Shown here one piece after another: positions 1-64,000 of a stretch of DNA of 64,000 bases (its first letter is position 1; every line of letters begins with the position of its first letter). Location of the stretch: NCBI GenBank assembly GCA_946811185.2, contig OX328106.1, forward strand, positions 44,342,311 to 44,406,310, written 5' to 3'. Under the pieces are notes generated by a model. It was not told the origin of the DNA and ran no database searches. It saw only the letters and a list, made by a program, of their open reading frames with translations. Origin of the DNA: Hippopus hippopus (Eukaryota > Mollusca > Bivalvia > Cardiida > Cardiidae). The position numbers were made by a program, and so were the translations under genes.

Positions 1-736
1 AATATTTGTTTTTTACGGTGAAAGATCGAGATTTATTTCATGCTTTCCAGTAGGCTATCGAGAAATATCGGTGAAATAGTTTTCGATATTTCATTTTTAC
101 GACCACTGAAAATACCGATTTTTATATTCTAACTCTTCAATTGAAGGCGGAAACAGTTGTTCCAGCGCTCTAGTTACCTAGGTAAAATGCGCGTGCCTCA
201 AAACCAGATGGAAATATGACGTAATTTACCTTACATTTCTCGCGCTTGACGTAATATTGTAATGTGTTGCTATGCGGAAGGGGTACGCCATGGGGAATAA
301 CCGAAAAGAACTGTACTGGATTTTGATTAAGTTTCCCCCAGAAAGGGTTAAAAGCATGAAATAAATAGAATATTTGTTTTTTACGGTGAAAGATCGAGAT
401 TTATTTCATGCTTTCCAGTAGGCTATCGAGAAATATCGGTGAAATAGTTTTCGATATTTCATTTTTACGACCACTGAAAATACCGATTTTTATATTCTAA
501 CTCTTCAATTGAAGGCGGAAACAGTTGTTCCAGCGCTCTAGTTACCTAGGTAAAATGCGCGTGCCTCAAAACCAGATGGAAATATGACGTAATTTACCTT
601 ACATTTCTCGCGCTTGACGTAATATTGTAATGTGTTGCTATGCGGAAGGGGTACGCCATGGGGAATAACCGAAAAGAACTGTACTGGATTTTGATTAAGT
701 TTCCCCCAGAAAGGGTTAAAAGCATGAAATAAATAG
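1..736. repeat. Tandem dimer of a 368-bp unit
   Basis: Two copies that look identical by eye (1-368, 369-736), with the start of a third at 737. Each unit starts AATATTTGTTTTTTACGG and ends near GCATGAAATAAATAG. The left edge is cut by the window, so the array may be longer. Confidence 0.93.
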
Positions 737-884
737 AATATTTGTTTTTTACGGTGAAAGATCGAAATTTATTTCATCTCGTGAACATCATCGGTAATAT
801 TTTCGCAGCCACGAGTGAAAATATTACCGATGATGTTCACGGGATGAAATAAATTTCGATCTTTCACCGTAAAAAAACAAATAT
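737..884. mobile_element. 148-bp near-perfect palindrome sharing the end of the 368-bp unit
   Basis: Left arm 737-804 and right arm 817-884 are reverse complements over about 68 bases with very few mismatches, separated by a 12-base loop (GCAGCCACGAGT). Its first 40 bases equal the start of the 368-bp unit, so a MITE-like hairpin element and the tandem unit share an end. Confidence 0.9.
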
Positions 885-913
885 CCTCTATGTCTGCATG
901 AGGCAAATATATA

Positions 914-1150
914 TGAATCATGCTCTGTGAAAAGGGGATTATATGCATCTGCAAAAAGTGTCGACCCGTGTCAGCCTGCGCAGTCTGCGAAGGCTGACCT
1001 TGGTCAAAACCTTTTTCTATGGGTCAATTTTCTTCATATACAAGGACTAGTTTACCGCATGATTCAGTCTGTATTCAGACAAACAGATTTTATGGATCAC
1101 AATAAAGTGATGTCTTGCTTGGTATCATGCATCACGAAATTATATTAGAG
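914..1150 (+). mobile_element. F2 MITE, slightly degraded
   Basis: Starts near ATCATGCTCTGTGAAAAGG and carries the F2 core CAGCCTGCGCAGTCTGCG and the CATGATTCAGTC segment. It ends close to the exon at 1189. Confidence 0.8.
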
Positions 1151-1188
1151 CCTTCTTTCCGCTCAATTATCTATTTTTTGAATTACAG

Positions 1189-1415
1189 ATATTTTAACGC
1201 GGAACACCACGTACGACTTGAGCCATTCCAGTGATCCGGCGTTTTTACAGCGCCGTAAGATCTGTGATGCTATAGCCGTGGCCAGTATCTTTGAGAACTG
1301 TGCGGGCGTGGACACCTCACAGAACAAATGTCTCAGTTTGAAAGAATTCCGGGAGTTTTTGGAAGACTACCAGGAAGAACATTTGGACGACTCAGAGATC
1401 GTAGCTCTTGTTAGG
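1189..1415 (+). CDS. PLCE1: PLCE exon a: EF-hand region
   Basis: First PLCE exon in the window, residues 1-75 of the part seen here. Acceptor AATTACAG before it, donor AGG/GTAAGA after it. It enters with two bases of a split codon, so at least one more coding exon lies upstream. Its helical, acidic sequence ([23 protein letters not shown], read here as short segments SLKEFREFL and EEHLDDSE) fits the EF-hand region before the X box. An F2 MITE ends about 40 bases upstream. Confidence 0.8.
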
Positions 1416-1909
1416 GTAAGACTCTACATGCATTGTTTCATTTGGTTTATGTGACTGACGACGAACGATTATTTTTAAAAGTGTGTTATACTGTTTTACA
1501 GTGAGGGCAGGCTATTTTTTTTTTCGATAGAATTAAAAGCCAACGTTGTACACGAAACGTACGAAAATGTTTTTTTAGCTGACTGTCCCTCTGTCCAAAA
1601 AAACGTTTTAACCAAGATGTGCTGATATTTTAGTTGTATCATTTCGTCTTCATAAGCAAAGAAATCGAAAGCTTATAAAGCAATAACTTTCATTTCTGCG
1701 CTTTTGTACATTAATTCAATTGATTGATTGATTGATTGATTGTGCGGTTTTTCATGCCGTTTTCAAAATTATTTCGGTTATATCTCGGTGGCCAGTGCAC
1801 CTATCCATGTTTTCTTGGAGTTTCACTTACCAGTACTTCGCACAAATATTCTTCAATATCCTAAGCCACTTGCTGCTTTCCCACATAACCATCGTTGAAA
1901 TAATGATCA

Positions 1910-1988
<79 letters not shown>

Positions 1989-4900
1989 TGATTCCTGTCA
2001 CAATGAAAAAATAAATCCCACCTTTCGTAAAGCAGTGTTGGTGACCATATTATTTAATTCAATATTTTTTTACAGAGACACGAGCCGGACCCTATACTAC
2101 GTGACAATGATCATCTCTCGTTTGAAGGGTTTGCTAAATACCTCATGGATAAAGAAAATTATGCCTACCTGTTTGAGAAGACTAAACACCATGACGAAGT
2201 AAGTGGTTGTCATTGGAGCCATTCTTCAGTAATTTCCCTTGGTCCTGACCAGGGAATCACTTGGTTTTTATCATTGACTTTCTTGCATTTCACAGATATG
2301 TTCTTGAGATAATATCTCAACTTAATCTGGTAAGATTATTCGAGAAATTGATTATACAAGAAAAAAGGAATACATTTGAAAGGACCAATGTGTTATTTGG
2401 TTACCTTTAGTCTTTATCTGGCAAGGGAGATGATTTGACTTATAGGAATGTCCCTCATTGGTGTCGTTAATAGATCTAGATGTGGCATTCCCACCTACCA
2501 AGTACAGAAAAATAATGGCTGTGTGCTGAATCAGGTTTTTCTTTTTCAAAGGAAAGTACTAAAATGTATCTCATTTAATCCACGTTTGAATAACGTTCGG
2601 TGAAAAGGGGCCTTGGTGTATCTGTAAAAAAAATCGACAAAGGTAAGTCTTCGCAATCCACACAGGCTTACCAGAGTCGGAACTTTCTCGTATTCGTAAA
2701 TTTTCTGCATATCCAAGGACTTTCCTAGCTCTTGATTCAGTCGGTTATTGCACAAATGGTTTTTATGGATCTTTATTTATGTGATGACTTGCTTGATATA
2801 ATCCATTAGGAAGATGCACTGAACTCCTTTTAGCCAGAGCGCAGCTCAATTGTATAATGAGTTATTGGTTTTGAAAATGAGCTTTTATTTCAAAATAACT
2901 AGCAGACAGTATAAAGGACACAAGTAAGATAATTATTTATTATATTCCTATCAGTGAATTACTGGGATTTCTCAGTGTATTATTTTTTCAGTTTTTCACA
3001 GTGAATAACATCACTAGTGATGATATGGTATCGTCACTAGTGATGATATAGTTTTAGAATGTTTGCCGGAACTACTTTTTTCCTATATTGCTCAGTCTAA
3101 TGTTTCTGTCTCTGCTTCAAACATTTTTAGTAAACAATAGCTCAAGGAAAATATTTTCGGTACAGTCTTTGCAAACAATCCTGAACGACCTTGTGGGAGA
3201 AAACCTTTGAAAACATTTCGAGAAAAGAAGATAGCTATTGTGGGAGAGAGCTCTTGGAAAATATTGTGGAAAAACGAGAAATACTACCAACCGGCATTTT
3301 CTCCTTTTCCCATAATATTTTCTATCCTATCAGAAAACCTAAGGTCTTTTGTACCAATTGTCATCTGGAGATTTTTTTAATTTGGGAAAGTCTTAAACTT
3401 GTCATGTGGGAAAGGGTTAACTGTTTCTTCTTCTAATTTCATATGGCTGGATTTAAATTGTAAAAGTGAAAAACAATGCATGCCTTCAAATGGAGAGATA
3501 GATGACGTTACTTACACGAGAACCCTCGAGTGTTACGCCATCTGTTGCGTCAGCTGCTTCTGCCAAAAATGGATCATGTGTTTGCAAAGAAAAGTCCTAT
3601 GTATACCTGCCGTTCTTGATAATTATTAGCAAACAAAGGGAGAGTTAGGAATAATAATGAATAGAATAATCAACAATGTTGTGTGATATTAAAAATCTGT
3701 CATTCGAATGGGGTTTGATACGGTTAAAAAACTCGTCCTTTGGACTCGTTTTTCAACCGCATCACTCCCCTTTCTAGTGACAGATTTTTAATATCACACA
3801 CCACCAGTTGATTATCCTTTTATATACTCTTTATTGAGTTTTATATTGTCACCATTGACCATTTTTGAATTTTGCCTTTTGTCTGTTACTGCACATTTTG
3901 TATGAAACCAATTCTGGCGTGCAGTTGTTAATAGACAATCATTTAATAAATCCATTTGTCTATTTCCAGGACATGGATCATCCACTCGCCCATTATTACG
4001 TCGCATCCAGTCATAACACATATCTAACGTCTCATCAACTGAAGGGTGACTCATCTGTGGAACTTTATAGCCAAGTAAGTCCATCCAAATATGGCATAAA
4101 GCCGTGGTGCATTTATAGGCACGCTAGGGGCCAAAAGTATGTATTCATGTAACATTTAAAAGCATGGATATTATTATGTGTCTGACAAAAACGACAATAA
4201 CGTTAGTGATATCTATGGTAGATACTACCTTTGACAATATAATAGATTTCTCAGATCTCATTTCTCAGTTCCAGTCGCTGGCTGAAAAATTGTATGGTAA
4301 TACTTGAATTAAAGTAGCCTAAATTTGTGCTAGTTTTACAATACAGTTTTCTGCCAGCGACTTGAACTTTGACAGATTCCATTGTAACGCACTATCAGAC
4401 TGATAATATTATCCATACTTTTAAATGGTATGAATTTAATTTGTCGGCAGTTTGATACCCATTTTTTACATTTGGCTGCTAGTGGGCCTTTAAGTTTGAC
4501 TTCCACGTGTGTCTGGAGATATGATGGAATGTGACAGTCATGCTACAAAGTGGTCCTAAAGAAAATTTTCACGTTTAATTATATGATGCAATATAGTTCT
4601 CGGAGATAAATTGGGTACTCGTGACGGAAAGTTTGACCTACGGATAAAAATGTGTTAACCCTATGCTACTAAGCGTGACTCCCTGACCTTTTGCGGACAG
4701 TGTAGATCAAGATCAGACTGCACAGAACGTGCAGTCTTATCTTTGATCTTCATTGTCCCGTAACGACATATTTTACCCCTAAAAATAGCTTTGAAATAGT
4801 AAAATTTGGCTTTTTGCTATGAGCTTGAAAGTTTCATTTCACTTATTTAGCAGGATAAGGGTTAAAAAAACGCGCAACGATGCATCAGTCTAAAAATGTT

Positions 4901-7900
4901 GTGATACTTACAGATATTACTGACGGGATGCCGGTGTGTAGAACTAGACTGTTGGGACGGCGATGATGGGCTTCCTCTGATTTATCATGGACATACTCTC
5001 ACTACAAAGATCTCATTTAAGGTATAGCGCCTACAGCACTTTCTGTAATAGACATACTCTCACTACAAATATCTCATTTAAAGTATAGCGCCTAAAATAC
5101 CTTTTGTAATAGACATACTCTCGCTACAAAGATCTCATTTATGGACGCCTATAGCACGTTCTATGATAGACATACATGTACTCTCACTACAAAGATCTCA
5201 TTTAAGGTATGGTCGCCTTCAGCACTTTCTGTAATAGACACACTATCATTGCAAAGATCTCATGTAAGGTATGGACGCCTTCAGCACTTTCTGTAATAGA
5301 CACACTGTCACTACAAAGATCTCATTTAAGTTATGGACGCCTATAGCACTATCTGTTATAGACATACTCTCACTTCAATGATCTCATTTAAGGTATGGTC
5401 GAATTCAGCACTTTCTGTAATAGACATACTCTCACTACAAAGATCTTACCTTTAAGGTGTGAATGCCTTCAGCACTTTCTGTAATAGACAAACTCTCACT
5501 ACAAATATCTCATTTAAAGTATAGCGCCTAAAATACCTTCTGTAGTAGACATCCTCTCACTACAAAGATCTGATTTATGGACGCCTATAGCACGTTCTAT
5601 GATAGACATACATGTACTCTCACTACAAAGATCTCATTTAAGGTATGGTCGCCTTCAGCACTTTCTGTAATAGACACACTATCATTGCAAAGATCTCATG
5701 TAAGGTATGGACGCCTTCAGCACTTTCTGTAATAGACACACTGTCACTACAAAGATCTCATTTAGGTATGAACGCCTATAGCACTATCTGTCATAGACAT
5801 ACTCTCACTTCAATGATCTCATTTAAGGTATGGTCGAATTCAGCACTTTCTGTAATAGACATACTCTCACTACAAAGATCTTACCTTTAAGGTGTGGATG
5901 CCTTCAGCACTTTCTGTAATAGACATACTCTCACTGCAAAGATCTTATTTAAGGAATGGTCGCCTATAGCACTTTCTTTAATAGTCATACTCTCGTTACA
6001 AAGATTTCATATAAGGTATGGTTGCCTTCAGCACTTTCTGTAATAGACATACTCTCACTAAAAAGATCTCATTTAAGGTACTGTTGCCTATAGGACTTTC
6101 TTTAATAGACATACTCTGACTACAAAGATCTCATTTTAGATATGGTTGCCTATAGCTCTTTCTGTAATACAAATACTTTAACTGTAAACGTCTCATGAGG
6201 AGGGTAGTCACATGAAGCGTTAACTACATGTACCATGGCCACACACACATCAATATGTCCTTTAAAGTATTGTTTTTCAAATTAAATCGTAGACCAAGCA
6301 TAACTTCAAAATCTCATTCAAGATGTGGTGGCCTAAGGTATTATGGGCATACTCTAGCTTCAGAGTTATCATCAAGGGAATGGAAGAAAGCTTAAAGCAT
6401 TATCGACATGTAACACGGACCACTAACCACAAAAAATATCATGCAATCCATGGACGCCCAAAAGGTGTCTAGCATGGATATGCTCTAACTGTAAAATATC
6501 ATTTGAAGTAAAGTCACCGAATTAATCACAGACAAAGCTTTACTTCAGAAATCTCTGTTACGGTCTTGCGGCCTAATCGTTAACGGGCAATCTCTAGTTA
6601 TTCACAACTCATCTATAGGTTTGTCGTCTAACGGATTATTTTTCAGTAGCATGCTTTGACCACAGAGAATAAAGTTACAATAATGGTCGCCTAATATACC
6701 ATCGTCTATCAACATGCTCTAACTACAAAGATCTTATTTAAGTTAGAATTGCCTTAGACACTCTTAATTATGGACTTAATAGGTTTCATGTAAGTTATGG
6801 TTCTTAAAGCCTTATCAGTAACATACATGCCTCGTCCAATAAGGATCGCATTTGCACAAGTTTCGACAAGCTATCATCTATCACGAGCATACATGTGTAT
6901 ATGAGTTTTTCTTATTTCCTAAAATAGGCGGTTGTAGAGGCCATCAATGACAGTGCGTTTGTGACGTCACCATATCCAGTGATACTCTCGTTGGAGAACC
7001 ACTGCTCCATTGCTCAACAACAGAAGATGGCTCAGATTTTTACGGTAGGGGACGTTATTAATCTTAATGTTTTAGTTAGAAGTTATTGATAAGCAAGTCA
7101 TGAGTAGTGATCAAAATAAGTTAAGAGTATTCTTATATCGCAAGTCAATTTACCTTTTTCATTTATAGACATTGTTTTGAATGTTCCTGTCACATTATAT
7201 GCAGAAACGGTTGGATAAAAAAACGACTTTGATTTTAAAATAGATCGCTCTGGCAAAAGGGGGTTTAATGCTTACATGGATCGAAGCGTTTTGCTTTTTG
7301 GACCATTCTGCTTCATGATTAGTCAGTTGTTAGACAAAAAAGATTTCATGGATCCATAATTATGTAATGACTCGCAATGTAGACTTGCACTGTAGACGCA
7401 TTAACTCCCTCTTTTCTCAGAGCATGACTCCCATGTGATAATTTTAACGATTTCATGCAGTTCTTTGCCCTCCAGAGTTCTTCGCCAGTTCAATATCTGT
7501 ATTAGATCGTATGCTTTGACCGGTCTTTTATTACTTTGCAACCTTTCTGAACATCGCTCACTTACTTTCGTATTGTATTTACTAACACACAAATCAAAAG
7601 ACTAGTATTGTTCAAACTTTAAATTTCAAGATTAACTCTCTGAAACACTGGGACGATCGGTATCAGCCAAACATATGGCTTGGCCTGTGATCCAGAATTG
7701 AACTAGATTGAGTAAAAACGAGCCACGAACTTTTCGATGCCGTTACATGTTTCTCTCAGACCCGAATAACAAGATTTGTGTAGATCAGTAACAGCTTTCA
7801 TTTGAACTTCTTCTTTCTATATTCTCCCCTTTTTACAGAGTATTTTTGGAGAGAAGTTGGTGACCCAGTTTTTATTTGACACTGATTTTACGGACGACCC

Positions 7901-10900
7901 TGTTCTACCATCTCCAAACCAGCTCAAATATAAAATACTCATCAAAAACAAAAAGATTTGGGAAGAGGCCGACCAACACGCAACTGCCAAACGGGTACGT
8001 AAACACGATTCATTTTGCACATTAACGAAACGATCCCACTGCACAAGACTAGCAATCTAACAAGCTTCAGATCTACTCTGTCCTACAATCTGTGAGATGA
8101 AGTGGGAAATACAATCCTTACAGTCAAATGCAATTGACCTTCTACAGCGACTAAAATTGTTGCTTATGTTTATTTAGCAGCATAATAATTAACCCTTATC
8201 CTGCTAAATAAAAGAAATGGAACTTTCAAGCCGATAGTAAAAATCCAAATATTGCTATTTCAAAGGTATTCTTGGAGGACAGATATCTCCTTATCGGACA
8301 GTGTAGATCCAAGATCAGATTGCACGGTCCGTGCAGTATGATCTTGATCTACACTGTCCGCAAAAGGTCAGTGAGTTGCGCTTAACAGCCTAAGGATTAA
8401 AAGGTTACATTCTTATCATATTTACGAAAATTGACCCAAGATTGGAATAAATGTACACTTTAATCAACTCTGAGACTGTGTATTCTATTGTTCGAATTAC
8501 GATTTGGCTGTTATTGATTCAGTTCTAAATGAGTCACGTTTTCGTAAGTGTAATCTTGCCAAATGGTAAAGAACGAGTACCTTTTTTTCGCACTGTAGTA
8601 GCTTCGTAGGCATTTTCATAGTAAGAAAAAATGGATTGCATTGAAAATGTTTATACCATTGAATATTTTTCTCTTGGACTGTATTATTACACGAAAGAGT
8701 CATTACCATAGGGCAGCCTATTGAAAAGGAATCGCTAGGCGACATAAATAGTGATTTAAGGTTAGAGACCCGTCCGAGCATGCACGTTTTCGTAAGTGTA
8801 TTCTTGCCAAATAAATAGTACAAGCATATGAAATTGAGATGACAATATATATTCCTACATACCACATTTTCTTTCAGGCCTCAGCTTTCAGCAGAAATTA
8901 TAGTATTGTGATGACGGAGAGCGGAACGTCACATGATTTTGATGATGAAGATGATGACGATGATGAGGAAGATGACGTTACAGATGGTTAGTAGAAAAAC
9001 TAACTCTACCTTGTTCATTTTTTGTTTCCTTTGTTCATTTTTTCTCCTGTCTTTATCAATTTCTCCTTCTTTCTATTTTTATTTTGTTGTACACTTTTTT
9101 TCTATTTCATTTAGTTATCTACACCTTGTCTTTTATATGTTTAGTTTCCATTATTATCCCCCGCCGAAGGCGGAGGGATATAGTTTTAGCGTTGTCCGTC
9201 CGTCCGTGTGTCCGTCCGGGAGAATATCTCCAAGACAATTGGACGGAATTTCGTGAAACTTTATACATGTGTACAAGAACCCATTCCGCCGATACTTTTT
9301 TTTCTATTTTTTGATTCGATGAAAAATGGCCGACTGGGAGCGATTTTAAGTTACGCGGTCAAGTAAATTTTTCGGCGGGGGATATCATTTCAACGAAATT
9401 GCTTGTTTATTTACTTTTATTGTTTATTTGATTGTAGGGGAAGGGCCGAATCTAAGTTGGAAGAACTTGTGGCCCTACCCCATTAACTTCTCGAATATAT
9501 GTTTAAACTTGACTAGTAGAAAAAACAGAAAATTTTTGCTCGTATGAATATGTAAAACCAATAGTTGCAAGTTACCATTTACTGTCCAGAAGGACAATAA
9601 ACTCATCCAAACTACCTGTAGCAGGCCGTGATCAACTCTTAATAATTTTGCGGATGTTGTAGATAAACTGCGCAGAATGCACTATCGGAATTTGAGTCTG
9701 AACTGTCCGCTAAATTATGAGATTTCAATGCCAAAAATGGTTTGTAGTATAGTGTCAGGGTTTTCATACCCACTGAATAATTCGTAATCTTTCCTTTAGA
9801 ATTTTAAGACAAAACATGCCGTCGTTTTTTTTTTTTATCTATACTGCCAAATGAACAGTGACGTATTTTTAGCAGTGAAAATCTTCGAATTAACTGTGTC
9901 TGTTCTACTGGCCAAAATTTAATCCTAAGGCTGCTAAGGATGACCTAGTGCTCTTTTGCGGACAGTGTAGATCAAGATCAGACTGCAGTCTGATCTTGGA
10001 TCTACACTGTCTGATACGGTGAGTTTTTTTTTTTTTTACAGCAACAAGAACTTTGTAATCACAATGTTTCAGTATATACTGTTGACTTAAAGTCTTAATT
10101 CTATTTACTTAGCAGTTTAGGGATTAAAAAAATACATAGAAGTCGTTCAGTGTTATTTATGTTATTTATCCGGCACTGACGGCATGGGTCAAGTTGAGAC
10201 AAAGCCTGAGTGTTTTAATTCATTATCTTATGTTTTATTTCACAGTCAAAGATTCTCGAAGGTCGGTAGACAGTCAGGAGAGTCGGACCTCCCCGGATAA
10301 TGAAGACAAGGATGGTTCCATGCATCCATCAGGTTCCTGCGGAGACTTGATGAGGTATGGACGCCTAGCGAATAACTCTTTACTAAACAACAAAGTCAAA
10401 GACTGGTCCGAATTGAAAGCATTTGCAGAATACGATTTCAATGTGGCTCAAATGATGGAATTTGTTTTAGATGGGGTGAAAAATATAGTGGGAAAAGGAA
10501 AATATGTTGGTTACCAGCATTTTTTCCATTTCCCGCCATGTTTTCAAAGCCTTCCATGTTATGGTCGGGATTGTGTGGTAGAGAGTTTCACTGCAAAATG
10601 AATTAAAGGTAGATATCGAACCAAGAGCAAACACCCAAATATCGTAATTTTAAAACTGTTTTTCTGGGAAAAACCCCGTCATTTTGGTCAGTGTCGAGCA
10701 AGATAAGATTACACAAACAGTGAAGGCTAATTTTGATCAACACTGTCCAGTAAGTATAATTGACTTTGTGCTTAGCAGCGAATTGATAAACATAACAATA
10801 TATCCACCAACAGCTCCTTCATGCGAAAGCAGACCCTTTTTGACCAGAAGAAATCATAAGAAAAGATTTTTAAAACGATAAACCAAAGAGAATTTGTAAG

Positions 10901-13900
10901 AAATCTTCGACACTGATGTCCACATAAACTGTTGACAGATGCACAAATAGACGGACGGACAGAATATCGTATTCATATTTTTTTCAGTTTCTGCTTACTT
11001 AAGCAGGTCTGACAAAAACGATTTGATATAATGGTGTATGCGTCATGTTGTTAATGATAAAAAAAATGTAATTCCCATTAATAAAGTATTCTCTTCTGTT
11101 AACACGATTTTCAACCCCATTTGACTTTTAATTAAGGAATGGCAAGATCAATTTCCATCTTAGTTTATATCTATTTGGAATTTGAATGATTTTCACTCGC
11201 AATGAATTTATCTTTTAATGCACAATTTTCATATGTTTATTAACTTGGAAAAGGTGCCTTGATAGTGCCAGTAATATACATTTAGCGTAACCTTAATGTA
11301 TCCTAGTATATCCTTTCCAACTAGGAACACTTATTTTGCCAAAAAAAAAATCATTGTTATAGTTTAATAACTATTACTGTTGCTGATAGTTTTGTTATTT
11401 TGTATATTATCGTTGTTGTTTAATTTGAATTTATGTAAGACACGTATAAAAGCACGTTTTCCTCGTGACAGAAGAGGATCTTGCACGTTTAATGAGAAGC
11501 ATCGACCAAAGAGTCAGCCGGAACTGGATTGGCAGTTTGATGATGATATGCAGGAGGTCAAGAGTCAGTCTAAAAATAAAGCAAAGAAAGCCAGTCAGAT
11601 TGCAAAAGAGTTGTCGGACCTTGTTGTATACCTGCAAGCAGTGAAGTTTAGAGGTATTGTTGCTCTTTTCTTATCGTGTAATTGGAGTAATTGGGAAAGG
11701 TCGTTCATGATATAGATCGAATGACTCTTAACTCCGGGATCCACACACTAAATGACAAAGTTTTTCAACTTGTCGTTTTGAGACCATTTGCAGACAACAA
11801 ATTAGATGTTTCTCAAATAATGGTGTTTGCCTTTGAACGGATAGAAAACGTTTTGTGAAATGGAGAAATAGCTGGATGTGCGCACTTCTCCTTGTCACGA
11901 AATACGGATCCAATAGCTTTTGCCTCAAGTTCGTAAAAACATGTGATCGTTTGGTAAAGGGTTAACTTGGTATCGAAGGAATATGCTTAGATTAGATGAA
12001 CCCTTCTGTACAAAGTTAACGATGTTTCTTTTGCTAGAATAAAGTTTTTTAATCAAGTCCCGCGAGATATTTGAAAGAAGTTGAAGATTATCAAAGTAAT
12101 TCAAACTTTTACAGAAAGAGATTTACAGAATACTCAAACAGAATACCAGAGAGATAAAACAAGGCAGTGAGCAGTTCGTTTTCATCAACCGTTCTTAATA
12201 CTGTCCTATTTCAGATACCAATGACTGGCCAGTCAGTTAGCTGAAGCTTAATGCCTTAATTAATCATATGATTGATCTTGGCATAAAAAAATAGAATTGA
12301 ATTTAGATTGACTGGTGAATCCGGAAATGGCATGGATCAGCTGATTATAATAGAAACCTGATAACTACATACACTGTATACTTTTATGAGTCGGCTAACG
12401 ACACACGTCTTGTCTACCCACAGGTCTCAACGTGAGTCCGAATTCTTCTCTAAAGCAAAGATATGCTAAACCAGGCGGTGGAAAGAAACAACATGGAAGT
12501 ATAGCCGGGACGCCTCCCTCATCGAGCGGTAAACAATGTCACGTTATTCTCACTTTGTTTTCCGTATCAAAAGCACAGTATATGTCTTTTATAGACGAAA
12601 AGCACGATAGCACAAATTTGGCGATATCTTCAAGTTTCTCTGTTCCTTTTGAATTGCAATATATCGCAGTTCTTAATCACCAGTGGTCTATTTCCTTCAT
12701 AATTTATTCTAAAAAAACTTTTAAACCGTTACAATACTTGCTATGTATGGAAACTGCATAAACTATTACGTCTAACACATAGAAGGAATATCCAAAGAAT
12801 GTGCAATATCTTCTTGCACGTTTTTTTTCTTCAAAATTTCTTGGAAGTCGACATAAAAAAAGCTGTATTTATATGTCACCTTGGAGAAAAAAAAAGTATG
12901 TTCATGCTACTGTTAAAAGTAAATGGTGGATTTACTTGTCAATTGATTTTTTTCCCTCATATTGGAACCACAATAGTAATTTTGAATTTGAAAGTTTGAC
13001 ATATAGGCAAACCATGCATAAAATTAAGTTATTTGTGCTTATTCTTTTGCACAATGGAAAAGCCTGTGTGTCATTACTGTCAGTGCTTTGATTTTTTTAA
13101 CCATGAAAGGATTCCAGTACAATGTACATAATTCTCTGTTTCAGATCGAGGAGATCACAGTATTAACACAAACATTTCCCTCCGCCAAAAGAGACCAGAC
13201 AGTACCCCATCTTGTTACCTGGTGTCATCCCTGAACGAGAATAAAGCCAAACAACTGTGTAGGAGAAATCCGAACCTTGTCATCAAATATCCTTGACGGC
13301 GTTACAAATCCTTGACTTAACTCTGTACTAACCGACAATTTTTTGGACTCGACCTAATTGAAAGCATTTGAAGACGACAAATAAAATGAAGCTTAAATGA
13401 TGATTTCTTCCTTCACAGGGAAGAAAACATGGGAAAATGGGAAAGGGCTGGTAACCAGCATTTTCTCCTTTTCCCACAATGTTTTGTAAAGCCATCTTCA
13501 TAAGGGATGTTAAAACTCGGCACTGTGTGGTAAATGGTAAATTGAATTACTTGTTATGTACTTGAAATGCTACCCATTTACGGTGTAAAATACTTTGGTT
13601 TGGCTGCATTGAAATCTTTTCTGAATGTTTGAAATGTATATTTGTTCCAGAAAATCAAGAATCAAAAACACCAAACAAATATCTGATAATACCTCTAGAT
13701 AAGTATTTTATAAGGATAGTTTTACGATGTAATGATTTAAAACGTTGATCTTTTTTCCTTAAAATCATTGTCCATATTTTACAGGGACTTTCTCAGCGTC
13801 GTCTGCTCTATATTGTTTTAGCAATTTATCGAATTAAATTCATAAACCATATTTTACTCATAAATGCTAATGAAAATCAGAAAAAAATGAGATGAATGAG

Positions 13901-16900
13901 AGGTTAGTAAATTTTATTTACTGGTAACAACAAATGACTCTTCTCCTTAACTCCATTGTCACTCATACCGAAAAGCAATTAATGAGAACTTATCCGGCTG
14001 GAATGAGAATAGACTCGTCCAATTTCAACCCAGTTTTGTTTTGGGCCTTCGGTATCCAGATGGTGGCTTTAAATTACCAAACTGAAGGTATGTACTTAAA
14101 TTCACCCATGAGCTTTGGAAAACTTTATGGGGAAATGAGAAATTGATAATGAGAAATTGATTATAACAAGCGACTCCTCAGATTCCAATAACGTTTTCTG
14201 TCCTGCTGAAAAAAAAACTGCATTTTCCCAACCTTCTAGAAAGTCGTAAAAAGGCTTTCGGAGTTATGAGTTAACTCTCTTGCTGCCACTTTTAATTCTT
14301 TGCCTTTCTCGATGTCTTAAAGCTTGTTTCCAGTGCAAATAAATATGAACCGCACTACGACAGGTGAAAACCCTGACATACGTGAGTATGTGATCTGTCA
14401 CCATGATATGACTGAAATGATATTGTGAGCGGTTTAAACACCATTCAATCAATTATAAAACAAGATCATTCATAAAGGGAAAATTCCTTTCCTTCAAAGT
14501 TTTCTCTTTGCAGCTTTATTTTAGGAAAGATTTTGGCAAGTGTAGTCTAAAATTTGAAAGTATATGTATAATTCTTTGCTGAACCAGAACCGACAATAAG
14601 GCTTGTTTCAAGATGTTTTGTAGAGGTATGCTTTCCTGTGTCTATGTCTACAATATCTTTCTTACTTTTCAGATACGGCCATAGCAATCAATACAGCCTT
14701 GTTCGAGCAAAACGGCCAAAGTGGATATGTTTTAAAGCCAGCAGTCACGTGGGATAAAAGTCATGTTATGTACAATCACTTCAATCCGTTGGACAAAGAA
14801 TTCGATGGACTGCACACAACAGTTCTTACACTCCATGTAAGTAAACCATTATATGATGAATTGATCGGAACGCCAACTAACCATCCATGTAAACGATTAA
14901 CCTTGAGTCATTATTTGTTTTTTCAAACTTTTGCAACTCTTTATTTTGATTGATAATCATCGTATTATGGCTGATCATTTCTTTAGATAGCGGAACAAAT
15001 CACTCTGAAAATGATAAAAATATGAAGAGTGTGTGTGTGTGGAATTAAATGGTTGAGTGAAAATACAATTATTACAGAACGATAACTTGAATTTGAAATT
15101 GGTAATCTAAAGCTCGGACAATAAATAGGAAATCAGTACTTCAGACCGAGATCACTGCACGCCCCTGCAGTCTGATTCTGGTCTTCACTGTCAGAAAGAA
15201 AGTCAGAGATCGAGATGCATAGGATACCGATTAACTCTTTACAAAACGACAAAATTTTAGACTGGTCCAATTGAAATCATTTGAAGACAACACATAGATA
15301 TGACTCAAAAATTGAAATTTGTTTTTGAAAGAGAGGAAAACATTTTTGGAAAAGAAGAAAATGCTGGTTTCCAGCATTTTCTCCTTTTCCCACAGTGTTT
15401 TCTAAAGCCTTCTGTCTAAGGGTCGTTAAAACCTGGGATTCTGTGGGAAAGGGTTAAACCAATTTATATTTCATTACAGGTGATATCCGGCCAATATGTA
15501 TGTTCCAACTATACGGCCAGTACTCAAGTAGAGGTAGAGATTATAGGAATTCCGGTGGACTGCGCTAAACATAAGACAAAAGTAATCTCGAGAAATGCTC
15601 TCAACCCAATATGGAACGATGTTTTCACATTCCAGGTACGGTTGTGCAAGAGCCTTAGATTTAAAAGAGAATTATGAATGCCGAGTACTACGCCCATTAT
15701 ACATATTAACATAAATAGTGTAACATTGGTCATCACGACTGGTTTGAGTCTCACAGTGTTATTTCAATCGCCAGTGTTAGACCGGGGTTTTATGTGTTTT
15801 TACACACAAGAATGCCACATGACCAGCATCGCCAGCAGAATTCGAACCAGGCTTTTGTGATTGCTCGTCAAGTGTCGGCAGACTTAGTATTGGAAGATCC
15901 TGAAGCTCAGTGACTGTTTACTTAATTTGATTTAACTCGTCGTTTCAACTACATAACGTTACTGTACCAAATGTATAACTTGTGTCATTTCAATTACCTA
16001 CTAAATATATATGATTAATGTCGTTTTGTCTTTTTATCTTTCTGACTACATACTAGAAGATACACTGAGTACTTAATTTGTATAACTTATATGTATATAT
16101 GCCGTTCAGACTATATACCTAATATTCGTATGCTCTGTGTCACTTAGATACTTCATCTGTTACATAAACAAAATAAATGTTGTGTATTATGAGTAGTGAG
16201 TTACACCGTGTGGTGAGAAATGGAAGACCCGTCTATCTGAAATACGTAAGTCAGTTCTTCCGAAGTGTATGACTGCAAAACACTCTTGGCTCCTACATTG
16301 TCATGGGTGGAATCAAGGCTTTTGAGGCTTTTTTTATGTTCATAAATAAGCGTTTTTAAGCGTTAGCCGTCCAAACAAAAAATGTATATAAAGGCAAATT
16401 TATCTTAGCATTTTGATAAATATGAGCTTAGGTATTTTTGTAAATGCACTGTTTTCTGTTTCTGTTTTCTCTCCATTTTTACGTTAATATGCAGGCAGCC
16501 AGAATAATGATAGAGGGAGAAGTCAGCCAAAATATAAAACATTTGAAAATTGGTGTGATCGTTGTACATATTTGTATTATACTAGGTGATGTATTCGGAA
16601 CTGGCGTTCATACGGTTTGTTGTCACGGATACCATTACCAACCACGTAGTCTCACAACGTGTCATTCCTCTCAAATGCCTCAGACCAGGTAAGCCTAAAA
16701 TTAGTATTTTATTATCTAATGCTTCTTATTATCAGTCAGTAAAGAAAAAGTGAAACATTTAAAAGTTGCATATAAACTGAAGTAAAAACATGCAAATGAA
16801 TAAAAATTCTGCATACACATGCATAATATATTTCTAGTCTTTACCTTTGGTGAACGTGTCTAGATGATGGCTTCAAAAATTCCACAGAGCTGTTTTACAA

Positions 16901-19900
16901 AAGGGCTTCTTTCTCAAAATGCTATGACTCTGCGTAAAAGACTTTACCTCTTGTGTTTAGTTTCATTTTAATCGTCGAAAGGTATTATAAGTTACTGGCT
17001 AGGATTACACTAAAGAAGCGTCGCTTTTATGGCTAGGTTTACACCAAGTATCGCTTTTTAACCTAGTGCCTGCCATATCATTCTTTTTTACTCAACTTAA
17101 AATACTATCCATTATTCATAATTGTTAAAAAAAAAATAAACGCTTTTTTAGGTATACTTTCAGATGGTTCATGTGACACGAATAAGATATATTTGAAGAG
17201 CAGGAATACATTTTTTATGAATGGAAATCATTGTGGGAATTCGAGGTGTAACTGCTTGGTACAAGCAATTTCTCCTTTCCTACAGTGTTTTCAAAATATG
17301 TCTACTTCAAGGTCGTGAGAATGTTTACTCCTATGGAACAAATTTACGTTTTTACAGGCTATCGTCACGTGCGCTTGCGGAATATCAATAATCAACCGTT
17401 AGAGCTTGCCACCATTTTCATCTACTCGAAACACGAGGAGGAACTTCTAGAGCCCTGTAGTCGCCATGAGTATATTACGGATTCCACGTCCGCCATTTTA
17501 AAATCTGTGTTCACGAAGGTCAAGGACCTCTCAGATACTAAAGATGGCCGAGATGTACATGTGAGTAGCGTTTGTATTTTTGTAGTACAGCGATGTGTAG
17601 TTTGCATATATGAAGGATAAGTTTTGTCATAAGTGTTTTAAGATTGGCAAGTGTCTGGAGCGTCAGTGCGGCTCATTCAGTAGGATTAAATATAAATATT
17701 TTGCAACGTGTCTGCCATCTTGTAGTTTGATACCCAATAATTTGCCGCACAGAACAGAAGTGGTACCAATTTTGACAAAAGAGTGTATGTTGAAAAAGGC
17801 TTTTTTTTTTTTTCACACAGTGGCAACTGGTGTATACTTAAAGAACATTTCTTTGTACTCGTACCTTCTTTATCATGTCGGATTGGGTAAAATGAGCGGT
17901 ATTTTCCACATTCTAATTATGAGTAAAATGCTTTGTCTTCAGCGTGAGGTTTGTTATCTAGAATTTCTTCCTTTGTATTTATAGCTCGTAAACCCAGTTG
18001 GGACGAAGTTGAAACGCAGAATGTTCTTTATCAGTGTATTTGGAGTTACCGCCCCTGACGAATACGTCATACTAAAGGTTACCCAGGATACCTCAGTGTA
18101 TGATGCAATAGCTCAGGTTGGTTGTTACAGGGTGTTTCTACTTATCATATCTTTCTATTTATAAATTTATTGATTAACTTATAGCTCGATTTATTGGCGT
18201 CTTACGCTTCTTTTTCAGTAATTCAGTTAGCCAGCTCACTCAGTGAATATTTGGACTTTAATTTTTGAAAATGAACACTTAATATTTATTTGTGGATCGA
18301 TGTAAATGTGTTTTATACCGACATGGACTAACTTCAGAATTAGAATCAATTTAGCATTTTTGTGTCATCAGAAAGATTACCTCATCACTTTACAAACATC
18401 CGTGCAGTCGATGCCTTTGAAAAACATTATGAGAAAAGAAATAATTATCTGTCCTACTAAGTTGGGGATAATGTTGAAAAAATGATACCCATGACCGCTG
18501 TTAAGAAATAATACTTCCAGCTCAAATATTCATCTTCGTGAATTTTTAGTTTCTTTTAGCACCACAAAGTAGCCAGTGCAGTGGAAAATTTTACGCAACT
18601 AAATGTCACGACCTACAATATGACGGCTTGTTTATATTCCTGTTATGTATGAGCCATGCTCTGTAGAAAGGGGGCTTGCTTGCATCTGCAAAAAGTATCG
18701 ACCCAGATCAGCCTGCGTAGTCCACATATGCTGACCTGAGTTGAAACTTTTTGCCATTGATGAATTTTCTGAATGACTAAGGACCATTCTACTTCATGAT
18801 TCAGTCGCTTGTTATACAAGATGACCTTTATGGATCCATAATAATGTAATGATCTACTTGGTATAATGCATCACGTAGATCCATTAAACCTCCTTTTACC
18901 AGAGCGCGGCTCATTTATTACATTCAGGCTCTAGCGAAGGCAGGCCGTCCGGAGGAGAAGGTTGGAGACTACGTGTTAGTGGAAGACGTTCAAAACAGCT
19001 GGGAAAAGAAGGAACAGGAGAGATCAAGCAGTCAAAGAATTCTCAGTATGTCGGAAAAAGTTCTCCAAGCTCAGAATAAATGGAAAGGTGCTGGAAAATT
19101 GGTGCTCCGGAAAGTTAGCACTGTAAGTCTTTTCGTGTGTGTAGACAGTGACAGTACCATCTATTATATCATTTTTAACATTGCTTGTGAATCAAGTTTG
19201 ACCCACAGTCTTACCTGAGATACATCTTAACACTTAAAAACATGCTACAGTAGAGAAATGAAACTTTCAAGCTGATAGAAAAAACCCAAATTTTGCTATT
19301 TCAAAGACGTTTGGGGGAAAAAAATCTCTTTATCGGACAGTTTTGCACGTTCTGTGCAGTCTGATCTTGATCTGTACTGTCCACAAAAGGTCATTGAGTC
19401 GCAATTAGCAGCCAATGGGTTGATTGATTCTCTGAATGTTTTATTACAGGATCCCAGTAGCCGGGCATGGGTATCCACGATGTTGTCAAAGGAACAGAGA
19501 GTAAGTTTTTATTGTCTATCATTATTTCTTAGAGTATAATGTGCGCTGAAGAGCATTGAGTTACGCTTAGAAACCTAAGCGTTAACATAAATTTAAAGCC
19601 ATATAGAGAATAATCTAGTCAAATTTCAGCGTTTGTGGTGAACCGCTAGAATGATTACCTTCAGTGTTTTGATAGAAAATATGTCATAGATTGTCATCTA
19701 GCCTCTCCTACAGTTAGTAATCATAAATGCAAAATATTGATTTGGGAAGTCAGATGACCACTCTTCTGTAATCTGTAGCAACCATTGCGCTGTCTCAAAG
19801 ATGACTTTTTGGGGGGGCAGTAAACGAGAAGAAAAAGCTATCACACTTTTGAAAATACCTTTTTTATCATTATAGGGCACAAAATATCGGTTACATGTAA

Positions 19901-22900
19901 GTGTAGTTTCATCATCACAGTAATCTTTTCTTGTAGTGTGATCTTTACGTACATGTAAGCTTCTAAAAATAAATTTTCTATTATCACCACATCAGCTAAA
20001 GGTAGAGGAAACTTGAAATAAGTATTTAAATATTCTTTGAGAAAGGATCCCGTATTTCAAGGACCATTAAGAAGACGGTTTTTGAGAGAAAAAAATGTGG
20101 GAAAAAGGTAAATGCAAGTAACCATCATTTTCTCCTTTTCCCACAATGTTATCTAAGCTTTGAAAGACAAATACATACATAATTTTGGAATATTTGGTTT
20201 GCCGTCTCTAAATCCTTTCAATATGGTCAAGTTTAAGTCTTTGTTTGGTACATAGTTAAATCAAAGGACTGAAAGTCCTGAAAAATGGATTTGTGTTAAT
20301 GATTATGGAGCAGAACGACACCCTAAGATACATGTATACTGCTTTGGCTATTTTAATATTGGCTAAAGCTAAAAGCACAATGTGAGAACCGTTGATCTGT
20401 AACGTTGTTGAATCGCTTCAGGTCAACGCCATAATTATATGCAAATTGGTTTTACAAATGCGAGCTCAAGCTCTTGCAATTTCACTTAGTTAATATTGTA
20501 TGACTGAATTGGTTGATTTTTTTTTAGGTTTTTTTTGTTAGGTGCTTGTCTATGAATTATTGGTTAACAGAGAACATCAAAATACGTTCTAACTGTTAAT
20601 TGTTGGTTCGTTGCGAGAAAGACTGGTGAAAAAAGCTCAGAACTTTACACAATATTTCTTATTATTTGTTCGTTTAGCGGAAGTATGACGAATCAAGTCC
20701 GCCCTCTGGTGACTGGGATAAGGACGAAAATATGTTCCTTGTATGTGTGTATAATGTATCACCCGACCAGCCCTATACCATCTTTAAAGCGCCGATCTCT
20801 AGCACTGCTCAGGATATCATAACCCAGGTACATTAACTCTCTGCAATCTTATCGCTTGCAATATGTGTTTTTGCAAACAGCGTGGATCGAGACTAGACTA
20901 CACAGAACTTGCAGTGAAGACTTGATCAACTCTGATAACACAGATACAGAGTTGGGCAAATTTGCTCCAAACATACTAAGAGTTTAAGAAAAACAGTTTT
21001 CACATACATGTAGCACTCGTGGGAATTTTTTTTTTATTTGAATGGTAGTTCACGCATTTTATGATATAATTCTAGTCATATCATGGCTTATTCATGGCTT
21101 CAATTAATTTAGATGAAATTGAAAGCGAATTGTGTCGTCCGTGAGTATGCCCTCTTTTTAGAGATACTGGTGAAGGATTATTCTATAAACCATATCATTG
21201 TACACAACCAACTAAGAAGAAATTTGAAAAGCATGCTTTGGGTTTCATTACGATTACCTTTGTTTATAGTTTTTGTACTATGCCTTCGTTTTAGGCTAAA
21301 AAAGAAGTTGTATCGTAATGTATAGTTTATAAATCGGATTAAAAGAAAAAAACCTTCGGTTTCTTGGTTAACATTCTTAAGGCTATAGATTAGAGACTTG
21401 CATAACTGTGTGACATATAACGCTGGTCGTGGTGTCTATGGTTCTGAGGTCGAGCGTCTTCCTCGTAACCATAAAGTCCTGAGTTCGACAACCGGGAGCG
21501 GGTGTCAACTTCCACTTCGGGACCGTTCATTGGCCCCCACATTCGGCGAAAGTATTGGTGTAGTTCCCACGTAGTAGAATTGAGAGAGATTAGTATAAGT
21601 TGCAAGAACTTCGTACTCAATCGATGTGAAATTAATACATGTAACTAAGTATATAAAGGTCTGTACATCACGATCAAAAGAGTAAAGAATATGTTAAATT
21701 AATTCTACAGGCCATGATGAAAGCTCACAGATCAGAAGAGGAAGATCCCCGAAATTTCTTCCTTCTTGAAGAGCTGGACATATTAAGCGACAGCCATCTT
21801 GGACCGACGAAGAAACGAGACAGTGAAAAAGTGTTCAGACGTATTTTGGCCTCAGACGAAAATGTCTACCACGCTCAGAGTGAATGGAAAATAAACGGTC
21901 GCTTTGTTCTTGTAGACCGTGATATGGTGGAGTTTGACCAAGACGTTGCGGTAGGCATTTGCTCCATCTAAATATGGAAGCCGATGATTTTGTAAAAAAA
22001 GTAAACTTAATTTGACCAGTGTAATAGTGTAAAAGTCTAATTATTCGTTGAGATTGTATATAAGACACGAAAAATACAACAAAGAAATTAAGTCATCCAG
22101 AATGTTTATACGGTAGGAAAAATAAAATATCAGACTGCCTGTTCTGTACAGCCTGTTCTTTGCAGCCTCGGCGCGTATACAACAACCAATCTTAAAAGTC
22201 CTCTTGGTCCTGTTACCAAAATTTTTCAAAAGTTGAAAGTAACGCAATTTCTGATTGGCTTAACCAAAAGGCTTAGTCAATCAGAAATTATATCAGAATT
22301 AAAATAAGAGCAATGTAAGGCAAGTGTTACTGTTAATAATTGGTAAACTTGTTGCTTGTGTTGTCTATCAGTTATCGACTTACCCTTTGAATCTAAAATG
22401 TGTTACTAATGAACATGGTTTTTTTTACATCCATTATTATATGTCTATGACATGTTGTGTTCCATTTGTGTCAAAGTTGTTTGAATAACATTATCGAAGA
22501 GGCAAATATGAACGACTGATGACTTCTCTGAAATGACAGATGGTTGTGAAACGAGAAAAGCCAGTATCACAATGTAGCTCACATAACTTATATTTCTGAG
22601 CTCATACAAGAACAGCTATAATGACTTAACCATTTTTTTTCCCCAACTTTAATAAATTTTTTTTTTCTATACTAGTTTGAGAAGAAAAAGAAGAATGTAC
22701 ATGTAAAAGGTCAGATGTACCAAAATACTGTCACAAGTTCTCTAGCACGGAAGTTCTGCTCTAAACTGTCACGTGATGATCAGTCAGAAACCGGAAGTTC
22801 TCAAGAGGAGACCTCATCATCAGGGCCAAAATCAAGAATAGGTATATCACTGAAGAAAACTTGCAATTTTAGCATTTTTAGCTGTTTATTTTTTTCTTTA

Positions 22901-24099
22901 CGCTTTGCTTGAAGCGTCGATACCATGTTTATCAAAAGCAGTAGAGAGTAGAGAATGTGATAAAAACACACGGATAGACGCTGTGGAAAGAAAATGCAAT
23001 TTTGCCGATTTCGTTATTTTCTCTTGAATAAGAACTCAAAGAAAAATATTGATTTTTTTTTTTTTTCAATGTCTAAGTAGTCAATATAATATCACAAATT
23101 TTGGAAGATATCAATCTAGGTCTGGTCATAGCCCTTTCGGCATCCGGGTCATCGTCATGTAAAAAGTTTGACTTTTTCTCATACCTATGTCAATACAAAC
23201 ATTTACTTCACATTTTCGCTACATATAATTGGCTTGCAGCACGCGAAAGGGGGCATTCGGACATTTGCGTAAAGTGTCATCTCGGATCAGCCTGCGCAGT
23301 CCGCGCAGGCTAATCCGAGACGACACTTTTCGTTCTTATGCATTTTTCTCTTTCGCGCAAGTCTAACATAGTACGAAATCGAATGTAGTCGTAAAGTATC
23401 GTCTCGGATCAATCTGCGCAGGCTGATCCGAGACGACATTATACGCAAATGTCCGAATGCCCCTTTTCGCGTGTTGCAGGCCATATACTAACAAAATACA
23501 AACCAGAAGGGCAGGTAACCCTTAATTTTCTTTACCCATTTGTGTCCCCTTTTCGACTTAGACTTTTGACTGAATAAAAAGGTGCAGCCGAATGTTGGCA
23601 CCCACATGCAGTGGTTTCGATTCCACTTGTTTTACAATCCAAATATGATAAGTGTCTAGTTGTTTCGAGTAAAAATGAGTTGTACTCTGCGCGCTAAATA
23701 CGTCTCTGTGATCCGTTATAACAAGCAAGTCATAGGCTAATTCTTGATTCATAAAATGAATTTTTTCCATCAACCAGCTAAATCATGAGGTAGACTGGTC
23801 CATTGACATGCAGAAAGCTTACCGATAAATCCCCTTTTCACACAGCATAACTCAGTAGTATTGAACTTGCAATTTCACTAATAAGGATCCAAATTGATGA
23901 TGATTAAAAATGAAAGCGGTTGTTCTTTATTGCAGGTTCTGACAGCCCAACCATACCGATCAATCTTTCACTCCTACCAACATTCCAGTCCCCGGGAATC
24001 GGACAACCACCCTCCCTAATGCCACCCAGTCCGAGTCCGAGCACCGGCCAGACGTCTTCTTCGAAATGGAAACGTATACTCAAGCTCGGAAAAACTTGA
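1189..24099 (+). CDS. PLCE1: Phospholipase C epsilon, C-terminal half (23 exons, gene overview)
   Basis: Phosphoinositide phospholipase C of the epsilon class. The family hydrolyses PIP2 to IP3 and diacylglycerol at membranes downstream of Ras/Rap/Rho and G proteins. The 23 exons join in frame into 1,109 residues: EF-hand region 1-116, X box about 117-278, acidic linker about 279-396, Y box about 397-545, C2 about 575-700, RA1 about 745-860, RA2 about 885-1000, basic tail to residue 1109. All key catalytic residues are visible: H131 and N132 in SSHNTYL, E161 and D163 in VELDCWDG, H178 in YHGHTL, E210 in SLENHC. Two RA domains after C2 are diagnostic for the epsilon class. The 5' part, including any RasGEF domain, lies outside the window. 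Exon phases agree at every junction. One intron is AT-AC. No AATAAA was seen in the first 1.1 kb after the stop. Confidence 0.95.
1718..1870 (-). mobile_element. SINE tail fragment with (ATTG)n end
   Basis: TTGATTGATTG repeats followed by GTTATATCTCGGTGGCC, the reverse of the SINE 3' part seen at 32228 and 47508. Confidence 0.6.
1912..1985. repeat. (GA)n microsatellite
   Basis: About 74 bases of GA dinucleotides with one AAGT interruption, in the PLCE intron. Confidence 0.98.
2076..2198 (+). CDS. PLCE1: PLCE exon b: end of EF-hand region
   Basis: 41 codons, phase 0 on both sides, acceptor TTTTTTTACAG, donor GAA/GTAAGT. Contains [15 protein letters not shown], the conserved EF-hand lobe found just before the catalytic X box in PLC enzymes. 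Confidence 0.92.
2590..2852 (+). mobile_element. F2 MITE, diverged
   Basis: Recognisable F2 layout: CGGTGAAAAGGGG start, a degraded AGTCTTCGCAATCC core, TTGATTCAGTCGGTT and an AGAGCGCAGCTCA end. Confidence 0.75.
3180..3424 (+). mobile_element. F3 MITE, old copy
   Basis: Contains GCATTTTCTCCTTTTCCCA and a GGGAAAGGGTTAA end. Arms are diverged and rearranged. Confidence 0.65.
3681..3800. mobile_element. 120-bp palindromic MITE
   Basis: Ends TGTGTGATATTAAAAATCTG and its reverse complement form terminal inverted repeats of about 22 bases. The inside is also roughly palindromic (GGTTAAAAAACTCGTCC / GGACTCGTTTTTCAACC). Confidence 0.85.
3970..4074 (+). CDS. PLCE1: PLCE exon c: start of catalytic X box
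   Basis: 35 codons, phase 0, acceptor CTATTTCCAG, donor CAA/GTAAGT. Encodes [17 protein letters not shown], holding the first catalytic histidine and the adjacent asparagine that binds calcium and substrate in this family (H131, N132 of the partial protein). Confidence 0.97.
4150..4494. mobile_element. Palindromic element with TTAAAGGCCCA ends
   Basis: The right end (GTGGGCCTTTAA) and internal CATACTTTTAAATGGTATGA and CCAGCGACTTGAAC segments match the element at 33692-34056. It lies in a PLCE intron. Confidence 0.7.
4655..4865 (+). mobile_element. F4 MITE, TTAA-flanked
   Basis: TTAACCCTATGCTACTAAGC start, central GATCAGACTGCAC hairpin, TTTAGCAGGATAAGGGTTAA end, 211 bp including both TTAA. 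Confidence 0.92.
4914..5021 (+). CDS. PLCE1: PLCE exon d: X box, second catalytic histidine
   Basis: 36 codons, phase 0, acceptor ATACTTACAG, donor AAG/GTATAG. Encodes [12 protein letters not shown] (calcium ligands E161, D163) and [12 protein letters not shown] (H178). The last 40 or so coding bases plus the donor are the founder unit of the tandem array that fills the following intron, so many donor-like copies lie directly downstream. Confidence 0.96.
5022..6180 (+). repeat. Minisatellite of about 19 units copied from the end of a PLCE exon
   Basis: Units of roughly 57-63 bp, each holding a version of CTCTCACTACAAAGATCTCA followed by TTTAAGGTATGG and CGCCT..AGCACTTTCTGTAATAGACA. The first part equals the last coding bases of exon d (4914-5021) and its splice donor. 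Units 2-8 recur as units 9-15 with a 437-bp period, so there is a seven-unit higher-order repeat. Confidence 0.95.
6181..6900 (+). repeat. Decayed continuation of the exon-derived minisatellite
   Basis: Scattered degenerate units (ATACTCTAGCTTCAGAG, ATGCTCTAACTGTAAA, AACATGCTCTAACTACAAAG then TTATTTAAGTTAGAATTGCC) continue almost to the next exon. This suggests the intron was built largely from old copies. Confidence 0.65.
6928..7044 (+). CDS. PLCE1: PLCE exon e: X box
   Basis: 39 codons, phase 0, acceptor CCTAAAATAG, donor ACG/GTAGGG. Encodes [21 protein letters not shown]210 in SLENHC matches the conserved calcium-binding glutamate of PLC enzymes. The acceptor is weak in pyrimidines close to the AG, but the protein match is clear. 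Confidence 0.96.
7243..7432 (+). mobile_element. F2 MITE lacking the core palindrome
   Basis: CTCTGGCAAAAGGGGGTTTAA start, then CATGATTAGTCAGTTG and GGATCCATAATTATGTAATG, ending AGAGCATGACTC. The usual CAGCCTGCGCAG core is missing. Confidence 0.75.
7839..7994 (+). CDS. PLCE1: PLCE exon f: end of X box
   Basis: 52 codons, phase 0, acceptor CCCCTTTTTACAG, donor CGG/GTACGT. Encodes [15 protein letters not shown] and [17 protein letters not shown], the typical closing strands of the X box before the X-Y linker. Confidence 0.97.
8190..8400 (-). mobile_element. F4 MITE, TTAA-flanked, reverse
   Basis: TTAACCCTTATCCTGCTAAA start and CAGCCTAAGGATTAA end with the central GATCAGATTGCACGGTCCG hairpin. 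Confidence 0.92.
8878..8986 (+). CDS. PLCE1: PLCE exon g: acidic X-Y linker
   Basis: 109 nt, acceptor TTTCTTTCAG, donor GATG/GTTAGT, ending in phase 1. Encodes a run dominated by Asp and Glu ([14 protein letters not shown]). Acidic X-Y linkers are known in PLC enzymes, where they help hold the enzyme inactive. That role here is inference. Confidence 0.9.
9152..9400 (+). mobile_element. 'CCCCGCC hairpin + GTCC-rich' element
   Basis: Begins with a short hairpin CCCCCGCCGAAGGCGGAGGG, then a GTCCGTCCGTCCGTGTGTCC run, and ends with TTCGGCGGGGGATATCATTT, the inverted form of its start. The same design recurs at 40537. Confidence 0.75.
9919..10127 (+). mobile_element. F4 MITE, TTAA-flanked
   Basis: TTAATCCTAAGGCTGCTAAG start, GGACAGTGTAGATCAAGATC, central palindrome shortened by about 10 bases, GGGATTAA end. 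Confidence 0.85.
10246..10354 (+). CDS. PLCE1: PLCE exon h: X-Y linker
   Basis: 109 nt, acceptor TTTATTTCACAG, donor ATGAG/GTATGG, ending in phase 2. A polar, Ser/Asp-rich linker ([15 protein letters not shown]). Reading stays open past the donor only because an F3 MITE, beginning 16 bases into the intron, happens to lack stops. That extension is not coding. Confidence 0.85.
10371..10587 (-). mobile_element. F3 MITE (orientation B) directly after a PLCE donor
   Basis: CTCTTTACTAAACAACAAAG start, ATGTTGGTTACCAGCAT hairpin, GATTGTGTGGTAGAGAGTT end. It begins 16 bases after the donor at 10355. Confidence 0.88.
10602..10790 (-). mobile_element. F4-like relic
   Basis: Faded F4 features: CACCCAAATATCGTAATTTT, CAACACTGTCCAG and GCTTAGCAGCGAATTG in F4 order. 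Confidence 0.45.
11472..11653 (+). CDS. PLCE1: PLCE exon i: start of Y box
   Basis: 182 nt. Acceptor TCCTCGTGACAG, donor AGAG/GTATTG. The phase matches both neighbours (AG+A gives Arg). Contains [15 protein letters not shown], the invariant opening of the PLC Y box. Confidence 0.95.
11728..11965 (-). mobile_element. F3-like MITE, diverged
   Basis: TTAACTCCGGGATCCACACA start, TTGTCGTTTTGAGACC, and TCGTTTGGTAAAGGGTTAA end. The hairpin is mostly lost. Confidence 0.6.
12424..12528 (+). CDS. PLCE1: PLCE exon j: low-complexity insert in Y box
   Basis: 105 nt, acceptor TACCCACAG, donor AGCG/GTAAAC. Polar and basic ([17 protein letters not shown]), poorly conserved, at the place where PLC epsilon members carry a Ser/Lys-rich insert in the early Y box. 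Supported mainly by frame continuity, splice sites and position. Confidence 0.8.
13145..13286 (+). CDS. PLCE1: PLCE exon k: Y box, ends at an AT-AC intron
   Basis: 142 nt, acceptor TCTGTTTCAG. Encodes [23 protein letters not shown], fitting the PLC epsilon Y box. No GT donor is usable before the in-frame TGA. Instead the U12 consensus ATATCCTT begins at 13287, and joining to 13963 gives LVINHTEKQL with no shift. Confidence 0.93.
13287..13962 (+). other. U12-type AT-AC intron of PLCE
   Basis: Starts with ATATCCTT and ends in AC. A sequence matching the U12 branch site (TCTCCTTAAC, 13942-13951) lies 12-13 bases before the 3' end, inside the 10-16 base spacing typical of minor-spliceosome introns. 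No AG occurs between the upstream in-frame TAA and the conserved HTEKQL codons, so a GT-AG solution is not available. An F3 MITE (13318-13540) sits inside the intron, 31 bases from the donor. Confidence 0.9.
13318..13540 (-). mobile_element. F3 MITE inside the AT-AC intron
   Basis: TTAACTCTGTACTAACCGAC start, GGCTGGTAACCAGCATTTTC hairpin, GCACTGTGTGGTAAATGG end. Confidence 0.88.
13963..14087 (+). CDS. PLCE1: PLCE exon l: Y box core
   Basis: 125 nt, entered from the AT-AC intron and left through GAAG/GTATGT. Encodes [20 protein letters not shown] and [15 protein letters not shown]. The Arg-x-x-Ser-Ser-Asn and Gly-x-Gln-x-Val-Ala-Leu-Asn motifs are hallmarks of the PLC Y box and line the substrate pocket. 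Confidence 0.97.
14330..14455 (+). mobile_element. SINE 3' part
   Basis: GATATGACTGAAATGATATTG and AACACCATTCAATCAATTA match the SINE tail at 32228-32450. The tRNA-like head is not recognisable. Confidence 0.6.
14673..14836 (+). CDS. PLCE1: PLCE exon m: end of Y box, start of C2
   Basis: 164 nt, acceptor CTTACTTTTCAG, donor CAT/GTAAGT. Encodes [17 protein letters not shown], the closing Y-box motif, followed by the linker into C2. Confidence 0.97.
15104..15234. mobile_element. F4-like relic
   Basis: GATCACTGCACGCCCCTGCAGTCTGATTCTGG keeps a piece of the F4 core (given as positions 15149-15180). It abuts the F3 copy through TTAA at 15231. Confidence 0.5.
15231..15457 (-). mobile_element. F3 MITE next to the C2 exon
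   Basis: TTAACTCTTTACAAAACGAC start, ATGCTGGTTTCCAGCAT hairpin, GGGAAAGGGTTAA end, 227 bp. It ends 22 bases before the exon at 15480. Confidence 0.92.
15480..15635 (+). CDS. PLCE1: PLCE exon n: C2 domain
   Basis: 52 codons, phase 0, acceptor TTTCATTACAG, donor CAG/GTACGG. Encodes VISGQYVC and [14 protein letters not shown], classical C2 strands. An F3 MITE ends 22 bases before the exon, so the acceptor region borders mobile DNA. Confidence 0.96.
16586..16688 (+). CDS. PLCE1: PLCE exon o: C2 domain
   Basis: 103 nt, acceptor ATTATACTAG, donor CCAG/GTAAGC. Encodes [20 protein letters not shown] and [11 protein letters not shown], the standard second half of a PLC C2 domain. The longer apparent open frame over this spot is a different frame and is not coding. 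Confidence 0.95.
17199..17340. mobile_element. F3-like relic
   Basis: ACAGTGTTTTCAAAATATGTC and CTTGGTACAAGCAATTTCTCC keep the hairpin outline only. Confidence 0.45.
17358..17560 (+). CDS. PLCE1: PLCE exon p: end of C2
   Basis: 203 nt, acceptor GTTTTTACAG, donor CAT/GTGAGT. Begins GYRHVRLRN, the closing C2 strand of PLC enzymes, then [16 protein letters not shown], then a linker toward the first Ras-association domain. Confidence 0.96.
17985..18116 (+). CDS. PLCE1: PLCE exon q: first Ras-association domain
   Basis: 44 codons, phase 0, acceptor TGTATTTATAG, donor CAG/GTTGGT. Encodes [20 protein letters not shown] and TSVYDAIAQ, a ubiquitin-like RA fold start comparable to RA1 of PLC epsilon. 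Confidence 0.92.
18649..18916 (+). mobile_element. F2 MITE abutting a PLCE acceptor
   Basis: ATGAGCCATGCTCTGTAGAA start, CGACCCAGATCAGCCTGCG core, AGAGCGCGGCTCAT end, about 268 bp. The exon begins 12 bases later. Confidence 0.92.
18928..19122 (+). CDS. PLCE1: PLCE exon r: rest of RA1
   Basis: 65 codons, phase 0, acceptor TTATTACATTCAG, donor ACT/GTAAGT. Encodes GDYVLVEDV and [18 protein letters not shown], the end of an RA fold. An F2 MITE ends about 12 bases upstream, so its outer end abuts the acceptor region. Confidence 0.95.
19228..19425 (-). mobile_element. F4-like MITE before micro-exon s
   Basis: GAAACTTTCAAGCTGATAG, TTATCGGACAGTTTTGCACG and CTGTCCACAAAAGGTCATTG in reverse F4 order. 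It ends about 25 bases upstream of the exon at 19450. Confidence 0.75.
19450..19500 (+). CDS. PLCE1: PLCE exon s: 17-codon micro-exon between RA1 and RA2
   Basis: 51 nt, phase 0, acceptor TTTATTACAG, donor AGA/GTAAGT. Encodes [17 protein letters not shown]. Strong splice sites and frame on both sides support it. Its length is a multiple of three, so skipping would keep the frame. Confidence 0.8.
20060..20165. mobile_element. F3 fragment (hairpin only)
   Basis: ATGTGGGAAAAAGGTAAATG and CATTTTCTCCTTTTCCCAC arms remain. Terminal parts are lost. Confidence 0.55.
20678..20827 (+). CDS. PLCE1: PLCE exon t: start of RA2
   Basis: 50 codons, phase 0, acceptor TTCGTTTAG, donor CAG/GTACAT. Encodes [20 protein letters not shown] and STAQDIITQ, a clear match in pattern to the Ras-binding RA2 of PLC epsilon. 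K907 falls in the IFKAP segment. Confidence 0.95.
21400..21600. mobile_element. Possible tRNA-derived SINE
   Basis: CGTGGTGTCTATGGTTCTGA and GTCCTGAGTTCGACAACC resemble A and B boxes of a tRNA-derived head. No tail match was found. Confidence 0.35.
21711..21950 (+). CDS. PLCE1: PLCE exon u: rest of RA2
   Basis: 80 codons, phase 0, acceptor TTAATTCTACAG, donor GCG/GTAGGC. Encodes NFFLLEELD, a basic stretch [13 protein letters not shown] and [19 protein letters not shown], the closing half of the second RA domain. Confidence 0.95.
22180..22310. mobile_element. Palindromic element built on TTCTGATTGGCT
   Basis: AATTTCTGATTGGCTTAACC and its inverse GACTAGTCAATCAGAAATT style arm (22240-22290) form a hairpin. 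Related palindromes lie at 27590-27665 and 29283-29440. Confidence 0.65.
22676..22841 (+). CDS. PLCE1: PLCE exon v: basic and Ser-rich C-terminal tail
   Basis: 166 nt, acceptor TTTCTATACTAG, donor ATAG/GTATAT. Starts [13 protein letters not shown] and continues Ser/Glu-rich. Supported by frame, splice sites and base composition rather than strong conservation. Confidence 0.85.
23231..23487 (+). mobile_element. F1 MITE
   Basis: GGCTTGCAGCACGCGAAAGG start, two CAGCCTGCGCAG-type cores, CGCGTGTTGCAGGCC end. The two ends are long inverted repeats. Confidence 0.93.
23690..23862 (-). mobile_element. F2 relic, core lost
   Basis: ATCATGAGGTAGACTGGTCC, TTGACATGCAGAAA and CCCCTTTTCACACAGCATAA in reverse F2 order. 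Confidence 0.6.
23936..24099 (+). CDS. PLCE1: PLCE exon w: last coding exon with stop
   Basis: 164 nt including TGA at 24097-24099, acceptor TTCTTTATTGCAG. A Pro/Ser-rich stretch ([20 protein letters not shown]) ends in basic [11 protein letters not shown]. The sequence after the stop is AT-rich and fits a 3' UTR. Confidence 0.88.
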
Positions 24100-24869
24100 A
24101 GTGCTGATATATATTACAATGGTTGTTTGATTTCAGCATTCATCGAGAGTGCTATGTGGAGTAGAACTTACACGTCAAATGACAAAACGGGTAGCGAGAG
24201 GTGAAGATGTCGCTGCTAATGAGTGAATGTGTGTGCGCTTTTCCCCTCATCGAATGAGTCAAAGTGATGAGAAGAAAGAATACATGCTTTTGAATCAGAT
24301 ATTTTACTTCGAGTTGTTTCAGTAAATGGACGCATTATGTATCAAAGAGGGTAGACAAAGATCAGACTGAACGAACTGCAGACTGATCATTTTCTGGTCT
24401 CTGTTTATAAGACATGAGAAGGTGCAGTGTATAGGATGATGTTAGATTTGTTTCCGCATACTTTCAAATGACTTTGTGAGGAAAAAAACATATGAAATAT
24501 ATGTTATTATTGTAGCGCAATTCGATATTTACCTTTTGGTGCCCCATCTCCCGCCGTCATGTGACCATGTGATGTTGATTCTGTGATTACGTCCCTTTAA
24601 TGCTTTCTACTCTGTCCCGAGCTTTATTTATTGATCTTTTGTTTTGTGCTTCAAAACTTTCATCTCAGGATATGTGCCAAATTGATTTTTATCTTTGGTT
24701 CCTTCAGAACAAACAGAAATCGAAAGTTTAGAGATTTTTTCACATGTCATAATTATGTTATGTTCATCCTGTTGTCAAGTGGATATAAAGGCAGTCAGAG
24801 CTCGATAATTTGAATATGTGATGGAACCAGTTTAATTTTATTCCTTTACTATACAATCACGTATTTTAG

Positions 24870-25130
24870 CGAACCTGAGGAAGAAGGCTTTTGCAAACAT
24901 TTGGTGAAAAGAGAAAAAGCTGGATACCCTAAGCGCTTTAAGAAGCTTCTTGGGAGAAGGAAAAGCTAGTACACAGCAATTTCTCCTATTACCGAAACAG
25001 TTTCTATCCCATGAAAGAGAAATCCCACCATTTAAGTCACATTTGTCTTTGTTAAGTCACATTTAATTCGTTTTTGTAAACGTTTTTTAAATTGGCCAGT
25101 CTTAAATTTTGTCGCCAGGTAAAGTTTTAA
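24870..25130 (+). mobile_element. F3 relic
   Basis: GAACCTGAGGAAGAAGGCTTTTGC and AGCAATTTCTCCTATTACC are diverged F3 parts. No TTAA pair remains. Confidence 0.5.
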
Positions 25131-25197
25131 TGAGGTATGTGTTAGAGTTATCAGGCATTTTAAAGATCAGTGTTTGTATTATTTAGTTGTTTATTAT

Positions 25198-25480
25198 AAC
25201 CCCCTCCCAAGCGATAAAGTAAGGAAGGGTAAACTATAATACGGTTGTTTGTCTGTCTGTAAGTCCGCCAACACAACTTTGTGTCCTCTTTTCCTCACAG
25301 TGCTTTCAACCAAATTGTCTAAAATTTTCGTTGAAGCGTTCTTATCATGGAAACCTGTGCACTTACAATTTACTTCTAGTAGGATTTGTTGACAATCACC
25401 GGAGTTATTGCCCTTTGAATTTTCTTCCCGGACCTATGACAAGTTAACCAGTGGGGTGTTTTAGTCGACTCCTGACAGTT
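25198..25480 (+). mobile_element. 'CCCCTCCC hairpin + GTCT-rich' element
   Basis: Starts TATAACCCCCTCCCAAGCG, then TTTGTCTGTCTGTAAGTCCG, in the same layout as 9152 and 40537. The far end is not clear. Confidence 0.5.
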
Positions 25481-25550
25481 TTGATTCATTTTCCATTTAT
25501 TCATTATAATGCCAAAGAAGAAATCCATTTTCCTGTTATATCCCATGCAC

Positions 25551-25780
25551 TTAACTCCTTACCACACAATACCGAGTTTTAAAGACCCTGAGGAAGAAGC
25601 CTTTTGAAAACATTGTAGGAAAAGGAGAAAATGCTGGTAACCAGCATTTTCTCCTTTTCCCACAATGTTTTCTACCCTTCTCACAACATGTTTCAATTTT
25701 TCAGCCACATCTATTTTGTCGTCTGCAAGTGGTTTCAGTTTGGTATAGCCTAAAATTTTGTCGTTGGGGTAAAGAGTTAA
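25551..25780 (+). mobile_element. F3 MITE, near-intact
   Basis: TTAACTCCTTACCACACAAT start, ATGCTGGTAACCAGCAT hairpin with arms of about 30 bases, GGGGTAAAGAGTTAA end, 230 bp, TTAA on both sides. Confidence 0.95.
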
Positions 25781-25924
25781 TGTGCACTCTAACCTTTGAC
25801 CTAAATCGTTTGCTAATGCTTTATAAACGGTTTTCTGAATGCCTCGTCATATCTGCTGGAATAGAACTTTGAGCTAAAGAGCTAAAATAGTCGAATTTAT
25901 TTATTTGACAAAGGAAGACAGAAT

Positions 25925-26156
25925 TACATGATCCTCTTCCATACAATTCTAACCTTTAGCGACCCTGAGTGAAAGAGCTTTTGAAAACAAAGTGGCACGA
26001 GGGGAAAATGCTGGTAACCAGCATTTTCTCCTTTTCGCACAATGTTTTCTGCCTTTTCGACGATAGAAATCATCTTTTGAGCAGCACTGAGTATGTCGTC
26101 TTCAAACATTTTACATTTAGATAAATCTAAAATTTTGTAGTGTGATAAAGGGTCAA
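25925..26156 (+). mobile_element. F3 MITE
   Basis: Diverged start (CCTCTTCCATACAATTC) but a full ATGCTGGTAACCAGCAT hairpin and GTGTGATAAAGGGTCAA end. Confidence 0.85.
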
Positions 26157-26280
26157 CGAAATATCAAGCAATGAGGATCCGAGAAGGCAGATCAATCAGC
26201 TCAAAGTATGTTACTGATCTTGGACCTTTATTGTCTCCCCTTTCAAGGCACCAAATGTTTCCAAGCATAAGAGGGAATAG

Positions 26281-26540
26281 GGCCTGCAACACGCGAAAAG
26301 GGGCATTCGGAAATTTGCGTGAAGTGTCGTCTCGGATCAGCGTGCGCAGTCTACGCAGGCTAATCCGAGACTGCACTTTACGACTACTTAGATTTTGTCC
26401 CACTGTAGACTCGCACAAAACAGAAAATTACATAAAAACGGAAAGTGTCGTTTCGGATCAGCCTGTGCGGAGTGCGCAGGCTGATCCGAGACGACACTTT
26501 ACGAAAATGTCCGAATGCCTCTTTTCGCGTGTTGCAGGCC
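26281..26540 (+). mobile_element. F1 MITE
   Basis: GGCCTGCAACACGCGAAAAG start, GATCAGCCTGTGCGGAGTGC second core, CGCGTGTTGCAGGCC end. Confidence 0.94.
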
Positions 26541-26598
26541 ATATACCTGAAATCCAATCAAATTTTCTCAGACTTTCATATTTATTTTACAAAAGTTC

Positions 26599-26837
26599 GA
26601 GGGGATTTAATGCATTTCTGTAATGCCAAGCAAGTCATCAGAAAGTTATGGGTCCATGAAATCTATTTTGTCTGACAACCGACTGAATCGTGAGGTAGAC
26701 TGGACCTTTGACATGCAGAAAAATTAACATATAGCAAAAAGTTTCGACCTAGGTCAGCCTGCGCGGACTGCGCAGGCTGACCTAGGTCGATTCTTTTTTG
26801 CAGATGCATTTAGCACCCTTTTCACAAAGCATAGCAT
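26599..26837 (-). mobile_element. F2 MITE, reverse
   Basis: GGGATTTAATGCATTTCTG start, CTAGGTCAGCCTGCGCGG core palindrome, CCCTTTTCACAAAGCATAGC end. Confidence 0.9.
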
Positions 26838-27399
26838 ATGTATTTTACAAATGTTCCGAGGTTTGCTTCAAGCGTTTAGTCATGTTATATTGCTGTCCCA
26901 TTATATCAATATTCACCCAACAGTTTCATTCTTTTCGTCATCAATGTCATTATTTTCATCAAATACAAAATTTTGTGCAATATAGAATTCAATTATGTCA
27001 TAAAAGTATTTAAGATAAGTATACGCGACCAGTTATATTGTCGATGTCCGTTCCCTTTTACATGATGACTTTGTATAGTATTCTCTAACGATTTTAATGA
27101 GCTCTTTGGAAAAGTAGCCTCCTGTCGTATCGTGGTAGTCTTACAGGTACGTGAATTTTTATGATACACGAACTTTTGTGATATGGGAACTTTTATGATA
27201 ACAATTTCATTCGTCAAAATATATTGAAATATATTTTCAAGAATGAAAAAAGTCAGTTTGTGAAATTGCGATACCTTTGGCTATGTTCTCCAAGCAGTTT
27301 TAAATAGCAATCTTATTCTTCAAGAATTTCCTAAGTTTCAATGTAAGGCAGTTAAATATTTTTAAAGTTATGCCAATTTTAAAGTAACGACATCTAACA

Positions 27400-27566
27400 C
27401 TTGGGCTGCTAAGCGCGACTCACTGACCATTTCCTTATTAGATGGATCTACACTGTCCGTTAAGGATATACTTTTACCCCCAAAAAATAACTTTGAAATA
27501 GCAACATTTGGGTTTTTATTATCGAGTTGAAAATTTGATGTTAGTTATTTAGCAGGACAAGGGTTA
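27400..27566 (+). mobile_element. F4 MITE with half of its central palindrome deleted
   Basis: GCTGCTAAGCGCGACTCACTG start and TTTAGCAGGACAAGGGTTAA end are kept. The first hairpin arm is gone, leaving GGATCTACACTGTCCG. Confidence 0.85.
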
Positions 27567-27589
27567 AAATCATAAACCAACGTAAAATT

Positions 27590-27665
27590 CGAAGCAACGC
27601 AATTCCTTATTGGCTTAATCTTATGGGGTGGCCAATCAGAAAGCGTGTTACTTCCTGCTTCTAGA
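27590..27665. mobile_element. Palindromic TTCTGATTGGCT-family fragment
   Basis: CAATTCCTTATTGGCTTAATC versus GGCCAATCAGAAAGCGTG form imperfect inverted arms. Confidence 0.55.
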
Positions 27666-27902
27666 AATCGACTAAGTATGTAATTTTGGTAATGAATAGG
27701 GGTCCTGGGCCATTTGTACTGTTTGACAACGCCAACTGAGCCTCAGTATTGAGCTCAATGAGAGTGTTTTAGTCGTGTTTATCCATGATTCTAAGTTCAG
27801 CTCTCTAATATCAAAGACAAATTATCTAATTTGCTGCAGCAGAATGTATCTGCCAACCAAATGGCTAGTTTTTAATCAATTATAACTACAGTGTTTTAGC
27901 TT

Positions 27903-28167
27903 GAGCCATGCTCTGTGAAAAGAGGGCTTAATGCATCTGCGAAAAGTATCGACCCAGGTCAGCCTTCGCAGTCCGCGAAGGCTGACCTGGGTCGAAACTT
28001 TTCGCTATCGGTCAATTTTCTGTATGTCAAAGAACCAGTTTACCTCATGATTCTGTTGATTGTTAGACAAAATGGATTTTACGGATACATGATCCTGTGA
28101 TGACTTTCTTAGTATCATGCATCACATAGATGCATTAAGCCCCCGTTTTGCCAGGGCATGGCTCACT
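27903..28167 (+). mobile_element. F2 MITE, near-intact
   Basis: TTGAGCCATGCTCTGTGAAA start, GTCAGCCTTCGCAGTCCGCG core, GCCAGGGCATGGCTCA end. Confidence 0.94.
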
Positions 28168-28311
28168 TATCGGTGAATGTGGTTCTGGTAGAAAACATGA
28201 TTGGACGAATAAAGGGTTGTGAAAATAGTACCTTGACAGTCTGAAGAAGCGTGGTCTGTCGTAAAAAGTAGGTCTTACAGATAGAAATACTTAAAATGTA
28301 GATTAAGATTT

Positions 28312-28567
28312 AGCCATGCTCTGTGAAAAGGGGTTTTAATACATCAGCTAAAGGTATCGACCCATGTCAGCCTGTGGAGGCTGACCTGGATCGAAACGTT
28401 TTGTTATTGGTCAATTTTCTGCATGTAAAAGGCCAACACAAGCCTACCTCATGATACAGTCGGTTGTTAGACAATACTGATTTTATGGATCCATAATTAT
28501 GTGATGACTTGCTTGGTGCAATGCATCACATAGATGCATCAAACCTCCTTTTTCCAGAACTTGGCTT
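28312..28567 (+). mobile_element. F2 MITE, core shortened
   Basis: TAGCCATGCTCTGTGAAAAG start, core reduced to CAGCCTGTGGAGGCTGACC, TTTTTCCAGAACTTGGCT end. Confidence 0.9.
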
Positions 28568-28574
28568 GTTTCCT

Positions 28575-28777
28575 TTAACCCTGAGATTGCTAAGTCAAAT
28601 GAAGATATCCAGCCGATTTTAAAAAAAGATCTAAGTATATTGTGTTCACCGGAAAAAAAAACCATCATATCGGACAGTGTGGAACCAAGATCAGACTGCA
28701 CGTTCTGTGCAGTCTGATCTTGGATCTACACTGTCCGCAAAAGTAACTTGAGCCCCGCTCAGCAGCCTAAGAGTTAA
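28575..28777 (-). mobile_element. F4 MITE, TTAA-flanked
   Basis: TTAACCCTGAGATTGCTAAG start, GATCAGACTGCACGTTCTG hairpin, CAGCCTAAGAGTTAA end. Confidence 0.92.
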
Positions 28778-28783
28778 TACAAT

Positions 28784-29044
28784 TGAGCCATACTTTAGCA
28801 AAAGGGGGCTTAATGCATCTCCGTGATGCAATAAAAACAAGCAAGTCTTCATATAGTTACCGATCCATAAAATCCCTTTTTTTCTAACAATCGACCGGAT
28901 CTAGAGGTAGAATGGTCCTATGACATATAGAAAACTGACCAATGTCAAAAAGATTCGGGTGTCAGCCTACGCGGAGTGCGCAGGCTGACCTGGGTTGATA
29001 CTTTTGCAGATGTATTAAGCCCCCTTTTCACAGAGCATGCCTCA
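28784..29044 (-). mobile_element. F2 MITE, reverse
   Basis: TGAGCCATACTTTAGCAAAA start, GTCAGCCTACGCGGAGTGC core, CACAGAGCATGCCTCA end. It follows the F4 copy almost directly. Confidence 0.92.
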
Positions 29045-29282
29045 ATTGGATTATCAACTTATCTTGTCCTTACCATCTTTATGGAAACAACATCCGCTTG
29101 ATTGTATTAAGCCTTGACCTTTATCGGTGCTGAGTGGAGAGTTTTTTCAAGGGCTTGCAATAGGCCTACAGTCTCACTAAATATTTTAACAGAATAGTGT
29201 TTCAATGATTGTTATTTTGAAAAAGAAGTCATTGACCTTCAAGAACAAGAGTGTTTTACGAGGTACTGGGCCCGTATTCATC

Positions 29283-29440
29283 AACCATTCAAAAGAACAA
29301 TCTTGGTCTAATTATAGATTTTGAAAGTAACGTGCCTTCTGATTGGCTAAACCATTTGGTTTAGCCAATCAGAAGGCGTGTTACTTTAAAATTTTGAAAA
29401 TTCTTGAGAATAAGACTGAAAATGTTCTTAAGAACGGTAG
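29283..29440. mobile_element. Palindromic TTCTGATTGGCT-family MITE
   Basis: TTCTGATTGGCTAAACCATT is followed at once by its inverse. The outer parts (AAGAACAATCTTGG, TCTTAAGAACGGT) are also inverted. Confidence 0.8.
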
Positions 29441-29588
29441 GTGAAAACAGATCATGATAAAGGAAAGTAAAGACCAGAAACGCAATAACAGGCTTATATG
29501 TAGAAGCACTGGCCGCTCCGACATGACTGATATAATATTGAAAACAGACAAATGAGAGTATAATTCCGTAAATGTACGGATCCATTGG

Positions 29589-29757
29589 AAATTAATCAAC
29601 CAGTGAAGCGCTAAATAAATCAAAATTTCCAACAGACAGTAACAACCCAAATATTACCATTTCAAAGTTCTTTTCCAATTGGAAAAATTTTTCAACCATT
29701 CGTACAATGTACACAAAACGTAAGATTGCACGTTGTTTGCAGACTGATATCGATTAA
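29589..29757 (-). mobile_element. F4-like relic sharing TTAA with the next F4
   Basis: GAAGCGCTAAATAAATC, CAACCCAAATATTACCATTTC and GATTGCACGTTGTTTGCAG in reverse F4 order, ending at TTAA 29754. Confidence 0.65.
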
Positions 29758-30000
29758 CCCTTAGGCTGCGACTCGAGGACCTTTTGCGGACATTGTAAAT
29801 CAAGATCAGACTGCACAGAACGCGCAGTCTGATCTTGGATCTATGCTGTCCGACAAGGAGATATCTTCCTTCCCCAACAAAAAGAAAAAAAATATATATA
29901 CTTTAATAGTCAGTACTATTTTGGGATTTTACTATGGTCTTGAAAGTTTCGTTTGACTTACTATCTTCATTTGACTTATCATTGTTTATAAGTAGGTTAA
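29754..30000 (+). mobile_element. F4 MITE, TTAA-flanked
   Basis: TTAACCCTTAGGCTGCGACTC start, GATCAGACTGCACAGAACGC hairpin, and a duplicated TTTGACTTA segment before the final GGTTAA. Confidence 0.9.
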
Positions 30001-30222
30001 GGATAGGGCACTCTAATGGGATCCATGTAACATTCGTTTGACATCGCCTTTCATCGCCAAAACCGTACGGATTCGGCTAAGACTCGGGTAATCCGTAATC
30101 GAGGCGGGGGACCAGCGGCTATCGGCCGATTGATTACGGATTACCCGACTCTTAGTCGAATCCGTACGTTTTTTCGGCGATGAATGGCGATGTTACACGT
30201 TTCCCATTAGGGTGCCCTATCC
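30001..30222. mobile_element. 222-bp palindromic element with GGATAGGGCAC ends
   Basis: GGATAGGGCAC at the left and GTGCCCTATCC at the right. Inverted arms run inward through AATGGGA, GACATCGCC and CCGTACGGATTCG to a GC-rich centre near 30105-30120. It begins at the base after the F4 TTAA. Confidence 0.9.
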
Positions 30223-30707
30223 TTCATGGTTAAATTTGATCCGCATGCGCATGGCGGTGAAAAGGTAGCGAAATAGTGTCATGTTGTAACTGGCTAAACT
30301 GGCTAAAAGAGAAATTTCACCTTTGAAACAACAACAACTACTACTACAAACTCGGCATATGGTTTATAAACCTACCAGTTCAAAGTTTTTAAACTGTTTG
30401 AAGTTAAAAAAGGGATTTTACACGAAATTATGATAGTTTTTGATGTTTTGATAGTCAAGACATTAACTGTTTTGTATAAATAAAAACATCATTTTTTCAT
30501 GTTTTGTAACTATGATTTGTCTTTTTCCTTCTATTGTTGTTTTTACTGAACCTTGTGTAAAGAAAGTACTATAATTATTAAGACAAAAAGAATATGAATA
30601 AATGTTTATAACATGAGAATTAAGCGTTTTGTATTTTTTGGACTGTCCGTTAACTTTCCGTGCGTTTCATTGACTTACGAATGGCTACTTTCATTGCTCC
30701 ATCATCT

Positions 30708-30812
30708 GACACCGTTACTAAAAATAGCACACTAACGCATCGCCTGTATATCGTATATGATAATACGATATAGAGGCGAAGCCAAATTGTGGTATTTTTA
30801 GTAACGGTGTTC
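30708..30812. mobile_element. Palindromic MITE with ACACCGTTACTAAAAATA ends
   Basis: ACACCGTTACTAAAAATA at the left, TATTTTTAGTAACGGTGT at the right, with further inverted sequence (ATCGTAT / ATACGAT) in the centre. Confidence 0.85.
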
Positions 30813-30889
30813 CATGATAGTGCAATGATAATTTCGGTGTTTCGTGATAGACCCATGGAGCTTCAAAGGCCTTTGGACCTACCAACGGG

Positions 30890-31114
30890 TTAAACCTTTT
30901 AACAAATAATCCAGAGTTTTGACGACTGTGAGGAAGATGGCTTTTGAAAACATTGTGGGAAAAGAAGAAAATGCTGGTAACCAGCATTTTCTTCTTTTTT
31001 CCACAATGTTTACTACTCTATTAAAGACAATTCAAATCATGTTTACCACATTTTATAAATAAAACGCTTTGATTATGGACAAGTTCAAAGTTTTGTCGTT
31101 TTTCTATGGGTTAA
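30890..31114 (+). mobile_element. F3 MITE, TTAA-flanked
   Basis: TTAAACCTTTTAACAAATAA start, GAAGAAAATGCTGGTAACC hairpin with the GAAG variant present in both arms, TTTCTATGGGTTAA end. Confidence 0.93.
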
Positions 31115-31185
31115 AAAAAATAAAATGTGTGTTTTATATTTGAACTGTCCACGTGTTTTGAGTGAATTCATGGTTGTCACTTTTT

Positions 31186-31211
31186 TTTGAGGGGGGGGGG
31201 CGGGGGAGGGG
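31186..31211. repeat. G-rich tract
   Basis: Run of Gs broken by single C, A bases (AGGGGGGGGGCGGGGGAGGGG). Confidence 0.9.
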
Positions 31212-31419
31212 TTTAGCGTTTTAGCAATATTCGACATTCTTCACGTGATTTCCCGCCGGCCGCCGGATACTGGACTTCGTATCCTTACATTCCATGATTG
31301 TCAATGTTGACTACTGTGACAGGATGTATAACGCTGTATTGATGAACAGTCAGCCATTTGAGCGGTTACTAAATAAAATAAACTCGCTTTGATAGTTAAA
31401 AGTGCAAAGGGATAATTTA

Positions 31420-31952
31420 TATGAGCCACGCCCTGTGAAAAGGGGATTTAGTGCATATGCAAGACTCTGAGTATCGGTCCAGGTCAGCCTGGGCAGTCCG
31501 CGCAGGCTAACCTGGGTCGAAACTTCTTCTTGTCGGTCAATTTTCTCCAGTGTACCTCATGATTCAGTTGGTTGTTAAAAATGGGTTAACAAAATTGGTT
31601 TTATAGATCCATAATTATGTGATGATGGCTTGATATGGCCTGCAACACGCTAAAAGGGGCATTCGGACATTTGCGTAAAGTGTCGTCACGGATCAGCCTG
31701 CGCAGTCCGCGCAGGCTAATCCGAGACGGCACTTTCCGTTTTTATGTAATTTTCTGTTTTGCGCAAGTCTACTTTAGCACAAAATCTAATGCAGTCGTAA
31801 AGTACCGTCTCGGATTAGCCTGCGCGGACTGCACAGGCTGATCCGAGACGACACTTTACGCAAATGTCCGAATGCCCCTTTTCGCGTGTTGCAGGCCATA
31901 TCATACATCATGGAGATGCATCAAAGCCATTTTTTCCCAAAGCAAGGCTGGT
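31420..31952 (+). mobile_element. F2 MITE interrupted by an F1 insertion
   Basis: The F2 left part runs from TGAGCCACGCCCTGTGAAAA to ATGATGGCTTGATAT. The rest resumes after 31902 with CATACATCATGGAGATGC and ends AAAGCAAGGCT. The break falls inside the GCTTGGTATAATGCATCAC stretch of intact copies. Confidence 0.9.
31633..31902 (+). mobile_element. F1 MITE nested in F2
   Basis: ATATGGCCTGCAACACGC start and GTTGCAGGCCATAT end. It is a long imperfect palindrome carrying two CAGCCTGCGCAG-type cores. Confidence 0.93.
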
Positions 31953-32017
31953 AACGATCTGTGAATATATGATAAAATATTGTGGGTAAGACAAAAAAAA
32001 AAAACATTGTTGTGTCC

Positions 32018-32213
32018 TACTCTGGGATAAGGGGGCTTAATACACCACCGTGATGCATTATAACCAAGGGAGTCGTCACACAATTATGGAACCATAAAAT
32101 CCTTTGTCTAACAGTCGTCTGGTTTTTGTCAGCTTGCGCGGACTGCGCAGGATGACATGAATCGATATGGTTTGCAGATACATTAAGCCCTCTTTTTAGA
32201 AAGCATGGTTCAG
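32018..32213 (-). mobile_element. F2 MITE, reverse, internally deleted
   Basis: CTGGGATAAGGGGGCTTAA start, GTCAGCTTGCGCGGACTGCG core, TTAGAAAGCATGGTTCAG end. Confidence 0.87.
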
Positions 32214-32227
32214 TTGTTTTGGAGCTA

Positions 32228-32450
32228 GGGTCCTGCGTGTCTCCGTGGTAAAGTGTGGGACTCGTAACCTGGAAGCCCCAGGTTCGAGCCGCACTCCACT
32301 AGGTGTCCTGGGGCAAGACACTTCAGAGCCCTAGCCTGATACTGGTAAAACCCAGGAAATACATGATTATGTAAGATGTCGCCGTGATATGACTAAAATA
32401 ATGATGAAAGCAGCGTAAAACACCATTCAATCAATTATATTTTCGAGCTA
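32228..32450 (+). mobile_element. tRNA-derived SINE
   Basis: The head GGTCCTGCGTGTCTCCGTGG and box-B-like GGTTCGAGCC are spaced as in a tRNA, followed by CAAGACACTTCAGAGCCC, GTGATATGACTAAAATAATG and ACACCATTCAATCAATTA. The same body recurs at 34480, 47222, 49110 and 49346. Confidence 0.85.
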
Positions 32451-32815
32451 TTTCTCCTGATTTTCCAAGGTCGTGTCATGGAACACGAAAAAATTTTCCT
32501 GCACGTGGTCATGTGAAACAAATGCGGTATAAGCTACAATGTTATCTTATTTCAACGGAAAAAGTCCTTTTCAGACCCTAAACAGATGGTTACCCTGCAG
32601 ACGATAAAACTTTAGATTCTTCCAAATTAAAGACACACGCAGACGACAAATTAATTTCATTCAGACGTACGTGATTTGTCTTTGGAAGGGTACACATTGT
32701 GGAAGAAAAAACAGAAAATGCTTGTCATCAGCATTTTCTCCTTGTTCCACAATGTTTTAAAAAGGTTTCTTTCTCACAGTCGTTAACCTTTAAAACTCTA
32801 GATTATGAGATAAAG

Positions 32816-33045
32816 GATTTACCCTTTACCACACAATGCCGAGTTTTAACGACCCTGAGGGAGAAGCCTTTTAAAAACATTATGGGAAAAGGAGAAAATG
32901 CTGGTAACCAGCATTTTCTCCTTTTTCCACAATGTTTTTTACCCTTCTGAGAACAAGTTTCCATTTTTGAGTCACAATTATTTTATCGTCTGCAAATGCT
33001 CTCAATTTGGATTAGCTTAAAATTTTATCGTGTGGTAAAGGGTGA
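32816..33045 (+). mobile_element. F3 MITE
   Basis: TTTACCCTTTACCACACAAT start, ATGCTGGTAACCAGCAT hairpin, GTGTGGTAAAGGGTGAA end. A diverged second F3-like piece occupies 32589-32815. Confidence 0.92.
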
Positions 33046-33234
33046 AGCGGCAGATTACAGAGGGTCAAGATCGTTGACAGTAGACTACCGGTCAAAGTTT
33101 ATCTACCTGTCCTGTTTGTTCTTACCACGGAAAACACGGAAAATACACGTCTGCACATTTTTCAAGTCCTTTTATATTTGACCTTTTTGTAACGTTTTGC
33201 AGGCACTTATTACTGAATTCTAACATTGTTGCCC

Positions 33235-33480
33235 GAATTTCAAAATAGTCCAACTCTTTTCCACTCGACAAAATTCAAAACTCGTCGAAATTGACAGTAT
33301 TTGCAGACGACAGATCAAGTATGGCTCAACAGATAAGAGATGTGTTTTTTTTTTGAATGACTAGAAAACATTGTGGGAAAAGGTGAAAATTGTTCGTCGC
33401 CATGAACAACTTCTTTTTTGCCATGATTTTTTTTTTCTGAAGGTCGTCTCAAAAAATGAAAAATCTTTTTCTGATGGCTT
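33235..33480 (-). mobile_element. F3 relic
   Basis: CGACAAAATTCAAAACTCGTC and ACATTGTGGGAAAAGGTG remain. The centre is replaced. Confidence 0.5.
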
Positions 33481-33504
33481 TGACTTTCATGTACATATAT
33501 TGAA

Positions 33505-33690
33505 GGTCATACCTTTAGCTGAGCCTACGCGTGACTCATTGCGGTTTTACGCACCGTGTAGATTTAAGATCAGACTGCACAGAAAGCGCAGTCTGATCTT
33601 TGACCTACCGTGTTTGATATATTGAGATTTGTTTTTCTTGCTAATCGTATAACTTTGGTTTATCCTACTGGCCTGAAAGATTCATTATCA
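33505..33690 (+). mobile_element. F4-like MITE
   Basis: GATCAGACTGCACAGAAAGC hairpin with flanking CCTACGCGTGACTCATTGCGG. The right end is diverged. Confidence 0.75.
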
Positions 33691-33691
33691 T

Positions 33692-34056
33692 TTAAAGGCC
33701 CAGTAAAAGCCAAAATATCAAAGCAGGTGTCATAATAGATTTAAATTTAAATCATACCATTTAAAAGTATGGGATACATTCTGGAGATGACAGTCTGTTA
33801 TCGTGTGATCGGGCCATATGTTAGTCGCTTGTAGAAAAAAGGAATTTTAAAATCAGGCAAAAAGTAAACAAAAGACACAGCTACCTGGCAGGTTTTAACC
33901 TAGTTTTGAAATTAATTTCTCTGTCAGCGACTAACACTTGGACCGACCGCACAATGATAGACTGTCATCTTCACAATAATTTCCATACTTTTAACTGGTA
34001 TGATATAAATTCAAATGCATTTAAACACCCGCTTTGTTTACATTTGGCCTTTATTA
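33692..34056. mobile_element. Palindromic element with TTAAAGGCC ends
   Basis: TTAAAGGCCCAGTAAAAGCC at the left against ACATTTGGCCTTTA at the right. Inner inverted pairs ACCATTTAAAAGTATGG / CCATACTTTTAACTGGT and GACAGTCTGTTATCGTG / AATGATAGACTGTC. Related to 4150-4494. Confidence 0.82.
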
Positions 34057-34109
34057 TTACTTTAACAGTATAGAGATTAAAACAATCCCTATCTTATCCC
34101 ATATTATCC

Positions 34110-34321
34110 TAACTCTTCACCAGAGTATAACATTTTCGACTTGTCCGTATTTCAAGAAATTTGCGGACGACAAAATACAAGCGTCTTAAATGGTGGTATA
34201 AGTCTTGAAAATTAAAGAAAACATTGAGGGAAAAGGAGAAAATGCTGGTTACCAGCATTTTCTTCTTTTCCCTCAATGTTTTCAAAAACTTTCTTCTTCG
34301 GGTTCGTTAAATTACGGGATC
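34110..34321 (-). mobile_element. F3 MITE, diverged ends
   Basis: ATGCTGGTTACCAGCAT hairpin. Both arms carry the TTGAGGG variant in place of the usual TTGTGGG. Confidence 0.88.
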
Positions 34322-34479
34322 GTATTGGACAGGATAAGCCCGTACATGTTTGGATCAGATGCGTTGACTTAGATATAGCTTCGTGGCTTCACTCGTGTAA
34401 TCCGTTCTTTCCATTTCTTTTTCCAACAAGAATTCAAGTTTTTCTTTTGAATACAGATGATTTTCGATCCTTTGATTCT

Positions 34480-34722
34480 GAGCGGGTTGGGGACTGGTTA
34501 TTTGGATGTGTTTTACTCTGCTTTCAACTTTATTTTAGTCATATCACGGAGATAGCCAACATATTTATCTATTGCCTGATTTTCAGCAGTACTATGTTAG
34601 GGCTCTGAACTGTCTTGCCCAAGGAAAATCCAACGAAACACCCAGTGCTTCTAGTGAAGCTCGAATCCTTGGCCTCTAGGTTGCGAGTCCCAACTTTTAC
34701 CACTAAGCCACGCAGGACCGAG
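34480..34722 (-). mobile_element. tRNA-derived SINE, reverse
   Basis: AGGGCTCTGAACTGTCTTGCC, GAAGCTCGAATCCTTGGCC (box B reversed) and TTTTACCACTAAGCCACGC (box A reversed). Confidence 0.8.
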
Positions 34723-34772
34723 AGGGTAGGGGACGTGAAAGAAGATAGAATATTCGGAAAAAAAATTAGCTT

Positions 34773-34784
34773 GATGATGATTAT

Positions 34785-34817
<33 letters not shown>

Positions 34818-34824
34818 CATCATT
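34773..34824. repeat. (ATC)n microsatellite
   Basis: Two inverted parts: GATGATGATTATAATC followed by repeated ATC. Confidence 0.96.
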
Positions 34825-35183
34825 CACAAAAGCCTTCCTTCACAGATGTCGTTTATAATCGGGAATGTTCAATAAAAAATTGAGGTTTTCAATTTCCTGT
34901 GCGAAAAGGGTTGACAAAGATTAGTCTTCACATCTTTGCAGTCTGATCCTATCCTCTGCTCTTCGGCCTGTAATTATTGTTTAAGTAGCTTTCCTGTTCC
35001 CATTTCCTTTCAAAATATCACATTTTATCCAAAACGTTGTTGTTTCCGTATCACGTTTTATCAACGTTCACATGCTTTTTTTCTGTCGTATGATTGTCAA
35101 TAGGCTATTTTTATCACGGGAATTCCATCGATTCTATTACGCATGTGTAGGAATAGCACGCTCTAAAGATCGTACCATTTTCG

Positions 35184-35412
35184 CTTAACCCATTGAGTAC
35201 AATCCATTGTTTAACAACCCTGTGGAATAAAGCTTTTGAAAACACTGTGGGAAATGGAGAAAATGCTGGTTACCAGCATTTTCTCCATTTCCCTCATTGT
35301 TTTCTACTCTTTCAAAGAAAAAAAAAAAAACTCTATCATGTGAGTCTTATTTATTTTGTCGTCTGCAAGTCGCGGCTTTCAATTTGGTCTATTTAAGTTT
35401 CCGTCGTCTGTT
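35184..35412 (+). mobile_element. F3 MITE with an arm-matched substitution
   Basis: TTAACCCATTGAGTACAATC start, hairpin ATGCTGGTTACCAGCAT. Both arms carry GGGAAATGGAG instead of GGGAAAAGGAG. Confidence 0.9.
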
Positions 35413-36057
35413 ATAGGATTTTCGTGTGGCACCTTTAGGTAGTCTTGTCTTACGATAATCGCAGGATAAATTTACGGTAAGATTTTAATTACAGTATTGT
35501 GCCATCGCTTATAAACTCTTTAGGCCCGTCTACACTACAAAATATTTCTTTGCAAAAAGCACCCAAATTTTGTGTAGTGTTGTTTGCTCATGTTTGTCCG
35601 TAAGTTGTTTACACTTCAACAAACAATGGCATACAATGTTTGACATAGTGTTTGAAGATCATGTGATACGCACTCCAGTCAATTTTACCTAAATATTTCC
35701 CACAGTAGAAGGGTTCAGGATTCACTTCCTATTCCGGTGAAAGTGTGGCGAGATTACACGAATTAAATCGCCCGATTCTTTTTTGGTCCAATAGCTTTGT
35801 TAGTATACTAAAGAAACTCTACTTGTATCTCAGTGGTTGCGTGCTCAAATCCTAGATGTCCTAGATGAGCAATAGCTCTGTTCAAGGTTTTACTTCAGGC
35901 AATTTACGACCGGCTTAATTCCTCTTTCAACAATGCACGTAAAAATTGTACTGAATATGTTTTTTGATGTGGGAAAGCAGCCAAAATCTACTAAAGAATG
36001 TTGTGCGTAATCAACGGATTTGACTTTACCGAAGGTCACAAAACCCAACCGCCTAAT

Positions 36058-36190
36058 TATGTAAAGAGCCCCCTTTTTTCAATGCAGTAGCGGTCGCTGT
36101 AGATCAAAGATCAGGCTGCATGTGCAATCTGATCATTGATCTACTCCGTCCGCAGCAGGTTTTTAAAGTTAACTGTAGCGGTTTAAAAAA
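36058..36190. mobile_element. F4-like relic
   Basis: GTAGATCAAAGATCAGGCTGC and CTGATCATTGATCTACTCCG form the F4-type central palindrome. Confidence 0.55.
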
Positions 36191-36491
36191 AAGGTGAAAG
36201 GATGTTTCAGTCCTGTGTCATCAAATTATATATAAATATAAAAATAAGCTTTTAATATGGGATGCCAAATAATACGAATTTCATATGTTGCTCACAGTAA
36301 TTCAGTTTAAAAAATGCTAGCAACATAGATCAAAGGTTTGGCTGTAGTTCCATGTCGATACGCTTTGTCTTCTAAAACAATCAAAATCCTGCCACGTGTT
36401 CAGCCTACAGTCAGTCTCTAAAACACTCCAACTGCCCGTATACAAAGCTTAAAAGTTCCTTTTATTCGTTGTCTGAAAAGATTATCAAAAT

Positions 36492-36756
36492 AAGCCATGC
36501 TCCGGCAAAAGGGGGCTTAATGCAGCTCCGTGATCCATGATAACAAGCAAACCATTACATACTCAAAGATCAATAACAGCCACGTTTTTCAAATAACCGA
36601 ATCAAAAGGTGAACAGGTCCTTGTTTATATATATACAGGAAATTGACCATTAGCGAAAAGTTTCGGCCCATGTCAGCCTGCGCGGACTGCGCAGGCTGAC
36701 CTGAGTCGATTTTTTTTGCAGATACATTGAGCCCCCTTTTCACAGAGCACGGCTCA
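36492..36756 (-). mobile_element. F2 MITE, reverse
   Basis: AAGCCATGCTCCGGCAAAAG start, GTCAGCCTGCGCGGACTGCG core, CACAGAGCACGGCTCA end. Confidence 0.93.
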
Positions 36757-36784
36757 AATTTTTCAACGACATATACTAATATAA

Positions 36785-36935
36785 GTTAAAATCGTGCGGC
36801 GCTGGAATGTGTGGCACTCCACCTAGCACGGGTGCCGAAGGGTTATGCCCGTGGTGCGGAAGGTCATGGGTTCGGTCTCCTGGTGGGAGATATCTTAATC
36901 CGTTATCTGATGCTGTAGACAACTTTAGGTGTACA
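36785..36935 (+). mobile_element. Possible tRNA-derived SINE head
   Basis: GGGTTATGCCCGTGGTGCGG and GGTCATGGGTTCGGTCTCC resemble tRNA A and B boxes. Confidence 0.4.
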
Positions 36936-37450
36936 TGGATAGTATGACTCAAGATCAGACAGTTTATAGCGTACAGTCTAATCTTTGATCTATACTTATC
37001 GATAGTTGCTGTGATTTGGACACCAAAAGAGGGTTTTTGAAATTGCAAGCAGTACATGTTCATGCTGTCTGAAAATGGTTATTATACATATCTGGCATAC
37101 TGATTGTTTTAAAGGTAACTGATTTTTAACCCTTGACCAATGACAGCAACTCAATGCGGATTTTTATTTTTGTAGACAAAGTAGATCACAAACAGACTGC
37201 ACAGGACGTAGAGCTCGATCTTTGATCTACATTTTCTCTTACGGTGAGATTTAAAAAACTCTGAAAATCTTACGAATTTTGTTTTACTATTAGTTGGAAA
37301 TGTAAGTTTATTCATCAAGGAGCTTTAACTCTTAAAGCGCCTTTCACGACTTTAGTTGCCTTTGTGGTCAATGTAGATCAAGATCAGGCTGCATAAACCG
37401 ATCATTCCAATGCATTCTGATCTGTGATCTCCACTGTCCGCTTTGCTGAA
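36925..37450. mobile_element. Cluster of three F4-like relics
   Basis: Three copies of the GATCA..TGATC-type hairpin at about 36950-37005, 37180-37235 and 37373-37440, with TTAA-like joints at 37127 and 37327. Confidence 0.5.
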
Positions 37451-37993
37451 ACTCTAGAGACAAAAACAACTGTGACATAACATTTTTGGGGGTCACAAGA
37501 TATTTCCAGACTGTTTGGTTTCTTCGGCGCTCCAAGGTTAGGAAAGCTAGGGCACCATATTCAGATAATATTTATTACTGCATTCCTGTTTTTATTCTCA
37601 AGAGTTTTCTTACTTTTAAAGTAGCAGAATTTTCTGATTTGCTAAACCAAATGGCATTGCTCGTTTCAAGCATTTTTTTGCTTAGTTGTTTACTAAGAAA
37701 ACGTCGAGATATTGTTTTCGCCCTGGCGTCGTCTATAAGAAAAACTTTGATATCTTATAAAATGTCTGTCATTACTGAAGATACTGGCATTCATTTCAAA
37801 CTTAGACTAGGTGTTAACTATCAAAAAGGGGGGACCAACACAACAAGGACAGGTAACCATCAAAACATTTTTGACACAGTTAAGCCCCTTTTTCGACTTA
37901 CTCTTTTCACTAAAAGCGACTGCAGCCATGCTTGTCAAATGTGGTCAGCTGCAAGACGGAATAAATTGTCTGCAGAAGATAATGTGTTAGTTT

Positions 37994-38216
37994 AACGCTT
38001 TCAGTACCAGACAACGAAATCTTTAACTGGACCAAATTGAAATAATTTGCAGACGACAAATTAAATGTTGCTAAAGTGGTCGTTTCTGTCTTTGATAGGG
38101 TAGAAAACATCGTTGGAAAAGGAGGTTACCATTACTTTCTCCTTTGCCCACAAAGTTTTTAAGAAGGTGCCTTCCTGATGGTCGTTAGAACTTAGGTTAA
38201 TTTGGTAAAAGATTAA
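37994..38216 (-). mobile_element. F3 MITE (B), first of an abutting pair
   Basis: AGTACCAGACAACGAAATC start, TTTGGTAAAAGATTAA end, hairpin shortened around GGTTACCATTACTTTCTCC. It shares TTAA 38213-38216 with the next copy. Confidence 0.82.
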
Positions 38217-38442
38217 CTCTTTACCAAACAACAAAAATGAAGACTTGTCCAAATTCAAAGCATTTGCAGACGACAATTTAAATGTGGCTCAAATGGTGCA
38301 AACTTTCTTTGATTAGGTAGAAAACATAGTGGGAAAAGGAGAAAATGCTGGTGACCAGCATTTTCTCCTTTTTTCCACTATGTTTTCAAAAGGCTTCTTT
38401 CCCAGGGTCGTGAAATGTCGGCATTGTGTGGTAAAGGGTTAA
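38213..38442 (-). mobile_element. F3 MITE (B), second of an abutting pair
   Basis: TTAACTCTTTACCAAACAAC start, ATGCTGGTGACCAGCAT hairpin with CATAGTGG in both arms, GTGTGGTAAAGGGTTAA end. Confidence 0.94.
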
Positions 38443-39022
38443 GCCTTCTTAATGTACATCAACTAAGATGAAACATTCTCAATGATTTCTTACAAAATCT
38501 AGTAAAATCTGGCAAGTTCTCGCGCCGTAATCTTGCCAGTTCCAAATATCAATCCCGCTTACAACACCATTTGAACCCAGGACCTCTTATGTGCGAGGCC
38601 TGAGCTCTACCTCTACACTTTTTTCCTCCGTGATAATGGGTTTAGGAGATGAAGTGGCCACTCTGCACAAAAGTGGGTCAGTCCTCCAAATCCTTAGATA
38701 ATGAAGCTTGTGGCTTCTTTTGTTTTTCTCATGCAGTTTTTTTAACCGTCCAGCGATCGTAAGGGTTGTGTCAATTTTCCCTTGTTCAATAAATAAGATT
38801 TTTAGGCATTGTGGATATTGTAATAACTGTTCAAGGTAAGAGGGGAAAAATCTGTTCTCTTTAAACGTAGTAAAATTATGGCAATGGTTGTAAACTTTAC
38901 TTACTAGTGCATATCAATTGTGAATAGTGGTCTATGATACAATAATTAATATCAATCATATTAAGTGGTATGGAGGAAAAAAAGAGAGACCAACAGAAGG
39001 ACAGTTAAAGAGTGAGAGATAA

Positions 39023-39026
39023 ACGA

Positions 39027-39079
<53 letters not shown>

Positions 39080-39136
39080 GTTTTTGAATGTAGTGTTCAG
39101 TTAAATACTGGAGATTCCAAACTGCACATCTCTCTG

Positions 39137-39171
<35 letters not shown>

Positions 39172-39175
39172 TTGC
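39023..39175. repeat. Inverted GA/GACA microsatellite pair
   Basis: (GA)n(GACA)n at about 39029-39078 is mirrored by (TGTC)n(TC)n at about 39135-39172, with 55 bases between. Confidence 0.93.
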
Positions 39176-39779
39176 CTGTATCTTTCTTTTTCTCTCTCTG
39201 TGAAAACTGTAGATTATTACAGTTGCATAAAACACCATTCAAACTGTTCAAAATTGCAACAAAACAACTATATATTTAATTCATAGATCAAAACGGTTCG
39301 TATTCATGCAAGTTCGTGTCTTTCAGTCAGGTTTCAGGTTTGATGCTTCATTTTTTTAAACTTCGGGCTAAGTCATATATTCGAAATACAGCATTTTCGA
39401 AAAATCTCGAAATTATGCATAATTGCTTTCATAGTTTCTGTAGATCTAAATCAATGAATTAATGAATAAATAAGTGAATATAGATGGATTGATAGAGAGA
39501 GGCAAAACAATAGGAAAACGGATACATGTAGGTTGATAGACAAACACAATAAGTATCATCCAGCAATACACTGAACTGTTTCGAGAGTTAGACTTTTGGA
39601 CTCTTGGTCAATTACGTATGAATGATGTCCTATCGTAATGTCGAACTTTAATCGGATGGTTGAAGGTCAAGTAATCTGTACACACGAGCCTGTTGGAATT
39701 ATTTATTCATATACAATTTTTCTTTTTTTAATCAGATAATACACACACTAGAATATATTTATATAGTTTGTACGTATTT

Positions 39780-39860
39780 GGATGGATGGATGGATGGATG
39801 GATGGATGGGTGGATGGATGGATGGATGGATGGGTGGGTGGATGGATGGATGCATGCATG
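39780..39860. repeat. (GGAT)n microsatellite
   Basis: Long GGAT/GGTG tetranucleotide run ending in GCATGCATGCACGG. Confidence 0.96.
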
Positions 39861-40039
39861 CACGGTTGCATATATGGTAGGATAGACAGTCGGTAAGGCA
39901 GATAAAAACTACCGAACTGTGTAGTTAATCCTTTTTTTTGTAGTTAAAATTATTTAACTTTTCAGCACCAAATAAATAAACTCAACCTCTTTCGACAGCT
40001 CTAAATACAATCCATTGAAACTTACAAAGATTTTTTATT

Positions 40040-40165
40040 GTATAGGCTTGACTACACAAGCGGACGGTATAGATCAAAGATCAGCCTGCACGTTCTGTGC
40101 AGTCTGATCTTGATCTATGCCGTCCAAAACGTCACTGTTTTCGCCTATGGCGATGAAAGGGTTAA
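40040..40165. mobile_element. F4-like MITE, 'GCGGACGGTATAGATC' subtype
   Basis: GATCAGCCTGCACGTTCTG hairpin between GGACGGTATAGATC and GATCTATGCCGTCC. The same subtype is at 40810-40930 in the other orientation. Confidence 0.75.
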
Positions 40166-40536
40166 GCCATGAACGGTTCGTGTGGTTGATAAATTCTGTC
40201 ACTTTGATTTTACTTTAGCTATAGAACTAACATTTTGCAGGGAGTGGTTTATTTTCTCACTTAGATAACTCTGGTATATAGCTGCCATTAGCCATTATAG
40301 CAATTTTTGTTATCATAGTGCCTCATAAAGTTGAATTTATTTTGACTATAGAACTTTTACTGTAGACTTTTTTAGAGGTATAGTGTTTGCTTTGGCCAAT
40401 ACCGGACAGAGTGGTATCAGAATAAGTCTGCATGCTCTTTGAAGTCTGACCTTGATCTATACAGAAACATCTTAGGTTATCCTCAGCACCAGACGTGTTG
40501 ATTCACATATTATGTTTTTTGCTTTTCATCTTTATT

Positions 40537-40730
40537 ATACCCCCGCAAAACGAATGTTTTCGGGGGTATACTGGAATCAGCCTGTCTGTCCGTGTGTCCG
40601 TCCGTTTGTCCGTCCGTGTGTCCGTCCGTGTGTCCGTCTGTGTACAGATAATTGCTTGTTTCTGTCAAAGCGCTGGCGGGGGTATTAAGTCACATTCAGT
40701 GACAGCTCTAGTTTGTTCTACACTATTTCA
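40537..40730 (+). mobile_element. 'CCCCCGC hairpin + GTCC-rich' element
   Basis: TATACCCCCGCAAAACGAA / TTTTCGGGGGTATA hairpin, GTCCGTCCG run, then GGCGGGGGTATTAAGTCAC and TGACAGCTCTAGTTTG. Confidence 0.8.
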
Positions 40731-40809
40731 TAGACGTCCCTGTTGCTGCAAAAAAGTTTTTTAATCAATATAGTGCCCTTGTGTTTTATTCACAAATATT
40801 TGTTGTTAT

Positions 40810-40930
40810 CAATCCGCTCAGCACCAAAGGCGAAAACGGGCTTTTGCGGACGGCATAGATCAAGACCAGACTACACAGAACGTGCAATCTGATCTTGGAT
40901 CTGTACCGTCTGCTTGTTCAGTCAATCCTG
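40810..40930. mobile_element. F4-like MITE, 'GGACGGCATAGATC' subtype
   Basis: CAGCACCAAAGGCGAAAACG flank and GATCAAGACCAGACTACAC hairpin. Confidence 0.7.
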
Positions 40931-41259
40931 TGAGATAAAAATATTTCCAAGTTTCGGTGGATTGTATTTTCAGCCGTCGAGAGAGGTTGAGTATAAATAT
41001 TTATCGCTGAAAGAGTTTAAAAAAAAGTTTTAATTCTAAAATCCAAGAAAAGCAGTCTGATTGACAGAAATGTTCTACCTCTGCCTATGAGCTGGCTACC
41101 TTTTAAATAAGAATTATACATGGAATTTTAAATAATTTTAGAAGGCATATTATAATGCGTACGCACTGAAATACGAATACTTCATCATTGGGAAACCCCC
41201 CCCCCCTCCCCGGAATTCTTTTAACGTTTAAACTGCTTAATATATTAAAAAAGTAATGT

Positions 41260-41440
41260 CCAGGCAATGGTTAACCCCAAACATTGCAATTACAAAGTTT
41301 TCTTTTCGCCGAAAAAAAAAATATCGTATCGAACAGTGTTGATTCAAGATAAGACTGCTTGTTCTGTCCAGTCACATCTTGATCTGAATAGTCTGCAAGA
41401 GCAAACTGAGACGCTCTGAGCAGCCTGATTGTTGAGCTTG
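41260..41440 (-). mobile_element. F4-like relic
   Basis: GGTTAACCCCAAACATTGC, TCGTATCGAACAGTGTTG and GAGCAGCCTGATTGTTGAG in F4 order. Confidence 0.55.
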
Positions 41441-41568
41441 TCAGCCAAGTCCCCTAAATTAAGGAAACTAAACGATGTTTTTTTTTTTAATAGCGGCTCG
41501 CCGTCCTAAACGTTTGACCGATCTGTGTATAATCATATAGTCTGTGATACAAGGACTGCAAGCTTATA

Positions 41569-41775
41569 CCTTAGGTTGCTAATCGCGACTCGCTGTCCTT
41601 CTGCGGACAATGTAGATCAAGATCAGACTGCACAGAATGTGCAGTCTGATCTTGGATCTACACTGTCCGATAAGGAGATATTCTTCGTCAAAAATGCATT
41701 TGAAATAACACCATTTGGGTTTTTACTATCGGCTTGAAAAGTTTCATTTAATTTATTCAGCCGGGTAAGGGTTAA
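41569..41775 (+). mobile_element. F4 MITE, about 200 bp upstream of the SLC5 ATG
   Basis: ACCTTAGGTTGCTAATCGCG start, GATCAGACTGCACAGAATGT hairpin with near-perfect arms, CCGGGTAAGGGTTAA end. If the promoter is local, it lies in or next to it. Confidence 0.9.
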
Positions 41776-41959
41776 TACCTGCTCGACCATCATTGTTTCT
41801 AAAATAAGTCAGAAACATTGTTCTTAAGGAACTGAAATGACCGTGTGAAAGTAGCTGGTGACTTGGATAGAAAAGTGTTGTTGTTTGAACCTGTATAGAA
41901 ACACCATCAACGCCATGAACTACTGTAGATACGCTAATCAGTGCATTTATTTATACTTT

Positions 41960-41980
41960 TATTTGTTTTCTAGGTAAAGC
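41960..41980 (+). promoter_or_regulatory. Probable 5' UTR splice acceptor of the SLC5 gene
   Basis: A pyrimidine-rich tract ends in TTTTCTAG at 41973, seven bases before the ATG. If used, the mRNA has a spliced leader-side exon and the promoter lies further upstream, beyond the MITE-rich spacer. Confidence 0.5.
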
Positions 41981-43789
41981 ATGGCTACAGAGAGGAATTT
42001 CGGTGTTGCTGATTATGTCATATTCTTCGGAACACTTGGATTTTCCTTCTTCATTGGCGTGTTCTTTGCCTTTCGAGATAAAAAGAAGAACACTCCCTCA
42101 GATTACTTCCTGGCCGGACGGAAGCTGTCTGTCCTTCCGGCGGCATTTTCTTTCGTGGTGACCTACCAGTCTTCACTTATGCTTATCGGTACACCGGCAG
42201 AGGTTTATGCGTACGGACTGAAATACGGGTATTTTGTTATAGGAGCCTCTTTGAGCTATATATTCGCAGGTCTTACATTAGTTCCTGTGTTTCATCCCTT
42301 GCAACTGACAAGTGTATATAAATATTTTCAGCTTCGTTACCATGGAAACGCCATCCGTTTTCTAGCAATGACTATTGGAATAGTATACTATGTTTTTTAC
42401 ATGGCAACAGTGACATTTGGAACCTGTGTGGCCCTTGAAGTTATCGTGGGTATCCCGTACTGGGGTACCATCTTGATCTACACATTTGTGACCGCCGTTT
42501 ACACTTCAATAGGAGGAATGAAAGCGGTGATCTGGACTGACGTATTCCAGTTGGTGATTATGTTCACGGGAGTGTTTGGTATTCTGATCAAGTCCACGAT
42601 CGACGTTGGAGGCTCCACCAAGGTATTCGAGCTTGCAGCCAGTAGGGTTAATATGGCTGATTTCAGAGTAGATCCTACAGTACGATACCACTTTTGGAAC
42701 TTATCAATCTGTACGTTTACTATGTATCTCGTCGGTTGTTATCAGCAACCCGGTGTTCAGAGAATCAACTCGACACCTGACGTAAAATCTGCCCGCCGTC
42801 TCTACGCCATTTCGGGGCCGCTGTATGGAATCTTTGCCCTTGTGGTATGTTTCGAAGGGGTCACTATTTACGCCTATTATGCTATGAAAAGATGTGATCC
42901 TCTGGGTTCGAACAGAATCGACGGAATCAACGAAATTGTTCCAGTTGCTATTTTAGATTTGTTTTCCAGTTTGCCCGGACTTTCGGGTCTTTTCATTGCG
43001 TCCTTATCGAGCGCGGCCTTGAGTACATTATCGTCATCACTTAGCAGTCTTGCTGCCGTTACTTATGAGGATATATTAAAAATGCTTTACCCTACCATGT
43101 CAGATGAAAAATCTACGTTGATATCAAAAATAGTCGTTCTTTGTTACGGTATCATTGCTATGGCGGTGACCTTCTTGATTGCTCAGATTCCCGGGTCAAT
43201 AGTTAGTGTCTTCTTCGCGTTTATGGGATGCCTTGACGGTCCAACTTGTGCAATGTTTCTTTTGTCTACAATGTATCGAAGAGCTACAACAAAGGGTGTG
43301 TTCACAGGTGCCATTGTTGGCATGGCCTTTGCGTTCTGGCTAAATATGGGTCAAACATTTTCAAATATCCCGCCATCGCCGAAACTGCCATATGGTCCAA
43401 TCGATATGTGTATTTCACCTAATAATTCTGAGGTAATGTCAAATGCCACTTATGGGGTCACTACCGTAAATTATGACTCAACTACGTCATTCGAGTCAAA
43501 CTTCACGGCGACGGGGGACTCTGAAACCCACCTTTCGCCTATACAAAAGTTTTACACCCTCTCTTACGTCAATTTCTCACTGTTCAGTTGTCTTATTTCA
43601 ATTATTGTAGCTGTCATTATTAGTGCGTTTACAAAGCCGCCTGAAAACATAGACGAGCGATGTCTCTTCTCCTTCAGGAAGCACATTATGGAATCACTTT
43701 TAGGGTACAATTACCAGAAAAGATACGAGGCTAAACGAGAAGGAAAAGTTGATGAAAAGCTTGATCTTATGAAAGTCAACAAAAAGTGA
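41981..43789 (+). CDS. SLC5-family sodium:solute symporter (monocarboxylate transporter-like)
   Basis: 602 residues in a single exon, the normal length for SLC5 proteins. Probably moves a small organic anion or nutrient into cells with sodium through the plasma membrane. The substrate is inferred from resemblance to SLC5A8/SLC5A12 and is not certain. Visible signs: a long row of hydrophobic membrane segments from residue 10 on; the family signature GGMKAVIWTDVFQ (178-190); SGLFIASLSSAALSTLSSSL (335-354), which carries the serines of the usual second sodium site; sequons at N481, N488 and N507 in a hydrophilic loop before the last membrane segment; a charged cytoplasmic tail. The ATG is the first in frame, and a splice acceptor (TTTGTTTTCTAG) ends 7 bases before it, so a 5' UTR exon probably lies upstream. 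No intron interrupts the coding part, which is unusual for this family in vertebrates. Confidence 0.94.
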   Translation: MATERNFGVADYVIFFGTLGFSFFIGVFFAFRDKKKNTPSDYFLAGRKLSVLPAAFSFVVTYQSSLMLIGTPAEVYAYGLKYGYFVIGASLSYIFAGLTLVPVFHPLQLTSVYKYFQLRYHGNAIRFLAMTIGIVYYVFYMATVTFGTCVALEVIVGIPYWGTILIYTFVTAVYTSIGGMKAVIWTDVFQLVIMFTGVFGILIKSTIDVGGSTKVFELAASRVNMADFRVDPTVRYHFWNLSICTFTMYLVGCYQQPGVQRINSTPDVKSARRLYAISGPLYGIFALVVCFEGVTIYAYYAMKRCDPLGSNRIDGINEIVPVAILDLFSSLPGLSGLFIASLSSAALSTLSSSLSSLAAVTYEDILKMLYPTMSDEKSTLISKIVVLCYGIIAMAVTFLIAQIPGSIVSVFFAFMGCLDGPTCAMFLLSTMYRRATTKGVFTGAIVGMAFAFWLNMGQTFSNIPPSPKLPYGPIDMCISPNNSEVMSNATYGVTTVNYDSTTSFESNFTATGDSETHLSPIQKFYTLSYVNFSLFSCLISIIVAVIISAFTKPPENIDERCLFSFRKHIMESLLGYNYQKRYEAKREGKVDEKLDLMKVNKK

Positions 43790-44093
43790 CGAGGGCTATA
43801 GATCTAGGAAGCTACAGCTTTTACTTATATATAAACAATTATATGTAATTCTTTATTAGACAAAATATCAAGTCTTGTTGCTATTGCTTGCATTGCCACA
43901 CGAATCACTGTATATTGCTGGAAAATTTCGCCCATCTTTGAAATTACAGAAAACATCGTGGTAAAAGGGCTTTAGGTTGGTCATGAACATTTTCTCCTCA
44001 TCCCACAATGTTAAAGATACTTCCTTATTCAGGGTCGTAAAGACACGGTGATGTTAGTTGAAGGGATAAACCATAATTAGCTGCATTAATATT

Positions 44094-44354
44094 GGCCTGC
44101 AACACGCGAAAAGGGGCATTCGGACATTTGCGTAAAGTGTCGTCTCGGATCAGCCTGCGCAATCCGCGCAGGCTAATCTGAAACGACACTTTCCCTTTTT
44201 ATGTAATTTTCTGTTTTGCGCATGTCTACTGAAGGACAAAATCTAATATAGTCGTAAAGTGCCGTCTCGGATTAGCCTGCGCGGACTGCGCAGGCTGATC
44301 CGAGACGACACTTTACGCAAATGTCCGAATGCCCCTTTCCGCGTATTGCAAGCC
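44094..44354 (+). mobile_element. F1 MITE
   Basis: GGCCTGCAACACGCGAAAAG start, two cores, CCGCGTATTGCAAGCC end. Confidence 0.94.
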
Positions 44355-44442
44355 AAATTTATTTTATTGTTGTAGTCCGAAAAGAAAGATGAGTTTACAG
44401 AGGATCATAATGTTTCCCTGATTATCGAATATAAAAAGGCAT

Positions 44443-44631
44443 TTAACTATTACGCTGCTAAGCGCGACTCAAGTCGACTTTTGCAGACGGTAGATGCACG
44501 TCAGAAAACACAGCATTTGCAGTCTGATCTTACTATTTTTACTGTCTGACACAGAGAGATTTTATTCTGCGAAAAGAACGTGAATACCGGAGATTCTTGA
44601 AAATCTTCATTTGACTTATTTGGCAGTTTAA
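44443..44631 (+). mobile_element. F4-like MITE sharing TTAA with F3
   Basis: TTACGCTGCTAAGCGCGACTC start. Its final TTAA (44628-44631) is also the first base set of the next element. Confidence 0.8.
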
Positions 44632-44842
44632 CCCTGTACCAAACAACAAAAAGTGGGACGTCTTCAAATTCAAATCATTTGCAGAGGACAACTGAATGTG
44701 GCTTAAATGGCGGAACTCTTTCTTTAATGGACTTAAAACATTGTGAAAAAAGGAGAAAATGCTGTAACCAGCATTTTCTCGTTTTCTCTCAATATTTTCC
44801 AAAGCCATCTTCCTAAGGGATTGTTTGGTAAAGGTTTAAGCT
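44628..44842 (-). mobile_element. F3 MITE abutting F4
   Basis: TTAACCCTGTACCAAACAAC start, ATGCTGTAACCAGCAT hairpin (one base shorter), GTTTGGTAAAGGTTTAA end. Confidence 0.9.
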
Positions 44843-44851
44843 TCCATTTTA

Positions 44852-45482
44852 GCTCGCCTGAGCACGAAGTGCTCAAGGTGAGCTCTTTTGATCGTGCTGT
44901 GCCCGTCGTGCGTTGTCCGCTGTGCGTTATGCTTCGTCCAGGTGTCAACAATTACCTTGTGTGCACTCTAGAGACCACATTTTCAGTTCATTACTCATGA
45001 AACTTGGTCAGAATATTTGTATTGATATTATCTTGGACGATATGAAACTGGATCATGCGGGGTCAAAAAGTTAGTCACCAAGTCAAATCTTAGAAAAACC
45101 TTGTGTGCACTCTAGAGGCTACATTTTGAAACTGATACATATGAAAAATTGTCAGTGTATTTTGCCTGATAATTTCTGGAACAAGTTCAAAATTGGGTCA
45201 CGTCAGGTACAAATGTAGGACACCAGGTGAAATTTTAGTAAAATCTTGTGTGCATTCTGGAGGCCACATTTTCAGCCCGATACACATGAAGCTTGGTCAG
45301 AATGTTATCTTGATAATATCTCGGACAAATATGAAATTGGGTCACATCGGGTCAAAAACTAGGTCAGTAACACTTTTGTGTTTACGTCATCACAATCAGT
45401 ATATGTTAAACTTGATCAATCCCAGATGACTAAGTGACTTTACTCAGGTGAGCGCTTTTTAGGGTCAATGGCCCTCTTGGTT
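44852..45482 (+). mobile_element. Element with 'GAGCTCACCTGAGCAC' hairpin head and 145-bp units
   Basis: Head hairpin CGCCTGAGCACGAAGTGC / CTCAAGGTGAGC, then GTGCGTTGTCCGCTGTGCG, then about three units with ACCTTGTGTGCACTCTAGAG and CTTGGTCAGAAT, ending CTCAGGTGAGCGC and GGCCCTCTTGG. Same family as 55300-57040, opposite orientation. Confidence 0.85.
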
Positions 45483-45649
45483 TTTTTGTGACTGAAGAAT
45501 AACAACACGTAGTTTTGAATGTCTAGTTTTCTAAAACACAGTAGGCCTACAGCAGCTTTTTTGTATGTCAAGTTAGTGTTGTGTGTTTTTTTTTTTTATT
45601 GGTGGCGTTGAAATATGTGAATAGCTTTCAAAATAAAAAACGTCATTGT

Positions 45650-45780
45650 AAGTGAGTGAGTTAGTGAGTGAGTAAGTTTTCAATCTGTGGTGTAAATTAT
45701 GTAGGTTCTTTTTCGAATGAATGAATGAATGAATGAAAGAAAGAATGAATGAATGAATGAATGAACGAACGAGTGAATTA
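45650..45780. repeat. (GTGA)n and (TGAA)n microsatellites
   Basis: AGTGAGTGAGTTAGTGAG followed after about 40 bases by a long TGAA/GAAA run. Confidence 0.93.
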
Positions 45781-46070
45781 ATTACTTTTTAATAATTTGA
45801 TTAATCTTCAGTCAGCGTCATTGTTGCGTAATGTGCAAAGTGTCTGCTTAGATGTAAATCAACTGTGGAAATATTTTAAATGATAATTGCTTTTCTTACT
45901 TTTTATCAAAATCTTATTATATGTCAACTTTTTTTCAATAAATTAGGATGAAATGAAACCGAAATCATGTTCCCTTTGTTTCTGCCGTTAAAGTGCTACT
46001 GATGTTTGAATAGAACTTACGGCATATTGCATAAGCTGGCTTTTAATAGAGAAATCTATTTTACCTATTT

Positions 46071-46247
46071 ACCCTGTACCACATAATCCGAGTTTTAACC
46101 ACCCTGAAAAAGATGGCTTTTGAAAACATTGTGGGAAAAGGACAAAATGCTGGTCACCAGCATTTTATCCTTTTCCCACAATGTTTTCCACCATGTCAAA
46201 GACAGATATCATCATTTGCACTACATTTATTTATTTTTTTATCTGCA
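46071..46247 (+). mobile_element. F3 MITE, right end lost
   Basis: TACCCTGTACCACATAATCC start, ATGCTGGTCACCAGCAT hairpin. It stops after TTTTATCTGCAG. Confidence 0.88.
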
Positions 46248-46508
46248 GTTAAAAGAGCCTATAAAAATAGTATTAAAGGAGGCTTTAAACCTACCTTTAA
46301 GCAAGCCTTTGACGTATCCAGGTGTGCTTGCAAATCAGAGGTACACATTTCGAGCTTTTCATGGAACGGAGATAAAACAAACCGTTGGACATTCATGACT
46401 GAAACTTGGTGGACACGTCAGGCATAGACTGAAGTTTATTTTTACCAAATACGGTTTGATTGCAGAAAGGATTGTGAATTTTATCATCGATTCCATTAGT
46501 GGCCTTTT

Positions 46509-46536
46509 TTTTTGGGGGGTGGGGGGGGGGGAGGAG
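46509..46536. repeat. T/G homopolymer tract
   Basis: TTTTTTTTTGGGGGGTGGGGGGGGGG region, possibly hard to sequence. Confidence 0.9.
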
Positions 46537-46560
46537 TCACCATGCAGTTTCTATATTTAT

Positions 46561-47021
46561 ATGAGCCTTACTCTGTGAAAAGGGAGCTTGGGGCATTTGC
46601 AAAAAGTATCGACCGAGGTCAGCCATAATTGTTTGCAATCGGTCAATTTTCTACTCATGATTTAGTCGATTGTTCGACAAAATGGACTTTATGGCTCATA
46701 TATGGCTTGCAACACGCGAAAAGGGACATTCGAACATTTGCGTAAAGTGTCGTCTCGACAGGCTAATCCGAGACGGCACTTTCCGTTTTTATGTATTGTT
46801 TTGTTTTGCGCAAGTCTACTTTAGCACAAAAACTAATGTAGTCGTAAAGTGCCGTCTCGGATCAGCCTGCGCGGACTGCGCAGGCTGATCCGAGACGACA
46901 CTTTACGCAAATGTCCGAATGCCCCTTTTCGCGTATTGCAAGCCAAATAATGTGATGACTTGCTTGGAATTATGCATCCCACAGATGCAATAAGCCCCCT
47001 TTTTTTCAGAGCATGGCTTAT
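46561..47021 (+). mobile_element. F2 MITE interrupted by an F1 insertion (second case)
   Basis: ATGAGCCTTACTCTGTGAAA start to TTTATGGCTCATA, then F1. It resumes at TAATGTGATGACTTGCTTGG and ends CAGAGCATGGCTTA. The F2 core palindrome is partly deleted. Confidence 0.9.
46704..46944 (+). mobile_element. F1 MITE nested in F2
   Basis: GGCTTGCAACACGCGAAAAG start, first core deleted to GTCTCGACAGGCTAATCC, intact second core, CGCGTATTGCAAGCC end. Confidence 0.92.
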
Positions 47022-47221
47022 TTCTATTATCCCTCGGGCGAGTATGGATCCCGAATCTGACCTCTATTTGCGTCCTCTGAACCAGTTTAATTATCATCAT
47101 AATTTCCCTAAAAGCTTAGTGTCGTCTATATCCGTCTATTCAACCTCTCATCCATTGTTAGTCAACTTCAGGACACGGCTTTTCATGGTAAGTCACAAGA
47201 GAATAGATTGTTAATTGAAAG

Positions 47222-47441
47222 ATTGACTGAATGGTGTTTTGCGCCGCTTTCAAAGTTATTTCAGTCATATCACGTGGACAGCTCACACATTCATGCATTT
47301 CCTGGGTCAAGTTCACCAGCACTAGGCTGGAGCTCTGAAGTGTCTTGCTAAAGGGCACTCTCATCAGTGAATCCAGTGAGGCTCGAACCGGGGCCTCCAG
47401 GTCACGAGTCCTACGCTTTACCACCGAGCCATGCAGGACCC
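47222..47441 (-). mobile_element. tRNA-derived SINE, reverse
   Basis: ACTGAATGGTGTTTTGCGCC start, GCTCGAACCGGGGCC (box B reversed), TTTACCACCGAGCCATGC (box A reversed), GCAGGACCC end. Confidence 0.88.
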
Positions 47442-47507
47442 CAAGGATATTATGAAACCGATTACATGCCTCGTTGAGCACTAGAGGAAAACCATTTCCT
47501 GTCGATT

Positions 47508-47767
47508 TTAATTGATTGAATTTGCGTTTGACGCCGTTTTAACAGCTTAGGTCATATCACGGTGGTCGGTGCACCTACGCATGTTTCGTGGCTTTCTCAC
47601 ACCAGTACTGCCACAACTTTCTTTCCAAGTTACTGGATACTTTCCTCACATACATCATAGGTGAGAGGCGAAAAATCGTCTGAAAGTAGAAACTGCCTCA
47701 CCCGGGTATCGAACTCACAACCACCAGGTTACGAGTCCGATACGCTAACCACTGAGCTACCTAGTGC
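47508..47767 (-). mobile_element. Second tRNA-derived SINE, reverse
   Basis: AATTGATTGAATTTGCGTTTG start, GGTATCGAACTCACAACC (box B reversed), GCTAACCACTGAGCTACC (box A reversed). Confidence 0.87.
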
Positions 47768-48144
47768 TGACTTAAAAAAAAATAGCCTTCGTCAATAATC
47801 ATATTTTAAAAAGAAAGAAAGGAATAGTGTAGACAAGGTTAGACAGCACAGACTGGTCTTTGTAAACAATTTCTGTCGAATACACGACAGGGAAACCTCT
47901 ACAGTTACGCATGTATCCCTCGTCAAACAAGTCAGCCCGCACCACATTCACCAAATTTGCTGACTTTCCACGTGCTAAGTTTGGACATAAGTCACTTGTG
48001 TAAAATGTTTGTTTATGTGACAGCGTGTCTGTGTTTTTTGATGGATTATTCAAATAACGGATAAAGTTTGGAAAATAATAAGTATCGAGGTGTGTGAATT
48101 CATTGTTCTGCTTTTCTTCTTCTCGTTTTTATTTGTCTTTTTTG

Positions 48145-48372
48145 TGTAACATTTTACAAAACGACAAATTTTCAATTCGGTCCAAATTCAAAGCACTTTC
48201 AGACGACATAATAAATGTAGCTCAGTTGATGAATTGTCTTTCATAAGGTGGAAAACATTGTGGGAAAAGGAGAAAATGCTGGTTACCAGCATTGTCTCCT
48301 TTTCCACAACGTTTTCGTATAAGGCTACTTCCTCAGGGTCATTAAAACTCGGGATTATGTGTTAAAGGGGTA
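48145..48372 (-). mobile_element. F3 MITE
   Basis: ACATTTTACAAAACGACAAA start, ATGCTGGTTACCAGCAT hairpin, TATGTGTTAAAGGGGTAA end. Confidence 0.9.
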
Positions 48373-48453
48373 ATCTTCATCTTAATCACTATCGTAGTCT
48401 TCGTTACTTGTTCTCACCCCACCCCATTCCCCAACGACGTAAAATGATGGTCG

Positions 48454-49060
48454 TCCTGATGAGCTTAGTCGGTAATGCACGGTACTAGAAAATTTAGGAG
48501 TTGCCAGTTCGATGGCCGAGCCTGGTAGCTCTGCTGATGACAAAAGGGCTTGAAAATTAGGGGTTTGGGGTTGGATGCCGAGCCAGGTAGCTCAGTTGAT
48601 GACAACAGGGCCTGAAAATTAGGGGTTATTTGTTCGATGGCTGAGCTCGGTAGTTCAATTGGTAACTACAGGGCTTAGAAATTAGGGGTTGTGGGTTCGA
48701 TGGCCGTGACCCTGTCGCTCACTTGGTGACAACATGGATTTAAAAGTAGGGGTTGTTGAATCGATTGCCGAGCCCTGGTAGCTCAGTTGGTGACAACAGG
48801 GCTTGACAATTATGGGTTGTGGGTATGGATGGCCGAGTCCGGTAGATTAGAGGTTGTGGGTTCGATACTGAGCCTGCTAGCTCTGTTGGTGACAACATGG
48901 CTTGAAAACTAGGGGTTGTAGGTTCGATGCCGGGCCCGGTAGCCCAGTTGGTGCCAGAGCTTGAAAATTAGAAGTGAGTCGGATGGCCCGGTAGCTCAGT
49001 TGATGACAACAGGGCTTGAAAATTAGGGGTTGTGTGTTCGATACCGAGCTTGGTAAAATA
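48454..49060 (+). repeat. Tandem array of about ten tRNA-like units
   Basis: Units of about 63 bp of the form GCCGAGCCCGGTAGCTCAG / TTGGTGACAACAGGGCTTG / AAAATTAGGGGTTGTGGG / TTCGATG. TAGCTCAGTTGG is an A-box-like and GGTTCGATG a B-box-like pol III promoter. One unit is shortened (48830-48875). Units differ by scattered substitutions. Confidence 0.9.
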
Positions 49061-49109
49061 TTTTAAGACATAGAATATGTGTTCGTTTACTGACTCGGCC
49101 AAAGGGTTT

Positions 49110-49326
49110 CAGCATGGCCAAGTAGTTTAGGTGTAGGATTAATTGTCTCCCGGTTATGGGTTCGATCTCTAGAGATTAGGATTTCTCGTGAGTGCCCTCA
49201 GGCAAAACACTTCAAAACCCTGCCCTTGTACTTGTGAGACGAACGAAGACACGAAAAACAGGAATAACTTTGCTGTCGTCGTGATATGACTGAAATATCG
49301 TTTAAAGCGTCATAAAGCATCAATCC
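49110..49326 (+). mobile_element. tRNA-derived SINE
   Basis: GGCCAAGTAGTTTAGGTG (A box), GGTTATGGGTTCGATCTC (B box), GGCAAAACACTTCAAAACCC body, GTGATATGACTGAAATATCG tail. It directly follows the tRNA-like array. Confidence 0.85.
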
Positions 49327-49345
49327 GACGAAGACCAAACTTGCC

Positions 49346-49533
49346 GCGAGGTTCGTAACCTGGAGGCTCTGGGTTAGAACCTCACTTGAAGCACCGTTTT
49401 TTTTTTGTTTTCGTGGGAGTGTCCATGGGCAAGACACTTCAGAGCCCAAGCCAAGTACAGGTAAAATCCAGGAAATGTCGCAGTGAGGTAACTGAAATGA
49501 TTTTGAAAGCGCCGTAAAGCATTGTTCAATCAG
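49346..49533 (+). mobile_element. tRNA-derived SINE, 5' end partly lost
   Basis: GGTTCGTAACCTGGAGGC, GGGTTAGAACCTCAC, GGGCAAGACACTTCAGAGCC and GCATTGTTCAATCAGTC. Confidence 0.8.
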
Positions 49534-49614
49534 TCATAAACACAAGGTGAAATAACTGACATTGTGACAGAAATCGTTTCTGCTAAAACTCAGACACGGG
49601 GAGCAGCTGTTAAC

Positions 49615-50022
49615 TTTATCACCATAGACATCATTTTAGGAGATTACCAAATTTTAGACTAAGTTTGTTCAAATTGAAAGCGTTTGAAGACGGTAGATCA
49701 ACTCTGTAAGATTTGTTGAAGAAAGATTTGTAAATATTGTGGACAAAGTAGAAAAATCTGATTAGCATGTTATCAATGTCTTTCTTGCTTTTCACCAGCT
49801 GTAAAACTAGGGCCTACACTCCAACAAGAATCGTCCTGAAGGCGGGAATCGTGTAAGATTTTGATTATTACAAATATTGCACCATAACCCTTTACCAAAA
49901 AACCTAGTGTTTGAACGATAACGAGAAAGAGAGCGTTGGAAAATGTGGTAAAAGCAGAAAATGTTTTTCTCAATGTTTTCAAGTCTAAACACTATGGACA
50001 AATACTTTTATGTTAGCCATAT
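49615..50022 (-). mobile_element. Two F3 relics
   Basis: ACCAAATTTTAGACTAAGT with GAAAGCGTTTGAAGACGG, then CCCTTTACCAAAAAACCTAG with AATGTGGTAAAAGCAG. Hairpins are lost. Confidence 0.5.
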
Positions 50023-50251
50023 TTAACCGTTTACCAAACAATCCCTGGCTTTCACGACCCTGAGAAAGAAGCCTTCTGAAAACATTGTGGGAAAAGGCGA
50101 AAATGCTGGTAACCAGCATTTTCTCCTTTTCCCACAATGTTTTCTATCCTTTCCAAAAGAGATTTCAATTTTGGAGTCACATCAATTTTGTCGTCTGCAA
50201 ATGCTTCCAATTTGGACTAGTCTAAAATTATGTCGTTTGATAAAGAGTTAA
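50023..50251 (+). mobile_element. F3 MITE plus abutting half copy
   Basis: TTAACCGTTTACCAAACAAT start, ATGCTGGTAACCAGCAT hairpin, TTTGATAAAGAGTTAA end. A half F3 (TGTCGTCTGCGAATACATCC to AAGGAGTTAA) continues to 50316 from the same TTAA. Confidence 0.93.
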
Positions 50252-50330
50252 CCTGTCGTCTGCGAATACATCCAACTTGGACAAGTCTACAGTTTTGTCG
50301 TGTAGTAAGGAGTTAAGGTTATCGATATAT

Positions 50331-50570
50331 GGCCTGCAACACGTGAAAAGGGGCATTTGCGTAGACTGTAATCTCGGATCAGCCTGCCCAGTCCGCGCAG
50401 GCTAACCCGAAACGACACTCCGTTTTTATGTAATTGTAAGTCTACTGTAGGACAAAATCTAATGTAGTCGTAAAGTGCCGTCTCGGATTAGCCTGCGCGG
50501 ACTGCGCAGGCTGATCCGAGACGACACTTTACGCAAATGTCCGAATGCCCTTTTAGCGTGTTGTAAGCCA
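50331..50570 (+). mobile_element. F1 MITE
   Basis: GGCCTGCAACACGTGAAAAG start, intact second core, GCGTGTTGTAAGCC end. Small deletions in the left half. Confidence 0.92.
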
Positions 50571-50595
50571 GTTATAATCAAGAGGTTCTGGGTGG

Positions 50596-50753
50596 ATCCT
50601 CACTTAAATGGTCCGTATACAGGCAGATAATTGATCAATAGCGGCTAACAAGAAGTTTCGACCCAGGTCAGCGTGCGCGGACTGCGCATGCTGACATGGG
50701 TCGATACTTTTTGCAAATGCATTGAGCCCCTTTTTCACAGAACATGGCTCATT
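50596..50753 (-). mobile_element. F2 fragment
   Basis: GTCAGCGTGCGCGGACTGCG core and CACAGAACATGGCTCATT end. The left half is missing. Confidence 0.8.
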
Positions 50754-50999
50754 CATTTTGACGTAACTTCGTAAAAAATACAACAAAAAATATACATATC
50801 TGTATTATTTTTGAAGAGATGTGTAGACCGTGATAAGGACTGATCAAAAGACTATTGGCACCTGGACCCAGGCCCAACAGCCACTTTTGTTACAATGTTT
50901 TCACGCGCATTCATGCTTGGTATCTCCACCATCAGTATTTTACAGGGATATTCTCAAAGTTACCTGCTGCATATGTATTTTACTGTGGAGGTGGTGACT

Positions 51000-51240
51000 T
51001 GTATTTTCAGTTGTAGCGGACGAATCCCCAAACGACAAAAACTAAGAATCGTCCATAACCGCATGTGCAGACGACAAATGAAATGAAGCTTAAATAATGG
51101 GATTTTTCTCTGAAAATGCAGAAAACGTTGTCGGAATGGAAAAAAAAAAAATGATTATCAGCATTTTCTCCGTTGTCCACGATGTTTTCAAAAAGCCTTC
51201 TATCTGTGGTTGTTAAAACACGGGACAGTTTCGTAGAAAG
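51000..51240 (-). mobile_element. F3 relic
   Basis: CCCCAAACGACAAAAACTAAG, CAGCATTTTCTCCGTTGTCC and AAACACGGGACAGTTTCG. Confidence 0.6.
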
Positions 51241-51348
51241 TTTTGATTGAACAACACCAGGCGGTTATAGCAAGACTTCCGGTAGAATTTTTTTTTTTCA
51301 TGTTTTTACAAGACATTGTATTCAAATATAAACTACAACCTTTATCTA

Positions 51349-51545
51349 GTAGGCTCCAAAGTGGCGCAATGGTTAGGAACCCGACTCCGAGCTCGGCGAA
51401 CCGAGATCGAGACCGGCACAAGCCCAGAAAAAAAAAACACAAACAGGGGGAAAAAATAGAAAGGCACCTGGATAGAGAGCCAAACAGCCGGACAGAGAAC
51501 GGACAAGAAAGACACTTGGATAGGCGATGGTGGGACCCAGGAAAA
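51349..51545 (+). mobile_element. tRNA-like SINE head of another type
   Basis: AGTGGCGCAATGGTTAGGAA (A-box-like) and AACCGAGATCGAGACCGG (B-box-like). The body is A-rich and unlike the other SINEs here. Confidence 0.55.
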
Positions 51546-51871
51546 TTACCTTTTACTACTTTGTGTATTTGAAATTATCAATTGTAATACAGGTGTTTAT
51601 TGAAATATTATTTATTTTTAATATTTGAATTTTTCTTTGTAAGTTTAAAGAACTTGTTTTCTCTATGCAGAGATCAAGTATAAGCAAGAACACAAAAGTA
51701 AAGAGAAAATGTTTTTAATAGTCCAAATGAACTTTTTATGTATACAATGGAAACATATTACCCAGAGATCTGATTAAACAATCATAAATTAAAAAGAAGG
51801 CTTTATAAAACATTGTCGAAAAAGGAGAAAATGCTGGTCACAAACATTTTCCCTCTTTCCCACTAATTTCT

Positions 51872-51951
51872 AGCCTTTTCATACACAATTATCATTATTT
51901 GAATCATATTTAGCCTTTTCATATACAATTATCATTATTTGAATCATATTT
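51872..51951. repeat. 40-bp direct tandem duplication
   Basis: AGCCTTTTCATACACAATTA and the next bases repeat at 51912 with one base change, inside an F3 relic (51760-52000). Confidence 0.9.
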
Positions 51952-52033
51952 GTCAACAGCAAATACAGATTAATCGAAAATTTTATCATCTGCAAGAAAG
52001 TCAATACACAAATATTAAAGTCTTAAGTAAAAT

Positions 52034-52290
52034 ATGAGCCATGCTCTGGTAAAGGGGGCTTAATGAATCTCCGTGATGCATTATACCGTAGACTATCATA
52101 TTACTAAGAATCCATCACATCCATTATGTCAAACAATTGACTAAATCCATAGGTAGAATGGTCCTGACAACCAGAAAGTTAGCAAAAGTTTTGACCAAGG
52201 TCAGCCTGCGCAGACTTGCGCAGGCTGACCTGGACCGATACTTTTTGCAGATGCATTAAGCCCCCGTTTCACAGAGCGTGGCTCATATGT
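52034..52290 (-). mobile_element. F2 MITE, reverse
   Basis: ATGAGCCATGCTCTGGTAAA start, GTCAGCCTGCGCAGACTTGC core, CACAGAGCGTGGCTCAT end. Confidence 0.93.
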
Positions 52291-52315
52291 AAAAAGAAAG
52301 ATACAAGTTCATTGT

Positions 52316-53060
52316 CTCTCCACCAAACAACAAAATTTGTCCAAACTTTTCCGAAAAACATGACCTAATTGAAAGATGACAATTTGAATGTAGCTATAAC
52401 AATGGAATTTGTCTTTCAATGGGTAGAAAACACTGTGGAAAAGAGAAAATGCTGACTACAAGCACATTCATCATTTTCCATAATGTTTTCAAAAACCTTA
52501 TACATATTTTTGTTTAAAAACAATTGCTTGCTTGAGAAAAGGTTAAAACTAAGACAATAGCCTCATCAAAAATACAGAATGTTTAAAAAAAAAAACCTCT
52601 AAATTGAAGGATGAAGTTTTGGGCTCGCCCATTTTGAAAGTATGTGCAAAAGACAAATGTGCCTGAAATGATCTAATTTGTCTATGAAAGGGTAGAAAAC
52701 ATGGAGGAAAAGGAGTAAATACTGCTTCCTAGCATTTTTCCTATTCCACAGTGTTTTCAAGAGCCTAATGAATCATTGTTTTTAAAAAAATTGGCTGGTT
52801 TGAAAAGGGATTAAAATTAAGAGAAACTCATCACATTACAGGCTAGTCTAATTTTTTAACCAAACAAATTTTAGTATTGTCCAATTTTAAAGCATCTGCA
52901 GAGGACATGAAATGTGACTCAAATGATAGAACTTGTCTTCATAGAGATACAAAACACAATGTAAAAAGAGAAAATGCTGGTTACAAGCGCTTCCACTATT
53001 TTCCACAATATTTTCAAAAGCCTATTAAATGTAGTACCTTTAAAACAAACTGCTTAAATA
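52316..53060 (-). mobile_element. Three successive diverged F3 copies
   Basis: Copies at about 52316-52545, 52541-52815 and 52815-53060. Each has a CCAAACAACAAAATTTG-like start, an ACAAGCAC or CCTAGCATTTTT hairpin remnant and a GTTTTCAAAA segment. Arms are too diverged to pair well. Confidence 0.65.
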
Positions 53061-53115
53061 ACGAGTTAAAATCAATACAAATCAATACAACAAACTCATC
53101 ACAATACCGACTTTC

Positions 53116-53190
53116 AACTCGTTACCTTTCAACTGGTTACCAAATGACGAAATTTTAGACTCGTCCAAATTAAAAGCATTTGAACCATCT
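53116..53190 (-). mobile_element. F3 left-end fragment cut off by F2
   Basis: GGTTACCAAATGACGAAATTT to AAAAGCATTTGAA is an F3 orientation B start. It stops where CCATCTGGCAAAAGGGGG (F2) begins. Confidence 0.75.
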
Positions 53191-53203
53191 GGCAAAAGGG
53201 GGC

Positions 53204-53432
53204 TTAACCCTTTCCCAAACAATCCCTGGTTTTTACGGGTCAGGAATGGAAGCCTTTTGAAAAGATTGTGGGAAAAGGAGAAAATGCTGGTAACCAGCAT
53301 TTTCTCCTTTTCCCACAATGTTTTCTACCCTATCATATAGAAAAATCATCTTTTTAGCAACTGTTAATTTGTCATCTGCAAAATGCTTTCAATTTGGTCT
53401 GGTCCAAAATTTGCCGTTTGGGAAATGGTTAA
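53204..53432 (+). mobile_element. F3 MITE (A) inserted at TTAA in F2
   Basis: TTAACCCTTTCCCAAACAAT start, ATGCTGGTAACCAGCAT hairpin, TTGGGAAATGGTTAA end. Intact F2 copies read GGGGGCTTAATGCATC here, so TTAA was the target and is present on both sides. Confidence 0.95.
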
Positions 53433-53501
53433 TGCATCCCCTTAATGCATTATACCAAGCAAGACCTTATATGATTATAGATCAATAAAATCCATTTTCT
53501 T

Positions 53502-53731
53502 TTATACTCTTTACCAAACGACAAAATTTTAGACTTTTCCGACTTGAAAGCATTTGCAGATGATAAAATAAACGTGACTCAAAAATTGAAACTTGACTTT
53601 AGAAGAGCAGAAAACATTGTGGAAAAAGGAGAAAATGCTGGTTACCAGCATTTTCTCCTTTTCCCACAATGTTTTCAGAAGGCTTCTTCCTCTGGGTCGT
53701 AAAAACCAGGGATTGTTAGGGAAAGGGTTAA
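53502..53731 (-). mobile_element. F3 MITE (B) inserted in the same F2
   Basis: TTATACTCTTTACCAAACGAC start, ATGCTGGTTACCAGCAT hairpin, GGGAAAGGGTTAA end. The left flank now reads TTTA in place of TTAA. Confidence 0.92.
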
Positions 53732-54267
53732 GAATCGATTGAATTCTGTAGTAGAATGGTCCTTAGAAATTCAGAAAACTGACCAAAAGCAAGAAAGTTT
53801 TGGCCCAGGTCAGCCTGCACAGACTGTGCAGGCTGACCTAGGTCAATATCTTTTTTCAGATGCATTAAGCCCTCTTTGAACAGAGCATGCCTCACTTGCT
53901 CATTTGCAGATGACAGTTTAGTTGTGGCTCAAATGATGGGATTGGTCTTTGTCGCACTAGAAACTACTATGTGACTAAGAGAAAAAGCTGGTTACCACCA
54001 TTTTCTCTTTTTCCCCTCGAGACAGGTAAGTGTTCCTCAAATGATGGGATTTGTTTTTGAAAGGCTAGAATGAAAAAAGGAGAAAAATGTTAGATACCAT
54101 TATTTTCTCCTCCCAACATGTTTTCAAGAGCCTTCTTCCTCCCAGTAGAAAAATATTTTTTTTTTTTCTGGGTAAAGGGTTAAGACATACCAACATTATG
54201 TTCAAAATTAATGGCAAAAAAGATACATACATGTATTTAAAGAAAAGGTACACATCTTTTCAAAAAC

Positions 54268-54498
54268 TCTTTACCAAATGACACAATTTTGGACTAGTCC
54301 AAATTCAGAGCATTTGCAGACCACAATTGAAATGTGGTTTGAAAGATGGAACTTGTTTTGATAGGGTAGATAACATAGTGGAAAAAAGAAGAAAATGCTG
54401 GTTACCAGCATTTTTTTCATTTTCCCACTTTTACAGTGTTTTCAAAAGCCTTCTTTTTTTATGGTCTTAAAAACTTTCGATTGTGAGGTAAAGAGTTA
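54268..54498 (-). mobile_element. F3 MITE (B), chain member 1
   Basis: CTCTTTACCAAATGACACAA start, ATGCTGGTTACCAGCAT hairpin, GTGAGGTAAAGAGTTAA end. More diverged F3 pieces precede it (53900-54180). Confidence 0.9.
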
Positions 54499-54724
54499 AC
54501 CCTTTACCACACAATCCTGAGTTTTAACGACCCTGAGAAAGAATCCTTTTGAAAACATTGTGGGAAAAGGAGAAAATGCTGGTAACCAGCATTTTCTCCT
54601 TTTCCCACAATGCTTTCTATCCTTCCCACTATACATTTCAGCTTTTGAGTCATATTTATTTTGTTGTCTGCAAATGCTTTCAAATTGAATCAGTCTAAAA
54701 TTTTGTCGTTTGGTAAAGAGTTAA
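54495..54724 (+). mobile_element. F3 MITE (A), chain member 2
   Basis: TTAACCCTTTACCACACAAT start, ATGCTGGTAACCAGCAT hairpin, GTTTGGTAAAGAGTTAA end. Both ends overlap neighbours by exactly TTAA. Close to consensus. Confidence 0.96.
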
Positions 54725-54948
54725 CTCTTTACTAGATGACAAAATTTTAGACTCTCCCTAATTGAGAGCATTTGCAGATAACAAACTTAATGTGACTCAA
54801 AAATTGATTTTTGTTTTGGGAAGGATAGAAAACAGTGTTAGAAAAGGAGAAAATGCTGGTTACTAGCATTTTCTCCTTTTCCCACTATGTTGTCAAAAGC
54901 ATTCTTTTTCAAGGTCACTAAACTTGGGACAATGTAGTATAGAGTTAA
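54721..54948 (-). mobile_element. F3 MITE (B), chain member 3
   Basis: TTAACTCTTTACTAGATGAC start, ATGCTGGTTACTAGCAT hairpin, GTAGTATAGAGTTAA end. Confidence 0.94.
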
Positions 54949-55172
54949 TCCTTTACCATACAGACCCAAGTTTTAACAACCCTGATGAAAGAAAGGTTTT
55001 GAAAACATTGCGGGAAAAGGAAAAAAATGCTGGCAACCAGCATTTTCTCCTTTTCCCACAATGTTTTCTACCCTATCAAAGACAGAAATCATCATTTGAG
55101 TTACATTTATACCGTTGTCTACATATGATTTCAATTTGGCCGTGTCCAATATTTCGTTGTTTGGTAAAGAAT
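54945..55172 (+). mobile_element. F3 MITE (A), chain member 4
   Basis: TTAATCCTTTACCATACAGA start, ATGCTGGCAACCAGCAT hairpin, TTGTTTGGTAAAGAATAA end. Confidence 0.93.
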
Positions 55173-55299
55173 AATAAACAACATGGAAAATTATGTGCTG
55201 AAGCGCTTATCTGCTTACAGGAAAGACTGGCTACTATACCCTTTACCAAAAAATCACGTTTTACTTATCAAGACATACATTCCGACAAACTTTCATAAG

Positions 55300-57040
55300 T
55301 ATTTGAGAGAAAATGTGGCCTGTAAGGTGTAAAAAAGGTTTTTCTGAGATTTGACCTAGTGGCCTAGTTTTTCATCCAACATGACCCATATTCATACTAG
55401 TCTAAGATATTATCAAGACAAACATTCAATGCAAATTTCAAGATTATTGGACTGAAAATGTGGCCTCTAGAGCGTACACACGGTTTTTCAAGGATCAAAC
55501 TTGGTGACCTAGTTTATTCCATGTGACCCATTTTCAAACTCATGCAAGATATCATCAAGACAAACATTCTAACAAAAGTTTAAAGAATATTGGACTGTAA
55601 TTATAGTACAAAAAGTTTTTCCGAGATTTGACCTTGTGACCTAGTTTTTTATCCAACATGACCCATTTTCATACTAGTCTAAGAAATTATCAAGACAAAC
55701 ATTCTGACCGAATTTCAAGATTATTGGACTGAAAATGTGGCCTCTAGAGCTTACATAAGGTTTTTCTACGATTTGACCTGGTGCCCTAGTTTTTGACCTG
55801 ACATGACCCATTTTCAATCTCATCCAAGCTATCATCATGACCATCTTTAAAGAGCATTGGACTGAAAATGTGGCTTCTGGAGCGTACACAAGGTTTTTCA
55901 AAGATTTTAACTAGTGACCTAGTTTTTGACCCCACATGGCCCACTTTTGAACTCATCTGCGATATTATCAAGACAAACATTCTGACCAAATTTCAAGAGT
56001 ATTGGACAGAAAATGTGGCTTCTGGAGCATATACAAGGTTTTTTTAAGATTTGACCTAGTGACCTAGTTTTTGATCCAACATGGCCTGTTTTCAAATTCA
56101 TCAGAGATATCATCAAAACAAACATTCTGACCACCTTTCAAGAGTATTGGACTGAAAATGTGGCCTCCAGAGCGTACACAAGGTTTTTCTAAGATTTGAC
56201 CTGGTGACCTAGTTTTTGACCCGACATGGCCCATTTTCAACTTCGTCCGAGATATCATCAAGGCAAACATTCTGACCAAGTTTCAGGAGTACTAGACAGA
56301 AAATGTGGCCTCTAGAGCATACACAAGTTTTTTCTAAGATTTGACCTGGTGACCTAGTTTTTGACTCAACATGGCCCATTTTCAAACTCGTATGAGATAT
56401 CATCAAGACAAACATTCTGACCAACTTTCAGCAGTATTGGACTGATAATATGGCCTCTAGAGCGTACACAAGTTTTTTCTAAGATTTGACAGGGTGACCT
56501 AGTTTTTGATCCGACATGGCCCATTTTCGAACTCATCTGAGATATCATTTAGACAAACATTCTGACAAACTTTCAGGAGTATTAGACAGAAAATGTGGCC
56601 TCTAGAGCGTACACAAGGTTTTTCTAAGATTTGACCTAGTGACCCAGTTTTTGACCCGAGATTACCCATTTTCGAACTCGTCCGAGATATCATCAAGGCA
56701 AACATCATCTTCCGAGATATTATCAAGGCAAACATTCTGACCAAGTTTCAAGAATATTAGACAGAAAATGTGGCCTCTAGAGCGTACACAAGGTTTTTCT
56801 AAGATTTTACCTAGTGACCTAGTTTTTGACCCGACATGACCCATTTTCGAACTCGTCCAAGATATCATCAAGGCAAACATTCTGACCAAGTTTCATGAGT
56901 ATCGGACTGAAAATGTGGCCTCTAGAGTGTACACAAGGTAAAAAGTTGACGACGGATGATGCACGATGCACGACGGACGCCGGACACAGCACGATCACAA
57001 TAGCTCACCATGAGCACTATGTGCTCAGGTGAGCTAAAAA
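55300..57040 (-). repeat. 145-bp tandem array ending in a GAGCTCACC hairpin
   Basis: Eleven to twelve units of about 145 bp, each with CCTCTAGAGCGTACACAAGG, ATTTGACCTAGTGACCTAG, TTTTTGACCCGACATGGCCC and ATCATCAAGACAAACATTC. The array ends in GATGCACGACGGACGCCGG and the hairpin TAGCTCACCATGAGCAC / GTGCTCAGGTGAGCTA. This is an expanded, inverted relative of 44852-45482. Confidence 0.93.
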
Positions 57041-57198
57041 GCTAATACTCAGTACTTTTCTCCTTTCCTCCTGATATTTTCTGCCCCTTTAAAAACAACC
57101 TGGTTTAAAATTTTGCAGCCCAATAAAAAGTTTACAATTTCAAAAAGTGCCCAAAGAAATGAAGCAAATACATTAAATTTTCAGTTATCTGTAATGGA

Positions 57199-57402
57199 TT
57201 AACCCTAGAACTGCTTAGTGCAACTCACTGACCTTTTGCAGTGTAGATTAAGATCAGACTGCACAGAACGTGCAATTTGATCTTGGATCTACACTGTCTG
57301 ATAAGGAGACATTTTTCTCGAAATTACAAGATTCAAATAACATTAGGTTTTTACCATCAGCTTGAAAGTTTTATTTAAGTTATTAAGCAGGATAAGGGTT
57401 AA
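57199..57402 (+). mobile_element. F4 MITE, TTAA-flanked
   Basis: TTAACCCTAGAACTGCTTAG start, GATCAGACTGCACAGAACGT hairpin, AGCAGGATAAGGGTTAA end, 204 bp. Confidence 0.93.
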
Positions 57403-57599
57403 CCAAGCACAGTAAATGCTTATTTTAGACTTAATCTGAAACTAGCACAAATCTCACAGAGAAACAGAGACAGGAAGGGAAAGAAACTGGTAAAACATTT
57501 TGGGAATATGACCAAGTGCTCATTTTCTCACAATGTTTTCAAAAGCAGCATAACTGACTTTTGGAAATTATAAAACTATTTACATTGTTACAGTACAAT

Positions 57600-57790
57600 C
57601 TTTACCCTTCTCAAGATAATCCCATATTTTGATACATCTAGAAAGGAAGGCTTTTGAAAACCTTGTTGGGAAATGAAAAAGTGCTGGTAACCAGCATTTT
57701 CTCCTTTCACACAATTTTTTCTTTACCCTTCTCAGAAAAAATTTCACCACTGACAAGTCTAAAATTTTGTAAGTTTGGTAAAAAGTTAAA
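57600..57790 (+). mobile_element. F3 MITE, diverged
   Basis: TTTACCCTTCTCAAGATAATC start, GTGCTGGTAACCAGCAT hairpin, GTTTGGTAAAAAGTTAA end, with part of the right half missing. Confidence 0.82.
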
Positions 57791-57973
57791 CAAATCCAAT
57801 GCTTCTACAGCATTATTGACATAAAAAAAGTTTGTCACCTCAGACAAAAATCTTGAAAGATTCCAAAATCTGAACACAAATGCGTAATGTAGAAAAAATG
57901 GGAACAGGCCAAACATTCCTTTATCATTCTAGAAACAAGTCTATCTTAAAAATTAAGCCTAAAACTGCTATTA

Positions 57974-58160
57974 ATTAAAAAAAAAATCCTAAACAATTGT
58001 AAAGAGCCAAATATTGCAATTTCAACTTATTTCTATATGATTGAAAATCTCTCTGTACTGGACAGTGTTGATCAAGATCAGACTGCCCATTCCATGCAGT
58101 CTGATCTATGATTTATATGGCCCACAATAGTGCACTGCATGGCACTTAGTAGCCAATGGG
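57974..58160 (-). mobile_element. F4-like MITE
   Basis: GAGCCAAATATTGCAATTTC, GGACAGTGTTGATCAAGATC hairpin, GGCACTTAGTAGCCAATGGG end. Confidence 0.75.
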
Positions 58161-58195
58161 AGAAACGGTACTCTCAAGTCTGAGTGAAAAAATGA

Positions 58196-58424
58196 TTAAC
58201 CCTTTACCACACAATGACGCCTTTTAACGCCCCTGACGAAGAGGCCTTTTGAAAACATTCTGGGAAAAAGAGAAAATGCTGGTAACCAGCATTTTCTCCT
58301 TTTCCCACAAAGTTTTCTACCCTATCAAAGAAAAGTTGCGTCACTTGAGCCACTATGAAATTGTCGTCTGCAAATGCTTTCAATTTGGATAGGTCTTAAA
58401 TTTTGCCGTGTGGTAAAGGGTTAA
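58196..58424 (+). mobile_element. F3 MITE (A), intact
   Basis: TTAACCCTTTACCACACAAT start, ATGCTGGTAACCAGCAT hairpin, GTGTGGTAAAGGGTTAA end, 229 bp. Confidence 0.95.
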
Positions 58425-58444
58425 GCACCCCTGTTTAGGCCTTT

Positions 58445-58518
58445 GTTATTTGATCTGTCATCTGCAATTGCTATGAATTTGGACTAGTCTAAAATCTTGT
58501 CAGCTGGTAAACAGTTAA
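58445..58518 (+). mobile_element. F3 right-end fragment
   Basis: ATCTGTCATCTGCAATTGC to GCTGGTAAACAGTTAA. It ends at the TTAA where the next copy begins. Confidence 0.75.
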
Positions 58519-58794
58519 CCCTTTACCACACAGTCTTGACTTTTAACGACCGTTACGACAGGGATCCTATATATACATGCATGTGTATGTACGATCCCTG
58601 GTTACGAGAAAGGGCTTTTGAAAACATTGAGGGAAAAGGCAAAAATACAGGTATCCAGCATTTTCTCCTTTTCGTCACAATATTTTCTACCTTTTCAAAG
58701 ACAAATTCTATCATTTAGGCAGCATTTAATTTGTTGCCTGTAAATGCTTTCAAATTTGGATAAGTTCAAAATTTTGATGTTTGGTAAAGAGTCA
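58515..58794 (+). mobile_element. F3 MITE (A) carrying a 42-bp insertion
   Basis: TTAACCCTTTACCACACAGT start. The ATACAGGTATCCAGCAT hairpin is partly degraded. GTTTGGTAAAGAGTCAA end. Confidence 0.9.
58559..58600. mobile_element. 42-bp hairpin insertion with 7-bp target duplication
   Basis: CAGGGATC at one end and GATCCCTG at the other, with most of the inside also self-complementary. It is flanked by GTTACGA on both sides (58552-58558, 58601-58607). Other F3 copies lack it. Confidence 0.82.
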
Positions 58795-58854
58795 AAATTC
58801 AACTACTTGCTTTAACCCTTAGAGCCCTAAATTAATGATATAGCTCTTAAAATT

Positions 58855-59114
58855 CAGCCATGCTCTGTGAAAAGGGGGTTTAATGTATATGCCAAAAGTA
58901 CCTACCCTGTTCAGCCTGCGCAGTGCACGCAGGCTGACCTGGGCCTGGAACTTTTCCCAACTGGTCAATTTTCTCTATGTTTAAGGACCAGTTTGCCTCA
59001 TGATCAAGTTGGTTGTTAAAAAAAGTGGTTATTATGGATCCATAATTATATGATGTTTTGATTGGTATAATGTTTTACAGAGATAAATTAAGCTCCCTTT
59101 TCACAGCAGGGCTG
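58855..59114 (+). mobile_element. F2 MITE
   Basis: TCAGCCATGCTCTGTGAAAA start, TTCAGCCTGCGCAGTGCACG core, TCACAGCAGGGCTGAA end. Confidence 0.9.
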
Positions 59115-59184
59115 AAATATTTTGCTTGTCCAATAGATAAGCCAAACATGTGGTCTTCAAATATAATTATAATAAAGTAAAGAG

Positions 59185-59410
59185 TTAACCCTTTACCACA
59201 CAATCCCGAGTTTTAATGACCCTGAAAAAGAAGCCTTTTGAAAACATTGTGGGTAAAGGAGAAAATGCTGGTACCCAGCATTTTCTCCTTTTTCCCACAA
59301 TGTTTTCTACCCAATTAAAGACAAACTTCATCACTTGAGCCATACTTAAATTGTCGTCTGCTTTTTCGGTTTGGACACATCTATTATTTTGACATGTGGT
59401 AAAGAGTTAA
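59185..59410 (+). mobile_element. F3 MITE (A)
   Basis: TTAACCCTTTACCACACAAT start, ATGCTGGTACCCAGCAT hairpin, ATGTGGTAAAGAGTTAA end. Confidence 0.95.
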
Positions 59411-59554
59411 AAGAAACATTAAAATGTTTTCTTCAAAAACGTTCTCCTTGTTTTTCAATGTTTTCAGTTAGCTTACAACCACCATCATCAACAGCGAATA
59501 TTGCTAAAGCATGTTACATCAGTTTGTATATAAAAACATTTTAATGCATTTAAC

Positions 59555-59783
59555 TTAACCCTTTACCACACAATCCCAACTTTTAACAACCATGAGAAAG
59601 AAGGCTTTTGAAAAAATTGTGGGAAAAGGAGAAAATGCTGGGAACAAACATATTTTACTTTTCCCATGATGCTTTCTACCCTTTTTAAACACAAATTTCA
59701 ATTTTTGATACCATTTACTTTGTCGTCTGCAAATGCTTTGAATTTGGATAAGTCATAAATTTGGTTGTATGGTAAAGAGTTAA
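59555..59783 (+). mobile_element. F3 MITE (A), hairpin decayed
   Basis: TTAACCCTTTACCACACAAT start and TGTATGGTAAAGAGTTAA end. The right arm reads AACAAACATATTTTACTT. Confidence 0.92.
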
Positions 59784-59802
59784 AGGCTAACTATCTGTTG
59801 AA

Positions 59803-59986
59803 TCTTTACCACATGACAAAGTTTTGGACTTGTGTTCAAATCCAGGCTTTTTCTTTGACAGGGTAGATAACATTACAGGAGGAGGAGAAACTGCTGCTTA
59901 CCATTTTCTCCTTTTTCCACAATATTTTCAACAACAAACTCTGTCAGGGTTTTTAAAATTCAAGATTGTGGGGTGAAGGGTTAACC
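59803..59986 (-). mobile_element. F3 MITE (B), shortened
   Basis: ATCTTTACCACATGACAAAG start, CTGCTTACCATTTTCTCC remnant, TGGGGTGAAGGGTTAA end. Confidence 0.8.
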
Positions 59987-60237
59987 CTTTACAATGAAAA
60001 ACCTTATTTAAAACTATTTTACATTATCTTGAGGGGCTGTTTTTTGACCCCATGGGGCATAACTGAAAATTTCTTGGTAGAGGTCCACCAGAGGCTGCCT
60101 CTCAGTTTGGGAAAGGAAGATTTTAAAAAAGTTTTGAGAGTAGAAGTCTCCATACAGGACAATACTTTGAAAAAATCTTAGTAAAGATCCAGTAGAATGT
60201 ACATGCATACCACATTTTGTAGCCTTAACAATACTGT

Positions 60238-60466
60238 TTAACCCTTTACCATACAATAACACTGTTTAACAAACCCAGAAAAAGTAGGCTTTTGAAAACA
60301 TTATTGGAAAAGGAGAAAATGCTGATAAACAGCATTTTCTCCTTTTCCAACGATGTTTTCTACCCTATCTAAGACAAATTCCATCATTTGAGCCACATTA
60401 GTTTGTCATCAGCAAATGCTTTCAATTTGGACAAGTCTAAAATTTTCTCGTGTGGTAAAGAGTTAA
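60238..60466 (+). mobile_element. F3 MITE (A) with an arm-matched substitution
   Basis: TTAACCCTTTACCATACAAT start, ATGCTGATAAACAGCAT centre. TTGGAAAAGG in both arms replaces GTGGGAAAAGG. GTGTGGTAAAGAGTTAA end. Confidence 0.94.
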
Positions 60467-60689
60467 GACAAGACACTTCTTGAAGATCCGCTAAATTTCC
60501 CCATGGGTCAAAACAGCCTTGAAATTACAAGTCTTTTTTACAGGCAGTATTAGATTAAATCTTCACTCCACTGTCCAATACTCTTAGCTGGAAAGATTCA
60601 GTCCAACAGCCATATCTACATCACATTGTCTTCCTGAAAATAGAAGGCAAAACTCACACTGATTTCAACTCTTCTTTAATACCCATCAA

Positions 60690-60905
60690 GAACCTTTCAC
60701 AACTGTAGTTGCCTTTGCAGCCGGTGAAGATCCAAGATCTCACTGCATGTTTACTGCAGACTGACCTGGGATCTTCACCAACCATTACCTTCTGTCTAAG
60801 GGCAGTTTTACAACTATAGTTGCCTTTGTAGCCAGTAAACATCCAAGATCAGACTGCATGTTTACTACAGACTAACCTGGAATCCACGCTGACCACTGTG
60901 CAGAG
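60690..60905. mobile_element. Two adjacent F4-like hairpins of another subtype
   Basis: GTTGCCTTTGCAGCCGGTGAAG with GGGATCTTCACC, then GTTGCCTTTGTAGCCAGTAAAC with a second hairpin centred on CTGCATGTTTACTACAGAC. Confidence 0.6.
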
Positions 60906-61489
60906 ACATTCTGTCCAAAGGCAGTATGGAAATGGCAATTAGTTGGCATATTTTTCCTGACTGAAATTTCAATTTTGTTTACTTCATACGAGACCAGTTG
61001 CACGATCATAAGATTGGTCCTGCAAGAGGTCTTTCAACGAACTGGAGATTTATACCAGCCCAAATACGGATCTCTTCACATCAATACTGAATATGACTGT
61101 TAGTGTGACCAAGTGCCAGTATTTTGATCACATGCAGTCTTGTTAGAATTTTGAACATGTTCAAAAGCCTTACACAATAGGTTGTGACCGCTTTAGACTA
61201 TCCAACAACTGCGACAGCTGGCAAGACATCATGCGCCAGTTCGTGCAACACTGGTCAAAAAGTGTTGCAGGTGATCTTAAACTGGTCGTAGTCCAGTTGT
61301 GAAAGGAGCTTTACTGTAATAGGGTGTCCATGACATACTTACGGACAGCAGAGATATTATATGCCACCTGCATTTAAAATGGAAGGAGCATAAAAAGAAC
61401 TTTTATTATTTAGAACAAAGTTTTGTACATGTACCTCTGTCCAATATTCATCTCCAACCAGTCACAGATTTGTCTCAATCTGGAGTTTT

Positions 61490-61640
61490 ACACCAGCAAT
61501 ATTTCAGTTACATCATGGCAACAGCTAAGTTGTTAATCAGTTTTCTTGTTTTCATCAGGCTTATACTAGGGCTCTGCAGTGTCATTCACCAAGATACAAC
61601 CCTGAATACTACCACTGTGCGTGAGGTTTAAACCCAGAAC
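61490..61640 (-). mobile_element. SINE relic, reverse
   Basis: ACATCATGGCAACAGC, TAGGGCTCTGCAGTGTC and GAGGTTTAAACCCAGAACC follow the reverse SINE order. Confidence 0.5.
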
Positions 61641-61734
61641 CTCTAAATAACAAATCTGGAAATATGTTCAGCATGTCACCTGTAAGTAAATAAAATATAT
61701 TACAGAAAATGAACTCACTACCTGACAAAAACTA

Positions 61735-61918
61735 TTGTTCTTAAAATTGTTCTAATTGAAAGAATTTGTGTAAAAGGAATGCTGCTCAAATACATGTATG
61801 GGATTGTTTCTGATAGAGTAAAACAAGATTGTAAAATATGAGAAAATGCTGGTTTCAATTTTCACTTTCTCCTTTTTCCACAATATGTTATTGAACAGTA
61901 TATTTCTTAGGGTCTTAA
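61735..61918 (-). mobile_element. F3 relic
   Basis: TTAAAATTGTTCTAATTGAA, GAAAATGCTGGTTTCAATTT and TTTCTCCTTTTTCCACAAT. Confidence 0.6.
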
Positions 61919-62457
61919 AGGTGAGTTTTTAGATTTTTCACATCTCACCAAATTAAAATATAGATATATATCACTGAAATTTATATAAAAATACAAATCA
62001 TCAATAATTAAGAATCATAAAATTACAAAAAAAAATTTTTTTGATGGTGTTCCCTTAAAAGGCTACGTAGCCTCTTAAGGTAATTTTAGATTTTGTGCCA
62101 AAAATCAAAAAAGCATTGTGAGAATGTCAAGTGACTGGCACGTACTAATGACGCTTAAATTCCATAACATAACAAACATGTAATTATTTTCCATAATGTC
62201 TTCTTCGGACACTATGTTTGAAGCTTCGTCTGTGTATTTCCGGTATGTAAATGAGCGAGTTGCTCATGTAAAAATAGACTGTGTTTCCCGTCGGTGTCGA
62301 CCTGGGCCGTAGTAAATCCCTAATTTCTCTTGTTGTCGGATGGTTTTCGACTACTGGGGTTTTATGAATGAAAATTAAAAGGCTTTGGGAGTATAAGGAT
62401 GATTTTTTTTGTATTTTTGTAAAAATTTCGTCCCAAAATCTGAAGAGCCACCTTTAA
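61915..62457. mobile_element. 543-bp TTAA-flanked element with inverted ends
   Basis: Left end TTAAAGGTGAGTTTTTAGAT and right end (reversed) TTAAAGGTGGCTCTTCAGAT form imperfect terminal inverted repeats of about 23 bases. The inside has a small palindrome AGGCTACGTAGCCT and a more GC-rich stretch 62270-62345. Confidence 0.75.
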
Positions 62458-63777
62458 AAGAGAGAACTATTTCATACATAGTAATAAATCGTACTAGATA
62501 CTTTGGAATGTGATTGTCATTTTGGCAGCATAAGTTAACATGACAGTCTTGAGAAATCTTTGGTCTTCTTTTCCTAATGCAATAAGTGCAGGTGACAAAA
62601 GTTTATTTCATTTACCTTTCACCAAATAAATTCATGCTTTCCCAAGACTTTGAGGACATTACAGGACAAGAAAATGTCTCGTTTTTTTCTCCTTTGCAAT
62701 AATAATTTAAACCCTTTGAAAGACAAATTCCATTATTTGAGTAACATTTTATTTTTCTTCTAAAAATAATTTGTATATGGAATGGATAAGTTTGTGATTT
62801 ATGTTCTCTTGGTCTAGTTTGTCTCAGCTTCATCTCCAGTGAACTGAGCCTGATATAGACTGATATATTAAGGGTCCCTAAAAGCCAGGTACAATGTATG
62901 TAAATGTTCATAAATATTGACCCAATTCAAAAAAGTTCACAATTTTTTTCATCGGTGTTCATATACATAAAAAAATATTTTGTTTAGTTTAAGATTTTGT
63001 ATAAATTATAGCCTATCACAAATAATCAATATTATACAAGTGACAGATTTAAGAAAATAAGGTGGGAAAAAAAATCTTAAGAGTTTCCAACTACAACAAC
63101 AACAAACTTTATTTACAGAGAATTTCATCAGAAAATGTGCTTGCCCTATTAATTATCATTTTGGTACAATTAAATATTAGGGTCAGTAATTGACTCTTAG
63201 TTTGTGGTATATTTGTACCTGCCAATCAAAGGTATTGATGATACATTGTCTATCACTAATTTGATACATTGTCTATCACTGATTTTGATAGTTGTGCAAA
63301 GGTGTTAACAGCAGATAATATTTCAAACTATGTAATCAACTCAAGTCTTTAATTATGGAAATATTTAGTCTTTGTTCTTATTTAGCTAGCCACTTTTGCT
63401 TTTAAAATGAATGTTATCATTCCAAAAAATATAGAAAACTAAAATTTTTAACAAGAGATATATGATGCAACAAAGTTTGAAAAAGATTGCAATGGTCCAA
63501 CATGTTTCCGCAATGTGAGCTATAGACATGAGTACTAACTGTTGACGGCACAATGACGTGGGCACAGACAAGTCCATTTTTCGCATAATTTAGAATTTTT
63601 ATAATGTGTAATCACAGTATCAAGACAAATATCACTACAAATTTAATGTACCCCTATGGATGGTAATTGTGGGGTACTCTACAAGTTTAAGGGATACAGA
63701 TAATGAAAACAAAGAATAATAAAAAGATGAAGTCTATTTGAATTTCTAATTTATCCATCTACTTATCATTCTTATAG

Positions 63778-63890
63778 GTCAAAAAGTAGCGTGCAATACG
63801 GTCGAACAAACAAGCTGGGACGGGCGATAGAGCCCTGGGAAGCACAGACTGGCTTTCGTACGAAAAAGCCCAGAACCGAATGGAAAAAAA
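63778..63890 (+). CDS. Possible partial exon, unrecognised
   Basis: A GC-richer block after CATTCTTATAG with an open + strand frame reading SSVQYGRTNKLGRAIEPW. The minus strand is also open over the block. I do not recognise either peptide, and no donor is clear. It may equally be the head of an unknown repeat. Confidence 0.2.
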
Positions 63891-64000
63891 AAAGTGTTAT
63901 GGGAAGACTGCTTGTTCTTATCAAATTTCCTTCTTTGTTTGTCATCTTTAACTCACTTTTGATTCAGCAAATGGCTTGCATACCTTTCGGACTCTCTCTT

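Follow-up and report, generated by a model that had tools for sequence, protein, structure and literature searches.

In the bivalve Hippopus hippopus, the intron behind an X-domain exon of a PLC-epsilon gene is almost entirely occupied by a tandem array whose first unit consists of the end of the exon together with its splice donor (Table 1). Positions refer to the window, i.e. the whole stretch of 64,000 nucleotides of contig OX328106.1 that was analysed. The array is probably a minisatellite of the mirage type, which would have arisen by neutral slippage or unequal exchange while selection kept the exon unit alone intact. A first-pass annotation of this DNA had listed such a neutral origin, with selection on the first unit, as an alternative to a role in splicing, and it is this alternative that best fits the data presented below.

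Table 1. Features of the PLC-epsilon exons, the intron and its tandem array (window positions)
Feature	Position	Strand	Basis
PLC-epsilon X-domain exon	4914–5021	+	Reading frame; match of the joined exons to a PLC-epsilon structure (PDB 6pmp, E 1.6e-75)
Unit 1: exon bases 4990–5021 plus the first 29 intron bases; real donor AAG/GTATAG at 5021/5022	4990–5050	+	Repeat call, alignment
Intron, 1906 bases, almost all array	5022–6927	+	Begins GTATAG
In-frame TAG hit by any exon extension past the real donor	5025–5027	+	Continuation translates as Val-stop
Young units 2–19, 79–92% identity to consensus	5051–6169	+	Wrap-around alignment
Seven-unit block, first copy (units 2–8)	5051–5486	+	Tandem Repeats Finder, alignment
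Exon-like stretch of unit 8 between TAATAG and GTGTGA, 33 nt, in frame, no stop	5424–5456	+	Sequence, donor score
Seven-unit block, second copy (units 9–15)	5487–5921	+	425 matches, 10 mismatches, 1 gap
In-frame 33-nt stretch of unit 15, followed by the array's best-scoring donor-like site, AAG/GTGTGG	5859–5891	+	Sequence, donor score
Degenerate old units, about 12, 55–75% identity to consensus	6170–6889	+	Alignment, shuffle test
Downstream PLC-epsilon exon, begins AVVEAINDS	6928–7044	+	Joins 4914–5021 in phase

The repeat unit combines an exon end with its splice donor

The two exons flanking the array can be joined without a change of frame, and their translation matches experimentally solved structures of PLC-epsilon. 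The X domain is nearest to PLC-epsilon (Table 1), the next class being gamma (E 3.8e-55), and among the 120 best proteins listed the PLC-epsilon stretch showed the top identity, 88%, to a protein of Dreissena polymorpha that aligned with 99% of the query. The array unit is 62 bp long and comprises the last 32 bases of the exon and about 30 bases of the intron start. The annotation had placed the catalytic residue, H178, inside the unit; we take the catalytic histidine to be that of IYHG (codon 4986–4988), as judged by PLC-delta1 His356, and not that of HTLTT, which puts it just outside the repeat unit. An inverted repeat of 207 nt (4659–4865 and 8189–8395, 83% complementary) encloses three PLC-epsilon exons, namely the two flanking the array and a further one at 7839–7994, a layout that might promote the formation of circular RNA.

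Tandem Repeats Finder reported an array at 4990–6177 with a period of 62 and 19.1 copies, as well as a 436-bp period, and a wrap-around alignment followed 31 units from 4990 to about 6889, leaving little of the intron outside the array. The first-pass description of about 19 units was too low as to the count and missed the full extent of the array. Its central claim, that the exon end and donor form the first unit, was borne out: local alignment of the last 40 exon and first 30 intron bases against the next 2 kb scored 52, compared with 21 for the best of 60 shuffles. The other 10 PLC-epsilon donor sides scored only 10–15, and the outcome named in the same annotation as refuting its claim, an exon end no nearer to the units than chance, is not what was seen. 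The exon agrees with the majority of the 18 young intronic units at every one of its 32 positions (lowest share 0.72), and the unit tree places the exon-containing unit on a short branch amid the young units.

The array consists of two tiers and contains a duplicated block

Identity to the consensus was 79–97% in units 1–19 and 55–75% in units 20–31, with a step near 6170 and no clear trend within either tier; unit 29, at 75%, is an exception to this two-tier picture. Of the earlier claim that units decay toward the next exon, the presence of an old tier near that exon holds, while a gradual decay is replaced by the step, which argues for two growth phases. Since identities of 55–75% can partly be reached by chance in such an alignment, the stretch 6170–6890 was checked against shuffled sequences: it scored 93 versus −46 ± 10 in 25 dinucleotide shuffles (z 13.7), and each of its thirds exceeded 60 shuffles by at least 7.5 standard deviations. 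The same shuffle test applied to three stretches of neighbouring introns revealed no units there (z −1.5, 0.0 and −0.4). The duplication of a seven-unit block, already recognised in the first pass, was recovered as well, its period being 436/435 bp rather than the 437 bp first given; the two copies are about 97.5% identical and differ at 11 places.

The old units showed a mean identity of 0.514 to unit 1, 0.512 to unit 2, 0.45–0.51 to the other young units and 0.385 to each other; a role of unit 1 as "master copy" is thus weakly supported, because other young units are almost as near to the old tier. The exon halves of the units were slightly more alike than the intron halves, both among young units (0.88 versus 0.81, one-sided P 0.059) and among old units (0.48 versus 0.41, one-sided P 0.047), a difference that constraint could explain, as could conversion from the exon, and that counts against the neutral reading.

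The exon is older than the array

The exon end encodes a 10-residue peptide that recurs unchanged in gene models from Dreissena (P0122), Tegillarca (P0001), the leech Helobdella (P0030) and in four gastropod-like models (P0007, P0124, P0125 and P0128); a single residue is different in Pomacea (IPFK) and in Patella and Lottia (ISLK). This peptide is old and common to molluscs and the leech, indicating that the exon seeded the array. The intron is likewise older than the array, because the donors of two PLC-beta paralogues in this genome sit at the corresponding FK position (PFK/GTATGG at locus L023 and LFK/GTAAGT at locus L039); on the same evidence, intron gain by AG/GT tandem duplication was rejected. 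The commonest exact donor form of the young units is GTATGG (7 of 18), which is also found at L023, while the real donor's GTATAG is shared with units 2 and 9; the present real donor therefore looks derived. The Leu codon within the unit has its third base at unit position 11, where C is found in the exon and in 17 of the 18 young units but in none of the 12 old units (8 A, 2 T, 2 G), a pattern suggesting either that the exon once read CTA or that a change had already occurred in the sequence from which the old units descend. If selection fixes one unit, arrays of this sort may record which synonymous codons an exon used in the past, here an old CTA against the present CTC.

We propose that 32 exon and about 30 intron bases of PLC-epsilon were tandemly duplicated inside the pre-existing intron and that slippage or unequal exchange subsequently enlarged the array over two or more phases, the first giving rise to the old array, now at 6170–6889, and a later one to the young exon-side expansion (4990–6169), including one 436-bp block duplication. 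Because purifying selection would hold the exon sequence, the exon half of unit 1 would not decay and would stay available as a partner for new misalignments near the exon, while the intronic units would drift. The array itself would most likely be neutral and spliced out from the real donor.

Two other accounts of how the array came about were weighed against this one, and we consider both very unlikely. The array might have overwritten the exon end by conversion, instead of being derived from it. Units 1, 2 and 9 share GTATAG-CGCCTA, from which it follows that exon-side and array units exchange sequence or share recent ancestry, but the peptide shared with other molluscs and the leech puts the exon first and leaves only synonymous exchange to such a process. 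Alternatively, the array or its seven-unit block might be an artefact of assembly, or two haplotypes placed end to end. The array is known from one haploid assembly, and the identity of the block copies lies within the range that bivalve alleles can show; against an artefact, the array units alone are duplicated, the differences between the block copies fall in four of the seven units, and degenerate units could not be produced by assembly.

Splice signals in the array are not preferentially retained

The annotation had stated that many units keep a donor-like sequence, which holds for many but not all of them: exact TTTAAGGTATGG occurs four times and exact AAGGTATGG seven times in the intron, and the donor GT is present in 13 of the 18 young and 3 of the 12 old intronic units. 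Expressed as retention, the donor GT was kept in 0.72 of all 18 young units and, with the block duplication collapsed, in 0.64 of the remaining 11; among the 12 old units the share was 0.25. The corresponding means over all pairs were 0.80, 0.80 and 0.31, and, counted from the lowest, the donor GT ranked 10th, 6th and 23rd, respectively, among 61 pairs. The donor GT is thus kept no better than other pairs, and the donors are not preserved by selection. Of the 11 collapsed units, 6 retain a donor-like site that outscores the real one, versus 8.0 expected (P 0.15). This deficit of strong donors and the possible slight excess of donor GT loss are not significant; their direction would be that of a purging of harmful donors. 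No excess of RNA structure was found in the 937 nt of exon and array between 4914 and 5850 (z +1.55; 18 of 20 shuffles folded at least as well). The forced donor choice, exon extension and decoy or silencer activity that had been suggested for the array in the first pass are consequently without positive support, as is a splicing function of the array in general, and the use of array donors is only hypothetical. Any extension of the exon would end at once, because the intron in the exon frame begins GTA TAG (Val-stop).

The donor-like sites could nevertheless form a ladder that competes with a weak real donor, extended transcripts running into the TAG and being degraded so that array length tunes PLC-epsilon output. 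With a human donor matrix applied to the 93 GT sites in 5019–6930 (the real one included), the real donor scored −0.19, a weakness that the first pass had overlooked, and 15 sites scored higher, among them seven AAG/GTATGG sites at 4.39 and a best site at 5.04. By the same matrix the real donor was the second weakest of the ten usable PLC-epsilon donors listed (the donor at 16689 was left out of this comparison), and sites scoring at least 3.7 numbered 12 in the 1.9-kb intron versus 3 across four further stretches of this gene that together span 5.1 kb. The immediate stop upon exon extension and the GT loss in young units, which is slightly above average and would fit selection against harmful decoys, point the same way. 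On the other hand, the U1 pairing energy of the real donor (−5.7) is near that of GTATGG (−6.2) and stronger than that of three other PLC-epsilon donors (−5.0 to −5.1), another donor of the same gene, at 11653, has a matrix score just as low (−0.48), the array is not denser in sites above the real donor (7.9 per kb) than the four other stretches (0, 4.8, 6.5 and 10 per kb), and the GT deficit falls short of significance. Competition among donors is an improbable account of the array, and somewhat less probable again is a rheostat, in which the real donor would have become weaker than its intronic copies and array length would govern the loss of PLC-epsilon transcripts to extended, stop-containing exons. 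With a weak donor lying next to copies of itself that score higher, the locus offers a natural test of how a cell chooses among near-identical donors. From TAATAG to the next donor, most young units measure 31 nt by hand count, which shifts the frame, whereas units 8 and 15 measure 33 nt, and these two stretches could be read as an in-frame microexon adding 11 residues after ISFK. They contain no stop, are flanked by TAATAG and GTGTGR and are followed by donors with strong scores, and a gene model of Tegillarca granosa (P0001) has 11 residues, SSLHFHDYTFQ, inserted exactly at the junction of the studied exon. The insertion was, however, seen in Tegillarca alone, 1 of 175 PLC proteins that fitted the pattern (out of 234 from two overlapping lists of 120 best; 59 did not fit), and is missing from Dreissena, which has the highest identity among the proteins listed; its ending, TFQ, looks like that of an acceptor picked too far upstream, and the gene caller probably chose such an acceptor. 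Four other long spacers at this junction comprised three delta-type PLCs, in which the pattern had slipped as judged by eye, and P0039, a model without an exon. A microexon is very improbable, and the neutral array is the reading that we favour.

Exon-end copies elsewhere in the gene and genome

A search of the 1.07-Gb genome with the doubled unit, in which very common words are skipped, returned 10 matches, all of them in this array; a dispersed satellite was rejected, the unit being found at this locus only within the reach of that search. Among the exons of the PLC-epsilon gene, copies were present at 1 of 11 donor sides, the one described here, and at none of 8 acceptor sides, several boundaries in this survey having been set by hand and some acceptor positions being approximate. 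Minisatellites are dense on the same contig, which favours the neutral reading: 15 arrays (period at least 20, at least 3 copies) were counted in 20 evenly spaced 10-kb stretches (200 kb). Within the window, further arrays were noted at 1–777 (368-bp unit, 2.1 copies, 99% matches, at the window edge), at 55267–56939 (a larger array with periods of 145/290/435 bp) and at 48488–49046, where a unit of 62–64 bp carries a tRNA-like head (GGTAGCTCAGTTGGT ... GGTTCGA). The head of this last unit looks tRNA-derived from its sequence; ARAGORN found no tRNA anywhere in the window.

Among 19 matches to PLC X-domain exons in the genome, clear donor-side copies of the exon end were present at two loci, the exon studied here (L027) and L039, which belongs to a PLC-beta gene (C2, about 1.17 Mb). 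At L039 the 3' end of the exon and its donor (1552–1636) are repeated at 1684–1768 with 86% identity over 85 nt and a spacing of about 130 bp, and the acceptor side of the exon (1493–1525) is copied at 1858–1890 (91%); we regard this as a second, short and independent mirage case at the homologous exon boundary. L034 may be a third short case and was left out of the count: its scores on the two sides, 34 and 25, exceeded shuffle maxima of 17, its 3' alignment lying mostly in intron repeats of that locus, and on its 5' side 18 coding bases (IENHCS) recur without a mismatch in the intron about 450 bp upstream (1069–1086 and 1522–1539). At L026 and L037 the 5' side exceeded their 20 shuffles by 2. 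Two cases in 19 are a small sample biased to one gene family, and both lie at a homologous boundary; the second case suggests recurrent exon-end duplication in a minisatellite-rich genome.

Comparison with known minisatellites at exon–intron boundaries

A literature search in which all terms were required yielded no report of such an array in a bivalve or mollusc genome, although one may have been published all the same. In human segmental duplications, tandem repeats are described at exon–intron boundaries of young duplicated genes, where they can form new introns (PMC2812944). Minisatellite growth at a boundary, with the potential to touch splicing, is common to both; new introns are possible there, while the intron in Hippopus is older than the array. 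The donor-site minisatellite of human IFI6 (6-16, G1P3) is similar in that its repeat units carry splice donors, and its downstream units are reported to serve as used donors (PMC4526556); in Hippopus, by contrast, the sites score well while extension would meet a stop after a single codon.

The closest likeness is to the mirage minisatellites of amphioxus, a published precedent that the first-pass annotation had not noted and which are described for Adh3 and the globins BflGb6 and BflGb9, with units of 10–72 and 150–160 bp, many of which have splice signals; RT-PCR there is reported to suggest no interference with regular splicing, and haplotypes differ in length (PMC3087553). The Hippopus array shares with the mirages so described a unit that spans the exon–intron boundary, 62 bp in this case, and many units with splice signals, and differs from them in its about 31 units filling nearly the whole intron, in its two divergence tiers and in its location in a bivalve PLC gene. 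Judged by its sequence, it appears to be of the same kind, a large and layered bivalve member, and the array is real and its mechanism probably ordinary. It adds a bivalve case to the mirage minisatellites, and a paralogue supplies another, short one.
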